DNA of 64,000 bases. It comes from Caballeronia sp. TF1N1 (GTDB lineage: Bacteria > Pseudomonadota > Gammaproteobacteria > Burkholderiales > Burkholderiaceae). Under the pieces are notes generated by a model. It searched no databases, was not told the DNA's origin, and was given only the letters and a program-made list of their open reading frames with translations. The DNA is taken from the NCBI RefSeq assembly GCF_022878925.1, contig NZ_CP084626.1, forward strand, positions 2,170,001 to 2,234,000, in the 5' to 3' direction. Of the stretch, positions 1-64,000 are shown one piece after another. A program made the translations under genes and the position numbers. How positions within the stretch are numbered: the first letter of the stretch is position 1; the number at the start of each line of letters is the position of its first letter.

Positions 1-1704
1 CAGCACGAGGAAGCGGCTTCTCTCGTGCGCCGCGCGGTAGACCTGCGTCCGACCGATGCCGGTCTGCAACTCAACCTGGGCAACGCGCTCAAGGCGCTCG
101 GCCGTATCGACGACGCCATCGAGCGTTTTCGTAACGCGCTCACGCTCGAACCGGGCTTTCCACTCGCGCAGTACAACCTCGGCAACGCGTACACGGCGGT
201 CGGCCGCCATGAAGACGCCGCCGATGCCTTCGAGAAAGCGCTGCGTCTGCAGCCACGAGACGCCGCCGCGTGGAACAACTTCGGCAACGCGCTGGCGTCG
301 CTTGATCGTCATGCGGATGCCGCGCGCGCGTTTCGCCGCGCGCTCGATTTACGGCCGCGCCACGCGGGCGCGCACAACAATCTCGGCATGGCGCTCAACG
401 CACTCGGCGACTCGGTCGGCGCGGTCGCGCATTTTCGCGCGGCCATCGACGCGGAGCCGAATTATGTCGCCGCGCATTTCAACCTGGGCAATCTGCTCGA
501 CAAGACCGGGCACCCCGAAGAAGCGCTTCCCGCGCTGCACAAGACGCTCAGCTTGCAGCCGCGCTTTGCCCCGGCGCACTTCGGACTTGGCCACGTGCTT
601 GCCAAGCTCAATCGCCACCACGAAGCGGTCGTGAGCTATGAGCGCGCGGTCGGGCTGGACCCGAAGTACGGCGTGGCGTGGCTGTGTCTCGGTAATTCGC
701 AGCTCGCGCTCGCATCGCCCGCCGCGGCGATCCGCGCATTCGATCAGGCGTTGCGGCTCGACCCGCACATGCCCGCCGCGCATCTGAACCGTGGTCTCGC
801 GCTACTCGCGCTCGGCGATTACGAGCGCGGCCTGCCCGCTTACGAATGGCGGCTCAAGACGCCGGGCGCCGACGACGCCCCGCCGCTGCCGCGCTGGAAC
901 GGCGAGCCGCTGCCGCAGCAGACCCTGCTCGTGCGCTCCGAACAAGGCTTCGGCGACACCCTGCAATTCGTGCGCCTCGTGGCGTTTGCGGCTAAGCGCG
1001 TCGGCAAGCTCGTGCTCGAAGTACAAGCGTCGCTGGTGCCGCTGATCGCGCCGGCGGCACACGCGGCGCGCATCGAGCTCGTCGGCAGGACGGAAGGCGT
1101 GCGCATCGTCGCCGATGCATTCTGTCCGCTCCTCAGCCTGCCGCTCGCGCTCGGCATGACGACGCCCGAGGCGATCCCGGCGCGCACGCCCTATCTCGTG
1201 ATTCCGGCCGACTATCGCCGGAAGTGGCGCGGGTCGATCGGCGGGCAGGCGAAGCGCAAGATCGGCATCGCGTGGTCGGGACGGCTGCAGCCGGGCGAAA
1301 CGCGCTCCATGCCGGTCGAAGCGCTCGCGCCGCTGTTGGCGCTCGAAGGCATCGACTGGGTCGTGCTGCAGCCGTTTCTCACCGAACACGAGCGCGACAC
1401 ATTGCAAAAGCATCCGAACGCGAAGTCGGCGCATCGCTTCGAGGGCAAGCTGGAAAATTTCGCGGATACCGCCGCCATCGTCGACCGACTCGACGCCGTG
1501 GTGTCGATCGATACCTCGATCGCGCATCTGGCCGGCGCACTCGGCAAACCGGTCATCGTCATGCTGCCGTTCGCGGCCGACTGGCGCTGGGGTATCAGCG
1601 GCGCGACATGCGTGTGGTATCCGCGCGCGCGGCTCGTGCGGCAGCACGTGCCCGGCGACTGGCACGGCGTGGTCGAAAAGGTCGTGGCGGCACTGCGCGA
1701 GTGA
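1..1704 (+). CDS. TPR protein with glycosyltransferase-9-like C-terminal domain (5' end outside window)
   Basis: The frame is already open at base 1, so the true start lies upstream; a GTG at 25 is only an internal codon. The first ~280 visible residues are about eight consecutive 34-residue TPR units (recurring N-L-G-N-A and A-L-x-L-x-P patterns). The rest (~285-559) resembles the GT9/heptosyltransferase-like domain common at the end of such proteins, with S-I-D-T-S-I-A-H-L-A-G-A-L-G near residues 495-508, a typical nucleotide-sugar-binding segment. I infer a cytoplasmic glycosyltransferase or glycan-related scaffold. Target and substrate cannot be read from the sequence. It ends just before a strong bidirectional hairpin. 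Confidence 0.8.
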   Translation, partial: QHEEAASLVRRAVDLRPTDAGLQLNLGNALKALGRIDDAIERFRNALTLEPGFPLAQYNLGNAYTAVGRHEDAADAFEKALRLQPRDAAAWNNFGNALASLDRHADAARAFRRALDLRPRHAGAHNNLGMALNALGDSVGAVAHFRAAIDAEPNYVAAHFNLGNLLDKTGHPEEALPALHKTLSLQPRFAPAHFGLGHVLAKLNRHHEAVVSYERAVGLDPKYGVAWLCLGNSQLALASPAAAIRAFDQALRLDPHMPAAHLNRGLALLALGDYERGLPAYEWRLKTPGADDAPPLPRWNGEPLPQQTLLVRSEQGFGDTLQFVRLVAFAAKRVGKLVLEVQASLVPLIAPAAHAARIELVGRTEGVRIVADAFCPLLSLPLALGMTTPEAIPARTPYLVIPADYRRKWRGSIGGQAKRKIGIAWSGRLQPGETRSMPVEALAPLLALEGIDWVVLQPFLTEHERDTLQKHPNAKSAHRFEGKLENFADTAAIVDRLDAVVSIDTSIAHLAGALGKPVIVMLPFAADWRWGISGATCVWYPRARLVRQHVPGDWHGVVEKVVAALRE

Positions 1705-1726
1705 TGCCCGCAGGTTTCGTCGATGC

Positions 1727-1762
1727 AAAAAAAATCCCTCGCCGCGACGAGGGATTTTTATT
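1727..1762. terminator. bidirectional rho-independent terminator
   Basis: An 8-bp perfect stem (ATCCCTCG / CGAGGGAT, loop CCGCGA) is flanked by eight A's on the left and a T-run on the right, so it can stop transcription on both strands. It lies between two convergent genes, the TPR protein (+) and the MFS symporter (-). Confidence 0.85.
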
Positions 1763-1779
1763 TCAGCCAGCTACGGACG

Positions 1780-3075
1780 TCAGGCTGTCTTGTACTGATT
1801 GCGTGCTTCCGGCGAGCGATACAGCACGAGCGTGGCGATCAGACCGCAGATGGCCGCGAGACCCATCCACAAGCCCGGCGCGGCCTTGTTGCCGGTCGAG
1901 TGAATCAGATAGGTCGAGATGGCAGGCGTAAAGCCGCCGATGGTCGTCGCGAGACTGTAGGCCATCGAGAAGCCGGTGGTGCGCACGTCGACCGGCATGA
2001 CTTCCGTGAGCGCCACGACCATCGCGCCGTTGTAGCTACCGTAGAGGAACGACAACCACAGTTCGACGATCAGGAGCCGCCCGAACGATGGATCGGCGAC
2101 GAGCCATTGCACGGCCGGATACGACGTGAGAATGGTCAGAATGGTGAAGAACAGCAACACCGGACGACGCCCGATGCGGTCCGACAACGCGCCCATGACG
2201 GGGAGCCAGACGAGGTTGGAGAGCCCGACGCATACGGTGACGACGAGTGCATCGATGGAAGACAGCTTCAGCACTTCCTTGCCGAAGGTCGGCGTGTAGG
2301 CGGTGATCATGTAAAACGACACGGTCGTCATGATGACCATGCCCATGCCCGCGAGCACGATCGGCCAGCTTGTTGCGATCGAGCGCGCGATCTCGGCCAT
2401 GCCGGGACGATGCTTGCGCGCCAGGAACTCGTCCGTCTCACGCAGCGAACGGCGGATGATGAAGAGGAACGGCACGATCAGGCAGCCGATCAAAAACGGC
2501 ACGCGCCAGCCCCACGCGGTCATCTGGTCGGCCGGCAGCAACTGGTTCATGACCACGCCGATGAGCGCGGCGAACACGACGGCCACTTGCTGGCTGCCCG
2601 ACTGCCATGAACAATAGAAGCCCTTGTTGCCCTTGGTCGCGATCTCGGACAAATACACCGACACGCCGCCGAGCTCGACGCCCGCCGAGAAGCCCTGCAG
2701 AAGCCGCCCGAGAAGCACGATGATCGGTGCGATCGCGCCGATGGTGGCGTAGCCCGGCACGAGCGCGACGCAAGCGGTGCCAATAGCCATCAGCATCAGC
2801 GTGAGGATGAGGCCCTTGCGCCGCCCGTGATGGTCGATGTACGCGCCGAGTACGATCGCCCCGACCGGACGCATGAGGAAGCCTGCGCCGAATACGGAAA
2901 GCGCGAGCATCAGCGAGGCGAACTCGTTGCCGCTCGGGAAGTAGGTTTTGGCGATGGCGGAGGCGTAATAGCCGTAAACCATGAAGTCGTACATTTCAAG
3001 GAAGTTGCCGCTGACGACGCGGAAAACCGTCTTGAACTTCGATTCATTGGCGGGTGCAACGTGAGTCGTGGACAT
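1780..3075 (-). CDS. MFS transporter, metabolite:H+ symporter (citrate/tricarballylate type)
   Basis: 431 residues with about 12 hydrophobic segments. The N-terminal G-N-F-L-E-M-Y-D-F motif, the loop D-H-H-G-R-R-K-G after TM2, and D-R-I-G-R-R-P in the central loop are signatures of the MHS branch of the major facilitator superfamily (CitA, TcuC, ProP, KgtP relatives). The C-A-L and [11 protein letters not shown] motif in TM4 fits the citrate/tricarballylate subgroup. It is expected in the inner membrane as a proton-coupled importer of a small organic acid. It stands alone; the gene upstream is divergent. The substrate is inferred from family resemblance only. Confidence 0.85.
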
Positions 3076-3276
3076 GGACTTTCTCGAATCAGGCTGAACG
3101 ACGCATCGCGGTTCGCGAACCGCTTCTGGCCGGTGGCGAAGGGTTTTCGCTTGATTAGGGTTTACCCGTAATTCTTTTGTAAATTCACGAGTGCCTCAAT
3201 CTTAACGCCTGCGGACGTTTCTCTGCACGCAACTTCGGTCAACATCACTCAAAAGAAGATTAACAATAGCTTACAT

Positions 3277-3807
3277 ATGCCTATCTCCAAGCCTACAAAT
3301 TCAGCTATTGTTTTCAGGACCGCAACGCCGGCCGACACCGCTCTGATCGTGTCGATGCACACGCGCAGTTGGGTGGCCACCTATCGCGGCATCGTGCCGG
3401 ATGTCTATCTCGATCGGGACATTCACGCAGAGCGCGCCGCGCACTGGCAAACCCGTATGCGGGAAATCGAGGCCGGCGCGGGTCGCGTGCTGATCGCCGA
3501 ACATGCGGGTGAGCCGGTGGGTTTCGTATGTCTCGTCGAACCGGACGACACGGGCAGCGTGCTCGTCGACAATCTGCATGCGCTGCCGGGGCACAAAGGG
3601 CTTGGCGCCGGGACCGCGATGCTCGCCGAAGCCGCACGCTGGGCGCGCACACGTGGCGCGCGCGAACTGCATCTTTACGTGCTGGAAGACAACGCGGCGG
3701 CTATCGGCTTTTACGAGTCGCGCGGATGGAGGCTCACTTCGCGTCAAGCCGACAACATGGCGGGCCTCGATTTGTTCTCGTTGCGCTACACGCTCTCTCT
3801 GAATTAA
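3277..3807 (+). CDS. GNAT family N-acetyltransferase
   Basis: 176 residues with the GNAT fold order: a beta-strand start (I-V-F-R-T-A-T-P-A-D), a central V-D-N-L-H-A-L-P strand, then the acetyl-CoA pyrophosphate loop G-H-K-G-L-G-A-G-T-A-M (Q/R-x-x-G-x-G/A type) at about residues 106-116, and a C-terminal N-A-A-A-I-G-F-Y-E-S-R-G-W motif. It should transfer an acetyl group from acetyl-CoA to an amine; the substrate is unknown. Monocistronic, divergent from the MFS gene across about 200 bp. Confidence 0.85.
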   Translation: MPISKPTNSAIVFRTATPADTALIVSMHTRSWVATYRGIVPDVYLDRDIHAERAAHWQTRMREIEAGAGRVLIAEHAGEPVGFVCLVEPDDTGSVLVDNLHALPGHKGLGAGTAMLAEAARWARTRGARELHLYVLEDNAAAIGFYESRGWRLTSRQADNMAGLDLFSLRYTLSLN

Positions 3808-4006
3808 ATGCGGCTCACAAGCAATGCTTCCGACATAAAAGCTGCCATCTGTCAATAAGCATTCCTTTTAAGATCGAATCATTAGGATAAGTCTGGTCGT
3901 TTAGTTCAGTGCTGTTTCGTATGATCGCGAGTCAATCTAGCTGACCTCGGGCCGATGCCCGCACGTCCCAATCGTGCGCGCATCGGCGCATCCACCTGGA
4001 ACACTC

Positions 4007-4951
4007 ATGAACGAGCCTCTGATCGTCGTGGAAGGCAATCTACGCCTGCCAACGGTGCGCCCGCTCGCTGATCCATCGCTGAAATTCGGCCGCGAGTGGT
4101 CGCCCGCGCGCGCTCGGCCGAGTACGTCGCGCTCCGAGATTCCGCTCTACGGCGCACGGTTCAATACCAAGTACTCGCGCATGTCCGACTCGTCGGACTC
4201 GTTGCATGCGCGTTCTCCGTATCAAGCGACGAGTATCTGGGGAAAGCTCGCCAAGGGCGCCACGCGTCCTTCTACGTCGCGTATGAAAGAGCCTGCCGCA
4301 CAGGTCGATGCGGCTGCGGAAAGAAAGCCCATGCGTATCGATCTGCGCACTCCGTCGCCGTTACGCAAGCGGCCTTACCGCATCGGCAGCTTTGAAAAAT
4401 CCGCTATTGCCATCGCGGTTTCGGCGTTGTTCGTCTGGGTGCTGTTCGCGCATGAACAGTGGCTGGAACGAAGCGGGTCGAAGCCCGCGGTTGATGACGC
4501 AGAACAGATGCAGATTGGACAAGCGGTGTCGCGCGACAGAGCGGCGGATGCGACGCGCGTGCCCACGGTAAGTCAACCGGGGGACCCGCGCCCGGTCGAC
4601 CCAACGCAGCCTGTCGCGGCGCGCGTTCTCATGGCAAGTCGGCCCGCGCATGCGCGTGAGTTAGAACCAGCGCCGGCTTCCGTACATGCCGAAGCGTCCC
4701 ACGCACGAACTCCTCGATACGTGAACGCGGGCGCACATCGCGCGAAGCGGGCAGCCACGAAACCGGTTATTCGATACGCGGCATCGACACATCGCGGCGC
4801 GAGCACGAAGCCCAAGCAACTCACTGCGGCGCCGCGCGCCACTGAGCCGCTGAACGTCGCCGCCCTCTACTCCATGCTCCAGCATTCGCCCACGCTCGAC
4901 AGCAATGTCGCTTCACGTCCCGACAATGCATCGGCCAATCAGGCCCGGTGA
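4007..4951 (+). CDS. hypothetical single-pass membrane protein, basic and low complexity
   Basis: 314 residues from the ATG at 4007; a GTG at 3974 would add 11 residues but lacks a better ribosome site. No family is recognised. The first ~130 residues are polar, Ser/Arg-rich and probably disordered. One hydrophobic helix lies at about 132-149, followed by an Ala/Arg/His/Pro-rich tail of ~165 residues. The layout fits a bitopic inner-membrane protein with a disordered tail. The next gene (DUF2968, exported) starts 33 bp downstream in the same direction, so the two are probably co-transcribed and may share an envelope role. Confidence 0.6.
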   Translation: MNEPLIVVEGNLRLPTVRPLADPSLKFGREWSPARARPSTSRSEIPLYGARFNTKYSRMSDSSDSLHARSPYQATSIWGKLAKGATRPSTSRMKEPAAQVDAAAERKPMRIDLRTPSPLRKRPYRIGSFEKSAIAIAVSALFVWVLFAHEQWLERSGSKPAVDDAEQMQIGQAVSRDRAADATRVPTVSQPGDPRPVDPTQPVAARVLMASRPAHARELEPAPASVHAEASHARTPRYVNAGAHRAKRAATKPVIRYAASTHRGASTKPKQLTAAPRATEPLNVAALYSMLQHSPTLDSNVASRPDNASANQAR

Positions 4952-4984
4952 TGAATCGCTTAACTTTATCGGCATGAAGCCAAC

Positions 4985-5695
4985 ATGATGCACTTACGTT
5001 TCATTCGTCACGCAGTACTTGTCCTCGCTTTGTTCCTCTCCGGATTGCTAGCTTTTTTCGCCGATGCATCGGCTGCCACGAGCCCGGCTCCGGCTCCAAA
5101 AGCCGATCGAACAAACAGCGCACCGGCGCTATCGCCTGAAGACCTCTCCGATCTTCAGAGCGATGGCGCGTCGCCCTCCGCGAGCAATCTCGCCGAACTG
5201 CAGGACATGGTGCAGGCGGGCCGACTGACCGAGCTGCGCGTCACGCGCAATGGCAGCTACGGCGCGAGGCTCTATTTTCTGCCGCAAGAGATGCTCTATT
5301 ACGTGGCGTTGTCGCAGGACTCGCATTCGTGGCGCGTCGTGAAGACGCAGGAGGAGAATCGCGCCGAATCGGTCTACGCGCAGTTCGCGCGCAAGACACA
5401 TGATCTTGCCGATGGCGAGATTCGCCGTCTGCAGTTGCAGGCGCAAAAAGCGCTGCTCGACCGCGTGATCGCCGTGTCGGCGAATCGCGCGAACCGGTTA
5501 TCCGCCGATCTCGCGCTCGCGCAGCAGCAGGACACGCAGGTGTCGGAACGTCAGCAACAATTGCAGGCGGAATCGGCTGCGCTGCAGAGCGACAAGCTCG
5601 AATCGGAACGCAAGCTGCGCGCATTGCAGATGCAGGTCGATCAGTTGCAGCGTGCGAGCGAAGCCGGGCTGGCTCCGGTGGGTTCGGCGCGGTGA
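4985..5695 (+). CDS. DUF2968 family exported protein
   Basis: 236 residues. A clear Sec signal peptide (hydrophobic stretch at 8-25, cleavage near A-D-A-S-A-A) is followed by a Pro/Ala linker, a compact segment (L-A-E-L-Q-D-M-V-Q-A-G-R-L-T-E-L-R) and a long Gln/Ala-rich coiled coil from about 140 to 225. This matches the DUF2968 family as I remember it from Burkholderia-type genomes; function unknown. It is predicted periplasmic. It follows the membrane protein at 4007 by 33 bp and is likely in the same transcript. Confidence 0.7.
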   Translation: MMHLRFIRHAVLVLALFLSGLLAFFADASAATSPAPAPKADRTNSAPALSPEDLSDLQSDGASPSASNLAELQDMVQAGRLTELRVTRNGSYGARLYFLPQEMLYYVALSQDSHSWRVVKTQEENRAESVYAQFARKTHDLADGEIRRLQLQAQKALLDRVIAVSANRANRLSADLALAQQQDTQVSERQQQLQAESAALQSDKLESERKLRALQMQVDQLQRASEAGLAPVGSAR

Positions 5696-5839
5696 CTTTC
5701 TGATTCGGTGAGTTTGCGCGCGTGAGCGGATTTCACGGTCGCGGTACATCATTCCGACATGCATTCTCGGTTTCGCTTAGAACCAAAGCCGGCTCGTCGA
5801 CGACTATCACCCAAATCCGCGCTTCAACCCCAATCATGC

Positions 5840-5873
5840 AAAACAAAAAGGCCCGCTCATTACGAAGCGGGCC
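5840..5873 (-). terminator. rho-independent terminator of the hydrolase gene
   Basis: An 8-bp perfect inverted repeat (GGCCCGCT / AGCGGGCC, loop of 8) has an A-rich run on its left side, i.e. a U-tract for the minus strand. It sits just downstream of the minus-strand gene ending at 5904. Confidence 0.8.
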
Positions 5874-5903
5874 TCGATGCCAACGCACGTCCAAACCAAC
5901 GCC

Positions 5904-7325
5904 CTAGAACCGCGTCTCCCGCGCCACGCGCAAAAACGTATCGAGCAGCGGCGTGCAATCGAGCAATTCCGATCCGCCCGCGCGATGAAACTCCGGGTGC
6001 CACTGCACGCCCACCACGAACGGCGCCTTGCGATACCGCACTGCTTCGATAATCCCATCCTGCGCCGAGACCGCCTCGACGTTGAGATCCCGCCCAAGGG
6101 ACTTCACCGCTTGATGGTGAATCGAGTTGACGATTGCATCGCGCTGATTCGGAAACATGTTGGCGAGCGTCGAGCCATCGGGAAAGCGCAGCGAGTGCCG
6201 ATGCTGATCGTAGTGCTCGTTCACGTGGATGCCCGCAGTCGGCACTTCGGTGGCGATATCGCCGTAGAGCGTGCCGCCGAATGCCACGTTGATGAGCTGA
6301 CAGCCGCGACACACGCCGAGCACCGGCTTGCCTGACTCGATGAATTCGTGCAGCAGTTCCAGCTCATACATGTCGCGCACGCGATCGCCCGGCCATTCGG
6401 GGCGCGTCACGACCTCCTCGTAAGATTGCGGCGACACGTCCGCGCCACCCTGAAGCAGCAGCCCGTCGAGATTCTTCGCATAGTCGCGCAGGCGGATATT
6501 GCTCGGATGCAGCATGCCTTGCGTGCCGACCGTCGGAATCATGAACACGAGCACATCGCGCGACATGACCCAATGCGCGATGGATTCCTCCAGATATTGC
6601 AGCGTCTTGCCACGCAAACCCTTAGCGCCCGGCTCCGGATGAAAAATGCGCGCCGACACGCCGATCCTCAACGTGCGTTGCGTGATGCGCTGCCCTGCCC
6701 GGTCGAAGATTTGTCGCGCACGCGCGGCGATCACGCGCCCGAACACGGACCACGCCGAATCCGATTGCTTGAGATACGCAGGCGGCGCTTGCGTCGCGCT
6801 CGCTGTCTGCTGACCGGGCGGCGGCAAGGGCGGCGGATTGAGCGTGCCGAAATCCGGCGCGGCGGTGAACTCGGGCGGCAGAACGCTGGCCTTCACCGGT
6901 TCGGGTTCGGGTTCGGCTTCCGTGCCCGCGATGATGCTTTCGATATCGCTGCCCGCTTGCGCCTCGGTCGCGGCTTCGAGACTCTCGGCCAAGTTCGCTT
7001 TTGCATCGAGAGGCTTCGCGCGCACGACTGGTTCCGGCGCGACCTTGGCGTTTGCTTCGAGTGCCTCGGCCCGTCGCGCCGCTGCCTTATCGACGGGCTC
7101 AACGGTCGAAGCGCTCGAAGGCGCATCCGTCGATGCCCGCTCGGTCGCGCTCGGGTCCGAACCCGGCGTGGTTGACGTTTGAGGTGCTTGAGGTGCCTGA
7201 GGTGCTTGCGGTGCGCCATCTCGCGCCACGCCCGCCGCCGATGCATCCGCCCCACTTCGGCGGGCGTCGGGCGCCGCGCCGTTTGCGATGGAGCCTGAGT
7301 CGTTCGAGGTTTTGTTTTCGCTCAT
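5904..7325 (-). CDS. gamma-glutamyl-GABA hydrolase family protein (class I glutamine amidotransferase-like)
   Basis: 473 residues. The C-terminal ~255 residues (from about 218) form a class I amidotransferase-like peptidase C26 domain: L-L-L-Q-G-G-A-D-V-S-P near 289-299, nucleophile elbow G-V-C-R-G-C-Q with Cys339, and the His443/Glu445 pair in Q-W-H-P-E-F. That is the PuuD arrangement, which hydrolyses gamma-glutamyl amides such as gamma-glutamyl-GABA in putrescine degradation. The first ~190 residues are unusual: low-complexity Ala/Pro/Glu/Ser sequence with repeated A-P-Q units, absent from PuuD. No other puu genes lie nearby, so the substrate is uncertain. The family call is sound. Confidence 0.85.
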   Translation of the reverse strand: MSENKTSNDSGSIANGAAPDARRSGADASAAGVARDGAPQAPQAPQAPQTSTTPGSDPSATERASTDAPSSASTVEPVDKAAARRAEALEANAKVAPEPVVRAKPLDAKANLAESLEAATEAQAGSDIESIIAGTEAEPEPEPVKASVLPPEFTAAPDFGTLNPPPLPPPGQQTASATQAPPAYLKQSDSAWSVFGRVIAARARQIFDRAGQRITQRTLRIGVSARIFHPEPGAKGLRGKTLQYLEESIAHWVMSRDVLVFMIPTVGTQGMLHPSNIRLRDYAKNLDGLLLQGGADVSPQSYEEVVTRPEWPGDRVRDMYELELLHEFIESGKPVLGVCRGCQLINVAFGGTLYGDIATEVPTAGIHVNEHYDQHRHSLRFPDGSTLANMFPNQRDAIVNSIHHQAVKSLGRDLNVEAVSAQDGIIEAVRYRKAPFVVGVQWHPEFHRAGGSELLDCTPLLDTFLRVARETRF

Positions 7326-7456
7326 TCCGTTGTCCGGCGCGCGAACGCCAGGGAAAGAATCAACACGTTTCGATTATCCGCCTCTCGAACAGACGGGGCA
7401 AACCAGCACACATTTGCTCACATTATCGCGGCAATCGTAATGAATGGATGATTCCT

Positions 7457-9214
7457 TCAGTGATCGCGCGGCTCCTCGAAGGTTTCGCGCAACGCGATCT
7501 GCATGGTCGCGTGAATCTTTACGCACCAGCGCCAGAGTACCGTCAAGAGCAACGCCGCGCAGACGAGCACGGCCACCATCAATCCGAAAGGCGGCAAGAT
7601 GCCGCCCGAAAGCGCGGCCACGAGCAGAAAGACGCCGAACATGGCGACGATGGGAATCAGCCCCGAGATGGCCGAACGAATCGCGCTCGTGAAGCGTCCG
7701 GCCTTCGCGGGTTGCACGCTGACTTCGGCGAGCAGAAGCGCAAGCGAATCCAGCTTGCGATACACCGCCACCAGAAACGGCAGCGCGATCAACAAGGCCG
7801 CGCTCCACAACACGACGCGCTGCGCATTGTCCGATTCGAGCCAGCGCGCGAGGTAGCCGGAAACGAACGGTGCCGAATACGACGCGCCAAGAAAAATCGC
7901 AGCCACGAGCGCCAGGTTCACCGCGATCTGCAGAACGATGCGCCGGGTCATCGAAAAGAGCGTCGGGCCACCAGTCGCGGGCGTGAGACTCGCGAGCCAC
8001 TGCGAGTAGAGGCCGAAGGTGTTGGCGAGCGGCGCGGGCATCGCGCGAGCGAGACGCATGGTGATGGGATCGGCGGCGCGAATCAGATACGGCGTGAAGA
8101 GCGTGGTGAGCGCGGAGACGGCGACCGCGATCGGATAGAGAAACGCGCTCGTCACCTTGAGCGACAACCCGAGCGACGCGATGATGAACGAGAACTCGCC
8201 GATCTGCGCGACGCTCATGCCGACGCGCATCGCCGTGCGCCCGTCCTTACCGGCGAGAAAAGTGCCGAGTCCGCACGATACGATCTTGCCGAACACGACC
8301 GCCACGGTGATGACCGCGATCGGCCACGCGTAATCGACGAGCACGGACGGATTCAGCAGCAAGCCGATGGTCACGAAGAAGATGGCCGAAAACATGTCGC
8401 GTACCGGCGCGATGAGATGCTCGATGCGCGCGAGATTCTTCGACTCCGCCATGATCGCGCCGATCAGAAAGGCGCCGAGCGCGATGCTGTAATCGAGCTT
8501 CACGACCAGCAGACAAAAGCCGAAGCAGAAGCCGAGCACGGTGACGAGCAGCATCTCGTCGCTTTTCGCGCGTGCCACGTAATCCAGCGCGCGCGGCACG
8601 ATGAGAATGCCGACCACGAGCGACACGGTCATGAAAAGCAGCAACTTGCCGAGCGTGATGGCCGCGACGCCCGCCGTGACGGAACCTGTCTGCGCGATGC
8701 CGGAAAGCAGCACGAGCATTGCGATGGCGAGAATGTCCTCGACAATCAAGATGCCGAACACGAGTTGCGCGAACGGCTCGCCTTTCATCTTGAGCTCGGA
8801 CAGCGCCTTCACGATGATCGTCGTCGACGAAATCGCCAGCACCGCGCCGAGAAAGAGCGAATCCATCGAATTCCAGCCGAACCAGCGGCCTATCTCGTAG
8901 CCGATCCAGATCATCAGCACGATCTCGGACAGCGCCGCGACGAACGCCGTCGCACCCACCTTGAAGAGTTTGCGCAGACTGAATTCGAGGCCGAGCGAGA
9001 ACATCAGGAAGACCACGCCTAGTTCGCCGAGCGTCTGGATGGTGGCTTCGTCGTGAATCAGCTGAAACGGCGGCGTGTATGGCCCGATGATGACGCCCGC
9101 AACGATATAACCGAGCACGACCGGCTGACGCATGCGATGAAACAACACCGTCACGACGCCCGCGATGGCCATGATTACCGCGAGATCCTGAATGAAGCCG
9201 ATCGCGTGATGCAT
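7457..9214 (-). CDS. CPA2 family monovalent cation:proton antiporter (KefB/YbaL-like)
   Basis: 585 residues from the ATG at 9214, preceded by a good AAGGA ribosome site; the frame stays open upstream to 9343 but that part is not protein-like. The first ~400 residues contain about 12 transmembrane helices with family motifs: P-V-V-L-G-Y-I-V-A-G-V-I-I-G-P-Y-T near the start, E-L-G-V-V-F-L-M-F-S-L-G-L-E-F-S, and A-I-S-S-T-T-I. It lacks the RCK/TrkA-N nucleotide-binding domain of KefB/KefC; the C-terminus carries extra hydrophobic segments instead. Predicted inner-membrane K+ or Na+/H+ exchanger. Confidence 0.85.
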   Translation of the reverse strand: MHHAIGFIQDLAVIMAIAGVVTVLFHRMRQPVVLGYIVAGVIIGPYTPPFQLIHDEATIQTLGELGVVFLMFSLGLEFSLRKLFKVGATAFVAALSEIVLMIWIGYEIGRWFGWNSMDSLFLGAVLAISSTTIIVKALSELKMKGEPFAQLVFGILIVEDILAIAMLVLLSGIAQTGSVTAGVAAITLGKLLLFMTVSLVVGILIVPRALDYVARAKSDEMLLVTVLGFCFGFCLLVVKLDYSIALGAFLIGAIMAESKNLARIEHLIAPVRDMFSAIFFVTIGLLLNPSVLVDYAWPIAVITVAVVFGKIVSCGLGTFLAGKDGRTAMRVGMSVAQIGEFSFIIASLGLSLKVTSAFLYPIAVAVSALTTLFTPYLIRAADPITMRLARAMPAPLANTFGLYSQWLASLTPATGGPTLFSMTRRIVLQIAVNLALVAAIFLGASYSAPFVSGYLARWLESDNAQRVVLWSAALLIALPFLVAVYRKLDSLALLLAEVSVQPAKAGRFTSAIRSAISGLIPIVAMFGVFLLVAALSGGILPPFGLMVAVLVCAALLLTVLWRWCVKIHATMQIALRETFEEPRDH

Positions 9215-9369
9215 CCAAAAAATCCTTACAAATTGGTAAACGGGATTCGATGTTACCGCACGGCAACGAAATCGCGCCGAGTTCGGCACTGAGTCAAGCG
9301 GATTGGAGATCAAGCAGGAGTTAAGCGGACGAGCGACGCGCATCGTGCTGGTGCATGCGATGCGGAAAA

Positions 9370-9398
9370 GACAAACCCGCGTGAGAAACGCGGGCTCG
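9370..9398 (-). terminator. rho-independent terminator after glnB
   Basis: A 7-bp stem (CCCGCGT / ACGCGGG, loop GAGAA) is followed on the minus strand by TTTGTCTTTT. It lies 30-55 bp beyond the stop codon of the P-II gene and separates it from the antiporter gene. Confidence 0.75.
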
Positions 9399-9424
9399 AT
9401 GGAACAGGGAAAACCTCGAAGCGC

Positions 9425-9781
<357 letters not shown>

Positions 9782-9829
9782 TCAAGAATCTTCGGAATGG
9801 GTCGTGTCCGCGAAGGACAGATGCTTTTG

Positions 9830-9860
9830 ATTCTAGCAGGCTGCCGGTTATCGATTCAGC
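9830..9860 (-). promoter_or_regulatory. possible sigma-70 promoter of glnB
   Basis: On the minus strand, CTGAAT and TAGAAT are separated by about 18 bp, with the -10 hexamer at 9830-9835, about 67 bp before the P-II start codon. The -35 element is weak, so this is a candidate only. Confidence 0.3.
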
Positions 9861-10044
9861 GCTTATGCGGCTGTTTTTCAGGCGTTTTTGGTGCATTTAA
9901 CGCGAAAGGCTGCGTCGTGGCCGATACGTCGGCGATATCGCAGTCCGCATTGCAGGCGCGCCGGTTGATTTTATGATGTGGATCGACCCGACGGCGCTGC
10001 GGAACGCGAGCAACGTCGAACGAAAACCAAGGAGGAGGCACAGC

Positions 10045-11097
10045 ATGACCCGAACTCGAATCGCCGTGGCCGGAGCCGGATATATCGGACAGGCGCATAT
10101 CGGCGTCCTGGAAAACAGCGCGACGTGCATGCTGTCGGCCATTGTCGATCCGTCGCCGGCTGCGCGCGCCATCGCGGAACGGGCGGACGTGCCGATCTAC
10201 GCGACGCTCGACGAGCTCTTCGCACAGGACAAACCGGACGGCCTGGTGCTCGCAACGCCGAATCAGCTGCATGTGCCGCAAGCACTGCAATGCCTCGACG
10301 CGCGCGTACCGATGCTGCTCGAAAAGCCGATTGCGCCGACCGTCGCCGAAGCCGAAGCGCTCGTGCGCTCAGCGGATGAAGCGGGCGTGCCTATTCTCAT
10401 CGGCCATCATCGCGCGCATAGTCCGATCATGGCGAAGGCCCGTGAGGTGATCGTATCCGGCGTGCTGGGGCGCCTTGTCGCCGTGACCGGCAGCGCGATG
10501 TTTCTGAAGCCCGATCATTACTTCACGGATGCGCCCTGGCGTCGCGAGCCTGGCGGCGGCCCGATCCTGCTCAACATGATCCACGAGGTTCACAACCTGC
10601 GCATGCTTTGCGGCGAGATCGTCGCGGTGCAGGCGTTTCTATCGCATGCGGCGCGCGGCTTTGCCGTCGAGGATACGGTCGCGATCAATCTGCGCTTCGA
10701 AAGCGGCGCGCTCGGCACGTTCCTGCTTTCGGATTCGGCGGCGAGCGCGCGCAGTTGGGAGCAGACCTCCGAAGAGAACAAGGCTTACGCGAGTTACGCC
10801 GACGAGGATTGCTATCTCGTCGCGGGAACCAACGGCAGCCTCGCCATTCCGACCATGCGTCTGAAAACCTATCCGCGCGATGAAGACCGTTCGTGGTGGA
10901 AGCCGTTCGAAGCGGGTGTCGTCGGCATGGTGCGGGACGACCCCATCAAGCATCAGATGGAGCACTTCGGCGCGGTTGCGCGCGGCGAGGCGGCGCCGCT
11001 GGTATCGGCCCGCGACGGGCTCAGGAACCTGCGCGTGACAGAAGCTATCGTAGCCGCGGCGAAGTCGGGCGCGGTGATCGAGTTGCCACGGGATTGA
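10045..11097 (+). CDS. Gfo/Idh/MocA family NAD(P)-dependent oxidoreductase
   Basis: 350 residues from the ATG at 10045, with GGAGGAGG about 7 bp upstream; an in-frame ATG at 9973 is less likely. The N-terminal Rossmann fold shows I-A-V-A-G-A-G-Y-I-G-Q-A-H. The family lysine motif E-K-P-I-A-P follows near residue 94, then the GFO C-terminal alpha/beta domain with W-R-R-E-P-G-G-G-P-I-L-L-N-M-I-H-E-V-H. Such enzymes oxidise or reduce sugars, inositols or related hydroxy compounds; the substrate is not evident. It sits alone between glnB and nadE, convergent with nadE. Confidence 0.85.
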   Translation: MTRTRIAVAGAGYIGQAHIGVLENSATCMLSAIVDPSPAARAIAERADVPIYATLDELFAQDKPDGLVLATPNQLHVPQALQCLDARVPMLLEKPIAPTVAEAEALVRSADEAGVPILIGHHRAHSPIMAKAREVIVSGVLGRLVAVTGSAMFLKPDHYFTDAPWRREPGGGPILLNMIHEVHNLRMLCGEIVAVQAFLSHAARGFAVEDTVAINLRFESGALGTFLLSDSAASARSWEQTSEENKAYASYADEDCYLVAGTNGSLAIPTMRLKTYPRDEDRSWWKPFEAGVVGMVRDDPIKHQMEHFGAVARGEAAPLVSARDGLRNLRVTEAIVAAAKSGAVIELPRD

Positions 11098-11105
11098 AGG
11101 TTTCG

Positions 11106-11145
11106 AAGGCGTCGTGTGCATTCATCGCGCATACGACGCCCTTTC
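11106..11145. terminator. stem-loop between convergent genes
   Basis: GGCGTCGT and ACGACGCC pair around a 17-base loop, with extra pairing inside (GTGC/GCAT). It lies 10 bp after the oxidoreductase stop and 20 bp from the nadE stop, followed by a short CTTTCT tail on the plus strand. Confidence 0.55.
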
Positions 11146-11160
11146 TGCGTGCAACGAACG

Positions 11161-13215
11161 TCACGACGCGTCCGGAATATTTTCCAGGTCATCGAGCCAG
11201 ACCGTAGCTTCCGAATCGCTCGGCGCGCGCCAGTCTCCACGCGGCGAGAGCGAACCGCCCGTTCCCACCTTCGGCGCATTCGGAATACACGACCGCTTGA
11301 ACTGACTCAGCTTGAAGAAGCGATACAGGAAGATGCGCAGGTTCTTCTTGATCTGCGTGAGGTCGTATTCGTGATGAACGAGGTCGACATCGGCAGGCCA
11401 CGCGCCCGCGTCCTTGTCGCCCCACGCCGTCGATGAAAGAAATGCCACCTTCGACGGCCGGAAACCGAAGCGCAGGATGTAGTAAAGGTTGAAGTCCTGA
11501 AGCTCGTACGGCCCGATCACGCTCTCGGTTTTCTGTTCGAGCGCGCCTTTCACCTTGCCCGGAATGAGTTCGGGGCTGATCTCGGTAGCGAGAATATCGT
11601 TGAGCACATCGGCGCCGTCGTTGCCGATCTGCGCCGTCTCGGCCACCCATCGCACGAGATGCGTGATGAGCGTCTTCGGCACGCTGGCGTTCACGCCGTA
11701 GTGCGACATGTGATCGCCGACGCCGTAGGTGCACCAGCCGAGCGCCAGTTCGCTCAAGTCGCCCGTGCCGATCACAATGCCATTGCTGTAGTTCGCGAGC
11801 CTGAACAGATGGTTCGTGCGCTCGCCCGCCTGCACGTTCTCGAAGGTGATGTCGTACTGTTCCTCGCCCGTCGAATACGGATGACCGAGGTCCTTCAGCA
11901 TCTGGATGCAGCTCGGCCGGATATCCACTTCGGATGCCGAACAACCAACCACGTCCATCAGCCGGCGCGCCTGGGTGAGCGTGCGCTCGCTGGTCGCAAA
12001 ACCGGGCATGGTCACGCCGAGAATGTTGGTGCGCGGCAGGCCGAGCCGGTCCAAGGCCTTGGCGCAGACGAGCAAGGCATGAGTCGAATCGAGCCCGCCG
12101 GAGACGCCGATCACGACCTTCGAAATATTGCTCGAAGCGAGCCGTTGCACCAGCGCCTGAACCTGAATGTTGTAGACCTCCATGCAGCGCTCGTCGCGTC
12201 TGCTTGCGTCGATCGGCACGTAAGGGAAGCGCGGCACCGCACGTTGCAAGGGCAACACGGACGCCGCGGGCACGGCCACTTCACATCGCACGATACGGAA
12301 CTTGCGCGCCTCTTCCTGATGTCTGCGCGCCGACTGAGCGAAGGTCGTCTGATGCATGCGTTCGCGCGACAACCGCTCGACATCGACATCGCCGAAAATG
12401 ACGTGCGATGCGTCGCTGAAGCGCTCCGACTCGGCGAGCTGCTCGCCGTTCTCGTAGATGAGCGCCTGCCCGTCCCACGCGAGATCCGTGGTGGATTCGC
12501 CCTTGCCCGCCGACGAATAGAGATACGCCGCGATGCATCGCGCCGATTGCTGCCCGACCAGTTGATGCCGGTACGACGATTTCCCGACGACGATATTCGA
12601 TGCCGACAGATTGATGAGCACCGTCGCACCCGCGAGCGCGGCGAACGACGATGGCGGAATGGGCACCCAGACGTCCTCGCAGATTTCCACGTGGAAGCGG
12701 AAATACGGAATCGACGGAATATCGAACAGCAGCGATGAACCGAAGGGAACCTCCGCGCCGAGCAGATGGATCTCGTCGACCAACGCGCAGTCGGCGGCAC
12801 TGAACTGGCGCGCTTCGTAAAACTCCGCGTAATTCGGCAGGAAGCTCTTGGGAACCACGCCCTGCACGCGCCCGGACGACACCACGGCCGCGCAGTTGTA
12901 CAACGCGTGATCGACGCGCAACGGTAAGCCAACCACCATGACGATATCGAGCGAGCGGGACTCTTCCACCAGCGCGGCCAGCGCGCGCTCGCACGCGACG
13001 AGCAACGCGTCCTGATGGAACAGGTCTTCGCACGAATAAGCGGACAACCCCAGCTCGGGAAATGCGACCAGCACGGCGCCGTTTTGCGCGGCCTGCCGGG
13101 CGAGCGCGATGGTCTCTCCGACATTGAACGATGGATCAGCCACCTTGCATTCCGGCACCGCGACGGCAACCCGCGCGAAACCATGGCTGTAGAGGTTCAG
13201 GAATTCGGTTTTCAT
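11161..13215 (-). CDS. nadE: glutamine-dependent NAD+ synthetase
   Basis: 684 residues from the ATG at 13215 (AAAGGA ribosome site upstream; longer open frame discounted). The N-terminal nitrilase-type glutaminase domain shows A-F-P-E-L-G-L-S with Glu54, a lysine in [10 protein letters not shown], and the nucleophilic cysteine in V-E-I-C-E-D-V-W. The C-terminal ammonia-ligase domain has the ATP pyrophosphatase loop G-V-S-G-G-L-D-S-T. Together they convert deamido-NAD+, ATP and glutamine to NAD+. The ~680-residue length matches the larger type known from Mycobacterium tuberculosis. It lies 42 bp downstream of the COG3146 gene on the same strand, probably co-transcribed. Confidence 0.93.
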
Positions 13216-13257
13216 TGTTTGCGTATCCTTTGGATACTCGTCATCATGCCGCACGCT

Positions 13258-14445
13258 TCAATCCGTCGCTATCTTCCTGAATGGCGTATGCGCTTCGAGT
13301 TCCTCGATATGCTGCGTCATCGCGGCGGTTTCTTCATCGAGAAACTCGCCGATCGCATGAGCAAAGCGCTGGTCGGCGATCCAGTGCGCGGACCATGTCG
13401 GCGTGGGCAACATGCCGCGCGACATCTTGTGCACGCCCTGCGCGCCGCCTTCGAAGCGCGCCAGCCCGTGCTCGATGCAATACGCGATGCCCTGCATGTA
13501 GCAGGTTTCGAAATGCAGCCCCGAAACGAACTCGCGCGTGCCCCAGTAGCGGCCATACATGGTGTCGCCGCCGATCATATTGAGCGCGCAAGCGAGCCGC
13601 TCGCCGTCCGCTTCGGCGATGACGAGCAGCATGTTGTCGGGCGCATCGGCATGAATTTGACCGAAGAACTCGCGCGTCAGATACGGCGCGTTCCAGTGCT
13701 CTTTGTACGTGTTCTCGTAGCAGCCATAGAAGAAATCGAGCGCGCTTTTGTCGATCTGACGGCCGCGCAGCCACTTGTAAGTCACGCCCGCTTCGGTCAC
13801 GCGGCGGCGATCCTGCTTCACCTTCTTGCGCTTGTCGTGGCTCATGGTGGCGAGAAACGCGTCGAAGTTCTCGTAGCCCGCGCCCGGCAGATTCTCCCAA
13901 TGAAACTGCACGCCTTCTCTCAACATGTAGCCCGCGTCCTTCAGCGCCTCGATGTCTTGTGCGTGCGGAAACAGCACGTGCAGCGACGAGATGTCGAGTT
14001 GCCGCGTGAGCTCGATCGCACCGCGCGCGAGCAGCACGCGATCCGCGTGTTCGGCCGCGATGAGACGCGGACCCGTCACCGGCGAGAACGGCACGGCCGA
14101 GAGCGCCTTGGGGTAATAGCGCACGCCGTGGCGTTCGAAGGCATCGGCCCAGGCGTGGTCGAAGACATATTCGCCGCGCGAGTGCGACTTGAGATAAAGC
14201 GGCATGGCGCCGGCGAAGACGCCGTTGCGTTTCAGAATGAGGTGATGCGCCCGCCAGCCGGTGCGCTTGACCGCGCAATGCGTGTCCTGCAACGCCGACA
14301 GGAAGCCGTGACTGACGAAGGGATTCGCGCCCGCGAGGCGGTTCCACTCCTCGGGCGAAATGTCCTCTAGCGTGTCGACTACCTGGATTTCGACTTCGCG
14401 ATTCAACGGAAGACCTCGAATGATGAGTTTTGCCCTTGCGGGCAT
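13258..14445 (-). CDS. GNAT-fold peptidogalycan-recognition/FemAB-like protein (COG3146, DUF482)
   Basis: 395 residues. The N-terminal half carries N-P-F-V-S-H-G-F-L-S-A-L, the middle F-D-H-A-W-A-D-A-F, and the C-terminal half has R-Y-W-G-T-R-E-F-V-S-G-L-H-F-E-T-C-Y-M-Q-G-I and F-E-G-G-A-Q-G-V-H-K, all recurrent in the COG3146/DUF482 family of predicted GNAT acyltransferases. Members are related to FemAB aminoacyl-tRNA-dependent transferases, but their substrates are unknown. Upstream of nadE by 42 bp in the same direction. Confidence 0.8.
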   Translation of the reverse strand: MPARAKLIIRGLPLNREVEIQVVDTLEDISPEEWNRLAGANPFVSHGFLSALQDTHCAVKRTGWRAHHLILKRNGVFAGAMPLYLKSHSRGEYVFDHAWADAFERHGVRYYPKALSAVPFSPVTGPRLIAAEHADRVLLARGAIELTRQLDISSLHVLFPHAQDIEALKDAGYMLREGVQFHWENLPGAGYENFDAFLATMSHDKRKKVKQDRRRVTEAGVTYKWLRGRQIDKSALDFFYGCYENTYKEHWNAPYLTREFFGQIHADAPDNMLLVIAEADGERLACALNMIGGDTMYGRYWGTREFVSGLHFETCYMQGIAYCIEHGLARFEGGAQGVHKMSRGMLPTPTWSAHWIADQRFAHAIGEFLDEETAAMTQHIEELEAHTPFRKIATD

Positions 14446-14535
14446 GAACGGCTATTCTCGCGCAAGTTTTAATTCGTCGTTTAGTCGGGCGTGGCCGCTC
14501 TCGAAGGTTGCGCCGATTCGGCGATAATCCCGGCC

Positions 14536-14865
14536 ATGCCCTGGTTCCTCTATCTCATCGAATGCGCCGATGGCAGCCTGTACACGGGCATCGCCACGGA
14601 TGTGGAAGCGCGCTTCGTCGCGCATGCCGCCGGCAAGGGCGCGCGCTATACCCGCGCGCGCAAGCCGCTGCGCGTCGTGGCGTCGTTCGAACTGCAGGGA
14701 AGATCGGAGGCGTTGCGCGCCGAATATTGGGTGAAGCAGCTCACCGCGCGGCAAAAGCGCGCGTTGATCGCGGGCGAGCGCACGCTCGATTCCGTGCTGC
14801 CGCCGCCCGCTGTCGCCGTCGTGGATGACAACCTGGACGAAGCCCACGACGCGCCCGCAAATTAG
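14536..14865 (+). CDS. GIY-YIG domain nuclease family protein
   Basis: 109 residues from the ATG at 14536. It begins W-F-L-Y-L-I-E-C-A-D-G-S-L-Y-T-G-I-A-T-D, a variant GIY-YIG signature (here L-Y-L and Y-T-G-I), followed by A-R-Y-T-R-A-R-K-P and the catalytic-type glutamate region S-E-A-L-R-A-E-Y-W-V-K. This is the small YhbQ/UPF0213-like class: single-domain, possibly a DNA nuclease, with physiological role not established. Upstream in-frame codons to 14491 are discounted because the fold starts at Met-Pro-Trp. Confidence 0.85.
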   Translation: MPWFLYLIECADGSLYTGIATDVEARFVAHAAGKGARYTRARKPLRVVASFELQGRSEALRAEYWVKQLTARQKRALIAGERTLDSVLPPPAVAVVDDNLDEAHDAPAN

Positions 14866-14867
14866 AA

Positions 14868-14892
14868 ACGGCCGCGCATCGAGCGCGGCCGT
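14868..14892. terminator. GC-rich stem-loop between convergent genes
   Basis: A 10-bp perfect stem (ACGGCCGCGC / GCGCGGCCGT, loop ATCGA) lies between the GIY-YIG stop and the ppa stop. On the minus strand it is followed by TTTCTAATTT, so it best serves ppa. Confidence 0.65.
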
Positions 14893-14941
14893 GCGGACCA
14901 CTCGCATCGCGTCTACGCAACGCGACGCGCGAAAGCCAGGC

Positions 14942-15469
14942 TTACTTCTTGAAGTTAGCCGCGCCTTCCGAGATTTCCTTGTGCGCGGCTTCGATGCCGT
15001 CCCAGCCCTCGACCTTCACCCACTTGCCCTTCTCCAGCGCCTTGTATTGCTCGAAGAAATGCTTGATTTGATCTTTGAGGTACTCGGGCACATCGTCGAT
15101 CGACTTGAGATTTGCCGTCATCGGGCAGATCTTGTCGTGTGCAACGGCGATCAGCTTCGCATCGACGCCGGATTCGTCGGTCATCTTCAGCATGCCGAGC
15201 GCGCGCGAGCGGACCACCGAGCCTGCGAGCAGCGGGAAGGGCGTGATGACCAGCACGTCGACCGGGTCGCCGTCGCCCGACAGCGTCTGCGGGATGAAGC
15301 CGTAATTGGCCGGATAGCGCATGCCGGTGCCGATGAAGCGGTCGACGACGAGCAGGCCCATGTCCTTGTCCGCTTCGTATTTCACCGGATCGCTCTGCGC
15401 GGGAATCTCGATGATGACGTTGAAGTCCTGCGGAAGATCCTTGCCGGAAGGTACGTTGTTGAAGCTCAT
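14942..15469 (-). CDS. ppa: inorganic pyrophosphatase (family I)
   Basis: 175 residues, the normal length for bacterial family I enzymes. It contains the K-Y-E-A-D-K segment, Y-P-A-N-Y-G-F-I-P-Q-T-L, and the metal-binding signature D-G-D-P-V-D-V-L near residues 65-72, plus K-x-W-V-K-V-E-G-W near the end. It hydrolyses PPi to two phosphates in the cytoplasm and drives biosynthesis, including the nucleotide-sugar and NAD reactions encoded nearby. A single gene with a hairpin after it. Confidence 0.95.
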   Translation of the reverse strand: MSFNNVPSGKDLPQDFNVIIEIPAQSDPVKYEADKDMGLLVVDRFIGTGMRYPANYGFIPQTLSGDGDPVDVLVITPFPLLAGSVVRSRALGMLKMTDESGVDAKLIAVAHDKICPMTANLKSIDDVPEYLKDQIKHFFEQYKALEKGKWVKVEGWDGIEAAHKEISEGAANFKK

Positions 15470-15802
15470 GAGCGCTCTCTGATGAAGTTGAGTTCGGAAA
15501 TCTGTCAGCGCCGCGCGCGCGAGGCATTCTTTTCGGCGCGGTGGCCGCGTTTCGGCGCATTCGCGCGGTCGCGCGAGGCGGCGTGGATGCAGCGAAGTGC
15601 AACCCGGGCATTATAGCCAAACGCGCCTGCGCGCCCTTTCGCTTGCCTTGGCGGGATGATCGCCGGACGTTGCACGCCACACGTTCATCCGTGTTTTCCC
15701 CGATCCGAAACCCTCGCCTCGGCTTGCCGCCTGGCAGCTAGAATCCTTACGCGTCTGTAATCATCGAACGAACCCGAAAGCGCAAGAGAAAGAGGAGACG
15801 AC
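15470..15802. other. divergent intergenic region between ppa and the MFS gene
   Basis: No protein-like frame. It should carry the ppa promoter (TATAAT on the minus strand at 15610-15615) and the promoter of the MFS gene, for which only a strong ribosome site AGAGGAGA just before 15803 is clear. Confidence 0.5.
15610..15640 (-). promoter_or_regulatory. probable sigma-70 -10 region upstream of ppa
   Basis: On the minus strand a perfect TATAAT (complement of 15610-15615) lies in GGCTATAATGCC, about 140 bp before the ppa ATG. No good -35 hexamer is visible at 16-18 bp. Confidence 0.4.
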
Positions 15803-17119
15803 ATGGCCCGCACCGCCGATTCAGTGCAAAGCCCCGCCACGGGCACGCCTTCCGCATTCGAGGAGGCAACCTACAAGAAGGTCGCATGGCGGCTCTCGCC
15901 GCTTCTGCTCATTTGTTATGTGGTCGCGTATCTCGACCGCGTGAACGTCGGCTTCGCCAAGCTGCAGATGGCCGCCGATTTGAACCTCTCCGATGCCGTC
16001 TATGGCTTCGGCGCGGGGATTTTCTTTTTCGGCTATTTCATCTTCGAGATACCGAGCAACGTGATTCTTCATCGCGTCGGCGCGCGCGTGTGGATCGCGC
16101 GGATCATGATCTCGTGGGGCGTCATTTCCGCGCTCACCATGTTCATCACCACGCCGACCATGTTCTACGTCATGCGCTTTCTGCTGGGCGTGGCCGAAGC
16201 GGGCTTCTTTCCCGGCATCATTCTTTATTTGACGTACTGGTTTCCGGCGCAACGGCGCGGGCGCATGACGACGCTGTTCATGACGGCGATCGCGTTGTCG
16301 GGGTTGATCGGCGGGCCGGTGTCGGGCTGGATCATGAAGCGTTTCGATGGCACGAACGACTGGCATGGCTGGCAGTGGCTGCTATTGCTGGAAGGCATTC
16401 CGTCGATCGTCGTCGGACTCGTCGTGTTCTTCAAACTCGACGACCGCATCTCGAAAGCGAAGTGGCTCACGGCCGACGAGCGAGCGTTGCTCGAACGCAA
16501 TATCGCCGCCGATAACGTCGAGAAAGAGGACATGCCCATCGGCAAGATTCTGTCGAGCCCGAAGGTCTGGCTGATGAGCCTGATCTACTTTTCCTTCGTG
16601 ATGGGTCTTTATGGCGTGAGCTTCTGGCTGCCGACGATCATCAAGGCCACCGGCGTCTCCGATGCGCTCACGGTCGGCCTCCTCTCCGCGATTCCCTACG
16701 GCGCGGCGGTGATCGGCATGCTGCTGGTCGCGCGCAGCGCGGACAAGCGCGGCGAGCGGCGCTGGCATATCGCCATTCCGGCGTTCATCGGCGCATTGGG
16801 GTTGGTGCTCTCAGTCGTGTGGTCGGCGAACACGCCGCTTGCCATGCTCGGACTCACGCTTGCGACCATGGGCATTCTCACGACCTTGCCGTTGTTCTGG
16901 AGTCTGCCGACTGCGTTCCTCGCGGGCACGGGCGCGGCCGCCGGCATCGCGATGATCAATTCGCTCGGCAATCTCGCGGGCTTTCTGAGCCCGTATCTCG
17001 TGGGATGGCTCAAGCAAGCCACGGCATCGAACGCAAGCGGCATGTATATGCTGGCCGGCTGTCTGATCGTGGGCGCGCTGCTCGTGCTGAGCGTGCCTGC
17101 GCGAATGGTCAATCGGTGA
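15803..17119 (+). CDS. MFS transporter, anion:cation symporter (ACS) family
   Basis: 438 residues, about 12 transmembrane helices. It has the ACS start of TM1 (L-L-L-I-C-Y-V-V-A-Y-L-D-R-V-N-V-G-F-A), F-F-F-G-Y-F-I-F-E-I-P-S-N in TM2, and R-F-L-L-G-V-A-E-A-G-F-F-P-G in TM4, all typical of phthalate, tartrate, glucarate and 4-hydroxyphenylacetate carriers. Predicted inner-membrane importer of an organic anion; substrate not determined. The start has a strong AGAGGAGA ribosome site. No catabolic genes adjoin it. Confidence 0.87.
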   Translation: MARTADSVQSPATGTPSAFEEATYKKVAWRLSPLLLICYVVAYLDRVNVGFAKLQMAADLNLSDAVYGFGAGIFFFGYFIFEIPSNVILHRVGARVWIARIMISWGVISALTMFITTPTMFYVMRFLLGVAEAGFFPGIILYLTYWFPAQRRGRMTTLFMTAIALSGLIGGPVSGWIMKRFDGTNDWHGWQWLLLLEGIPSIVVGLVVFFKLDDRISKAKWLTADERALLERNIAADNVEKEDMPIGKILSSPKVWLMSLIYFSFVMGLYGVSFWLPTIIKATGVSDALTVGLLSAIPYGAAVIGMLLVARSADKRGERRWHIAIPAFIGALGLVLSVVWSANTPLAMLGLTLATMGILTTLPLFWSLPTAFLAGTGAAAGIAMINSLGNLAGFLSPYLVGWLKQATASNASGMYMLAGCLIVGALLVLSVPARMVNR

Positions 17120-17125
17120 ATCGAA

Positions 17126-17157
17126 GGAGAGCCGCCGTGGAAACGAGGCGGCCCTCC
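17126..17157 (+). terminator. stem-loop after the ACS transporter
   Basis: An 11-bp stem with a single mismatch (GGAGAGCCGCC / GGCGGCCCTCC) lies 7 bp after the transporter stop. It lacks a proper T-run, so it is a probable rather than certain terminator. Confidence 0.5.
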
Positions 17158-17219
17158 TATAATGGCGCAGGCGGTACGTCGCCGCGATGATGCATCGCAC
17201 TCCCGCGCTTTATAAGCTC

Positions 17220-17873
17220 CTATGCAGGAGTCTTGCCGGGCGTGTCGAGGAACTCGATCGACTCGATAATCTTCAACGCCTCCGGTATTACTCCGGTCTT
17301 GCTAAAGCGGGCTACCGCCACGACGGGTGCACCGCCGCACAGGGCCACTGCTGCGCGAAGCAAACAGAACCCTAATGAGACACTTCGATTTTGCGGATCA
17401 CCGACGATCATGCGCTGAAGCACTACTAAACCGGAACTCCCAACAGCCTTTACCGAAAGCCACTGCACAGCCGGAACCAACACCTTCTTGTCGCGTGCAG
17501 ACACCCCCGATAAATCCGTGAACCAACGTCCTTTCTGTACGTCATATCGAGCCAAGGTGTAGTCGCGAATTGAGCCCGCATCGGACGAACTTAGACAAAC
17601 GAAGGTAATTGCAAGACTCCCGATACCGGTTTTTTTGTACGGCAAGTCGTCTACCGCATAGCTGTTGCCGGATATCCATCCTCCGTAAGGATCTTTGAAT
17701 CCAATGGAACAATGATGGTTACCGCTGCTAACAAGTAATTCCTTTCGCTCGTTTGGTTCAGACTTTGCGGATGAAGCGCTGTGCAGCCCGAGAGCAATGA
17801 AACAGACGGCCAAGCCTTTTGCGATTAACTGGCAAGCTTTTGAGCCACATAGCAGACATAATTTTTTATTCAT
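17220..17873 (-). CDS. exported hypothetical protein, candidate immunity partner of the upstream hydrolase
   Basis: 217 residues. An N-terminal basic/hydrophobic segment (about 1-36, ending A-S-S-A) looks like a Sec signal peptide. The mature part has several cysteines (H-H-C-S-I-G-F, F-V-C-L-S, G-F-C-L-L) and no domain I recognise. Its ATG overlaps the stop of the upstream peptidoglycan-hydrolase reading frame by ATGA, so the two are translationally coupled. A periplasmic product coupled to a peptidoglycan hydrolase is the usual layout of an effector-immunity pair, but that role is inferred from position alone. Base composition is visibly more AT-rich than the flanking operons. Confidence 0.6.
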   Translation of the reverse strand: MNKKLCLLCGSKACQLIAKGLAVCFIALGLHSASSAKSEPNERKELLVSSGNHHCSIGFKDPYGGWISGNSYAVDDLPYKKTGIGSLAITFVCLSSSDAGSIRDYTLARYDVQKGRWFTDLSGVSARDKKVLVPAVQWLSVKAVGSSGLVVLQRMIVGDPQNRSVSLGFCLLRAAVALCGGAPVVAVARFSKTGVIPEALKIIESIEFLDTPGKTPA

Positions 17874-20313
17874 CTTTGGCCTCTTCGCAGAATATCGTAA
17901 TCTGGCGCGTCTGCCGCCTGACCCGGCGCGATCGGGAATTTCACTTCGGATAAGACTGCGAGAGCCACGTTGTAAGCCATACAGCGCGCCTCAAATCCGT
18001 TAAGACGTATCGAATAGAGACTATCGATTGCCCCTGGCAAGTTCACCGATGCCGATGCTTTCCAAAAACTAGCGCTGCGGTAGTAACTATGCGCACGTCG
18101 ATTTGCGGTAAGCCCTACTCGCTCCAGTACATGCGGCTCATCGGCATACCTGGCCATCCGCAGCTTCACCCAGTAAAAGCCTGCGCTCAACGCGGCATCC
18201 GACTGATCCGGAAGCGAGACGTTTGCCCGCCACTTATGCATGTCAGGTGTAAGAGCAGTCTCAGTGGCTTGCCAAACATCGTTGCTCCGTGAACGATCTG
18301 CCGCTTGCTGCGCAGTTAGAAGTTGTACACGTACAGCTGACGGGATTTGTGATGCTCGCCCGTGAAAATCCCAATAGTCGAGGTAGTTGCTTGCCCATGT
18401 CAGCTGTAGGAAGCCGCGCCCAAACCAAGGGTAATATCTTTGAGTTGTAGGAGAGCCCTCTTCCAGCAGTTGCAACCATTGAGATTCTTGAATAGCGTTG
18501 CCAAAAAAACTTGCCATACGTAACGGCGTGTTGATGCCGTAGGTGCACATCATGCGATTTAAAACGACTCGCTGGTTCTTGAAGATATTTCCGCTAGTGA
18601 AAGTGCCTGGGACTAGCTCCCACAATGTTTGCCCGCCGTGCTTACGGACCGTAAAAGATGGTACTAGCTGCTTGAACTCTTTTTCACTCAACCACGCACA
18701 CTTCCTAAAGTGTCGAATAAACGCCGTCGGATGAAAAAACCAAAGCTTATTCGCCTCGCCTAGCGGCGTCTGCTTTATAAACTGAAACTGCTTGACGAAG
18801 CTGAGGAAGTTTTCGTAGCCACGCGGATCGGTTTCCTTGCGCTTACCAAAGAATCCATTCGGTTCATTCAGCGCACGGAAGCGTTCCTCATTGTTGCTCG
18901 TATCCCATTCGCTTTTGGCGTGACAAATATAGCCCTTGAGCTTGACTCGCACTTCCGCCTCGCCACGCACAAAAGCCGCCAGTCGCTGGTCATGGTCGAA
19001 CTCCGTTGGCGTTTGGTCATGTAACGCTAGGCGTGTATCGGTCACACCCGCAATCGTGCAAAGCTCGTCATAGCCACAAAACCCCTCTTGATTGAACGGC
19101 GTATTGCCGTCCTCGATCTTCTGCCAGCCCATGAAGAAAGGGAAGTCTGCATCCGACAGCTTTTGAATGCTGGTCAAATTCACGTCGATATAGCCCGTCG
19201 TACCTTGAGCAAACGGTACCTCGACCCAAGTAGCTCGATTGCCGGCGGGCAAGGTCGGTGTATCCGTGCTCAGAATGCGGCCGAACGGAGCAACTCATAG
19301 CCTTCGCTTGGGCACGCTTCGTATAGCGTGGTTGCGCGCTCGTAAAGGTCATATTCATACTCCGCGAACTTATCCTGCACAGGTTCCGGAGTCAGCGAAA
19401 CAAGCTTTCGATCGCCCTTGTCAATCCACGCACGCATGAAACGCTCGCCCCGGCTAAAGTACGTCTCGACGTAAAGCGTGCTGTTGGCATCCAAAGCGCC
19501 TGCGTTCAGTGCGGGGAAAAGCAGCTTGGGTGTGCGACCTTTCGTCTTCAGGTTTCCTTGGCCCGGCGGCGTGCTCATGAACGTGGAGCCCTTTGGAATA
19601 ACAAAGTATGTGTGCCCCCAATAGTCCTTCGACGCTGGCGTGTTTGGCTGTGCATCACCCAACGCAACCTTATGCCCCACCTGATCGAACCACGCGGTGA
19701 AATCCGCCTCGGTCATGAAGATCTCAAAGTGCAGATGCTTCTCACCCTGACTTTGGCCGACAAAACCCAGGCGATCCTTCCGATAAACCTTCTTTCCACC
19801 GCCCGCTTGCACGCCTTCTGTCTCCCTGAGCAGCCAAGCGGCGAGCGCACCGGGGGAACTCTCAGGCATCGGATTATTTGGCTGCGATGCAAGCGCATTG
19901 GTGCTAATGACGTCAAGCAAGTGCATGTAAAGCGAATAGAAGGTGATGGTGCGGCCTTCGCCTGTTTCGGTCACGTGTTTGAGCAGCACGAAGCCGATGT
20001 TGCTGTTGAGCGCAAGGCTGCCGTCGGAATTTGTTTGGCCATCCGAGACGGCCTTCAAAGCGACGCGATAAGCAACGACTTCTCCATCTGCGATCGCCCG
20101 CACCGGTTCGAGTTGACCATCGCCCGCGAAAGGCACCAGATGCATGCCGCAATGCCAGCGTCGATCGAATGCGATTGGGAAAACACCACTATGCGATAAC
20201 TCGAAGTCATCGACCTTATCCATCATTGGATCGGTCTTCCATTTTTCTATGGGCGTGATCAGGCCTTCGGCGGGAAGTAAAGGGGGGCTAATGATCATTG
20301 GTGGACTCGGCAA
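17870..20313 (-). pseudogene. peptidoglycan hydrolase (M23-like + SH3-like + GH19-like) split by a one-base frameshift
   Basis: Two frames encode parts of one protein of about 810 residues. The first (20313 or ATG 20298 to 19270) is an M23-like metallopeptidase domain: R-W-H-C-G-M-H-L (His54; the usual Asp ligand is His58) and the H-L-H-F-E motif. The second (in frame from 19293 down to 17870) continues with an SH3-like segment (T-W-V-E-V-P, T-T-G-Y-I-D-V), then a GH19 lysozyme/chitinase-like domain: F-F-G-N-A-I-Q-E-S-Q-W with a candidate catalytic Glu, and W-F-G-R-G-F-L-Q-L-T-W. Around 19284-19285 restoring one T in CGTTCGGC (to CGTTTCGGC) turns ...L-L-R-S-A-A-F-stop into ...L-L-R-F-G-R-I-L-S-T. 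The second half could only restart at a weak TTG (19252). Either a true mutation or a sequencing error. Confidence 0.72.
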
Positions 20314-20326
20314 GGCTACCTGCTGA

Positions 20327-20482
20327 TTACGGTAGTGCCGGATTGTTGCGGAAAACCGGAACGAAACGCAGGGCGGAATCGCTTTTCCGCGGACATTTCA
20401 GATAATCCTCAAACTGCTTAGGACAGAGTCGCTCCTTGTATAAAGCACCCGCGCACCACGACGACGCACACCTTGCCACCAT
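20327..20482 (-). CDS. small Cys-rich ORF, 51 residues, upstream of the hydrolase; possibly a gene remnant
   Basis: An open frame from ATG 20482 to TAA 20327 encodes 51 residues with natural-looking composition (A-L-Y-K-E-R-L-C-P-K-Q-F-E-D-Y-L-K-C-P-R). It ends 14 bp before the hydrolase start. There is no clear ribosome site, and a stop lies seven codons upstream of the ATG. The overlapping frame just upstream (20400-20600) also reads protein-like. The likeliest explanation is the 3' remnant of a once longer gene with a frameshift; a genuine small protein is possible. Confidence 0.3.
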   Translation of the reverse strand: MVARCASSWCAGALYKERLCPKQFEDYLKCPRKSDSALRFVPVFRNNPALP

Positions 20483-20576
20483 GCACCAAAAGCAACCGTG
20501 CTAGACGCCTCCGCCACGCTGTAATTCCTTCCCGAAAACTCCGCAAACCCATAGCCATCGGTCAAAAGCCCCCGAT

Positions 20577-20592
20577 TGGCATAGCACTTGCA
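20577..20592 (+). promoter_or_regulatory. sigma-54 (RpoN) promoter of the urt operon
   Basis: The 16-mer TGGCATAGCACTTGCA matches the -24/-12 consensus TGGCACG-N4-TTGCW at all but two positions, with the essential GG and GC separated by exactly 10 bp. It lies about 77 bp before the urtA ATG on the coding strand. Urea uptake under RpoN/NtrC control during nitrogen limitation is well known, so placement and biology agree. Confidence 0.75.
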
Positions 20593-20668
20593 GAACCCCT
20601 TTGCTGGTAGCGGGCGTCGACGCTCACACCACGTCAAGCAAATACACATCGGCAAGGGGAACACACAA

Positions 20669-21976
20669 ATGAAACGACGCAGTCTGCTGAAGTTCGGCTC
20701 CATGTCGGGCGCGCTCGCCCTCGCGGGTCAGCTTCCGATCACCAAGGCGCAAGCCGCCGATACGGGTCCGATCAAAGTCGGCATCCTGCATTCGCTGTCG
20801 GGCACCATGGCCATCTCCGAGACGTCGCTCAAAGACACGGCGCTCATGACCATTGCCGATATCAACAAGAGCGGCGGTGTGAACGGTCGCCAGCTCGAAC
20901 CGGTGGTCGTGGACCCGGCGTCCAACTGGCCGCTCTTCGCCGAAAAAGCCCGTCAGCTTCTGACGCAGGACAAGGTCGCCGTCGTGTTCGGCTGCTGGAC
21001 GTCCGTGTCGCGCAAGTCGGTGCTGCCGGTCTTCGAGGAACTCAACGGCCTGCTCTTCTACCCCGTGCAGTACGAAGGCGAAGAGATGTCGCGCAACGTG
21101 TTCTACACGGGCGCGGCGCCGAACCAGCAAGCAATTCCCGCCGTCGAATATCTGATGGGCGCGGAAGGCGGCAGTGCCAAGCGCTTCTTCCTGCTCGGCA
21201 CGGACTATGTGTATCCGCGCACGACCAACAAGATCCTGCGCGCCTTCCTTCATTCGAAAGGAGTCAAGGATGAGGACATTCAAGAGGTCTACACACCGTT
21301 CGGACATAGCGACTATCAAACCATCGTCGCGAACATCAAGACCTTTTCCCAAGGGGGAAAGACAACTGTCGTCTCTACGATCAACGGCGACTCGAACGTA
21401 CCGTTCTACAAGGAACTCGGCAATCAAGGCCTGAAGGCGACGGACGTGCCCGTGGTCGCGTTCTCGGTCGGTGAAGAAGAACTGCGCGGTATCGATACGA
21501 AGCCGCTCGTCGGCCACCTCGCGGCATGGAACTACTTCATGTCGGTGAAGAACCCGAACAACACGAAGTTCGAGAAGGAGTTCTTCGCGTACGCCAAGGC
21601 GCAGAATCTGCCGGGCGGCGACAAGCGCGTGACCAACGATCCGATGGAAGCGACCTTCGTCGGCATCCACATGTGGAAGCAGGCGGTCGAGAAAGCGAAG
21701 AGCGCCGATGTGGACAAGGTGCGCGTCGCGATGATCGGTCAGAGCTTCGCCGCGCCCTCGGGCTTCACCTTGACGATGGATGGCAACCACCATCTGCACA
21801 AGCCCGTGATGATCGGCGAAATTCGCGGCGACGGTCAGTTCAACGTCGTGTGGAAGACGAAGACCGCCATCCGCGCGCAGCCGTGGAGCCCGTATATCGC
21901 CGGCAATCAGGGAAAGCCGGACGTGGTCAGCTCGATTCCCTCGTTCCTGCGCCGCGCGCGCACGCGCACGGCCTGA
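20669..21976 (+). CDS. urtA: urea ABC transporter substrate-binding protein
   Basis: 435 residues from the ATG at 20669 (AAGGGGA ribosome site). The N-terminus M-K-R-R-S-L-L-K-F is a twin-arginine type export signal, cleaved near A-Q-A-A-D. The mature part is a Leu/Ile/Val-binding-protein-like fold with UrtA hallmarks: G-I-L-H-S-L-S-G-T-M-A-I-S-E near the start, G-C-W-T-S-V-S-R-K-S and F-Y-P-V-Q-Y-E-G-E-E. It binds urea in the periplasm and delivers it to UrtBC. First gene of a five-gene operon that continues into ureD. Confidence 0.93.
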   Translation: MKRRSLLKFGSMSGALALAGQLPITKAQAADTGPIKVGILHSLSGTMAISETSLKDTALMTIADINKSGGVNGRQLEPVVVDPASNWPLFAEKARQLLTQDKVAVVFGCWTSVSRKSVLPVFEELNGLLFYPVQYEGEEMSRNVFYTGAAPNQQAIPAVEYLMGAEGGSAKRFFLLGTDYVYPRTTNKILRAFLHSKGVKDEDIQEVYTPFGHSDYQTIVANIKTFSQGGKTTVVSTINGDSNVPFYKELGNQGLKATDVPVVAFSVGEEELRGIDTKPLVGHLAAWNYFMSVKNPNNTKFEKEFFAYAKAQNLPGGDKRVTNDPMEATFVGIHMWKQAVEKAKSADVDKVRVAMIGQSFAAPSGFTLTMDGNHHLHKPVMIGEIRGDGQFNVVWKTKTAIRAQPWSPYIAGNQGKPDVVSSIPSFLRRARTRTA

Positions 21977-22043
21977 CGTATCGAGTCGAGGAAAGGGCCG
22001 CGCGTGTCATCGCGCGCGGCCAGTCACCATCAGAAAGGCCACC

Positions 22044-23660
22044 ATGACCGGTTCGTTCGCCCGCCTCTTCCCGCGTATGCTGCTTGCGCTTTTCATCGCG
22101 CTCGCGCCGTTCTCCGCGCATGCGCTCACCAGCGACGATCTCGCGCCGCTCGCCGCCGACGACTTCGAGGCGAAGTCCGCGGCCATCGACAAGCTGATCG
22201 CCAACGCGGATGCGCCTTCGGTCGCCGTGCTCTCCGCGCTCGCGGACGGCTCGCTCGTCGCCACCGACAATGGCCACGTTTATCTGCAGACCGACGACGG
22301 CAACAAGGACCCGCTTACCGGCAAGGTCGTCGAAGCGCCCGACGCGCAGGCGATCACGCTCAACAACATCCTGCGCACGAAAGTGAACGGCGCATTGTCG
22401 GGCTTGCAGCTCGCTTCGCCGGATATCGCCAAGCGTCGCGATGCAGTGGCCGCGCTCCTGAAGAATCCCGATCCGTCGATGAAGCCGCTGATCGACCGCG
22501 CGCGCGCCGGCGAAACCGATCCCGAGCTCAAGAAGCGTCTCGACACGCTCTGGGCGATGACCGCCCTGCACGACGCCGACGTTGCCAAGCGACTGGACGC
22601 GGTCAAGCTCGTCGCCGCGCGGCACGATCTCGACATGTACGAATTGCTGCGTCCGCTCGTCGCGAAGAAAGCGGACGGCACCTTCAACGAACCCGACGAC
22701 CGCGTGCGGGCCGCGGCGCAAGCGGGCATCGAAGACCTCGATTCGATTCAGCATCGCGGCGAAATCTTCGGCACGCTGTTCGCGGGCCTTTCGCTCGGCA
22801 GCGTGCTGTTGCTCGCGGCGCTCGGTCTTGCCATCACGTACGGTCTGATCGGCGTCATCAACATGGCGCACGGCGAGTTTTTGATGATCGGCGCCTACGC
22901 GACTTATGTCGTGCAGAACCTCGTGCAGCATTACGCGCCTGCCGCGTTCAACTGGTATCCGCTCTTTGCCGTACCCGCGTCGTTTGCCGCGGCGGCGCTC
23001 GTCGGCATCGTGCTGGAGCGCCTCGTATTGAAGCATCTCTATGGACGTCCGCTCGAAACGCTGCTGACGACCTTCGGTATCAGCCTCATCCTCATTCAGG
23101 CGACGCGCACGCTCTTCGGTGCGCAGAACGTGCAGGTGACCAATCCTTCGTGGATGAGCGGCGGGATTGCCGTCATGCCGAATCTGATCCTGCCGTATAA
23201 CCGGCTCACCATTCTCGCCTTCTCGCTCGCCGTCGTGGCGATTGCATGGGGCGTGCTCACGCGCACGCGGCTCGGGCTTTTCGTGCGCGCGGTCACGCAG
23301 AACCGCCGCATGGCAGCGTGCGTCGGCGTGAAGACTTCGCGTGTCGATTCGTATGCGTTCGCGTTCGGCGCGGGCATCGCGGGACTCGGCGGCTGCGCGC
23401 TTTCGCAGATCGGCAACGTGGGACCGGATCTCGGGCAGAGCTACATCATCGATTCCTTCATGGCCGTGGTGCTCGGCGGCGTCGGTCAGCTTGCAGGCAC
23501 GGTGATCGGCGGCTTCGGACTCGGTCTCGTCAACAAGGCGATCGAGCCGTTCTGGGGCGCGGTGCTCGCGAAGATCGCGGTGCTCGTGCTGATCGTGCTG
23601 TTCATTCAGAAGCGTCCTCAAGGCATGTTCGCCCTGAAGGGCCGCAGCGCGGAGGCCTGA
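22044..23660 (+). CDS. urtB: urea ABC transporter permease UrtB
   Basis: 538 residues. A signal-like N-terminus and ~220 residues of alpha-helical soluble sequence (an extension specific to UrtB, probably periplasmic) precede a LivH-type permease with about eight helices, containing A-I-T-Y-G-L-I-G-V-I-N-M-A-H-G-E-F and G-L-G-L-V-N-K near the end. An AAAGG ribosome site precedes the ATG. It forms the channel with UrtC, and urtC starts 4 bp downstream. Confidence 0.93.
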   Translation: MTGSFARLFPRMLLALFIALAPFSAHALTSDDLAPLAADDFEAKSAAIDKLIANADAPSVAVLSALADGSLVATDNGHVYLQTDDGNKDPLTGKVVEAPDAQAITLNNILRTKVNGALSGLQLASPDIAKRRDAVAALLKNPDPSMKPLIDRARAGETDPELKKRLDTLWAMTALHDADVAKRLDAVKLVAARHDLDMYELLRPLVAKKADGTFNEPDDRVRAAAQAGIEDLDSIQHRGEIFGTLFAGLSLGSVLLLAALGLAITYGLIGVINMAHGEFLMIGAYATYVVQNLVQHYAPAAFNWYPLFAVPASFAAAALVGIVLERLVLKHLYGRPLETLLTTFGISLILIQATRTLFGAQNVQVTNPSWMSGGIAVMPNLILPYNRLTILAFSLAVVAIAWGVLTRTRLGLFVRAVTQNRRMAACVGVKTSRVDSYAFAFGAGIAGLGGCALSQIGNVGPDLGQSYIIDSFMAVVLGGVGQLAGTVIGGFGLGLVNKAIEPFWGAVLAKIAVLVLIVLFIQKRPQGMFALKGRSAEA

Positions 23661-23664
23661 TCCC

Positions 23665-24861
23665 ATGACTGCCTCGACCAATCTCTCAGCCAATCTCGAC
23701 GTCGCGCCGCAACCCGACGAGAACGCCGCCCGCGCGGGCTTCGCGCTCGGCCTGCCGCCGGGCGCCGCGCTCTTGCCGCGCAACGGCTGGATCGCGCTGA
23801 TCGCGCTCATCATCGCGATGGGCATCGTCGTGCCGGTCTCCGCGCTCGTGCTGCCGGAAACGAGCACGTTCCATCTGTCCGCGTATGCGATGACGCTCAT
23901 CGGCAAGCTGATGTGCTATGCCATCGGCGCGCTCGCGCTCGATCTCGTGTGGGGCTACTGCGGCATTCTGAGCCTGGGTCACGCGCTGTTCTTCGCGCTC
24001 GGCGGCTACGCAATGGGCATGTACCTGATGCGCTCGATCGGTCGCGAAGGCACGTATCAGAGCGACCTGCCCGACTTCATGGTGTTTCTCGACTGGCACA
24101 AGCTGCCGTGGTTTTGGGAAGGCACGGAGCATCTCTGGTATGCGCTTTTGCTCGTCGTCCTCGTGCCAGGCGTGCTCGCGTGGGTGTTCGGCTTCTTCAC
24201 GTTCCGTTCGCGCGTGAAGGGCGTGTATCTGTCGATCATCACGCAAGCCATGACCTTCGCCGCGATGCTGCTTTTCTATCGCAATGAAACGGGCTTCGGC
24301 GGCAATAACGGCTTCACCGACTTCAAGCGCATCGCGGGCTTTCCGATCACGCATCCGGGCACACGCACCGGCCTCTTTCTCATCACGTTCGCGGTGCTGG
24401 TGCTCGCGTTTCTCGCGGCGCGCTGGATCGTCACCTCGAAGCTCGGACGCGTGGTGACCGGCGTGCGCGACGGCGAGACGCGGCTCATGTTCCTGGGCTA
24501 CAGCCCGCTCGCATACAAGCTCTTCATCTGGACCGTGTCGGCGGTGCTGTGCGGCATTGCCGGCGCGCTCTATGTGCCGCAAGTCGGCATCATCAATCCG
24601 AGCGAGATGTCGCCCGCCAACTCCATTGAAATGGCGATCTGGGTTGCGGTAGGCGGACGCGGAACGCTCATCGGCCCGATCATCGGCGCGTTCGCCGTGA
24701 ATGGCGCGAAGAGCTTCTTCACCGCTTATTTCGCGGAATACTGGCTGTTCTTTCTCGGCCTCATCTTCACGCTCGTGCCGCTGCTTCTGCCGAACGGCAT
24801 CATGGGACTCATCGACATGGCGCGCCGCAAGAAGGCTCACGCAGGAGACGCCGCAGAATGA
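23665..24861 (+). CDS. urtC: urea ABC transporter permease UrtC
   Basis: 398 residues, LivM-type permease with about ten transmembrane helices. Typical segments are D-L-V-W-G-Y-C-G-I-L-S-L-G-H-A-L-F-F-A-L-G-G-Y near 90-112 and the coupling helix G-R-V-V-T-G-V-R-D-G-E-T-R. Partner of UrtB in the inner membrane. It starts 4 bp after urtB, and its stop overlaps the urtD start by ATGA. Confidence 0.93.
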   Translation: MTASTNLSANLDVAPQPDENAARAGFALGLPPGAALLPRNGWIALIALIIAMGIVVPVSALVLPETSTFHLSAYAMTLIGKLMCYAIGALALDLVWGYCGILSLGHALFFALGGYAMGMYLMRSIGREGTYQSDLPDFMVFLDWHKLPWFWEGTEHLWYALLLVVLVPGVLAWVFGFFTFRSRVKGVYLSIITQAMTFAAMLLFYRNETGFGGNNGFTDFKRIAGFPITHPGTRTGLFLITFAVLVLAFLAARWIVTSKLGRVVTGVRDGETRLMFLGYSPLAYKLFIWTVSAVLCGIAGALYVPQVGIINPSEMSPANSIEMAIWVAVGGRGTLIGPIIGAFAVNGAKSFFTAYFAEYWLFFLGLIFTLVPLLLPNGIMGLIDMARRKKAHAGDAAE

Positions 24862-25733
24862 CCGCACATAACGCACTGATCGTCGATCTGCCGCCGTTGC
24901 CGCAATCGGAGGAATCGAACGAACGCAACATGAACGGCATCACCGGGCTCGGCCATGTGCTCGCGCCCGGCGAGATCGACGTATCGCACGGCACCATTCT
25001 CTACCTCGAAGACGTGACCAAGAGCTTCGACGGTTTTCGGGCGCTCAACAAACTGACCTTGTCGATCGACGTGGGCGAACTGCGCTGCGTCATCGGCCCG
25101 AACGGCGCGGGCAAGACCACGATGATGGATGTCGTCACCGGCAAGACGCGTCCCGATACGGGCAAGGTCTTTCTCGGACAGACACTCGACCTCACGCGCA
25201 TGTCGGAGCCGGTGATCGCGCGTACTGGAATCGGGCGGAAGTTTCAGAAGCCCACGGTGTTCGAAAATCATCCCGTGTGGGAGAACCTCGAACTCGCGAT
25301 GAAAACGGACAAGCGCTGGTTCGCGTCGCTGCGTTCGCGGCTCGACCGCGCGGCGCAGGCACGTATCGAAGAGACGCTGGAGCTGATTCGCCTTCATCAT
25401 CAGGCCACGCGGCTCGCGGGCGAGTTGTCGCACGGGCAAAAGCAGCGGCTCGAGATCGGCATGTTGCTGATGCAGCAGCCTGCCCTCTTGCTGCTCGACG
25501 AACCCGCTGCCGGCATGACCGATCACGAGACCATGGAACTTGCCGAGCTGCTCAACAAACTGCGCGGCTCCTGTTCGATGATGGTCGTCGAACACGACAT
25601 GGAGTTCGTCGCCGCGCTCGCGGGCGCCGATGGCAAGGTCACGGTCATGGCCGAAGGCAGCGTGCTCGCCGAGGGCACGCTGGAAGACGTTCAGCGCGAT
25701 GAAGCGGTGATCGAGTCCTACCTCGGACGCTGA
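24858..25733 (+). CDS. urtD: urea ABC transporter ATP-binding protein UrtD
   Basis: 291 residues, LivG-type ATPase. Walker A G-P-N-G-A-G-K-T-T is at 80-88, the signature L-S-H-G-Q-K-Q-R-L-E-I follows, and Walker B is L-L-L-L-D-E-P-A-A-G-M. The ~45-residue leader before the ATPase domain is usual for UrtD. It overlaps urtC by 4 bp (ATGA), indicating translational coupling, and pairs with UrtE to power urea import. Confidence 0.92.
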   Translation: MTAHNALIVDLPPLPQSEESNERNMNGITGLGHVLAPGEIDVSHGTILYLEDVTKSFDGFRALNKLTLSIDVGELRCVIGPNGAGKTTMMDVVTGKTRPDTGKVFLGQTLDLTRMSEPVIARTGIGRKFQKPTVFENHPVWENLELAMKTDKRWFASLRSRLDRAAQARIEETLELIRLHHQATRLAGELSHGQKQRLEIGMLLMQQPALLLLDEPAAGMTDHETMELAELLNKLRGSCSMMVVEHDMEFVAALAGADGKVTVMAEGSVLAEGTLEDVQRDEAVIESYLGR

Positions 25734-25777
25734 TCTCACCGCCCGCACAGATCACCAGAGCGAAGCCCAAGGCACCC

Positions 25778-26470
25778 ATGCTAGAAGTCGAATCCCTGAA
25801 TCAGTACTACGGCGGCAGCCACATTCTTCGCGATGTGAAGATGACCGTCCCCGATGGCAAGCTGACGGTGCTGCTCGGCCGCAACGGCGTCGGCAAGACG
25901 ACGCTCCTTCGCTGTTTGATGGGCGTCGTGCCGACGCGCAGCGGCATCATCACCTGGCGCGACAAGAAGATTTCGTCGATGCCCACGCATGCGCGCGTGA
26001 CGAACGGCCTTGCCTATGTTCCGCAAGGCCGGGACATCTTCGGCCGCCTCACCGTGGAAGAGAACCTGCTGGTCGGCGCGGCGAGCCGCAAGTCGCCATC
26101 GAAGATTCCCGATCACATCTATCAGCTCTTTCCGGTGCTGAAGGACATGAAAAACCGGCGCGGCGGCGACCTTTCGGGCGGTCAACAACAGCAACTGGCT
26201 ATTGGCCGCGCGCTGATGAGCGAACCGCAGCTGCTGATTCTCGACGAACCGACCGAAGGCATTCAGCCGTCCATCATTCGCGACATCGGCAGGACGCTGC
26301 GCCAACTCGTCGATGAAATGGGCATGACGGTCTTGCTCGTCGAACAGTACTACGACTTCGCGCGCGAACTCGCCGACCGCTACTGGGTGATGAGCCGCGG
26401 CGAGATCATCGCGGGCGGCGCGGGCTCCGAGATGGATGAACAAGGTGTGCGAGAGTTGATCGCCGTCTGA
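25778..26470 (+). CDS. urtE: urea ABC transporter ATP-binding protein UrtE
   Basis: 230 residues, LivF-type ATPase: Walker A G-R-N-G-V-G-K-T-T at 34-42, signature L-S-G-G-Q-Q-Q-Q-L-A-I, Walker B L-L-I-L-D-E-P-T-E-G-I, H-loop replaced by V-E-Q-Y as is normal in this family. Last of the transporter genes; ureD begins 60 bp downstream on the same strand. Confidence 0.92.
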   Translation: MLEVESLNQYYGGSHILRDVKMTVPDGKLTVLLGRNGVGKTTLLRCLMGVVPTRSGIITWRDKKISSMPTHARVTNGLAYVPQGRDIFGRLTVEENLLVGAASRKSPSKIPDHIYQLFPVLKDMKNRRGGDLSGGQQQQLAIGRALMSEPQLLILDEPTEGIQPSIIRDIGRTLRQLVDEMGMTVLLVEQYYDFARELADRYWVMSRGEIIAGGAGSEMDEQGVRELIAV

Positions 26471-26530
26471 CTTTTCGGCTTAACATGGCGGCTCACCTCG
26501 TCTGCTCAGTTCACTAGTCACTGCTCGCTC

Positions 26531-27409
26531 ATGCATCATGAATCGCACGCGGCGCTTGCTGCCGCGCAAATCGACGCCGATCCAAACGTCTGGCGCGGCC
26601 GGCTCGAACTCGGTTTCGAGCAGAAGCATGGGCGCACGGTCTTTTCGCATCGCAAACACGAAGGGCCGCTCAGGCTGCAACGTCCGCTCTATCCGGAATA
26701 CGGCATCTGCCACGCGGTGATCGTGCATCCGCCGGGCGGCGTCGCGGGCGGCGACAGGCTCTCCATCGACGTGAAGCTCGGCGAAGACACGCATGCCGTC
26801 GTCACGACGCCCGGTTCGACCAAGTGGTACAAGGCCAACGGCAAGCTCGCGACGCAGCGTATAGATATCGCGCTCGCCGCGCGTGCGAAGCTCGACTGGC
26901 TGCCGCAGAACAACATCGTGTTCGAATCGTCGAACGTGAAGCTCGACTTCAGTCTGACGCTCGGCGAAGGCGCGAGCGCCATCGGCTGGGACGCAATGCT
27001 GCTTGGCCGCGCGGCGGCGGGCGAGCGCTGGACGCATGGACATATCGAAGCGGTATCGCGCATTGCGCATGCCGATGACAAGCCGCTCTGGTTCGAACGC
27101 AGCCTGCTCGATGCGACCGATGCTCTTTGCGATGCGGCGCAAGGACTCGCGCGCTTTCCCGCTTACGGCACGCTATGGGCGATAGGCGCGGCTTGCGACG
27201 ATGCGCTCGCCGAAGCCCTCACCGCCGAACTGCCCTTCGACGATACGTTGCGCGCGGCTGCATCGTGCATTACGCCCGGCGTGTTGGTCGTGCGCGCCAT
27301 CAGCCACTCGATGGAGCCGCTGCAACGCGCGATGACCGAATGCTGGTTGCGGCTGCGGCCTCTCGTGCATGGCGTGAAGGCGCAGCCGTTGCGGCTCTGG
27401 ACGACGTGA
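26531..27409 (+). CDS. ureD: urease accessory protein UreD (UreH)
   Basis: 292 residues with UreD family features: [31 protein letters not shown], the W-L-P-Q-N-N-I-V-F segment and [14 protein letters not shown]. UreD binds apo-urease and, with UreF and UreG, drives nickel insertion. In related genomes it directly precedes ureA; here it ends the urt block and is cut off from ureABC by 7.3 kb. Confidence 0.93.
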
Positions 27410-27442
27410 GGACGCAAGCGGCCGCTTCGTTGAAACACTGGC

Positions 27443-28915
27443 TTAGCGCACTCGACGCCGGGCTCTTACGAACAGCACGACGGCAAACAGCGCGGCGAGA
27501 ATCAATACGCCAAGCCCGATACGCGCAGCGCTCGCCATGGGCGAGACCGGACCACCGGCACGCAACGTCGCCACATCCTGCGCCGTCACCTGCACATTCT
27601 GGCGCCCGAACTGCTGCATCAGATAGCTCGATAACGTGGCGATCTGCGTATCGGACAGCCGGTCTGCAAAGGCGGGCATGTCGACGCTATCAGACGCGCG
27701 GTTTGCGGACTCCGGATGCGACACGCCCTGCAGAATCGACATCACGACATTGTTCGGCTGGCCGTTGCGAAAGACCGAGTTACGCGACAACGGCGGCAGC
27801 GCGCCATCGGCCGTACCTTGACCGCTCGCCTGATGGCAACTCGCGCAATTCGAATCGTAGAGTTGCGGGCCGTTCAACCGTTCGGGGTCGGCGGGCCACG
27901 GCGTCTGACGCACAGCATCCGGATCTTCGATAAGGCCGGACGCCACGTCGAGCGCGAGCGTATCGCCGTCGTCGTGGACGGCGGGAACCGTCTTCAGGTA
28001 CGTGGCGATCGCTCCGAGGTCCGCATCGGTCAGATACTGCAGGCTGTGATTCACGGCCTCCGCCATCGGGCCGGCTGCCTGCGCCTTGCCCCGCACGACG
28101 CCCGTTTTCAGGTACGCGACGATATCCTGCTCGCTCCATCCGCCGATACCGCTCGTCGTGTCGGACGTGATATTGGGCGCGTACCACGCGCCGACCGCAC
28201 CGCCCGCCAAGCCACGCGAGGTCTGCTCCGCCATCAGCAGATTGCGTGGCGTGTGACAGACGCTGCAATGCGCAAGGCCTTCGACGAGATAAGCGCCGCG
28301 ATTCCACTCCACGCTCTTTTGCGGGTCGGGCTTAAAGCGATCCTTGTCGACGAAGAGCAGATTCCACGGAATGAGCGATGCCCGAATGCTGAACGGGAAC
28401 GGCAGATCGGTGTGCGGCACGGCGCTATCCACAGCGGGCACGGCCTTCATGAAGTACGTGTAAAGCGCGTGTACGTCGGGATCGGTGAGCTTCGCAAACG
28501 AGGTGTACGGCATCGCCGGATAAAGCTGTGCGCCGTCGGCACGCTTGCCGGCGCGCAGGGCATCGGCGAACTGCGCCTCGGTGTAGGAACCGATACCGTG
28601 CGTCTTCGATGCCGTGATGTTGGTCGACCAGATGGTGCCCATGGGAGAGGCAATCGCCAGTCCGCCCGCGAACGGCTTGCCGCCGGTCGCCGTGTGACAG
28701 GCCACGCAATCGCCCGCGCGCGCGAGATACTCGCCACGCTGAATCAACGCGGATTCATCGACGGCAGCTTCCGCGTGAGCGCTCGCCGGCATCCACCCGA
28801 TGGCAAGCGAGGCGACAGCCACGCCAGCCGCCATTGCACGCTTGATGAAACTTCCGATGACGAACGCATGGCGTTCGACTGCGCTTGTTCGCGACATGAT
28901 GTGTTCGTGCTTCAT
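27443..28915 (-). CDS. triheme cytochrome c subunit of a membrane sugar/polyol dehydrogenase
   Basis: 490 residues from the ATG at 28915 (GAAGGAAG ribosome site; longer frame upstream is the coding strand of the GMC gene in another frame). Signal peptide at about 25-50. Three heme-binding CxxCH sites: C-V-A-C-H at 70-74, C-S-V-C-H near 220 and C-A-S-C-H near 370. A C-terminal transmembrane anchor is followed by R-A-R-R-R. This is the electron-transfer subunit of FAD-dependent glucose, gluconate or sorbitol dehydrogenases, passing electrons to quinone or oxidase in the inner membrane. Its start overlaps the GMC stop by ATGA. Confidence 0.9.
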   Translation of the reverse strand: MKHEHIMSRTSAVERHAFVIGSFIKRAMAAGVAVASLAIGWMPASAHAEAAVDESALIQRGEYLARAGDCVACHTATGGKPFAGGLAIASPMGTIWSTNITASKTHGIGSYTEAQFADALRAGKRADGAQLYPAMPYTSFAKLTDPDVHALYTYFMKAVPAVDSAVPHTDLPFPFSIRASLIPWNLLFVDKDRFKPDPQKSVEWNRGAYLVEGLAHCSVCHTPRNLLMAEQTSRGLAGGAVGAWYAPNITSDTTSGIGGWSEQDIVAYLKTGVVRGKAQAAGPMAEAVNHSLQYLTDADLGAIATYLKTVPAVHDDGDTLALDVASGLIEDPDAVRQTPWPADPERLNGPQLYDSNCASCHQASGQGTADGALPPLSRNSVFRNGQPNNVVMSILQGVSHPESANRASDSVDMPAFADRLSDTQIATLSSYLMQQFGRQNVQVTAQDVATLRAGGPVSPMASAARIGLGVLILAALFAVVLFVRARRRVR

Positions 28916-30525
28916 CGCGCTTCCTTCACGATGTGATCGACAGTGCGCAGCGCGAGCGCGGCACCCGTGAGCGTCGAGTTGACGGTGGCGGCAGTCGGCA
29001 TGACGCCGGTACTCGCGAGGAAGAGGTTTTCGTGATCGTGCGTGCGGCCCCAGGCATCGCACACGGAATCGGCCGGGTCCGCGCCCATCGAGAGCGTGCC
29101 GGTGATGTGCTGATTGTTGCTGTAGACGCCATCGGGACTGTGACGCAGGTTGGTGCCGCCCATGAGGTCGGCGACCTTCAGGTAGAAGGCTTTCGACGCC
29201 TGCATGCCCTTCTCGACGTAATCGCTCATGCGATATTCGACCGCCGGACGCGGCAGCCCGAGCGCGTCTTTCTGGTCGCTGAGATAGATCCTGTTGCGCC
29301 GGTCGGGCAAGATTTCGAGCACGTTCTTCAGGCTGACCTGATGCGCCGCGCGCTCGCGCAATTGCTTCTCGAGTTCCGGACCATAGATACCCTTGCCGAT
29401 CAGGTCCTGCGTAATGGACAACACCTGCGACGAATTGCTGATGTCGACGCGAAACGCCGCGTGTTCACTGCGGAACGCGCCATCGCGCATCGACTGGATC
29501 GACGACGGGCTCATCGGCCCGCGACCGGCCCAGACCTCGTCTTGCGCGTCGAAGGTCAACGAGTTGCTCGGATGATCCATCAGGTTCTGGCCCAAGGTGC
29601 CCGAACTGTTCGCGAGACCATTCTTGAACTTGTCGCTTGCCGACATCAGCAAGAGGCGCGGACTTTCAACGCCGTTCGCCGCCAGAATGAAGGTCTTCGC
29701 CGTCACTCGAACCGATGCCTTCTCGGGCGTGTAGTAATGCACGGCGACGATCTTGCCGCTGGCATCGTGCTCGATCTTGTAGACCACCGCGTTCGGCAGC
29801 AGCTTCACGCCCGAGGCTTCGGCGGCATCGGCTGCAAGGCCACCGTGGTATTGCGCATCGATCGGGCAAATCGGCATGCAATTGTTGTTGCCGCAGCAGG
29901 CTGGCCGGCCATCGTATGTGCGGCTGTTGCGTGCAGTCGTGTTCGTGATGACCGCGATGCCCGCCGGTGCAAGCCGCTCGCGAAAGCGCTGCTCCAGATA
30001 CGATTCGGTCACGGGTTGCATCGGGAACGGCTTGCTGCGCGGCGAACCGTTGTCGGGTGCGCCGGAGACGCCCATCTTCACTTCCGCTTCGAAATAGAAC
30101 GGCTCCAGGTCTTCATAGGCAATCGGCCAGTCGCGGCCCACGCCATACAGCGTCTTCAGACGCATGTCGTTGGGCAGGACGCGCCAAGCCTGCGCCGCCC
30201 AGTGCCACGTCGTGCCGCCCACGGCGCGGATATATTCCGGCTCGTACGGATACGGACCGTTCTGCACGATGTAGTTGTTCTTGGTCGGCTTGTAGACCGG
30301 ATGCGGCGACCACGACGAAAACGGATACGGCGACATGAAGTCGTTCTTGCGAGGCGAGTTGCGAAAGCCCGCCACGATCTGTTCGCGCGTGATGCGTGGA
30401 CCCGACTCGAGGATCAAGACGGATGCGCCGTGCTGCGCCATTTTTTGCGCGGCAAGCGAACCGATGATCCCCGAACCGATCACGACGACATCGGCGCTGT
30501 TCGGCACGTTGGTTTGAGAGGACAT
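28912..30525 (-). CDS. GMC oxidoreductase, catalytic FAD subunit of a sugar/polyol dehydrogenase complex
   Basis: 537 residues from the ATG at 30525. An N-terminal FAD-binding G-S-G-I-I-G motif is at 17-22. A-V-G-G-T-T-W-H-W-A-A lies at 101-111. The cysteine cluster C-C-G-N-N-N-C-M-P-I-C (Cys210, 211, 216, 220) corresponds to the 3Fe-4S ligands known in the Burkholderia cepacia FAD glucose dehydrogenase alpha subunit, which this protein closely resembles as I recall it. The C-terminus has N-Q-H-I-T-G-T and the catalytic-type V-N-S-T-L-T motif. The sugar is unproven: glucose, gluconate, sorbitol and others are used in this family. Middle gene of the small subunit-GMC-cytochrome c operon. Confidence 0.9.
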   Translation of the reverse strand: MSSQTNVPNSADVVVIGSGIIGSLAAQKMAQHGASVLILESGPRITREQIVAGFRNSPRKNDFMSPYPFSSWSPHPVYKPTKNNYIVQNGPYPYEPEYIRAVGGTTWHWAAQAWRVLPNDMRLKTLYGVGRDWPIAYEDLEPFYFEAEVKMGVSGAPDNGSPRSKPFPMQPVTESYLEQRFRERLAPAGIAVITNTTARNSRTYDGRPACCGNNNCMPICPIDAQYHGGLAADAAEASGVKLLPNAVVYKIEHDASGKIVAVHYYTPEKASVRVTAKTFILAANGVESPRLLLMSASDKFKNGLANSSGTLGQNLMDHPSNSLTFDAQDEVWAGRGPMSPSSIQSMRDGAFRSEHAAFRVDISNSSQVLSITQDLIGKGIYGPELEKQLRERAAHQVSLKNVLEILPDRRNRIYLSDQKDALGLPRPAVEYRMSDYVEKGMQASKAFYLKVADLMGGTNLRHSPDGVYSNNQHITGTLSMGADPADSVCDAWGRTHDHENLFLASTGVMPTAATVNSTLTGAALALRTVDHIVKEAR

Positions 30526-30635
30526 GTTCGAGGCAATGAAAAGTGCCGGCGCGCGTGCGCTGCGGGCCGGGGCATGGATGGGAAACGTTTGGAGTGTGTT
30601 TGGCGCCGGAAAACCGGCAGTGCGGGTTCTGCTGG

Positions 30636-31274
30636 CTACACGCGCGCGGCAGCGGGAGCCACGAGCGGCGGCAGGCTCACCGTGCGGGGATCGACTCGCC
30701 AAGCGCCATAACCGCCGTAGGCATAACTCGGCGGACGCAGGCGGTCTTCGACGACGCGGTTCATCAGGCTGGTCGTGTAGGTGATGGCGCGCGCACGTTC
30801 GCCATCGCCGACCACGCCGACATACCAGGCCGTCACGATACGACGCGGCAAGGAGGCATAAGAAGCCTTGGCCGCATCCAGGTCCGCTTGCAGATGCAGC
30901 GGGTCGGGCTTGTTTGCCGTGAGATACGCCGCCAGTTGCTGGCACGCGGCGCCGAAGCCGGCATCGTCGTCGAGCAGCGCTTGCAGGAGTCGCGATGTCT
31001 GCGTCGGGTCGAGCGAGCGCTCGCCGATCAGATAGCGCGAGACATCGGCGAACGCACGAGTGGTCGCGGCGTCCGCACCCGAGCTTGCGCCCGCGGCAAA
31101 GACAGGACGCATGAACGTGACCGCGGGAACCAGGGTCAATGAAGCGACGACACCACCGACGATCAACCTGCGCAACGGGTTTGGCGTATCGGGAAAGAGC
31201 GAGGCGGAAGTGTGCGGGAAGGATACGACGCTAGAGTCGTGCAGCGACTCCAGGCGTTTTTTATCGGCAGACAT
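30636..31274 (-). CDS. small (hitch-hiker) subunit of the sugar dehydrogenase complex
   Basis: 212 residues from the ATG at 31274 (an upstream in-frame start at 31361 is possible but the extension is not protein-like). It begins with ~35 polar residues, then a hydrophobic export segment L-I-V-G-G-V-V-A-S-L-T-L-V near 36-48, probably twin-arginine type (R-R-L-I-V-G), and ends with a helical domain containing A-W-Y-V-G-V-V-G. This is the gamma subunit of FAD-GDH-like complexes, needed for maturation and export of the cofactor-loaded catalytic subunit. First gene of its operon. Confidence 0.8.
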   Translation of the reverse strand: MSADKKRLESLHDSSVVSFPHTSASLFPDTPNPLRRLIVGGVVASLTLVPAVTFMRPVFAAGASSGADAATTRAFADVSRYLIGERSLDPTQTSRLLQALLDDDAGFGAACQQLAAYLTANKPDPLHLQADLDAAKASYASLPRRIVTAWYVGVVGDGERARAITYTTSLMNRVVEDRLRPPSYAYGGYGAWRVDPRTVSLPPLVAPAAARV

Positions 31275-31774
31275 AGAGGTCAAACATGAGGCTTCGTTGA
31301 GCGGACACATGGCCGGCATTCGGCCTGTGGCGATACATTGAACGAGGCGCTTTGCGGCCATGACAGGCGAAGCTTCAAGCGCGGGTCGGCACGTTCGACG
31401 GGTGGCTCATTTTGCCAGACAGGTACTTACGATTAGTGCATCGAGGCGTCGGCACGACGTAAATTCACATTTTCAGCAAGCGGACACGTCCGAGTTTACG
31501 ATCCAGCCGCACGAGTCATTTCGCGCGACTTTCACCGGGATGGCATGGCAGTGGAAACGAATCCGCATGTCGTTCAATAAGACAGTGCCGCCGCCCGAAC
31601 TTTGCGCACCAAGAACAGGCACCCGCGCGCCCCGCGATTGTGCAAGCGCATACGGCCGCCGCGCCGGATCCTCCTGCCCACAAGCCGTGGGCCGCAATGG
31701 CATGACTTTCGCTTGAGACAACCTTCAGAAGCCGCGCTCTCCAACGCGGTCGATTCAAGAACGAAGGATCTTCG
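31275..31774. other. divergent intergenic region between the dehydrogenase operon and the ABC importer
   Basis: 500 bp without a convincing protein frame. It should hold promoters for both directions. The only element I can name is a sigma-54-like match at 31698-31713. Confidence 0.5.
31698..31713 (+). promoter_or_regulatory. possible sigma-54 promoter of the amino-acid ABC importer
   Basis: TGGCATGACTTTCGCT keeps the GG and GC pairs 10 bp apart and matches the -24 box well, but the -12 box is TCGCT rather than TTGCW. It lies 62 bp before the ATG at 31775. Nitrogen-regulated amino-acid importers often use such promoters; weaker than the urtA site. Confidence 0.4.
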
Positions 31775-32578
31775 ATGCACATCAAGCTTGCTCTCGCCCG
31801 CCGCCGCACGGCGCTCGCCGCGCTTCTCGCCGCCCCGCTCCTCGCACTGACACCGCTCGCCGCTCTTGCCGATGCGCTCGACAACATCGAGAAGAGCGGC
31901 ACGCTGCGCGTTGCGGTGCCCGAGGACTATCCACCTTTCGGTTTCGTGGGCGCCGACATGAAGCCGCAAGGCTACGACGTCGATACCGCCGCGCTGCTCG
32001 CCAAGGCGTTGAACGTGAAGCTCGAACTCGTGCCGGTGAACAGCGCGAACCGCATCCCTTACCTCACCACCAACAAGGTTGATCTCGTGATCTCGTCGCT
32101 CGGCAAGACGCCGGAGCGCGAGAAGGTCCTCGATTTTTCCGCGCCTTATGCGCCGTACTACCAGGGCGTGTTCGGCCCCGCCGACATCAAGGTGACCGGT
32201 CCCGCCGATCTCACCGGCAAGACCGTCGGCGCCACGCGCGGCGCGCTGGAAGAAATCGCGCTCTCGCAGATGGCGCCCAACGCCACCATCAAGCGCTTCG
32301 AGGACAACAACGCCACCATCTCCGCATTCCTCTCGGGTCAGGTGCAGTTGATCGCCGCGGGCAACATCGTGGCTGCCGCGATCATCGCGAAGAATCCGCC
32401 GCGCCGTCCGGAACCGAAGTTCGTCATCAAGGACTCGCCGTGCTTCGTCGGCCTGAACAAGAACGAGCCGAAGCTGCTCGCGAAGGTCAACGACGCCATC
32501 GCGCAGGCGAAGAAGGACGGCACGCTCGGCGCGATGTCGAAGAAATGGTTCGGCCAGCCGCTGCCCGCAAGCCTCTGA
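31775..32578 (+). CDS. amino-acid ABC transporter substrate-binding protein (family 3)
   Basis: 267 residues with a Sec signal peptide (R-R-R-T-A-L-A-A-L-L-A-A-P, cleaved near A-L-A-D-A). The mature domain is a family 3 solute-binding protein: S-G-T-L-R-V-A-V-P-E-D-Y-P-P-F-G-F, Y-D-V-D-T-A-A-L-L-A-K-A-L, and the arginine/aspartate amino-acid clamp region T-P-E-R-E-K-V-L-D-F-S. Periplasmic receptor for a polar amino acid, identity unresolved. An AAGGA ribosome site precedes the ATG; first gene of a four-gene importer operon. Confidence 0.88.
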   Translation: MHIKLALARRRTALAALLAAPLLALTPLAALADALDNIEKSGTLRVAVPEDYPPFGFVGADMKPQGYDVDTAALLAKALNVKLELVPVNSANRIPYLTTNKVDLVISSLGKTPEREKVLDFSAPYAPYYQGVFGPADIKVTGPADLTGKTVGATRGALEEIALSQMAPNATIKRFEDNNATISAFLSGQVQLIAAGNIVAAAIIAKNPPRRPEPKFVIKDSPCFVGLNKNEPKLLAKVNDAIAQAKKDGTLGAMSKKWFGQPLPASL

Positions 32579-32596
32579 TCGAGGACTGCCCAAGCG

Positions 32597-33274
32597 ATGG
32601 CCTATGAACTCCAATTCGGCGATCTCACGAACTATGCGGGCATGTTCGCGAGCGGCGCGGCGACGACGCTTGCGCTCACGGCCGTCTCGACGGTGCTCGG
32701 CGTAACCGTCGGCGTGCTCGGCGCGGCCGGTCGCAACAGCACGCGTGCGTGGTTGCGCGCATCCGTCGGCGGCTATGTCGAAGCCATCCGCAACACGCCG
32801 TTCATCGTGCAACTGTTCTTCGTGTTCTTCGGCTTGCCGGCGCTCGGCATCCACTTGAGCGAATACGTCGCCGCGATTCTCGCGATGACCCTCAATCTCG
32901 GCGCGTACAGCATCGAGATCATTCGGTCGGGGATTGCCGCCGTGCCGAAGGGTCATCACGAAGCGGCCGCTTCGCTTGCCATGTCGCGCGGCGAGATCTT
33001 TCGTCACGTCGTGCTGCCGCAAGCGATCGCCAAGGTGTTCCCGGCGCTCACGAGTCAGATCGTCATAACCATGCTCGGCTCGGCGGTGGTGTCGCAAATC
33101 TCCGTGCCGGATTTGACCTACGCGGCGAGCTATATCCAGTCGCGCAACTTCCGCGCGTTCGAGACGTGCTTCCTGATCACGGCGGCTTATCTCGCGCTCG
33201 CGCTGATACTGCGCGCGGCGTTGAACGCGGCAGGCAAGCGCTTTTTCGTCAACAGCCGGAGTCCCGCGCGATGA
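32597..33274 (+). CDS. amino-acid ABC transporter permease (HisM/GlnP family)
   Basis: 225 residues, about five transmembrane helices, with the family start G-A-A-T-T-L-A-L-T and the EAA loop E-A-A-A-S-L-A-M-S-R-G-E-I-F-R-H-V-V-L-P-Q-A that docks on the ATPase. It ends CGATGA, so its stop overlaps the start of the second permease. Confidence 0.88.
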   Translation: MAYELQFGDLTNYAGMFASGAATTLALTAVSTVLGVTVGVLGAAGRNSTRAWLRASVGGYVEAIRNTPFIVQLFFVFFGLPALGIHLSEYVAAILAMTLNLGAYSIEIIRSGIAAVPKGHHEAAASLAMSRGEIFRHVVLPQAIAKVFPALTSQIVITMLGSAVVSQISVPDLTYAASYIQSRNFRAFETCFLITAAYLALALILRAALNAAGKRFFVNSRSPAR

Positions 33275-33921
33275 TCGAATTCACTTTCGCTCAGATCGTC
33301 GAGAACCTGTTGCTGGCCGCGCGCTGGACTATCGTGCTGTCGATCGTCTCGTTCGTGCTCGGCGGTGTCGTCGGCTTCGCGCTGCTCGTGATGCGCGTGT
33401 CGAAGTCGGAGTTTTTGCGCACTATCGTGAAGGGCTACATCCAGATTTTTCAAGGCACGCCCTTGCTGATGCAGCTTTTTCTCGTGTTCTTCGGCTTGCC
33501 GCTGATTGGTGTGGAAGTCTCGCCGTGGCTCGCGGCGACCGTGGGTCTCACGTTCTTCACGAGCGCCTATCTCGCGGAGATCTGGCGCGGCGCGGTGGAA
33601 GCCGTGCCGAAAGGTCAGTGGGAAGCGTCGTCCAGCCTGGCGATGAACTACTTCGAGCAACTGCGTCATGTGATCCTGCCGCAGGCGCTGCGTATCGCCA
33701 TTGGACCGACGGTCGGCTTCGCGGTGCAGGCGGTGAAGGATACGGCGCTCGTTTCGATCATCGGCTTCACCGAACTCACGAAAGCCGGCACGATGATTTC
33801 GAACGCAACGTTCCGGCCGTTTCTCGTGTACGGCCTCGTTGCGATCATCTACTTCGTGCTTTGCTATCCGCTCACGCGCTATGCGCGGACGCTCGAAAGG
33901 AAATGGAATGCCGCTCGTTGA
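33271..33921 (+). CDS. amino-acid ABC transporter permease (HisQ/GlnP family)
   Basis: 216 residues from the ATG at 33271, overlapping the preceding stop by 4 bp; longer upstream frames are the previous gene in another frame. About five helices, Y-I-Q-I-F-Q-G-T-P-L-L-M-Q-L-F near 56-70 and an EAA-type loop E-A-S-S-S-L-A-M-N-Y-F-E-Q-L. It heterodimerises with the permease at 32597. Confidence 0.88.
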   Translation: MIEFTFAQIVENLLLAARWTIVLSIVSFVLGGVVGFALLVMRVSKSEFLRTIVKGYIQIFQGTPLLMQLFLVFFGLPLIGVEVSPWLAATVGLTFFTSAYLAEIWRGAVEAVPKGQWEASSSLAMNYFEQLRHVILPQALRIAIGPTVGFAVQAVKDTALVSIIGFTELTKAGTMISNATFRPFLVYGLVAIIYFVLCYPLTRYARTLERKWNAAR

Positions 33922-34627
33922 AACCCGCAATCTGCAAAAACAGTTCGGCTCGAATCAGGTTCTGAAGGGCATCGACTTTTCGGTCGAGCAAGGGCAAGTG
34001 GTGGCCATCATCGGGCGAAGCGGCTCGGGCAAGAGCACGCTCTTGCGGACCTTGAACGGACTGGAAAGTATCGACGAAGGTTCGATCGAGATCGATGGCG
34101 AACATATCGATGCGCGCCGCGCCGACCTCCGCGCGTTGCGTCTGAAAGTCGGCATGGTGTTTCAGCAGTACAACCTCTTTCCGCATCTGACGGCGGGACA
34201 AAACGTGATGCTCGCGCAGACGGTCGTCAAAAAGATCCACAAGGCGAAGGCGCGCGCCACGGCCCATAGCGTGCTCGAACGCGTGGGACTCGGCGACAAG
34301 TTCGACGCCTATCCCGAGCAGCTCTCCGGAGGACAACAGCAGCGCGTGGCCATTGCACGCGCGCTTGCCATGAAGCCGACCGTGCTGCTGTGCGACGAAA
34401 TCACCTCGGCGCTTGACCCCGAACTCGTCGGCGAAGTGCTGGCGGTCGTCGAAAGCCTGGCTCGCGACGGGATGACGCTCATTATGGTCACGCATGAGAT
34501 GCGCTTCGCGCGCAAGGTTTCCGACAAGGTCGTCTTCATGCATCAGGGGCGAGTCTGGGAATCGGGCGCGCCCGAAGAGATTTTCGAGCGACCTTCGACG
34601 GTGGAGCTGCAAAGGTTCATTCAGTGA
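33908..34627 (+). CDS. amino-acid ABC transporter ATP-binding protein (HisP/GlnQ family)
   Basis: 239 residues from the ATG at 33908, which overlaps the permease end by 14 bp and has an AAAGGA ribosome site. Walker [10 protein letters not shown] near 35-43, signature [11 protein letters not shown], Walker [13 protein letters not shown] (Ile-Thr where most have Pro-Thr), H-loop T-H-E-M. Powers the importer encoded just upstream. Confidence 0.9.
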
Positions 34628-34728
34628 GGCTCGTTTGCCGCGATGCATGGGCTCGATTCCCCATTCCACCCTTGAACCAGTGCTAGCATAGATCACCCGC
34701 CCCCAAGCGAAGTCAACGTCCCTGACCG

Positions 34729-35031
34729 ATGAAACTCACCCCTCGCGAAAAAGACAAACTGCTGATTTTCACCGCGGCGCTCTTAGCCGAACGCCGCCGC
34801 GCTCGCGGCCTCAAGCTGAACTATCCGGAAGCCATCGCCTTCATTTCGGCGGCGCTCATGGAAGCGGCGCGCGACGGTCAGACCGTCGCCGAGGTCATGC
34901 ATTACGGCACCACGCTGCTGAGCCGTGACGACGTCATGGAAGGCGTGCCCGAAATGATCCCCGACATCCAGATCGAAGCCACCTTTCCCGATGGCACGAA
35001 GCTGGTCACGGTCCACCATCCGATCCCTTAA
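34729..35031 (+). CDS. ureA: urease subunit gamma
   Basis: 100 residues, full family length: [40 protein letters not shown] and a final V-T-V-H-H-P-I. Structural subunit of urease in the cytoplasm. First gene of the block ureA-B-C-E-F-G; about 100 bp separate it from the ABC ATPase gene, so it may be read through from that operon or use its own promoter. Confidence 0.96.
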
Positions 35032-35035
35032 GCAC

Positions 35036-35341
35036 ATGATTCCCGGCGAATACTTTATCGACGACGGCGAGCACGAACTCAACGTGGGCCGCGAAACCGT
35101 TACGGTCACCGTCGCGAATCACGGCGACCGCCCCGTGCAGGTCGGCTCGCACTATCACTTCTACGAAGTCAACACGGCACTCAAGTTCGAACGGGCGAAG
35201 GCGCGCGGCTTTCGTCTCAACATCGCGGCCGGCACCGCCGTGCGCTTCGAACCGGGACAGGAGCGCACCGTCGAACTCGTCGCGCTCGCGGGCGATCGCC
35301 ATGTCTATGGCTTCAATGGCCTCGTGATGGGCCCTCTCTGA
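35036..35341 (+). CDS. ureB: urease subunit beta
   Basis: 101 residues from the ATG at 35036: [31 protein letters not shown] and [10 protein letters not shown]. Begins 4 bp after ureA. Second structural subunit of the (ureA-ureB-ureC)3 enzyme. Confidence 0.96.
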
Positions 35342-35357
35342 CCAGGATACCTACGAT

Positions 35358-37064
35358 ATGACGTTACGCATCGGCCGCCGCGCTTACGCGGAAATGTTCG
35401 GCCCGACCACCGGCGACCGTGTGCGCCTCGCCGACACCGACCTCATCGTCGAAGTCGAACGCGACTTCACCACGTACGGCGAGGAAGTGAAGTTCGGCGG
35501 CGGCAAGGTCATTCGCGACGGCATGGGCCAGTCGCAGCGCCCATCCGCCGAAGTGGTCGATACCGTCGTCACCAACGCGCTGATCCTCGATCACTGGGGC
35601 ATCGTGAAAGCCGACATCGGCATCAAGGGCGGACGCGTCTTCGCTATCGGCAAGGCGGGCAATCCCGACATTCAGCCGAACGTGAACATCGCGATCGGCG
35701 CGGCCACCGAAGTCATTGCGGGCGAAGGCATGATCGTGACCGCGGGCGGCATCGACTCGCATATCCACTTCATCAGCCCGCAGCAGATCGACGAAGCGCT
35801 CGCAAGCGGCGTGACCACCATGCTTGGTGGCGGCACCGGTCCCGCGACCGGCACCAACGCCACGACCTGCACGCCGGGCCCGTGGCATCTCGAACGCATG
35901 CTGCAAGCCGCCGATGGCTGGCCGGTCAATCTGGGCTTTCTCGGCAAGGGCAACACGAGCTTGGCGGAACCGCTCGTCGAACAGATCAAGGCGGGCGCGA
36001 TCGGCCTCAAGCTGCACGAAGACTGGGGCACGACTCCCGCGGCTATCGACAACTGCCTCTCCGTCGCCGACGACACCGACACGCAAGTTGCCATCCACAC
36101 GGACACGCTGAACGAAGCCGGCTTCGTCGAAACCACCGTCGCCGCGTTCAAGGGCCGCACGATTCATACGTATCACACCGAAGGCGCGGGCGGCGGTCAC
36201 GCACCCGACATCATCAAGGTGTGCGGCGAGTCCAACGTGCTGCCCTCTTCCACCAATCCCACGCGCCCTTACACCATCAACACGCTCGACGAGCATCTCG
36301 ACATGCTGATGGTGTGCCATCACCTCGACCCGTCGATTGCGGAAGACATTGCATTCGCCGAATCGCGCATTCGCCGCGAGACCATTGCCGCCGAGGATAT
36401 CCTCCACGATCTGGGCGCGCTTTCCATGCTTTCGTCGGATTCGCAGGCTATGGGCCGTGTCGGCGAAGTGATCATTCGCACCTGGCAGACGGCGCACAAG
36501 ATGAAGGTGCAACGCGGCGCGCTGCCCGAGGACACCGGACGCAACGACAACTTCCGCGCGAAGCGTTATGTCGCGAAGTACACGATCAACCCGGCGATCA
36601 CACATGGCATCGCGCATGAAGTGGGCTCCATCGAGCCGGGCAAATGGGCCGACCTCGTCTTCTGGGAACCGGCGTTCTTCGGCGTGAAGCCCGCGATGAT
36701 CGTCAAGGGCGGGATGATCGCGGTGGCGCAGATGGGCGATCCGAACGCATCGATTCCTACGCCGCAGCCGGTGCATTATCGCGAGATGTTCGCCACGCGC
36801 GGCGGCGCGCTCGGCAAGACGTCGCTGACGTTCGTCTCGCAGATGGCGGCGGAAGCGCGCATTGCGGATCGCTACGGTTTGAAGAAGCAGGTCGTCGCCG
36901 TGAAAAACTGCCGCAATGTCACGAAGGCCGACATGATTCACAATGCATGGCAACCGTCCATCAGCGTCGATCCGCAGACCTATCAGGTGATCGCCGACGG
37001 ACAACTGCTCACTTGCGACCCCGCCACCGTTCTGCCGATGGCGCAACGCTACTTCCTGTTCTGA
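35358..37064 (+). CDS. ureC: urease subunit alpha (catalytic)
   Basis: 568 residues, full length. All active-site residues are present, shifted by +1 from the Klebsiella numbering: nickel ligands His135 and His137 (D-S-H-I-H-F), carbamylated Lys218 in G-L-K-L-H-E-D-W-G with His220, His247, His273 and Asp361 in S-S-D-S-Q-A-M-G, and the flap cysteine Cys320 with His321 (V-C-H-H-L). It hydrolyses urea to ammonia and carbamate. Nothing suggests loss of function. Confidence 0.97.
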
Positions 37065-37072
37065 CGCACGCC

Positions 37073-37782
<710 letters not shown>

Positions 37783-37783
<1 letters not shown>

Positions 37784-38463
37784 TGCAAACCGCTGAGCTC
37801 ACCGCGCTGCTGCATCTGGCGTCGCCTGCGCTGCCTATCGGCGCGTTCAGCTATTCGCAAGGACTCGAAGCGGCCATCGAACACGGTTTCATCCACGATG
37901 CCGACAGTGCCCGCGACTGGATTGCAAGCGGGCTCGTCAACGTGCTCGCACGCGGCGAACTGCCGTTTCTCGCGCATCAATTGCAACGCTGGCACGCGCA
38001 CGACGAAGCCGCCTTGACCGCGGCGAACGACGAATACATCGCGAGCCGCGAGTCGTCGGAGTTGCGCCGCGAGACCGAGCAAATGGGCTGGTCGCTTGCG
38101 CAATTGTGCGCGTCGCTCGAATGGGGCGATGCCGCGCGCCGCGCCACGCTTGCCGCATTCAAGCCGATTGCGCAACCGACGGCGTTCGCCTTTGCCGCCT
38201 TTGCGCACGATGCCGCGCCCGACGCGATGCTCGCCGCCTACGCGTTCTGTTGGGTCGAGAATCAGGCGGCCGCGGCGCTCAAGGCCGTGCCGCTCGGGCA
38301 ACTTGCGGGGCAGCGCATCATCGTGGCGTTACGCGCGCCGATAGACGACGCCGTGCGCCGCGCGCTGGCGACATCGCCGAACCAGGTCAATACTTTCGCG
38401 CCGCAACTCGGCATTTTGTCGGCGCGGCACGAGTCGCAATATTCGCGGCTTTTCCGCTCCTGA
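37783..38463 (+). CDS. ureF: urease accessory protein UreF
   Basis: 226 residues with family landmarks [21 protein letters not shown] at the start, [15 protein letters not shown] near 88-102 and the G-Q-R-I-I region. Bridges UreD-urease and UreG and gates GTP-dependent nickel insertion. TGATG overlap with ureE. Confidence 0.94.
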
Positions 38464-38495
38464 TCGTAAAAACCGAAGCACTTCAAACAACGCCC

Positions 38496-39143
38496 ATGAA
38501 CGCCCCTGCTTATTCTTCCGCCGCCCGTCGAACCAAGAAGCTGCCGCCGTTGCGCGTCGGCGTGGGCGGGCCGGTCGGCTCCGGCAAGACCACGCTGCTC
38601 GAAATGCTCTGCAAGGCGATGCGCGAGAAATACGATCTCGTCGCCATCACCAATGACATCTACACGAAGGAAGATCAGCGCCTCCTGACCGTTGCGGGCG
38701 CGCTGCCCGCCGAGCGCATCATGGGCGTGGAGACGGGCGGTTGCCCACACACGGCCATTCGCGAGGATGCGTCGATCAACCTCGAAGCCGTCGATCGCAT
38801 GGTGTCGCGCTTTCCTGATGCGGACATCGTCTTCATCGAATCGGGCGGCGACAATCTCGCGGCGACCTTCAGCCCCGAGCTGTCGGACCTGACCATCTAT
38901 GTGATCGATGTCGCGGGCGGCGAAAAGATCCCGCGTAAAGGCGGACCGGGCATCACGAAGTCGGATCTGCTCGTCATCAATAAAACGGATCTCGCGCCTT
39001 ATGTCGGCGCGAATCTCGACGTGATGGCGAGCGACGCGAAGAAGATGCGCGGTGAACGTCCGTTCGTGATGTGCAACCTCAAGGCGCTCGATGGCGTGGA
39101 TACGGTGATCGGCTTCATCGAGAAGAAGGGCTTGCTGGTTTAG
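38496..39143 (+). CDS. ureG: urease accessory GTPase UreG
   Basis: 215 residues from the ATG at 38496. P-loop [10 protein letters not shown] near 24-33, metal-binding C-P-H motif in [20 protein letters not shown] and the guanine-specificity motif N-K-T-D. SIMIBI-class GTPase that powers nickel delivery to UreC. Last of the ureABCEFG block; the next gene is convergent. Confidence 0.95.
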
Positions 39144-39158
39144 GCGCTTCGAGCGCCG

Positions 39159-40220
39159 TCAATGACGGTGCCGATGATGAATATCCGGAAAATGTGCATG
39201 CGTGTGCGTGATCGGCAGATGCCGATGCTCATGCACATGCGGCTCGACGCCATCCCATTCGAAATCGTGTTCATGCCGATGATGCTCGTCATGTCGATGC
39301 CGGTGCGTATGCGCGAGCGGCTCGTGCGTGTGGGCATGTTCGTGACGTTCCCGCAGATGCAGCCATACGCCGAGCGTCATTAGCGCGGCGGCGCACCAGA
39401 AGAGCATCGAGGGCGATTCCGGCCATAGAAGCAGCGAGAGCGCGACGCCGAAAACCGGCGCAACCGAAAAATACGCGCCGGTGCGCGCCGTGCCCAGATT
39501 GCGCAGCGCGACCACGAAGAGAACGAGGCTCACACCGTATCCGGCAAATCCCGTAAGCATGGCCATGAGCATATGCGACGCATCGGGAAGCCGCGCGCCG
39601 AGCATGCAGGCGATGCCGAGATTGACCGTCCCCGCGACGAGCCCTTTCAAGCACGCGATGACGAGGGCATCGTTCGTCGATACCTTGCGCGTCAGATTGT
39701 TGTCGATGGCCCAGCAAAAGCACGCGCCCGCGACCAACAGTGCACCGGACGTCATGCCGCCCGCGCCCGGCTGCCACGAAAGCACCGCGCCTCCGGCGAC
39801 GATCGCGACCATGCCGAGGAACACCTGAAGGTCGACGTTTTCCCGAAAGACGACCCACGCGATGACGGCGGTGAACACGCCTTCGAGATTCAACAGCAGC
39901 GAACTGGTCGCGGCAGGCGTGGCGGCGAGTCCCAGCATGAGCAGCGCGGGGCCCGCGACGCCGCCGGCCGCGATGGCGCCTAAGAGCCACGGTGTTTCGT
40001 TTCGCGGGATTCGGATGTCGCCACGCTCGACGCGTGTGGCGGAAAGCGTCTGCCGCACGACCAACACGATGGCAAGCCCGATGCCGCTGCCGAGATAGAA
40101 CAATCCGGCAACCATGAAGGGTGCAAGCGTGCCCAGGAGCGCCTTGGCTATGGGTGTGGTCGCGCCGAATAACGCGGCGGCGAGCAAGGCGGTGAAGGCG
40201 GCGTTCGGGCGAGTGGTCAT
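39159..40220 (-). CDS. DMT/EamA family transporter with His-rich C-terminal tail
   Basis: 353 residues from the ATG at 40220 (upstream frame discounted). Ten hydrophobic helices in two EamA repeats (A-A-L-F-G-A-T-T-P-I-A-K-A-L-L-G in TM1). After the last helix (~residue 285) comes a ~65-residue hydrophilic tail exceptionally rich in His (H-T-H-R-H-R-H-D-E-H-H, T-H-T-H-A-H). DMT permeases usually move organic metabolites; the tail and the position next to the nickel enzyme urease suggest a metal link, which is inference. It overlaps the small membrane protein gene upstream by ATGA (40217-40220), so the two are coupled. Confidence 0.8.
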   Translation of the reverse strand: MTTRPNAAFTALLAAALFGATTPIAKALLGTLAPFMVAGLFYLGSGIGLAIVLVVRQTLSATRVERGDIRIPRNETPWLLGAIAAGGVAGPALLMLGLAATPAATSSLLLNLEGVFTAVIAWVVFRENVDLQVFLGMVAIVAGGAVLSWQPGAGGMTSGALLVAGACFCWAIDNNLTRKVSTNDALVIACLKGLVAGTVNLGIACMLGARLPDASHMLMAMLTGFAGYGVSLVLFVVALRNLGTARTGAYFSVAPVFGVALSLLLWPESPSMLFWCAAALMTLGVWLHLRERHEHAHTHEPLAHTHRHRHDEHHRHEHDFEWDGVEPHVHEHRHLPITHTHAHFPDIHHRHRH

Positions 40221-40630
40221 CGATTTCTTGGTCCGGCTACATGTTTCCAAACCGCCCGTATCCGCCGCCCGCGATCCTCGAACAGATACCACCCGACGAG
40301 CGCCAGCACACCGGAAGTCAGCCCCGTCATCAAAGGTTCGAGAAACGGAACACCGTAGTGATTCGCATGCGAATATGCGTCGCCGATCATGGTGAGAACA
40401 CCAACGACGAGCGCATTGCCATATCGATTCAAAAACAGCCTGCGCGCCGGCGTGAACGTGATCAGCACAGCGAGAATGCCCGTGGCGAGCCCTGTCTTGA
40501 AAGCCAGCGTCCAGTGCGCGAGGCTCATGACGTTCATCCAGCTTCCCGGCATGCAGGTCATGCACGCGCTCGTCGGTTGCCAGAAGCGTTTCACGAACAC
40601 GATGATGCGCCGCTTCCATTCGCTCGCCAT
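40217..40630 (-). CDS. small integral membrane protein, unknown function
   Basis: 137 residues from the ATG at 40630 (GAAGAAGG ribosome site). Begins M-A-S-E-W-K-R-R, with hydrophobic segments near 43-62, 73-90 and 100-122, and M-T-C-M near residue 22. No family recognised with certainty. Its stop overlaps the EamA start by ATGA, so the two membrane proteins are probably made in step. Confidence 0.6.
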   Translation of the reverse strand: MASEWKRRIIVFVKRFWQPTSACMTCMPGSWMNVMSLAHWTLAFKTGLATGILAVLITFTPARRLFLNRYGNALVVGVLTMIGDAYSHANHYGVPFLEPLMTGLTSGVLALVGWYLFEDRGRRIRAVWKHVAGPRNR

Positions 40631-40787
40631 GACGTGCCTTCTTCGTCCGATGATGATCTTCAACGACGCGCGGCCAGTAACTCCGCCGCATTTTCCGGCG
40701 GCTTTCTGCATCGCCACACCCCGTGCGGTAGCATACCGGCTTCCTCGATCCTCACGTTCGCCTGCGCCGAAATTGCGAGCGTGATAC

Positions 40788-42041
40788 ATGATGCCCACTG
40801 CTGCTTTGTCCGAACAACCGTCCACGAACCCTTTTCCAGGCCAAACCGGAATCGATTCCACGCCCGTTCCCGTCCTTTTCCACATCGTGGACTTCGGCGA
40901 TGGCGGTATCGAGTCCTCGCTGATTCAATGGCTGCGCGTCTTCGACCGCACGCGCTTCGCCGTCACGTTGTCCGTCATGCACCCGTCGCCCGCGTTCGAA
41001 AACCGCTTTCGCACGCTGGTGCCGCCGGACGTGAAGATCGAAATCCTCGCGGAAAAGCCGTGGCTCAACACCTTTCAGGCGCGGCGCTACGCGAAGCGCC
41101 TGGGCAAGCTCGGGCGCATCGGCCGCGATGTCTTCAATACGCTCGTCGTGCGGCCCTATGTGAAGCGTCGTGTAGAAACGCTCGCGCGCCAGCATGCGCT
41201 GATCGTCGATTACGACATGTCGCTGCGCCGGCTTGCGGGTCAGTTCGACATAGCGTGGCTCGGCGTGAATCATTTCAGCTTCGACGCGAGGCTTGCCAGC
41301 CGTCCGCGCCCACAACGCCGGCTTGCCGAGCAGTTCGCGCGCTACGACGGCGTCGCGGCGCTCAACGATCACATGGCGGCGGAAGCGCGCGCCATGTTCG
41401 GCAGCGGGCTGAAGCGGATCTTCGTGTTGCCGAACGCCATCGATATCGAGCGCATCCGGCAGAACGGACAGATCAGCGAAGCAGCGCCGTGCGACGCGCC
41501 GTATATCGTCTCCGTCGCGCGGCTCGACGAAATTCAAAAGGACCATCGCACGCTGTTGCGCGCTTATGCCGAACTCGTGCGCGACGGGCAGATCATCGAA
41601 CATCTCGTGATCGTCGGCGACGGCGCGTTTCGCCGCGAACTCGAAGGTCTCGCCAACGAACTGGGGATCGCGGCGCGCGTGCATTTCATGGGGTATCGAA
41701 ACAATCCGCATGCGCTCGTCGCCCGCGCGCGCCTGCAGGTGCTGAGTTCGCGCTACGAAGGCATGCCGATGGTGCTGCTCGAAGCGCTCGCGCTCGGTAA
41801 ACCAGTGGTCGCGAGCGACTGTCCGACCGGCCCGCGCGAGATTCTCGGCGATGGGCGCTTCGGTCTGCTGGTTCCGGTGGAATCCGTGGATGAAATGGCC
41901 AATGCGCTGCGCCGCGTCTTGACCGACGACACGTTATGCGCCGACATGCAGGCGCGCGCGCTGGAACGCGCGGAGGAATACGGCATCGCGGCGAGCAACG
42001 AACGCTTCGCGCGATGCGTTGCGGCCTTGCTGGCGCGCTGA
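40788..42041 (+). CDS. glycosyltransferase family 4 (GT-B), putative LPS core enzyme
   Basis: 417 residues. N-terminal Rossmann-like half (H-I-V-D-F-G-D-G-G-I-E), and the GT4 C-terminal signature: V-A-R-L-D-E-I-Q-K-D-H-R near 240, V-G-D-G-A-F-R-R-E-L-E, then S-S-R-Y-E-G-M-P-M-V-L-L-E-A-L-A-L-G-K-P-V-V near 320-341 with the conserved E-x7-E. Transfers a sugar from a nucleotide sugar to a lipid-linked acceptor at the inner membrane. Its position before waaA and waaC suggests LPS core work. Convergent with waaA. Confidence 0.83.
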   Translation: MMPTAALSEQPSTNPFPGQTGIDSTPVPVLFHIVDFGDGGIESSLIQWLRVFDRTRFAVTLSVMHPSPAFENRFRTLVPPDVKIEILAEKPWLNTFQARRYAKRLGKLGRIGRDVFNTLVVRPYVKRRVETLARQHALIVDYDMSLRRLAGQFDIAWLGVNHFSFDARLASRPRPQRRLAEQFARYDGVAALNDHMAAEARAMFGSGLKRIFVLPNAIDIERIRQNGQISEAAPCDAPYIVSVARLDEIQKDHRTLLRAYAELVRDGQIIEHLVIVGDGAFRRELEGLANELGIAARVHFMGYRNNPHALVARARLQVLSSRYEGMPMVLLEALALGKPVVASDCPTGPREILGDGRFGLLVPVESVDEMANALRRVLTDDTLCADMQARALERAEEYGIAASNERFARCVAALLAR

Positions 42042-42056
42042 GTCGTCGCCGTTGGC

Positions 42057-43376
42057 TTAACGCTCCGCGTCACTCTCCTCGTCCAGCAACGCACCCAGAA
42101 TAGAGACCGTGCGCTCCGTCGCCCCGCGATGCCGCGCCGCGAACGCCGCGGCCGCCGCGCTCATCGCGAGACGCTGCGGCTTGTCGGTGAACAACTCGCG
42201 CAGGCCGCGCGCGAGTTCCTGCGGGTCTTGCACGCGCAACGCCGCGCCCGCCGCGATGGCATCGTTGGTCGCCTGCGTGAAGTTGAAGGTATGCGGTCCG
42301 ATCAGCACCGGCACGCCCGCCGCGCACGCCTCGATCAGATTCTGCCCGCCAAGCGGCAACAAACTCCCGCCGATAAACGCCAGATCCGACGCCGCGTAGT
42401 ACGCGCCGAGTTCGCCCATGGAATCGCCGAGCAGAACCTGCACATTCGATGGCAACGGCTCCGGCACGTCCGCGCCCGATCCCGCCGCCACGGCCTTCGG
42501 CGCCCACACCGAACGGCGCGCGCTCTTCATGCCGGCGGCCGCGATCATCGCCGATACTTCATCGAACCGTTGCGGATGGCGCGGCACGAGAATCAGCAAC
42601 GCATCGGGCACGTTCAGCGCGGCGAACGCGCGCAGCACCAAAGTTTCCTCGCCTTCGCGCGTGCTTGCCGCCACCCACACCGGCCGATTGCCGATGGCTG
42701 CGCGCCAGGCCTGTCCGCGTGCGACGAGTTCAGGCGGCGCGCTCATGTCGAACTTCAGGTTGCCGAGCACCGCGACATTGCGCGCGCCAAGCGCGATGAG
42801 CCGCTCGGCATCCGAAGGCGTCTGCGCCAGCACGCGAGAAAAGCCGCCGAACACTTCGCGCACCGCGCGCCCGAAACGCGCCGCGCGCTTGAACGAACGC
42901 TCCGACATGCGCGCGTTCGTCAGCACGAGCGGCACGTCCGCGTGCTTGCATTCGTCGATGAGCGTCGGCCACACTTCCGTCTCCATCACGATGCCGAGCG
43001 ACGGCCGCCAAGCACGCAGAAAACGCCGCACGAAACGCGGCGAGTCGTAGGGAAGATAAGCGCGCATGACGCGATCGCCATAAAGCTGCTCGCCGGTCGC
43101 GCGGCCGCTTGGCGTCATGTGCGTAATGAGCAGCCGCGCTTCGGGATGCGTCTTGAGCAACGCTTCGATGAGCGGTTGCGCCGCGCGCGTCTCGCCCACG
43201 GACACCGCATGCACCCAGACGAGCGGCGTGAGATCGTCGGCGCGGCGCGCGGGACCGCGACCGAAGCGCTCGGCAATATGCTCGCGATAACCGCGCTCCT
43301 TGCGTGAACGAATCAATAGACGCAGCACGGCAAGCGGCGCGACGAGCCACCACGCCGCGCGATACACGAGCCTCAT
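42057..43376 (-). CDS. waaA: 3-deoxy-D-manno-octulosonic acid transferase
   Basis: 439 residues from the ATG at 43376; a TTG at 43427 would overlap the upstream stop and add 17 residues unlike the family. An N-terminal membrane anchor (R-L-V-Y-R-A-A-W-W-L-V-A-P-L) is followed by W-V-H-A-V-S-V-G-E-T, E-T-E-V-W-P-T-L, A-A-S-T-R-E-G-E-E and G-G-S-L-L-P-L-G-G-Q-N-L-I-E-A. WaaA adds Kdo from CMP-Kdo to lipid IVA. Just downstream of kdoO and waaC on the same strand. Confidence 0.93.
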   Translation of the reverse strand: MRLVYRAAWWLVAPLAVLRLLIRSRKERGYREHIAERFGRGPARRADDLTPLVWVHAVSVGETRAAQPLIEALLKTHPEARLLITHMTPSGRATGEQLYGDRVMRAYLPYDSPRFVRRFLRAWRPSLGIVMETEVWPTLIDECKHADVPLVLTNARMSERSFKRAARFGRAVREVFGGFSRVLAQTPSDAERLIALGARNVAVLGNLKFDMSAPPELVARGQAWRAAIGNRPVWVAASTREGEETLVLRAFAALNVPDALLILVPRHPQRFDEVSAMIAAAGMKSARRSVWAPKAVAAGSGADVPEPLPSNVQVLLGDSMGELGAYYAASDLAFIGGSLLPLGGQNLIEACAAGVPVLIGPHTFNFTQATNDAIAAGAALRVQDPQELARGLRELFTDKPQRLAMSAAAAAFAARHRGATERTVSILGALLDEESDAER

Positions 43377-43423
43377 CAGCACCGCCGAGGCAGGCGGCGC
43401 GCCGGCTCCGATAGCTGCGCCGT

Positions 43424-44308
43424 TCAAACGAGCGCCCTGCCCTTGAGACGTTCGAGAATGCCGAGCGGCGCGCGCTCAGGCCGCGCCATCGACTTGACGG
43501 GCAGAAAGAACGTCTGCTCCATCATGAACTGGCCGGACATCACCGCGTGCGACGTCTGGTCGGAGAAACAGACCCATACCGAGCCGGGCGGAAACGGCAT
43601 CGTCACTTGCGGCGAAACCTTTTGATAATCGAGATCGGCTTTCATCGCGTCGTGCAGATGCAGCATCAGGTGGTCGTATTCGCTGCGCTTCGACTTCGTG
43701 ATGTGCAGCAGCTTCATGAGCCACGCCGCGCCCGGCGTCTGCGCCTTGATGTTCGGCAGGAAGCGCTTCGCCATGTCCTCGAACGGCTCGCCCACGCGCC
43801 ACACACGCGGCGCGCCTTGCGGGTTCACGTTGGTGAAGACGCGCAGAATGCGTTCGCCGTAATTCGGCCGCGACGGAAAGGCATCGACGTGAAGACGGCT
43901 GTCGTCCTTGCGCCAGGATGTCTCGCGCGTTTCCACCTGATGCAGCCGCAAGCTGGTTGGCGCGACGCGCAACTTGCCGTCGTATTCGGGGAAGAGGCCA
44001 TCCACCAGGGAGCGCGCGTTCGTCTGATAGCGCGCGATGAGCGAGCGCACCGCCGACTGCATCACGTTGTCGCCGAGCACGCCAGCAAGCGCGCCGCCGT
44101 TGGGCGCGAGGCTGATGTTCTTGCGCTTCGGGTCTGCTATGCGCGGGTCGAGCAGCGCCTGTTCGCCGCCCGCAATCTCGAAGCGCAGATTGGGAAAATA
44201 GAGGACCTTGCCGTTTTCGACGCCGGCGAGCAGCGTTTCGCGCGGTACGGAAAGATTTTTGCCGTGCCAATCGCACGAAGCGACTTCGATGATTTGAGAT
44301 TCCGTCAT
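43424..44308 (-). CDS. kdoO: Kdo hydroxylase, Fe(II)/2-oxoglutarate-dependent
   Basis: 294 residues from the ATG at 44308 (GAAGG ribosome site). It has the iron-binding H-x-D pair His140/Asp142 (R-L-H-V-D-A-F-P-S-R-P) and a distal His254 (Q-T-S-H-A-V), plus R-V-F-T-N-V-N-P near 156-163. These match KdoO of Burkholderia ambifaria and Yersinia pestis, which hydroxylates Kdo at C-3 to give Ko in the LPS inner core. The clustering with waaA and waaC fits. The frame overlapping the waaC-side sequence upstream to 45070 is a shadow. Confidence 0.88.
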   Translation of the reverse strand: MTESQIIEVASCDWHGKNLSVPRETLLAGVENGKVLYFPNLRFEIAGGEQALLDPRIADPKRKNISLAPNGGALAGVLGDNVMQSAVRSLIARYQTNARSLVDGLFPEYDGKLRVAPTSLRLHQVETRETSWRKDDSRLHVDAFPSRPNYGERILRVFTNVNPQGAPRVWRVGEPFEDMAKRFLPNIKAQTPGAAWLMKLLHITKSKRSEYDHLMLHLHDAMKADLDYQKVSPQVTMPFPPGSVWVCFSDQTSHAVMSGQFMMEQTFFLPVKSMARPERAPLGILERLKGRALV

Positions 44309-44376
44309 GTGCCTTCGACCTTGAGTTGCTTGGCGCCTGGAAACGTAATGCGCGACGGGCACGCTATCACGGCACG

Positions 44377-45372
44377 CTACAAGAGACCGAAGCCCGCGAG
44401 CGCTGCCTTGACTTCGGACAACGTGGGATGCCGGCTCGCGTCGCCAAGATTGACGACCTTCGGCGACCAGTAGCCGCCGGTGCGCCAGGCGGTCGAGAAA
44501 TTGTACAACTCGACGGTCGGACGCTTCAGCGCCGCCGCGATATGAACCAGCCCGGTATCGACGCCAACGGTCGCGGCCGCGCCATCGATCAGCCCGACGA
44601 CCGCGGGCAGCGAGAGTTTCGGCGGCACGATGGCAGCCGCGCCGAATTCCTTCGCGAGTTTCTCGCTCGTCGCGCGTTCGGCTTCGTTGCCCCACGGCAG
44701 CACGATCGATGCACCGCGCGTGACGAGCGCCTGTCCGAGCTCGATCCACGCGGCTTCGGGCCATTGTTTGTCGGCGCGCGAGGTGGCGTGCACGAACACG
44801 ACATAAGGCACCGGCAGATTCAGCCCGAGCTCGGAAATGGCGAGCGTTGCACGGCGCGTATCGATGCCGAAGTCGATATCGTCGGTGGGCTGCGGGCGCG
44901 GCAGATCGAGCGCGGCGGCCACGAGCTGGCGCGTGCGTTCGACCACATGCGTGCGCGGCTCGATCGGCACGCGGCGGTCGTAGAAAAAGCGCACGGGCCA
45001 TTCGAAGCCCGCGCCTTCCGTGCGATTCGCCAGGCCGACGAGCGGCCCGCGCGCCCAGCTCGCGACCCACGCGGTCTTGATGAGCCCTTGACAGTCGATC
45101 ACGAGATCGTATTTCTCGGCGGCGAGCTGGCGCTTGAACCTGCCGATCTCGCGCCAGTTCGCGGGCGACGCGAAACTCTTGCGCCAGCGCCGCAGCGAAA
45201 ACGGGATCGCGCGATGCACGCCATCGACGAGTTCGACGAGACTCGCGAAACTTTCCTCGACGAGCCAGTCGATCCGCGCATCGGGATAACGGCGGCGAAT
45301 GTCGGCGACAACCGGCATGTTGTGAACGACGTCGCCAAGCGACGACACGCGAACGATCAGGATCTTTTGCAC
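44377..45372 (-). CDS. waaC: lipopolysaccharide heptosyltransferase I
   Basis: 331 residues if the GTG at 45372 is the start (V-Q-K-I-L-I-V-R-V-S-S-L-G-D-V-V-H-N-M-P); the frame is open farther upstream but that sequence is not protein-like, and no strong ribosome site marks the start. GT9 fold: S-S-L-G-D-V-V, D-C-Q-G-L-I-K-T, and C-terminal V-G-V-D-T-G-L-V-H-I-A-A-A-L-K. Adds the first heptose to Kdo. Upstream of kdoO by 68 bp. Confidence 0.9.
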   Translation of the reverse strand: MQKILIVRVSSLGDVVHNMPVVADIRRRYPDARIDWLVEESFASLVELVDGVHRAIPFSLRRWRKSFASPANWREIGRFKRQLAAEKYDLVIDCQGLIKTAWVASWARGPLVGLANRTEGAGFEWPVRFFYDRRVPIEPRTHVVERTRQLVAAALDLPRPQPTDDIDFGIDTRRATLAISELGLNLPVPYVVFVHATSRADKQWPEAAWIELGQALVTRGASIVLPWGNEAERATSEKLAKEFGAAAIVPPKLSLPAVVGLIDGAAATVGVDTGLVHIAAALKRPTVELYNFSTAWRTGGYWSPKVVNLGDASRHPTLSEVKAALAGFGLL

Positions 45373-45569
45373 GCTGATTGGGACAGGCGCGGATTCGCGT
45401 TCGGGCGATTCTCGCGGTGAATTGGAGATGGGGAAACGGGATTTTAGCGCGGGTTGTGCGCGCGGCGGCGCTCGCTGTCTCCTGAAGCGATTTAAGGGTG
45501 CAAAAAAGCCGGTAACACGACGATCACCGGGCAAGCCGTACCGGATATCCGATCGCAAAGGAAGTTGCG

Positions 45570-46007
45570 ATGGGAACGCGTTACGAACAGGACGTGGTGG
45601 CGTGGGCGCGGGAACAAGCCGAGCTGCTACGGGCTGGTAAGTTCTCGGCCATCGATGTGGAACCTATCGCGGAGGAAATCGAGGACGTCGGCAAGAGCGA
45701 ACAAGGCGAGCTTTCCAGCCGTATGGCCGTGCTGCTTGCGCATCTCCTCAAGTGGCAATACCAACCGGGACGTCGTGGCTCGAGTTGGCAGCGTACGATC
45801 AAGGAACAGCGCCGCGCCGTCGGCGTCGGCGTCGCGCTGCAAAAGACGCCGAGTCTGAACACTTCGTTGCGCGACTCGGGCTGGCTCACCGGAACGTGGG
45901 CCGATGCCGTTTCGAAAGCCGCCTAAGAACAAGGACTAGATGCGTTCCCGGAAGAACTGCCCTGGTCGACCGAGCAAATTATTTCGGCAGAGTTTTATCC
46001 CCAATGA
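45570..46007 (+). pseudogene. DUF29 family protein interrupted by an in-frame TAA
   Basis: An AAAGGAAG ribosome site precedes ATG 45570. The frame reads a typical DUF29 protein (Y-E-Q-D-V-V-A-W-A-R-E-Q-A, I-E-E-I-E-D-V-G, L-L-A-H-L-L-K-W-Q-Y-Q-P) for 118 residues to TAA 45924-45926. Directly after the stop, the same frame continues with the DUF29 C-terminus (G-L-D-A-F-P-E-E-L-P-W-S-T-E-Q-I) to TGA 46005-46007, 145 codons in all. A single sense-to-stop change, such as CAA or GAA to TAA, explains it. A shortened 118-residue product may still be made. Function of DUF29 is unknown. Confidence 0.8.
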
Positions 46008-46038
46008 AAAACGGCGCGGTTTGCCCAACCGCGCCGCT
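46008..46038 (-). terminator. rho-independent terminator of the phosphomannomutase gene
   Basis: A perfect 10-bp stem (CGGCGCGGTT / AACCGCGCCG, loop TGCCC) is preceded on the plus strand by AAAAA, which is the U-tract for the minus strand. It lies 31 bp beyond the stop codon of the mutase and just after the DUF29 remnant. Confidence 0.85.
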
Positions 46039-46068
46039 TCCCAACCATCTAGACCCACTCCGTCCAAA

Positions 46069-47469
46069 TCAGAACGGCAGCTTCGCGTCCGGCTTCTCCG
46101 CCAGGATCACGCGGCGGAAATCTTCCTGAATGCGCTTCAACGCCTCTTCGGTGTCCGCCTCGAAACGCATCACCACGACCGGCGTCGTGTTCGACGAACG
46201 CGCGAGACCGAAACCATCCGGATATTCGACACGCAATCCGTCGATGGTCAGCACATCGTCCGCGCCTTCGAACTTCGCCGACTTCTGCAAGCGTCCGATC
46301 AGTTCGAAGTTTTCGCCTTCTTCCAGCTTGATCTGCAGTTCAGGCGTCGACAGCGAGTTCGGCAGGTCGTTGAGCAGCTTGCTCGGGTCGTCCACGCGCG
46401 AAAGGATTTCGAGGAGTCGCGCGCCCGTGTAAAGGCCATCGTCGAAGCCGTACCAGCGGTCCTTGAAGAACACGTGACCGCTCATTTCGCCCGCAAGCGG
46501 CGCGCCGGTTTCGCGCAGCTTCGCCTTCACGAGCGAGTGGCCCGTCTTCCACATGACCGGCTCGCCGCCCTGCTCGCGCACCCATTTTGCGAGATTGCGC
46601 GTGCACTTCACGTCATAAATGATCTGGCCGCCCTTGTTGCGCGACAGCACTTCCTGCGCAAACAACATCAGCTGGCGATCCGGATAGATCATCTGGCCGT
46701 CCTTCGTCACCACGCCGAGACGGTCGCCGTCGCCATCGAATGCGAAGCCGATCTCGGCATCCGTTTCCTTTAGCGCCTTCATGACGTCCTGCAGATTCTC
46801 GGCATGCGCCGGGTCCGGGTGATGGTTCGGGAAGTTGCCGTCGATGTCCGTAAAGAGTTCGACCAGCTCGCAACCGAGCGCCTTGAACAGACGTGGCGCA
46901 AGACCGCCCGCGACGCCGTTGCCTGCATCGATGACGATCTTCATGCCGCGCACCGGCTTCACATCGGACAGGATTCGGTCGAGATAGATCTGCTGGACGT
47001 CGAACTCGGTGTAGCTGCCTTCGCCCGTTTCGAAGTCGTCGTTGACGATCCGCTGATACAGGCTCTGAATCTGCTCGCCGTAGATGGCCGCGCCGCGCAG
47101 CACCATCTTGAAGCCGTTGTAGTCGGGCGGATTGTGGCTGCCCGTCACGACGATGCACGAATCCACGCGCCGCTCGCCCTCGGGCAAGGGCAGCGGCACG
47201 CTCGCGGCGAAGTAGCCGACGGGCGTCGGCACCATGCCGATATCGATGACATCGACGCCCGCCGCGCGCAGGCCGTCCGCGAGCGCGCCGACGAGTTCCG
47301 GGCCGGACAGACGGCCATCGCGCGCAACGACGACGGAATCGCCGCCCTGCTTGCGGATCTCGCTGCCGAACGCCTGGCCGATATTCTTCGCCACGTCCTT
47401 GTCGACCGTCTTGCCGACGATGCCGCGGATGTCGTAGGCCTTGAAAATGGATTGGGATACCTGGGTCAT
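46069..47469 (-). CDS. bifunctional phosphomannomutase/phosphoglucomutase (AlgC/ManB type)
   Basis: 466 residues from the ATG at 47469 (GAGGTAG ribosome site). Four-domain alpha-D-phosphohexomutase: F-K-A-Y-D-I-R-G-I-V-G at the start, R-D-G-R-L-S-G, phosphoserine loop V-T-G-S-H-N-P-P-D, magnesium loop D-G-D-G-D-R-L-G-V and E-M-S-G-H-V-F-F. Interconverts hexose 6- and 1-phosphates, supplying GDP-mannose or UDP-glucose routes used by the polysaccharide genes around it. Confidence 0.92.
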   Translation of the reverse strand: MTQVSQSIFKAYDIRGIVGKTVDKDVAKNIGQAFGSEIRKQGGDSVVVARDGRLSGPELVGALADGLRAAGVDVIDIGMVPTPVGYFAASVPLPLPEGERRVDSCIVVTGSHNPPDYNGFKMVLRGAAIYGEQIQSLYQRIVNDDFETGEGSYTEFDVQQIYLDRILSDVKPVRGMKIVIDAGNGVAGGLAPRLFKALGCELVELFTDIDGNFPNHHPDPAHAENLQDVMKALKETDAEIGFAFDGDGDRLGVVTKDGQMIYPDRQLMLFAQEVLSRNKGGQIIYDVKCTRNLAKWVREQGGEPVMWKTGHSLVKAKLRETGAPLAGEMSGHVFFKDRWYGFDDGLYTGARLLEILSRVDDPSKLLNDLPNSLSTPELQIKLEEGENFELIGRLQKSAKFEGADDVLTIDGLRVEYPDGFGLARSSNTTPVVVMRFEADTEEALKRIQEDFRRVILAEKPDAKLPF

Positions 47470-47918
47470 AAGATGGCTACCTCTTCTCGTTTGATTGATG
47501 GATTCTCGGCGATGCAGCCATGAGGGCGTGCAGGTCGAAACGTGATCGATGTAAAACGCGCCGGCATGCAAGCGCATGCCAGATGACGGTTCGAATTCTG
47601 CCTGCAAGTGTGCTTGCGCATCGCGACCGCGGCTTCGAGGATCGAGCTTCGGTTCGCACTTATAATCGCTGTCTTTCAGCGCTTTCCACGTTTTCATGCT
47701 GCGCGTCGCGGTAAAGCCTCGCGCGCTCATTCTAATCCAATGCCTAATCGCTCTTTCGCCTCGATGCCCGGGAATGAGGCGCCTTCGCGCGCCACCACAC
47801 AAAACTATTTTCCGTTGCGGCGAACGTTTGTCACGAAGCTGGCGAAAATCGCTAAAGCGTCGGACCGTCAGGTTTTGCTAGCACACGGCATGCCCGACCA
47901 CACCTCGGTACGCGCGGC
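47470..47918. other. intergenic region between the mutase and the flippase
   Basis: About 450 bp with no convincing protein frame. It holds a perfect TATAAT at 47661-47666 on the plus strand, about 250 bp before the flippase start, with no good -35 at 16-18 bp. A long leader for the polysaccharide operon is possible. Confidence 0.4.
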
Positions 47919-49181
47919 ATGAAGGCGTTGACGCGCTCGGGCAATCCGGACGTCGCGCGGGCGCTTGCCAACATCGTCTGGCTCGGGCTCGAAAGGCTGA
48001 CGCAAATTGCGGTCGCCATCGTCATTTCGGGGCTGCTCGCGCGCTATCTCGGCCCGGACGCGTTCGGCAAATGGCAGTACGCGAATACGCTCTTGCTCGT
48101 CATCGCGCCGATCACGTGGGTCTGCGGCGCGGAAATCCTGGTGCCGACCATCGTGAAGGAACCGCCCGCGCGCACGGGCGTCGTGCTCGGCAGCGCCTTC
48201 GTGCTGCGCATCGCGGTCTCGGCGATTGCGCTCGTCGTGACCTGGACATGGATCGCGGCGGGCTTCACCGACCCGCTCGTGGGCGCCATGCTCGCCGGTC
48301 TTGCGCTCACCATGTTGTTTCGCGAGCCGTTCATCGGCGTGATCAACGCGTGGCTGCAGAGCATCACCTACAGCAAGCCGCAATTGATCGCGAGCATGTT
48401 CACGGCCATCGTCAAGGCGGCGCTCGTCTATGCCTTCGTGCGCATGGCGATGAGCGCGGCGAGTTTCGGCTGGCTCTGGGCGCTGGAAGCGGCGGCAATA
48501 GGCGGCGTGCTTCTCGTGTATTACATGCGGCGGCACGGCGGCAGGCTCGGCTGGCACTTCGACCGCGCGCTCTTCAGGCACTTCGCGAGCGCGGGTACGG
48601 TGTTCTGGATCGGCCTCATCTGCATGTATCTGTTCCTGAAACTCGACCGGCTGATGCTCGCGCATCGCGTATCGTTCGCGGAACTCGGGCTTTATTCCGC
48701 CGCGCAGCAATTGAACGAAAACTGGATCGCGCTTGCGCTGATGCTGGCGCAGACCATCGCGCCGGCGTTCGTTTATCGCGTGACGGACACCGCGCAACTG
48801 AAGCGCAATCTGTGGCGCCTCTTCGCGCTGACCGCCGTTTTGATGGTCGCCGGTGCCGCCGTGCTCGACGCCCTCGCGGGCTTCATCATCACGCGAGTCT
48901 TCGGGCCGAACTATGCGGGCGCCACGGAAATTTTCCGCTGGGCGGTGTGGCTTTCGGTGCCGGCGGGCATCGAGGCGATCGGCAATCTCGTGGTCCTGAA
49001 ATATCAGGCGAAGTACGTGCTGCTCGCGAAATGGCTGCTCGCGCTCGGTGTCGCGTTCGCGGTGAATGCGTTCGCCATTCCGCGCTTCGAAGGCTACGGC
49101 GCGTTGATCGGACTGGCTGCGGGTTATCTGGCGGCGGCGTCGGTGAATTTCTATTACATACGCTTGCGCCTGTCAGCATGA
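47919..49181 (+). CDS. polysaccharide flippase (Wzx-like, MOP superfamily)
   Basis: 420 residues with about 12-14 transmembrane helices. The start W-L-G-L-E-R-L-T-Q-I-A-V-A-I-V-I-S-G-L-L-A-R-Y-L-G-P-D-A-F-G-K-W-Q-Y is characteristic of Wzx/PST proteins. It probably flips undecaprenyl-linked repeat units to the periplasmic face. The stop overlaps the following glycosyltransferase start by ATGA, so they are translated together. Confidence 0.87.
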   Translation: MKALTRSGNPDVARALANIVWLGLERLTQIAVAIVISGLLARYLGPDAFGKWQYANTLLLVIAPITWVCGAEILVPTIVKEPPARTGVVLGSAFVLRIAVSAIALVVTWTWIAAGFTDPLVGAMLAGLALTMLFREPFIGVINAWLQSITYSKPQLIASMFTAIVKAALVYAFVRMAMSAASFGWLWALEAAAIGGVLLVYYMRRHGGRLGWHFDRALFRHFASAGTVFWIGLICMYLFLKLDRLMLAHRVSFAELGLYSAAQQLNENWIALALMLAQTIAPAFVYRVTDTAQLKRNLWRLFALTAVLMVAGAAVLDALAGFIITRVFGPNYAGATEIFRWAVWLSVPAGIEAIGNLVVLKYQAKYVLLAKWLLALGVAFAVNAFAIPRFEGYGALIGLAAGYLAAASVNFYYIRLRLSA

Positions 49182-49987
49182 ACGCTCTCTCCAATGTCGC
49201 CGTCCTCATTCCCGCGTACAACGGTCAGGCCGACCTGGAACGCACGCTCGCCTCGTTCGATGAAACGTCGCCCGTGCAAGTGCTGATCGTCGATGACGGC
49301 AGCACGCCGCCCATCGTCGCGCCGGTCATCGACGGCATGCGGATCGCGATTCTGCGACTGCCGGAAAACGGCGGGATCGAGCGCGCGTTGCAGGCCGGCA
49401 TCGAAGCGCTTGCCGCGCGCGGTTTGCGCTACGCGGCGCGTATCGACAGCGGCGATCTCGCGACGCCCGGGCGGCTCGCGATGCAGCGTGCGTATCTCGA
49501 GGCGCATCCGCGTGTAGCCGCTCTCGGCATGTGGACGCACGTGGTAGCCATCGGCGGCGCGCCGCTCTTCGATCTCACGCCGCCGACCGAACCGGACACG
49601 ATCCGCCGCATGATGCTCGCGCGCTCGTGCTTCGCGCATCCCTCGCTGATGCTGCGTGTCGAGGCGGTGCGCGAGGTCGGCAACTATCGCGCGGACTATC
49701 GCGCGGCGGAAGATCTGGATCTGCTGCTGCGTCTGCTTGCACGCTACGACGGCGCGAATCTGCCGGCGTTCGGTCTTTACTACGAGTTGAACGAGAACGG
49801 CATCAGCGCCACGAAACGCCGCACGCAGACGCTGTCAACGCTGCGCCTGCAATGGCGTTACTTGCGGGCGGGCAACGTGTTCGACTGGGCGGGCATCGGC
49901 AAGAGCATTGCGCATCTGCTGCTGCCGTATCGCGCGCTCAAGGCGTTGAAGGCGAAACTGCTGCGGCCTTCCACGCCCACGAGATAG
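49178..49987 (+). CDS. glycosyltransferase family 2
   Basis: 269 residues from the ATG at 49178. GT-A fold: V-A-V-L-I-P-A-Y-N-G-Q, V-D-D-G-S-T-P-P near 36-43, and the metal-binding region A-R-I-D-S-G-D (variant of the DxD-containing D-x-D motif), then A-E-D-L-D-L-L-L-R-L near 177. Transfers one sugar of the repeat unit. Overlaps the flippase by 4 bp. Confidence 0.85.
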   Translation: MNALSNVAVLIPAYNGQADLERTLASFDETSPVQVLIVDDGSTPPIVAPVIDGMRIAILRLPENGGIERALQAGIEALAARGLRYAARIDSGDLATPGRLAMQRAYLEAHPRVAALGMWTHVVAIGGAPLFDLTPPTEPDTIRRMMLARSCFAHPSLMLRVEAVREVGNYRADYRAAEDLDLLLRLLARYDGANLPAFGLYYELNENGISATKRRTQTLSTLRLQWRYLRAGNVFDWAGIGKSIAHLLLPYRALKALKAKLLRPSTPTR

Positions 49988-50110
49988 TTGCACCCTGAAC
50001 TTATTGTCGAATTGCTTTCGATTGATTTTGCGCCACGGTTGGCCGTGCACAAGCGCAAGCGCGCGGCGTGTTCCGCCTTGCACGGCGAACCGTAAAAAAA
50101 CGACTTCCGG

Positions 50111-51250
50111 ATGACGAAACCACCGCAGCGCCTTCGCATCGCCCTCGTGTGCAACACGGCATGGGCCATTTATACCTACCGGCGCGGCGTGCTGCGCATG
50201 CTGACGGACAACGGAGCCGAAGTGACGATCATCGCGCCGCGCGACCGCACGTTCGAGCCGCTGGAGGCAATGGGCTGCCGCTGCGTCGAATTGCCGGTGG
50301 CGTCCAAAGGCACGGACCCGCGTCAGGACCTGAAGACGCTCGTCGCGCTGTATCGCGAATATCGCGCGACGCGTCCGCATCTCGTTTTCCACTACACGAT
50401 CAAGCCGAATATCTACGGCTCGCTTGCGGCCATGCTGGCGCGCGTGCCGTCGATTGCGGTGACGACGGGACTCGGCTACGTGTTCATCCAGAAAAGCCGC
50501 ACGGCGCAGATCGCCAAGCGGCTTTATCGCTTTGCGTTCCGTTTTCCGCGCGAAATCTGGTTTCTGAATCAGGACGATCTCGCCGCCTTCAACGATGAAA
50601 AACTGCTTGTGCACCCGGATCGCGCGCGCCGTCTGCATGGCGAAGGCGTCGATCTCGACGAGTTCGCCTTCGAGCCGTTGCCCGAACGCGAAGACTTCGT
50701 GTTCATCCTGATCGGGCGGCTCTTGTGGGACAAGGGCGTGGCCGAATACGTGGAAGCGGCGCGACGGCTCAAGCGCCGCTATCCGCATGCGCGTTTCCAG
50801 TTGCTGGGGCCCGTTGGCGTCGATAATCCCAGCGCGATCGGCCGCACGGACGTAGAAGCGTGGGAGCGTGAGAATATCGTCGAATATCTGGGCGAAGCGA
50901 ACGACGTTCGGCCGCTCGTCGCGGCGGCGGATTGCGTCGTGCTGCCTTCGTATCGCGAAGGCGTGCCGCGCACCTTGATGGAAGCCTCCGCGATGGGCCG
51001 TCCGATCGTCGCGACCGACGTGCCCGGCTGCCGCGAAGTGGTCGCGCACGGCGAAAACGGCCTGCTTTGCGAAGTCAAGAGCGCGGATAGCCTCACCGCG
51101 CAACTCGAAAGCATGCTGACGCTGCCACGTAGCGAGCGCGAAGCAATGGCGCAACGCGGCCGCGAGAAAGTCACCCGCGAATTCGACGAAAAAAATGTCG
51201 TCGAACGATACAAGGGCACAATACACGCCATAACCGGCATTTCACTCTGA
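50111..51250 (+). CDS. glycosyltransferase family 4 (GT-B)
   Basis: 379 residues. N-terminal R-I-A-L-V-C-N-T-A-W and F-H-Y-T-I-K-P-N-I-Y-G-S near 97-108; C-terminal GT4 signature G-R-L-L-W-D-K-G-V-A-E-Y and P-S-Y-R-E-G-V-P-R-T-L-M-E-A-S-A-M-G-R-P-I-V. Resembles the PglA/CapM-type hexosaminyl transferases. About 120 bp separate it from the GT2 gene; galE follows 24 bp later. Confidence 0.85.
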   Translation: MTKPPQRLRIALVCNTAWAIYTYRRGVLRMLTDNGAEVTIIAPRDRTFEPLEAMGCRCVELPVASKGTDPRQDLKTLVALYREYRATRPHLVFHYTIKPNIYGSLAAMLARVPSIAVTTGLGYVFIQKSRTAQIAKRLYRFAFRFPREIWFLNQDDLAAFNDEKLLVHPDRARRLHGEGVDLDEFAFEPLPEREDFVFILIGRLLWDKGVAEYVEAARRLKRRYPHARFQLLGPVGVDNPSAIGRTDVEAWERENIVEYLGEANDVRPLVAAADCVVLPSYREGVPRTLMEASAMGRPIVATDVPGCREVVAHGENGLLCEVKSADSLTAQLESMLTLPRSEREAMAQRGREKVTREFDEKNVVERYKGTIHAITGISL

Positions 51251-51274
51251 ATTTCGATTTCTGGGGAGCACACG

Positions 51275-52345
51275 ATGAATGGCAACGGGGCGCATGAGAA
51301 CGCGGCGCAGGACACGGCACAAACCACCTCGCGAGGCACGATTCTGGTGACAGGCGGCGCGGGCTTCATCGGCTCGCATACCTGCGTCGAACTGCTCGGC
51401 GCGGGCTACGGCGTGGTGGTCATCGACAATCTCGTCAACAGCCGCGCGGAGTCGCTCAAGCGCGTGGAGCGCATTGCGGGCAAGCCGGTGGCGTTTTATC
51501 AGGAAGACGCGCGCGATGAAGCCGCGCTTCGCCGAATTTTCGATGCGCACGAGATCACCGGCGCGATCCACTTCGCCGCGTTGAAGGCGGTGGGCGAATC
51601 GGTTGCGAAGCCGATCGAGTACTACAGCAACAACATCGGCAGCCTGCTTGCCGTGCTCAACGTGATGCGCGAGCGCAACGTGCGCAACTTCGTGTTCAGT
51701 TCGTCGGCAACGGTGTACGGCGTGCCGCAGAGCGTGCCGATCGACGAGAGTTTTCCGCTCTCCGCGACCAATCCGTACGGGCAATCGAAGCTCATCGCCG
51801 AGCAAATTTTGCGCGATCTCGAAGTGTCCGATCCGTCATGGCGTATCGCGACGCTGCGCTATTTCAACCCGGTCGGCGCGCATGAAAGCGGGCTCATCGG
51901 CGAAGATCCGGCGGGCGTGCCGAACAATCTGATGCCTTACGTGGCGCAAGTGGCGGTCGGCAAGCTGGAACGCCTGCGCGTGTTCGGCAGCGACTACGAG
52001 ACGCCCGACGGCACCGGCGTGCGCGATTACATTCACGTGGTCGATCTGGCGCGCGGGCATATTGCCGCAATCGATGCGCTGAAGTCGCTCGACCGAAGTT
52101 TCGTCGTCAATCTCGGCACGGGACAAGGCTATAGCGTGCTGGATGTGGTCAAGGCATTCGAAACGGCGTCGGGCAAGCCCGTGCCTTACGAACTCGTGCC
52201 GCGCCGTCCGGGCGATGTCGCCGCTTGCTACGCCGACCCGGCCGCGGCGCTCGCGCTGATCGGCTGGCGCGCGGAACATGGCATCGAGCGCATGTGCGCG
52301 GATCACTGGCGCTGGCAGTCGCAAAATCCGCGAGGCTTTGCCTGA
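51275..52345 (+). CDS. galE: UDP-glucose 4-epimerase
   Basis: 356 residues; GGGGAG ribosome site. An N-terminal ~20-residue polar extension precedes the SDR fold: L-V-T-G-G-A-G-F-I-G-S-H near 25-36, D-N-L-V-N-S, the substrate-site S-S-S-A-T-V-Y-G, the catalytic Y-G-Q-S-K (Tyr-x3-Lys), and R-Y-F-N-P-V-G-A-H. Interconverts UDP-Glc and UDP-Gal (possibly UDP-GlcNAc/GalNAc), supplying galactose-type sugars for the surface polymer. Confidence 0.92.
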   Translation: MNGNGAHENAAQDTAQTTSRGTILVTGGAGFIGSHTCVELLGAGYGVVVIDNLVNSRAESLKRVERIAGKPVAFYQEDARDEAALRRIFDAHEITGAIHFAALKAVGESVAKPIEYYSNNIGSLLAVLNVMRERNVRNFVFSSSATVYGVPQSVPIDESFPLSATNPYGQSKLIAEQILRDLEVSDPSWRIATLRYFNPVGAHESGLIGEDPAGVPNNLMPYVAQVAVGKLERLRVFGSDYETPDGTGVRDYIHVVDLARGHIAAIDALKSLDRSFVVNLGTGQGYSVLDVVKAFETASGKPVPYELVPRRPGDVAACYADPAAALALIGWRAEHGIERMCADHWRWQSQNPRGFA

Positions 52346-52390
52346 GGCGTCGCGGCGCCTTGCTTCACTCGTATCAACCGGTCCTATTTC

Positions 52391-53500
52391 ATGCTTAGTT
52401 TCGCGCTTGCTTTTCTGGTGTCGCTGCTGGTGACGTTGTTGATCGTGCGGTTCGCGCACCTGCATGAAGGCGTGCTCGGCGACACCGATCTTGCCGGCGT
52501 GCAGAAGTTTCATGCGCGACCGGTGCCACGCATCGGCGGCGTCGGCATTTTGTGCGGACTGACGGTATCGGCCGTGCAATTGCGATGGAGTTACCCGCTC
52601 GTTTCGGGCGGGATACTCGGCATCATCGCGTGCGGCATGCCGGCGTTTCTCTCCGGCCTGATCGAAGACATGACCAAGCGCGTGACGCCGCTCATCCGGC
52701 TTGTCTGCACCATGGCGGCGGCCGGGCTCGCGTATGCGGTTCTGAATATCGCGGTGACGCGCATCAGCGTGCCGCCGCTCGACTTTCTGCTTTCCTACGC
52801 GGTCATTTCCTGCGCGGTCACGGTGATCGCGGTCGCGGCGCTCGCCAACGCGGTGAATATCATCGACGGCTTCAACGGCCTCGCTTCGATGGTCACGTTC
52901 ATGATGTTCGCCTCGCTCGCCTACGTGGCGTTTCAGGTGCACGATCCGGTCGTGCTGTCGGGCTCGCTCATCATGATGGGCGCGGTGATGGGCTTCTTCA
53001 TCTGGAATTTTCCGGCGGGACTGATCTTTCTCGGCGATGGCGGCGCGTACTTCGTCGGTTTCATGCTCGGCGAACTGTCCATCCTGCTCGTGATGCGCAA
53101 CCGCGATGTCTCCGCATGGTATCCCGTGCTGCTTTTCATGTACCCGATCTTCGAGACGTGTTTCTCGATCTACCGCAAGAAGTTCATTCGCGGCATGTCG
53201 CCGGGCATTCCGGATGGCGTGCATCTGCATATGCTGGTTTACAAGCGGCTGATGCGCTGGGCGGTCGGCGTGCAGAATGCGCGTGAACTCACGCGACGCA
53301 ATTCGCTGACTTCGCCCTATCTCTGGCTGCTATGCCTGATTGCGGTGATTCCCGCGACGTTGTTCTGGCGGCACACGCTGCATTTGTTCTGTTTCGTGAT
53401 GGTGTTTGCGGCGACTTACGTGTGGCTGTACATCAGCATCGTGCGATTCAAGGTTCCGCGATGGATGGTGTTTCGACGGCCGCACGTGGTGCGCAAATGA
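52391..53500 (+). CDS. undecaprenyl-phosphate glycosyl-1-phosphate transferase (WecA/MraY family)
   Basis: 369 residues with about 11 transmembrane helices. Conserved motifs: H-A-R-P-V-P-R-I-G-G-V-G-I near 42-54, N-A-V-N-I-I-D-G-F-N-G-L-A near 153-165, F-L-G-D-G-G-A-Y near 214-221, and G-V-H-L-H-M-L near 276. Transfers a (N-acetyl)hexosamine- or similar 1-phosphate to undecaprenyl phosphate, the first committed step of O-antigen or capsule repeat assembly. Ends in a strong hairpin. Confidence 0.87.
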   Translation: MLSFALAFLVSLLVTLLIVRFAHLHEGVLGDTDLAGVQKFHARPVPRIGGVGILCGLTVSAVQLRWSYPLVSGGILGIIACGMPAFLSGLIEDMTKRVTPLIRLVCTMAAAGLAYAVLNIAVTRISVPPLDFLLSYAVISCAVTVIAVAALANAVNIIDGFNGLASMVTFMMFASLAYVAFQVHDPVVLSGSLIMMGAVMGFFIWNFPAGLIFLGDGGAYFVGFMLGELSILLVMRNRDVSAWYPVLLFMYPIFETCFSIYRKKFIRGMSPGIPDGVHLHMLVYKRLMRWAVGVQNARELTRRNSLTSPYLWLLCLIAVIPATLFWRHTLHLFCFVMVFAATYVWLYISIVRFKVPRWMVFRRPHVVRK

Positions 53501-53512
53501 ATCATGTTTTCT

Positions 53513-53545
53513 AAACCGCCCGTGTCTTATACGGGCGGTTTGGTT
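53513..53545 (+). terminator. rho-independent terminator of the wecA-like gene
   Basis: A perfect 11-bp stem (AAACCGCCCGT / ACGGGCGGTTT, loop GTCTTAT) followed by GGTTTC. It lies 13 bp after the stop and just beyond the end of the convergent membrane-protein gene. Confidence 0.8.
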
Positions 53546-54013
53546 TCAGGCGGGGGATTTGGGGCTGCGACCCAGATACTCCTTTAGAGCATCGCCGATT
53601 TCGCTGATGACCGTTTGCCAGATGGTGATGCTGTTCTTGTTGTCGTCTTTGTCTCCGAGTTGCCGGAATACCAGGCGGACGATGGGCAGCATGGACACGG
53701 CGACCAATGAAGCCAGCACCACAAGCGGCGCCAGCAACAACTCGACATGCGATGAATAGTTTCGGGCTGAAGAACCGAAAATGCGCCAGCCGAACGTGAT
53801 AATCCACGCGGCTAGCATGACGAGAAGAACTGCGATCAATCCGGCCATACCGATGAATGTGTAATGCCTGAACCTTCGATATTGCCGTCGGTCGGCAACC
53901 TGCTCTCTCAGTAAATACGGATGCACTATCGTTGTCACTGATAGCTCCTCAGCGTCGGTATCCAGATAGACCCGTTCGTCTCGCACTTTCGCCGACCCAG
54001 CTTCTGCGTTCAT
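53546..54013 (-). CDS. membrane partner of the ImmA/IrrE-type peptidase
   Basis: 155 residues from the ATG at 54013, which overlaps the preceding stop by ATGA; another ATG at 54022 would add three residues. Two hydrophobic helices lie near 54-78 and 92-112, flanked by charged N- and C-termini. No family recognised. Tight coupling with a HExxH peptidase suggests a shared function, perhaps as a membrane substrate or sensor; this is inference. Confidence 0.6.
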   Translation of the reverse strand: MNAEAGSAKVRDERVYLDTDAEELSVTTIVHPYLLREQVADRRQYRRFRHYTFIGMAGLIAVLLVMLAAWIITFGWRIFGSSARNYSSHVELLLAPLVVLASLVAVSMLPIVRLVFRQLGDKDDNKNSITIWQTVISEIGDALKEYLGRSPKSPA

Positions 54014-54477
54014 GAAACCCATCCCATTTGCCCCAACTTGATCGTCATTGCGCCTTGGCCGACATGAAACTGTTCGCTCAATTTTTTTATGCTCGTGATA
54101 TTCCTTTTTTCGATAAGAATGTCGACCGCAAAACCCGGGATGAGCAGCTCCAGCGCGAAAGTATTGGCTTGTAACTCGACCAATCTTCGCGGCACTTCCA
54201 CGAACTGCTTCGCCGTATCGACGAAGGAATTGCCATGTCTGAGAGCGAAGTGCCCAAGTTCATGCGCAATTGAAAATCGCTGCCGCCGTTTCCCCTCGCG
54301 CGAATTGATGTAGATATGCGGTTTGCCGTCCACTCTCTCGAAGCGCCCGAAAACCTCGCCCATATCAGGATCGAAGTTGACCGTTACGCCTGCCGCCCGC
54401 GCGATGGCCTCCGGATCGACCGGCAACCGACCATCCCAGTACTTCGAATACAGATACTCCGCCGTTCTTATCGGCAT
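54010..54477 (-). CDS. ImmA/IrrE family metallo-endopeptidase
   Basis: 155 residues. Zinc-peptidase motif H-E-L-G-H (His72, Glu73, His76) inside R-Q-R-F-S-I-A-H-E-L-G-H-F, with a downstream E-L-Q-A-N-T-F-A-L-E-L-L-I-P helix supplying the third ligand, as in ImmA/IrrE proteins that cleave repressors. Unlike most relatives, no helix-turn-helix antitoxin/repressor gene adjoins it; it is coupled to a two-helix membrane protein instead. Base composition is more AT-rich than the polysaccharide genes around it, hinting at acquisition. Confidence 0.85.
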   Translation of the reverse strand: MPIRTAEYLYSKYWDGRLPVDPEAIARAAGVTVNFDPDMGEVFGRFERVDGKPHIYINSREGKRRQRFSIAHELGHFALRHGNSFVDTAKQFVEVPRRLVELQANTFALELLIPGFAVDILIEKRNITSIKKLSEQFHVGQGAMTIKLGQMGWVS

Positions 54478-54609
54478 AATTCCTGCCCTCCATCAACAAA
54501 ATAACCCTCGCGTCAATTACTTCGTCATCCTTCGCGATTCTGTCGTTCGGAGTCTATCATCCACGATACATCTATCCTGCGCACCTCATCCGAATGGCCA
54601 ACGCGTAAC

Positions 54610-54640
54610 GCGTGACTCGCCCGCAAGAACGAGTCACGCA
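54610..54640 (-). terminator. inverted repeat after the alpha/beta hydrolase gene
   Basis: A perfect 10-bp inverted repeat (GCGTGACTCG / CGAGTCACGC, loop of 10) lies just beyond the hydrolase stop. It lacks a U-tract, so it may be a terminator stem or a protein-binding site. Confidence 0.45.
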
Positions 54641-54648
54641 AAGCCTGT

Positions 54649-55470
54649 TTAACTCTCGATGAAAGCCAGCAAGTCCGCGTTCACCTTATCCGCCTCGACC
54701 GTGCACATGCCGTGCGCGCCGCCCGGATACACCTTCAACGTCGCATTCTTCACGATCTTCGACGCCTTCTCCGCCGCCGCGCCGATGGGCACGATCTGGT
54801 CGTCGTCGCCATGCAGAAAGAGCGTGGGCACGTCGAACTTTTCGAGGTCGGCCGTGTAGTCCACTTCCGAGAACTGCTTGATGCACTCGTAATGCCCCTT
54901 GATGCCGCCGCGCATGCCCTGCAGCCAGAACAGGTCGCGCACGCCCTGCGAAATCTTCGCGCCTTCGCGGTTGTAGCCGTAGAACGGCATCGTCAGATCC
55001 TGATAGAACTGCGAGCGATCCGCAGCCACACCCTGGCGTATGCCGTCGAAAACGTCGATCGGCAAGCCGTCCGGATTTGCCTCGGTCTTGAGCATGAGCG
55101 GCGGCACCGCGCCGATCAGCACGGCCTTGGCCACGCGCTTCGTGCCATGCCGGCCGATGTAATGCGCGACCTCGCCGCCTCCCGTCGAGTGGCCGACGAG
55201 CGTGGCGCCCGTGATATCGAGCGTGTCGAGCAGCGCGGCGAGATCGTCGGCATAGGTGTCCATGTCGTTGCCTTCCGACGGTTGATCCGAACGACCGTGT
55301 CCGCGACGGTCGTGCGCGATCACGCGGTATCCCTTGCCCGCGAGGAAGAGCATTTGAGCGTCCCAGGCATCGGCGTCGAGCGGCCAGCCGTGCGAGAACA
55401 CCACCGGCTTGCCGCTGCCCCAGTCCTTGTAATAGATGGAGGTGCCGTCTTTCGTCTTGATCGTGCTCAT
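54649..55470 (-). CDS. alpha/beta hydrolase (non-heme chloroperoxidase-like)
   Basis: 273 residues from the ATG at 55470 (GAGGAG ribosome site; frame upstream to 55632 not protein-like). Oxyanion region [14 protein letters not shown] near 60, nucleophile elbow G-H-S-T-G-G-G near 96, acid D-D-D-Q-I-V-P near 222 and catalytic His in G-G-A-H-G-M near 251. This is the cofactor-free haloperoxidase/arylesterase branch. Cellular substrate unknown. Monocistronic. Confidence 0.87.
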
Positions 55471-56007
55471 CGTATGGAACTCCTCGAAAATCCAACAATT
55501 GGGAGAAGCGCGGTTTCCGCGCTGCAGCCTGCGCCAATGGCGATGCCTATCACGCACGCGCGCGATGTCTGCAGTGAAGTGTGAAGCGATTGTGTGACCG
55601 GCGGACGTGATGCGAACGGCAAAGCGCCGCATCCGAAGCGCGTGCTTGCCGAAGCCTGGAAGGGATCGAGGCGATGGCGGTCCGGACAGCGACCGTGGCG
55701 CAAGCCCTCAATTGATACGCGAAAAATTATGAGTGCGCCAGTGTTGAATCGACGGGAGTGGATATGAACCGGCTTTCCGCGATCGCGCGCGCCCACAAGC
55801 CGCGCGTGATCGAAGACGCGGCGCAGGCGTTCGGTTCGAGCTGAAACGGCAAGCGGTCGCGTCTTCCGGATTCGGGAGGGAAGTACAGCGGCGCAATGGC
55901 CGCTTGCACGCAGCAGATGTGAAAAAACCTCGGCGGCGCCAGGTCGAACACCACGCCGGCGCAATGCTCGACGAACGCCCGCCGCGTCAAGCCATCAACA
56001 TGAAACC
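55471..56007. other. gene-poor stretch holding aminotransferase remains
   Basis: About 540 bp without an intact gene. 55471-55735 shows nothing recognisable beyond the hydrolase promoter region. 55740-55960 carries a DegT-type aminotransferase remnant on the plus strand. Confidence 0.6.
55740..55960 (+). pseudogene. remnant of a DegT/DnrJ/EryC1 family sugar aminotransferase
   Basis: The plus-strand frame through 55764-55841 reads M-N-R-L-S-A-I-A-R-A-H-K-P-R, then V-I-E-D-A-A-Q-A-F-G-S-S, the hallmark stretch of PLP-dependent sugar aminotransferases, then a TGA (55842-55844) where the family has Trp or similar, then N-G-K-R-S. Near 55913-55942 the words Q-M-stop-K-N-L-G-G-A resemble the P-x-K-N-L-G-G segment that holds the PLP lysine. 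Both ends are missing, and stops plus a frame change make it non-functional. Confidence 0.6.
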
Positions 56008-57090
56008 TCAAGCCGGCGCGGCACCACGCGGCAGCGCCTGCGTGACCTGACGCGCCACCGCGAGATATCGCGCGGCGGTATCGGCGAGCGTGAGCCCACC
56101 AAGCGGACGATGCGAGCGAGGCTCGGTCAGCGCGCGCACGAGCGCGTCCGCATAAGCGTCGATATCGTCGGGATCGCAGAGATGCACGCCCGGAAAATCC
56201 GCCGCGAAGCTGAACGGCCGAATGGTGCTCGCCACCACCGGCACGCCGGACGCGAGCGCCTCCAGAAACGCGATGCTATGCCCTTCCGAACGCGACGGCA
56301 TGGCGAACACGTTCGACGAGAACAGCAGTTCCGCGACATCCGAACGCGGACCTTGCAGACTCACGCGATCCGACAATCCGAGCTTGGCGATGAGATCGCC
56401 GACCGCCGCGTGATACGCCGGATCTTCGATCACGCCGCACAACAAGAGCCGCGCGGACGGCACTTTCTCGACGACGCGCTGAAACGCATGCACCGTGGAA
56501 AGCTGGTTCTTCACCGACGTATAGCGGCCGATCTGCACGATCTGCGCTTCCTTCGTCACGCTGCCGGCCGGGCGCTTGCCGAAGCGCGCCATGTCGACGC
56601 CATTCGGAATCAGCGTCATCGAAGGATGACGGCCCACCGCGTCCACATAATCGTCGATATTGGTCGGCGACACCGCGATCACCGCGCGCGCCCGCCGCGA
56701 CAACAAACGCTCGACGCGCCTGAAGGCTTCGCTCTCGAAGTCGTTGGTGGCCGAGTGCATCACATAGACGATCGGCACGTTGAGCGGCAGCATGCGCGCG
56801 TAGAACGCGGGAATGGTCGCGTGCGCGAAGAGCACGTCGGCGCGCGCGTCCTTGATCGTGCGATACAGATTCCACAGCTTGCCGAAGCGCCCGTACATGC
56901 GCTCCGGGAACAGACACTCCACGCCATTCGCGACGAGCTCCGCCTTGAGCGCCGTGAAATCGTCGTGCGCCGGCACGAGTGAGGCCACCGCCACCGACTC
57001 GCCGCCCTTCTGCTGATGAATCGCCAGATCTTTCGCGAGCACTTCGGCGCCGGACAGACGCGGTGCAAGTACGAGGTGAACTATGCGCAT
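56008..57090 (-). CDS. glycosyltransferase family 4 (GT-B)
   Basis: 360 residues. N-terminal M-R-I-V-H-L-V-L-A-P-R-L-S-G-A-E-V-L-A-K-D, middle V-I-A-V-S-P-T-N-I-D-D-Y, and the C-terminal nucleotide-sugar region V-Q-I-G-R-Y-T-S-V-K-N-Q and P-S-R-S-E-G-H-S-I-A-F-L-E-A-L-A-S-G-V-P-V-V. Begins directly after the flippase-like gene (TGAATG), so the two form one transcript. Confidence 0.85.
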   Translation of the reverse strand: MRIVHLVLAPRLSGAEVLAKDLAIHQQKGGESVAVASLVPAHDDFTALKAELVANGVECLFPERMYGRFGKLWNLYRTIKDARADVLFAHATIPAFYARMLPLNVPIVYVMHSATNDFESEAFRRVERLLSRRARAVIAVSPTNIDDYVDAVGRHPSMTLIPNGVDMARFGKRPAGSVTKEAQIVQIGRYTSVKNQLSTVHAFQRVVEKVPSARLLLCGVIEDPAYHAAVGDLIAKLGLSDRVSLQGPRSDVAELLFSSNVFAMPSRSEGHSIAFLEALASGVPVVASTIRPFSFAADFPGVHLCDPDDIDAYADALVRALTEPRSHRPLGGLTLADTAARYLAVARQVTQALPRGAAPA

Positions 57091-58338
57091 TCAAGCCTCC
57101 CTGACGATACGAAACAGCATCCATGACGCCGCGGCGCCGAGACCGAGCGTCATGGCCCAGGCGATACCCGTCACGCCCCACAGGTGCGTCGCGATGGGCA
57201 CGGTCACGCACAGCACGATGGCCTGCACGATCGACGCGTGCGTCGCCACCTTGGGCATGCCGACCGCGCGCAGCCACGACACCAGCACCGCGATGATCGC
57301 GCCGATCGCCATGTTGATCACGAAAATACGGAAGAGCGGCACGGCCGAAAGCCATGCCGGTCCGAGCACGAGATTGAAGAGCGGCTCGGCGGCCAAACGC
57401 AGCACGATCACGAGCACCGTGAGCCCGACGCCCGCGATCAGCAGATAACGCGTGAAGAGCTTGCGCGCGCCTTGCGTATCGCGCCGGTGATGCTCGGAGA
57501 ATGTCGGAAACAGATACTGCGACATGGCGATGGCGGCATCGGCGAGGAGCATCTGCGCGAGCTTCGACGACATCTGATACGCGCCCAGTTGCATCGGCCC
57601 GAGCAGCTTGGCGACGACCACCTTGTCGAACTGATTGAGCAGCAGATTGACCACGCTGCCCGCCCAGATCCAGCGGCTGAAACCCACGTAATGCGAGATG
57701 CCCGCAACCGAGAAACGCAGCGGCGGACGCGGCGACATGCTGCTCCAGGTGAGCGTGGTCTTGAGTATCTCGCCGGCGACGAGGCCGATCAGCACCGAGT
57801 AGGCGCCCGCGCCCGAGAGCGCGCAGATGAGGCCGACGGCGCAATCCGTGAAACTCGCGGAACACTCGACGCCCGCGAGCTTCTGGAAGCCGCGCTGCCG
57901 CGTCACGATGAAATACGCGGGCGATGCCACGCCGCGCACGATCGGCAACACGGCTGCAAGCAGGATCAACCCGATCGAGCCGCTCATATGAAACTGGCTG
58001 CTCATGAACGGCGCGAGCACCGCGAGCAAGAGACCGATGAGCACGCCGCGCATCGCGAGCGTGGACCACACCGCGCCGAGTTCGTTGTGCGTGGGCGCAT
58101 CGCGGCCTTGCACGACGGCTTGCGCGAGCCCGGTATCGGACAAGGATTCGGCGATAGCCACCGCGAGCAGCGCGATGCTGACCGCGCCGATTGCCTCGGG
58201 TCCGAGAATCCGGCCGATGGCGAGAAACTTGACGGCGACGAAGCCGCGCACGACCACTTGCTGCAGAAGCACCCAGAATGCGGCGTCCTGCTGGAAACGC
58301 CCGCGCGCCGGTATGAAAGGTAGCCGGACAGATCTCAC
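57091..58338 (-). CDS. second polysaccharide flippase-like protein (MOP superfamily)
   Basis: 415 residues with about 12 transmembrane helices. R-G-F-V-A-V-K-F-L-A-I-G-R-I-L-G-P-E-A-I-G-A-V-S in TM1-TM2 and D-T-G-L-A-Q-A-V-V-Q near 69-78 are typical of the WzxC/TuaB branch (lipopolysaccharide biosynthesis protein). With the protein at 47919 this makes two flippase-type proteins in one region, presumably for different repeat units. Coupled to the downstream GT4 gene. Confidence 0.85.
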   Translation of the reverse strand: MRSVRLPFIPARGRFQQDAAFWVLLQQVVVRGFVAVKFLAIGRILGPEAIGAVSIALLAVAIAESLSDTGLAQAVVQGRDAPTHNELGAVWSTLAMRGVLIGLLLAVLAPFMSSQFHMSGSIGLILLAAVLPIVRGVASPAYFIVTRQRGFQKLAGVECSASFTDCAVGLICALSGAGAYSVLIGLVAGEILKTTLTWSSMSPRPPLRFSVAGISHYVGFSRWIWAGSVVNLLLNQFDKVVVAKLLGPMQLGAYQMSSKLAQMLLADAAIAMSQYLFPTFSEHHRRDTQGARKLFTRYLLIAGVGLTVLVIVLRLAAEPLFNLVLGPAWLSAVPLFRIFVINMAIGAIIAVLVSWLRAVGMPKVATHASIVQAIVLCVTVPIATHLWGVTGIAWAMTLGLGAAASWMLFRIVREA

Positions 58339-58735
58339 TCGAATTCCCCGCGCTGCTGTTATTTCGTTGGCGTGGCGTTCGCGCTTGAGGCCTGGCGCGC
58401 TCGACCACCTTGCGCGTCGCGCAACGCTCCCATTCCGGACGACGGGTGCGCGCGTGACGCCGCTTCTTCTTCAGGCGACTGTGCCAAAAGTATCGTGGCA
58501 GCGGTTGCGGCGGACGACAACGCGTAGTCGAAATCGGCCCGAAATGGGTGTCAATGCGGGTTGACGAATTTCAAAGCGTGTCCCCGCACACAGGGCGTAC
58601 GCGGAAAAACGCTGAAATTTGGCCGTTGCGTACGCAGTGGCGATGCTAACGTCGGTTTCGTCGGCGTTATGGCGTGGCGCGAGCCATCTCGCGCTCAATG
58701 TGCGTTCACATCTGCCGGATGCAACGGTGAAATCA
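58339..58735. other. divergent intergenic region
   Basis: About 400 bp between the flippase operon (-) and the glycosyltransferase (+). I see no protein-like frame and no convincing promoter hexamers; promoters for both directions must lie here. Confidence 0.4.
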
Positions 58736-59917
58736 ATGGCGAAAGATCAAGTCCTCATCATCGAGCCCAATTTCAGCGGGCATCGCTGGCGTTATGCCGA
58801 ATGGGCCGCGAACGCTTACATGGAAGCGGGGTATCGCTGCATCATCGTGACCGAGCCGGGCAACGCGGCGCATCCGCTCGTGAAGAAGATTCAGGAGCAA
58901 GGCGGCGATGCGCTCGAAGTCATGATGGTCGCGCCGCCCGTGCGTCATGGGCGCGGCCTGCACTCGGTCAGCTACGTGCGCGCGCATCAGGACTTCAAGC
59001 ATTTCTTCGATACCGCGAGCCGTGGGCGTTCCATCGCGCTCGTCGTGGTCCCTTACGTCGATTACTTCCTGCTCGCTTTGCCGTTCCTGCGCTCGCCGTT
59101 CGGAAAAACGCCGTGGGTCGGCATCACGATGCGTTCGAATTTTCATCATCATCTCGTGGGTGTGCGCGCGCCGCGCCGGCCGCTCGTGAATGCGGTGAAG
59201 GGAAGACTCTTTGCGCGCGCCATTCGCGTGGGCGGCATGAAGACGCTGCTGACCATCGACCCGACCTTGCCGGACTGGTGGAAGCGCGACGTATCCGCCG
59301 TGCGCGACACGACCTCGATCGAATATCTCGCCGATCCGTTCCCCGACGCACGCGCCGCCGAGCCTTCAGCGGCTCGCCAGCGCCTCGGCTTGTCCGATGG
59401 CCTGCATGTGCTCGTCTACGGTGCGATCAACGAACGCAAGGGCCTTTTCGAACTGATCGAAGCGCTCGCGCAACGCCCGAGTGCGCAGTCGCCGACGCTC
59501 GTCATTGCCGGCGCTCAGGACGAAGACGTGCGCGCTCGGCTCGCAACGGCAATCGCAAAGTTGAAGGCGCCCGTGCCCGTGGTGTTCGACCGCTTCATTC
59601 CCGCCGAGATGGAGCTGGATCTCTTCTCGGCCTGCGATGCCGTCTGGCTCGGATACAAAGGGCACTACGGCATGAGCGGTGTGCTCGTGCAGGCGTTCCG
59701 CTTCGGCAAGCCGGTGATTGCCACGGCGGATGGCTTGATCGGATGGTTCTGCCGCACGGGGGAGCTTGGGCCTGTGGTCGACGAGCTTTCGCCCGCTGCG
59801 ATCAATCAGGCGCTCGACGATGTGCTCGCACGACGCGTGGCGCCGTTCGCATCGGGGCATCTGCTGGAGCGCAATACGCTTCTGCAATTCAAGGAGACGT
59901 TGCGGCAGGCGGTTTGA
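58736..59917 (+). CDS. glycosyltransferase family 4-like (GT-B)
   Basis: 393 residues from the ATG at 58736 (GGTGA ribosome site; 39 extra upstream codons not protein-like). N-terminal L-I-I-E-P-N-F-S-G-H-R-W-R-Y-A, then V-Y-G-A-I-N-E-R-K-G-L-F-E-L near 225-238, Y-K-G-H-Y-G-M-S-G-V-L-V-Q-A near 307-320 and F-G-K-P-V-I-A near 323. GT1-type fold is clear though the acceptor is unknown. A strong terminator follows. Confidence 0.75.
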   Translation: MAKDQVLIIEPNFSGHRWRYAEWAANAYMEAGYRCIIVTEPGNAAHPLVKKIQEQGGDALEVMMVAPPVRHGRGLHSVSYVRAHQDFKHFFDTASRGRSIALVVVPYVDYFLLALPFLRSPFGKTPWVGITMRSNFHHHLVGVRAPRRPLVNAVKGRLFARAIRVGGMKTLLTIDPTLPDWWKRDVSAVRDTTSIEYLADPFPDARAAEPSAARQRLGLSDGLHVLVYGAINERKGLFELIEALAQRPSAQSPTLVIAGAQDEDVRARLATAIAKLKAPVPVVFDRFIPAEMELDLFSACDAVWLGYKGHYGMSGVLVQAFRFGKPVIATADGLIGWFCRTGELGPVVDELSPAAINQALDDVLARRVAPFASGHLLERNTLLQFKETLRQAV

Positions 59918-59943
59918 TGGCGTTTTGCGGTGCATCAACGAGA

Positions 59944-59982
59944 GAAGCCGCCTTTCCTCACGAAAGGCGGCTTCTTTTTTCT
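59944..59982 (+). terminator. rho-independent terminator
   Basis: A perfect 13-bp stem (GAAGCCGCCTTTC / GAAAGGCGGCTTC, loop CTCAC) followed by TTTTTT. It closes the glycosyltransferase transcript. Confidence 0.92.
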
Positions 59983-59998
59983 TGCTCCCGTAAGCCAA

Positions 59999-61138
59999 TC
60001 AAGCCTGCGGCTCAACCGCCGAAACCGGCACCTCCGCCTTCCGCTTCGCCGGAAAGAGCGCGTCCCGAATCTTCAAGAACGGAAACTCGACAGCGCGCGT
60101 GGTCACGTATCCTACGACGATGGCAATAGCGAACTGCGCGCCCATGATCGCGAACCAAGCGGGAATGGCCGGCACATGCAGCGCCGCGGCCCGGCGAATG
60201 AGCATGTCGCCCGGAGCCAGCGCCAGCGAATGCCAAAGATAGATGCCGTACGAATACACCCCGATCCATCCGATCACGCGATAAATCACGCTCTGCCTGG
60301 TCGACTTCGAATATTCGAGCGTCAGCACGATGAGCGCGCAGAATCCGATCGCCTGGATCGTATAGCCGATGCTCTGATCGAGCGCCACGTTGCGCGTTCC
60401 GAAGACGAGCCACAACACGACGCCGACGACCATCGCGATCAGCAAGCGCTTTTGCGCCGCAATCGAACGATAGATATTCGGCTTGAGCCAACGAACGGTC
60501 GCGAGCATCACGCCGAACAGCAAGCTGTCGATGCGGTACTGCGTATAGAAGAAGGTCTCCTCGAGATGCCCGTTATAAACCGCGATACTTCGTGCAACCA
60601 ACACCACCACGCAGATCGATCCCAGTACGGCAAGAATCGTCTTGAAATCCGCACGCCACCGCGCCAGCACGATCAGAAGCAACGGCAGGAACAGATAGAA
60701 ATGCTCTTCGACGGCAAGACTCCAGGTCTGTGCAATCGACGAACCAAAGAAGTTCTGCATGTGCGTGAGATTCTGCACGAGGAAGGTATCGGTCGGATGC
60801 CGTCCCGCCACCACATGAAACAGAATCAGCGCGTAATAAGCAGGCCAGATCTTGAAGATCCGACGCACGATGAAGCGCCCCGCATCGATACGTTCCTCTT
60901 GCGCGTATTGCCTGAGCAGCAATCCGCCGACGAGATAGCCGCTCAGCGTGAAGAACAAATTCACGCCTTCGTGCCCGAAGCTCTTGAGCGGATACTCGAT
61001 CGCCGCGATAAACGCGCTACCCGTGGGATACGAATGGAAGTGATATCCCATCACCGCGATGATCGCGAGACCCCGGATGAAGTCGAGCTCGATCGAGCGA
61101 CTCGCTCCCTGAATGCGCGGCACGCCGAACAGGCTCAT
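59999..61138 (-). CDS. acyltransferase 3 family protein (OafA/YrhL/NodX type)
   Basis: 379 residues from the ATG at 61138 (GGGGGAAG ribosome site). About ten transmembrane helices; N-terminal E-L-D-F-I-R-G-L-A-I-I-A-V-M-G-Y-H-F-H with the conserved R near 23 and catalytic-type His, and G-V-N-L-F-F-T-L-S-G-Y-L-V-G-G near 60-74. These enzymes O-acylate (usually acetylate) surface sugars across the inner membrane. Position in the polysaccharide cluster fits modification of the repeat unit. Confidence 0.88.
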   Translation of the reverse strand: MSLFGVPRIQGASRSIELDFIRGLAIIAVMGYHFHSYPTGSAFIAAIEYPLKSFGHEGVNLFFTLSGYLVGGLLLRQYAQEERIDAGRFIVRRIFKIWPAYYALILFHVVAGRHPTDTFLVQNLTHMQNFFGSSIAQTWSLAVEEHFYLFLPLLLIVLARWRADFKTILAVLGSICVVVLVARSIAVYNGHLEETFFYTQYRIDSLLFGVMLATVRWLKPNIYRSIAAQKRLLIAMVVGVVLWLVFGTRNVALDQSIGYTIQAIGFCALIVLTLEYSKSTRQSVIYRVIGWIGVYSYGIYLWHSLALAPGDMLIRRAAALHVPAIPAWFAIMGAQFAIAIVVGYVTTRAVEFPFLKIRDALFPAKRKAEVPVSAVEPQA

Positions 61139-61601
61139 GTCTTCCCCCTTCTGCGAAGGTCTTTCTGTTGTAGTTGACGCCGCATTTGACTGTCCCGTCG
61201 ACGGCGCGCGCACGCACGCTCGTGCACGAAGAACGAGCATCGCGGCTGTCCAATAATCGGTCCAGACTATCGTTGCGATCCGCCAGAATCGCGCAGTTAG
61301 CCGACATCGGCGAATCTCGTATGCGCGCTCGGCAACAATGTCTTTAAGCGCTCACGGCGAGCGTGGTGCGGCGCACATGGGCGTCCGTCGTTTCGCGCCT
61401 AACGCTAGTCGCAAAACGCCGCCGCGACGGCATGCTCGAAAACCCGCTGATATATTCGACCCACAAATACGGGGCTCCCGGAACCGTCGCATCCATCAAC
61501 AGCATCACGAAACGAAACGCGACTCAGGCTTTCCGGGTATGCAGCGGCAGACGCCGCGAGGATATGAAGCTCGAAGAGCTTTGCGATCTAAAGAGAACGC
61601 C
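61139..61601. other. divergent intergenic region before the polymerase-like gene
   Basis: About 460 bp. No protein-like frame stands out. A TATATT at 61451-61456 on the plus strand is a possible -10, about 150 bp before the start at 61602. Confidence 0.4.
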
Positions 61602-63080
61602 ATGCGCAACAAGTTCGCCGTCGTCTGGATCTGGCTCTTCCTGCTGCCGCTCGCTTTCGACTTCAAGGCCGCCGAGACAGCCAGCAAGGCCATCCAGATT
61701 CTGCTCACCGTGCCTTCCATCGGCGCCGCCATCGCGCTTATGCTGATCGGACCGCGCTTTGCTTATCGCTCGCGGCTGCGCACGGTCATCACGTCGCTCT
61801 TCATGCTCACCATGGTCGGCAGTATCGCCACGCAGGTGTTGCAGGGCAACGACTCCGGCAACTACATGCGCGTGATTCTGCCGTTCCTCCTGATGCTGCT
61901 CGGCTATTTCGTCGCATGCCGTCCGTGGGACTCTCAGCGTCTCGAACAGATCGAACGCGCAATGTACTGGTCGATGATCGCCTCGCTCGTCTTCAGCTTC
62001 GCCTACGGCATGGCAACCGGCGGCGGCCTCGACAGCGTGCGCTTTCGCATCGTCTCCGTGACGTTCCTCTGCTTGCAAGGACTGTTGCTGCATGAGTTCG
62101 TCATTGCGCGGCGCGTCACCAAGTTCACCGCGCTGCTGTTTCTCGGCACCGTCGTGATCGAACTGCTCAGCGTGACGCGCAGTCTGCTCGTCGGCACCAT
62201 CCTTCTGTTCATTTATGCGACCTGGCTTGCCGCGCCGTCCATCCGCCATCTCTTCACGGCCGGCTTGCGCGCGGTCATGATCGCGGCGCTTCTCGGCGCG
62301 ATGGTGGCCGCGTCTGCCGCGTTCTTCCCGAGTGTTGCCGAGCACTGGGCGCAGCGCATGTCGTTCTCGAAAGACACGGAGTCCGGCCGCGATCCGACCA
62401 CCATCACGCGTCTTGCCGAGATGAAGGATCAATACGATCAGACGATGGCCTCGCCGCTCTCCGTCGCGGTCGGTCTCGGTTACGGTCACGACTATCGCTA
62501 TTCGCCGACGTATCTGCCGGACCTCGCCGGTCAGATGACCAAGAAGGATTTCTACGCGATCAAGGAATGGGCGGCCGGCCACAACTTCTGGGTCTATCAG
62601 TTCTTCGCGGGCGGCATCATGTTTGGTATTGCGTTGCCGATCGCGTTGCTGTGGGCGCTCTATCGCGGCTCCATGGCGTATCGCGCGTGGAAGCATCGCG
62701 CGCCGGATGTGATGTATCTGCCGGTGCTCGGACGCGCGTTGCTCGTGGTCGCCTCGCTGCCCGCGACGTCGGTGGGCGGCAATCCACTCGGCAACCGTTT
62801 CTCGGGCATCGTGTTCGGCGTCGCGCTCGGTCTGCTGGTCGCCGCCTATGCGCGCATCGCTCATGCATTGCGCACGCGTGCGGCTGAGACCGCGGCGCCG
62901 CGGCCATCGTTCAGAAGTCCCTTCGGTCCCGTGCATCCCGACATGCAGCCGTTTTTCGAGCCCACGCCCGATGCCTTGCCGACGCACGCATCGCACGCAC
63001 CGGGCCTCACGCATGGTCATCATGACGACGGCCGGCGCGAGTCGCCGCCGGGCGCGAGCACCTTCGCGCCGTCCGCCTGA
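61602..63080 (+). CDS. O-antigen polymerase/ligase-like membrane protein (Wzy or WaaL type)
   Basis: 492 residues from the ATG at 61602 (AAGAGA ribosome site; open frame upstream not protein-like). About 11-12 transmembrane helices from residue 5 to ~430, a large periplasmic loop near 260-340 (A-Q-R-M-S-F-S-K-D-T-E-S-G-R-D and G-L-G-Y-G-H-D) as in Wzy/WaaL proteins, and a Pro/His-rich cytoplasmic-type tail. Polymerises or ligates repeat units; sequence alone cannot separate the two. Confidence 0.75.
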   Translation: MRNKFAVVWIWLFLLPLAFDFKAAETASKAIQILLTVPSIGAAIALMLIGPRFAYRSRLRTVITSLFMLTMVGSIATQVLQGNDSGNYMRVILPFLLMLLGYFVACRPWDSQRLEQIERAMYWSMIASLVFSFAYGMATGGGLDSVRFRIVSVTFLCLQGLLLHEFVIARRVTKFTALLFLGTVVIELLSVTRSLLVGTILLFIYATWLAAPSIRHLFTAGLRAVMIAALLGAMVAASAAFFPSVAEHWAQRMSFSKDTESGRDPTTITRLAEMKDQYDQTMASPLSVAVGLGYGHDYRYSPTYLPDLAGQMTKKDFYAIKEWAAGHNFWVYQFFAGGIMFGIALPIALLWALYRGSMAYRAWKHRAPDVMYLPVLGRALLVVASLPATSVGGNPLGNRFSGIVFGVALGLLVAAYARIAHALRTRAAETAAPRPSFRSPFGPVHPDMQPFFEPTPDALPTHASHAPGLTHGHHDDGRRESPPGASTFAPSA

Positions 63081-63100
63081 CACGAGCCAGTTCATACGCC

Positions 63101-64000
63101 ATGAAGATTCTGCATCTGCTTTCCACTGTCGATCCACGCGCGGGCGGTCCCATCGAAGGCGTGCTGCAAAGCGGCATCAGCATGCAGACGATGGGCCATG
63201 AGATCGAAGTGGTCTCACTCGACGCACCCGATGCACCGTGGCTCGCGAGTTTTCCCCTGCGTCTTCATGCGTTGGGGCCGGCGCGCGGCTTCTACGGACT
63301 CACGCCGAAGCTCGTGCCGTGGCTCAAGGAACACGCAACGCGCTTCGATGCCGTGATCGTCAACGGTCTCTGGCAGTATCACGGCTACGGCACGTGGAAG
63401 GCTCTGCGCGACAGCAGCGTGCCCTATTACGTGTTTCAGCACGGCATGCTCGATCCGTGGTTCAAGCGCACGTATCCGCTCAAGCATCTGAAGAAAAGCC
63501 TCTATTGGCCGTGGGCCGAATATCGCGTCCTGCGCGATGCGCGCCGCGTGCTGTTCACGACGCAGGAAGAGCGACTGCTTGCACGCGAGTCGTTCAAACT
63601 GTATCGCGCGAATGAGGAAGTGGTCGCGTTCGGCACGCGTCCGCCGCCCGCCGATTCCACCGCGTTGCGCGAAGCGTTCCTGGCGAAGTTTCCGCAACTC
63701 GCGGGCAAGCGCACCATTCTGTTTCTCGGCCGTATTCACGAGAAAAAAGGCTGCGACTTGCTGCTGAAGGCGTTCGCCAACGTGCGCGATATCGACACGA
63801 ACGCGCATCTCGTGATGGCCGGTCCCGACGACGGCGAGTTCGCCGCCAATCTGCGTACGCTCGCCAAGGAACTTGGCATCGAGACTCGCATGACGTGGAC
63901 CGGCATGCTAAGTGGTGACTTGAAGTGGGGCGCGTTTCGCACGAGCGATGTCTTCGCGCTGCCTTCGCATCAGGAGAACTTCGGCATTGCGGTTGCGGAG
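63101..64000 (+). CDS. glycosyltransferase family 4 (3' end outside window)
   Basis: The frame opens at ATG 63101, 20 bp after the polymerase gene, and runs 300 codons to the window end without a stop. N-terminal M-K-I-L-H-L-L-S-T-V-D-P-R-A-G-G-P-I-E-G-V; middle Y-Y-V-F-Q-H-G-M-L-D-P-W-F; then the GT4 donor half: F-L-G-R-I-H-E-K-K-G-C-D-L-L near 207 and P-S-H-Q-E-N-F-G-I-A-V-A-E at the edge. Such WcaI/capsule-type enzymes add a sugar of the repeat unit. Likely co-transcribed with the polymerase gene. Confidence 0.85.
   Translation, partial: MKILHLLSTVDPRAGGPIEGVLQSGISMQTMGHEIEVVSLDAPDAPWLASFPLRLHALGPARGFYGLTPKLVPWLKEHATRFDAVIVNGLWQYHGYGTWKALRDSSVPYYVFQHGMLDPWFKRTYPLKHLKKSLYWPWAEYRVLRDARRVLFTTQEERLLARESFKLYRANEEVVAFGTRPPPADSTALREAFLAKFPQLAGKRTILFLGRIHEKKGCDLLLKAFANVRDIDTNAHLVMAGPDDGEFAANLRTLAKELGIETRMTWTGMLSGDLKWGAFRTSDVFALPSHQENFGIAVAE

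What the first reader, a model, noticed from the sequence alone, without database searches (positions are those of the whole stretch)
17870..20313. One-base frameshift splits an M23/SH3/GH19 peptidoglycan hydrolase
Two adjacent minus-strand frames join into one protein if a single T is restored at about 19284-19285: the first then continues L-L-R-F-G-R-I-L-S-T straight into the second. The SH3-like segment spans the junction, so neither half is a complete natural protein. A hydrolase with both an endopeptidase-like and a glycosidase-like domain would attack two bonds of peptidoglycan.
Basis: partly seen in the sequence, partly recalled or inferred. Interest (0 to 1): 0.75.

Follow-up and report, generated by a model that had tools for sequence, protein, structure and literature searches.

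The report
Broken bacterial weapon, intact antidote gene
A Caballeronia bacterium carries a cell-wall-cutting weapon gene whose reading frame is broken by one nucleotide in this record but whole in a near-identical relative, while the neighbouring antidote-like gene looks intact; it is an ordinary damaged copy of a known kind of weapon.

Summary
Two minus-strand frames (20298-19270; 19294-17870) together cover every residue of an 809-aa database protein of Caballeronia sp. GACF4 (P0122): 1-338 and 339-809, 8 differences, none missing. In 103 of 105 surveyed loci the homologue crosses this point in one frame, so this is a strain-level break (mutation or assembly error), not a natural split. The protein is an M23-fold plus GH19 cell-wall hydrolase resembling the type VI secretion (T6SS) effector TseP: HxxxH and Glu-Glu motifs conserved, LytM-like and GH19 folds, TseP-C matched. 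SH3 was not confirmed. In C. peredens the whole gene sits directly behind VgrG. The window copy has no VgrG, lies in a low-GC insertion between an MFS gene and urtA, and keeps a downstream immunity-like gene. In the survey, copies without an intact VgrG are broken in 12 of 35, VgrG-linked ones in 3 of 59; 10 of the 12 keep an immunity-like gene, no more often than intact copies. Best reading: a decaying VgrG-less effector-immunity cassette; a new member of a known kind.

The parts
19270..20298 (-). first frame, 342 aa from ATG; M23-like N-terminal domain plus the first part of the middle region; its first 338 residues match P0122 1-338
   Evidence: M23 fold; weak Pfam PF01551
17870..19294 (-). 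second open frame (474 codons and stop); matches residues 339-809 of P0122: rest of the middle region and the GH19 domain
19270..19294 (-). overlap of the two open frames in which the one-nucleotide frame change lies
   Evidence: sequence (no homopolymer longer than 2 there)
20140..20154 (-). codons of H49-x3-H53, M23-type zinc motif with His in place of the usual Asp (usual motif recalled)
   Evidence: H49 91 of 91, H53 90 of 91 rows; place computed from the 20298 start
17933..18694 (-). GH19 lysozyme/chitinase-like domain (P0122 residues 536-789)
18458..18487 (-). codons E605 to E614, the two invariant glutamates of the GH19 site
   Evidence: both 91 of 91 rows
17220..17873 (-). 217-aa immunity-like protein with signal-peptide-like start (by eye); its ATG overlaps the effector's stop codon
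   Evidence: homologues behind the effectors of C. peredens and C. fortuita
17120..20662 (.). low-GC (53%) insertion between MFS gene and urtA that holds the effector-immunity pair
15803..17119 (+). flanking MFS transporter gene
   Evidence: name by eye
20663..21976 (+). flanking urtA-like (urea ABC transporter binding protein) gene
   Evidence: name by eye

Best explanation
The locus is a T6SS-type effector-immunity cassette in a Caballeronia. The effector, whole in a near-identical strain, is a bifunctional peptidoglycan hydrolase of the TseP type. A zinc-dependent M23-fold N-terminal domain would cut the peptide side and a GH19 lysozyme domain the glycan side, once a VgrG tip carries it into a rival's periplasm. 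In this record the effector frame is broken by one nucleotide, so as written the cell cannot make the whole weapon. The downstream signal-peptide-like protein, the presumed periplasmic antidote, stays whole and would still protect against kin that fire the intact effector. Shown here: the break, the intact relative, fold and active-site conservation, VgrG linkage in relatives, the insertion, and the association of VgrG loss with breakage. Inferred: delivery, enzymatic activity, immunity function, and that the break is a real mutation (about 60:40 over assembly error).
Against: Low dN/dS in both pieces (about 0.08) means the break is too recent to have left decay, which an assembly error would also give. 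No raw reads or second record of this strain could be checked. No activity, secretion or immunity was tested. Divergent VgrGs could be missed by the detection used. One genus (g20) runs against the association: 0 of 5 VgrG-less and 2 of 22 VgrG-linked copies broken. Immunity retention in broken VgrG-less copies (10 of 12) is no higher than in intact ones (67 of 79 with VgrG status known), so selection on the antidote is not shown. Pfam M23 and GH19 cut-offs are not reached by this protein.
Confidence: 0.8

Rival explanations
1. The frame break is an assembly or sequencing error and the strain's effector is whole, as in GACF4.
For: Near-identical P0122 is whole. Both pieces still look constrained. 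Only one break and no other lesion in the gene.
Against: No homopolymer longer than 2 in the overlap. The neighbouring MFS and urtA frames are open at the lengths seen in relatives. Breaks are frequent in VgrG-less copies of this family, though some of those could be errors too.
Confidence: 0.37
2. Programmed ribosomal frameshifting makes the full protein from the two frames.
For: Two overlapping open frames with a short overlap.
Against: 103 of 105 loci encode the region in one frame, as does the near-identical P0122. No slippery heptamer seen by eye in the overlap.
Confidence: 0.02
3. The first frame alone works as an M23-only protein, or the second as a GH19-only protein.
For: The conserved M23 histidines H49, H53, H108, H126 and H190 all lie in piece 1; both glutamates lie in piece 2. 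TseP's two domains were reported active apart (PMC11893102, section 6 and passages read).
Against: The M23 alignments run to model residue about 530, which suggests, from end points only, that the M23 fold uses residues of the second piece. The first start listed for piece 2 is a TTG at 19252, which falls mid-protein in P0122. Apart from the truncated L195, no surveyed homologue ends or splits here.
Confidence: 0.08
4. The two frames are separate genes.
For: Two ORFs as listed.
Against: 103 of 105 loci in one frame and P0122.
Confidence: 0.01

Closest known systems
TseP of Aeromonas dhakensis and homologues AHA_1849, PSPTO_5204 (T6SS amidase-lysozyme effectors; PMC11893102, section 6 and found passages read)
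   Same: N-terminal M23-like Zn domain with two His four residues apart (TseP H19/H23; here H49/H53), C-terminal lysozyme domain matched by fold and profile (8xcl) with two Glu nine apart (TseP E654/E663; here E605/E614); VgrG neighbour and immunity-like gene in relatives.
   Different: The window copy has no VgrG neighbour and its frame is broken. Activity untested. No TseP sequence other than the PDB C-domain was compared.
Orthologues in Caballeronia sp. GACF4 (P0122), C. peredens (L029), C. fortuita (L030)
   Same: Same domains; 99%, 75-80% and 73-79% identity to the window pieces; the latter two have an immunity-like gene behind.
   Different: P0122 (context not known) and C. peredens are whole. 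C. fortuita has only VgrG fragments upstream and its frame breaks near the C-terminus.
Own-genome paralogue L002/L209 (744 aa)
   Same: 52% identity to piece 1 and 43% to residues 6-267 of piece 2, single frame, small downstream protein with signal-peptide-like start.
   Different: VgrG match directly upstream; its C-terminal part did not match piece 2 beyond residue 267, and its downstream protein was not among the immunity matches in the own genome.
Orphan T6SS immunity genes and islets (Salmonella Typhi islet, PMC7400221, passages read; V. cholerae arrays, PMC5361080, search listing only)
   Same: Immunity-like genes kept without a working effector.
   Different: Here the broken effector is still attached and nearly whole, so the stage would be earlier.

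Membership tests
TseP-like amidase-lysozyme T6SS effectors | M23-type Zn N-domain with HxxxH | tested here: met
TseP-like amidase-lysozyme T6SS effectors | C-terminal lysozyme domain with catalytic Glu pair | tested here: met
TseP-like amidase-lysozyme T6SS effectors | one continuous polypeptide | tested here: not met
   window copy broken; met in P0122 and in 86 of the 103 surveyed loci whose effector status could be set
TseP-like amidase-lysozyme T6SS effectors | VgrG-linked delivery | tested here: inconclusive
   no VgrG trace near the window copy; 60 of 105 surveyed copies have an intact VgrG upstream; secretion not tested
TseP-like amidase-lysozyme T6SS effectors | amidase and lysozyme activity, inhibited by the immunity protein | not testable with these tools
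   needs biochemistry
TseP-like amidase-lysozyme T6SS effectors | whole-length homology to TseP | not tested
   full TseP sequence not fetched
Peptidase M23 (PF01551) | Pfam gathering score | tested here: not met
   piece 1 18.7 bits, P0122 16.7 against cut-off 28.7; 36 of 58 members match at E 0.01 or better
Peptidase M23 (PF01551) | canonical HxxxD and HxH motifs (recalled from LytM) | tested here: not met
   His in place of Asp in 90/91; first His of HxH in only 33/91 rows, present in the window
Glycoside hydrolase family 19 | GH19 fold | tested here: met
Glycoside hydrolase family 19 | Pfam PF00182 hit | tested here: not met
   no hit in the 460-aa piece at E 1, none in P0122 or the other 57 members at E 0.01
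SH3/SH3b domain | SH3 family or fold match in the segment over the junction | tested here: inconclusive
Programmed frameshift gene | frame break conserved among homologues | tested here: not met
   103 of 105 loci single-frame at this point
T6SS effector-immunity pair | adjacent downstream gene whose homologues follow same-tail effectors | tested here: met
   overlapping ATG; homologues behind same-tail effectors; P. dilworthii shares tail (76%, to C. peredens) and immunity (63%, to the window) although its N-terminal part is only 33% alike. Export judged by eye only; inhibition not testable here

The most novel reading that the evidence does not exclude
Losing the VgrG neighbour starts a one-way decay. 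Effector-immunity cassettes copied away from VgrG quickly lose their toxin frame while the antidote gene is kept, so such cassettes turn into orphan immunity genes. The MFS-urtA gap of Caballeronia would be one landing site for such cargo.
Probability: 0.35. Interest if true: 0.5.

Novelty: new member of a known kind. Interest (0 to 1): 0.33.

Why it matters
If the break is real, the locus catches a T6SS effector-immunity pair at a first step towards an orphan antidote: toxin frame just broken, antidote-like gene whole, intact sister strain known. The survey gives a number for how VgrG loss and effector breakage go together in one family, and the strain pair would let the immunity idea be tested. 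By itself the frameshift is ordinary.

Tried and rejected
Pfam and NCBIfam on the pieces, the immunity-like proteins and intact relatives gave only weak M23 hits for this protein. Plasmid search with the locus DNA: no match. SH3 for the junction segment: no family or fold match; absence from those lists does not exclude it. Programmed frameshift and two-gene readings were rejected. Selection to keep the antidote was looked for by comparing broken with intact loci and not seen: 10 of 12 broken VgrG-less, 18 of 23 intact VgrG-less, 49 of 56 intact VgrG-linked loci have a candidate, so it is not claimed. In one of the ten, L187, a genome search shows a stop inside its match (G031) although the ORF is 184 aa long. 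Papers on Caballeronia symbionts (PMC12632191 and PMC11075893, found passages only) say nothing there on this effector.

Survey limits: two candidates were scored in nearly every one of the 398 genomes, so it is a sample. I took the loci with E up to about 1e-65; L209-L212 were added by hand and left out of the counts, and L164 and L173 were dropped as duplicates, leaving 105 with the window. For the Fisher table 9 loci with VgrG cut by a contig end, one cut effector (L106) and one locus cut on both counts (L189) were set aside, leaving 94. The effector status of 24 loci was set by hand: 17 broken, 5 intact with a relic downstream, 2 edge. Effector ends in broken loci were also set by hand. 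C-terminal breaks in the variable tails can be missed in either class. One search stopped with an error after 13 of 20 regions, and it printed frames only for gaps over 700 bp.

Full report
WHAT IS THERE. The first runs from an ATG at 20298 (MIISPP, as in P0122 and the C. peredens and C. fortuita frames) to a stop at 19270, 342 aa. The second is open from 19294 to its stop at 17870. Both are open in 19270-19294. A database protein of Caballeronia sp. GACF4, P0122 (809 aa), is matched by piece 1 over residues 1-338 and by piece 2 over 339-809, with 2 and 6 differences and nothing missing. The change is therefore one nucleotide net inside the overlap, in a gene that a near-identical strain holds whole.

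WHOSE GENOME. The window is G000:C1:2170001-2234000 of a 7.07-Mb genome.

NOT A NATURAL SPLIT. Of 105 loci from family genomes (window included), 103 cross the junction in one frame without a stop. The exceptions are the window and L195, which is truncated near there. dN/dS by NG86 against C. peredens is 0.079 (piece 1), 0.077 (piece 2) and 0.17 (immunity-like gene), against C. fortuita 0.066, 0.087 and 0.10, with dS above 1.4 throughout. The frame was thus under constraint until very recently, which fits a young mutation or an assembly error and cannot separate them.

SETTING. In C. peredens the whole 807-aa gene lies two bases behind a VgrG (Pfam GPD, T6SS_Vgr, DUF2345) and one base before a 218-aa protein. 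The window's downstream 217-aa protein is its homologue (55% identity) and overlaps the effector stop. The own genome has 3 PF05943 (TssC/VipB) matches and 8 PF05954 matches (VgrG; the family also covers phage tail hubs); the only PF05954 match on the window's contig is more than 1.6 Mb away, and no VgrG trace lies upstream. A whole paralogue (744 aa) has a VgrG match directly upstream on another contig. The cassette has 53% G+C against 62% for the window, close to the lowest 3-kb stretch. In 16 of 20 other Caballeronia regions fetched, the MFS gene and urtA are neighbours, 232 to 2138 bp apart (3544 bp here); the other 4 regions show no MFS match. None of the 20 has a match to the effector pieces or the immunity-like protein at E 1e-5.

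VGRG LOSS AND BREAKAGE. Among 94 classifiable loci, copies without an intact VgrG upstream are broken in 12 of 35 and copies with one in 3 of 59 (Fisher p 3.2e-4). Without the window it is 11 of 34 against 3 of 59 (p 6.9e-4); without the window, C. fortuita (L104) and L204, 9 of 32 against 3 of 59 (p 3.3e-3). Shuffling within genera, window left out, reached the observed value in 156 of 20000 runs. One genus runs the other way: g20 has 0 of 5 against 2 of 22 (all). An immunity candidate of homologous length is present in 10 of 12 broken VgrG-less loci, 18 of 23 intact VgrG-less and 49 of 56 intact VgrG-linked loci; of 3 broken VgrG-linked loci 2 keep it, and in 2 broken loci at contig ends none was seen. 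In L187, one of the ten, a genome search shows a stop inside its match. So the antidote-like gene usually outlives the toxin frame, but these counts do not prove selection for it. Classification was partly by hand, and divergent VgrGs can be missed.

MECHANISM. Inferred from TseP: zinc M23 domain plus GH19 lysozyme cut both peptide and glycan parts of rival peptidoglycan after T6SS delivery; the downstream protein shields the owner. As recorded, the window strain cannot make the whole effector but can make the presumed shield.

KNOWN OR NEW. Bifunctional T6SS cell-wall effectors and orphan immunity genes are both in print (PMC7400221 passages read; PMC5361080 and PMC12247911 seen only in the listing). 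By title and start of abstract, the papers listed by searches are not about M23-GH19 effectors of Caballeronia; only open-licence PMC papers are held. The finding is a new, damaged member of a known kind.

Noticed in passing
L215 4083-5313; L217 4220-4768 and 5288-5578 (MFS-urtA gap of two other Caballeronia): The same gap holds other T6SS-like cargo: an Aspzincin_M35 gene with a small signal-peptide-like protein (L215, C. fortuita) and a PAAR-motif gene with a small lipoprotein-like frame (L217); Pfam. Of 6 MFS-urtA gaps over 700 bp whose frames were printed, 2 hold such genes, so the gap may be a landing site.
   Followed up: partly
window 15470-15802: In L213 the ppa-MFS interval (about 2.6 kb) holds an aldehyde-dehydrogenase-like and a short-chain-dehydrogenase-like gene (names by eye); in the window the interval is only 333 bp.
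   Followed up: partly
L209 11647-11825 (own genome C4:527910-528071, L005): A third, decayed scrap of the same effector family, with stops, lies downstream of the intact paralogue. Similar scraps follow effectors in L112, L139, L141, L162 and L196.
   Followed up: partly
L145 (Paraburkholderia dilworthii, P0123 and P0242): The N-terminal part is 33% alike, but the GH19 tail (76% to C. peredens) and the immunity protein (63% to the window's) are close, as if tail and antidote move together.
   Followed up: partly
L147, L048, L053 and others: Immunity-like genes occur in tandem copies, up to four matches in a row in G321.
   Followed up: no
L104 5602-5932 (C. fortuita): Only scraps of VgrG (residues 1-62 and 511-554, three frames) remain upstream of the effector.
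   Followed up: yes
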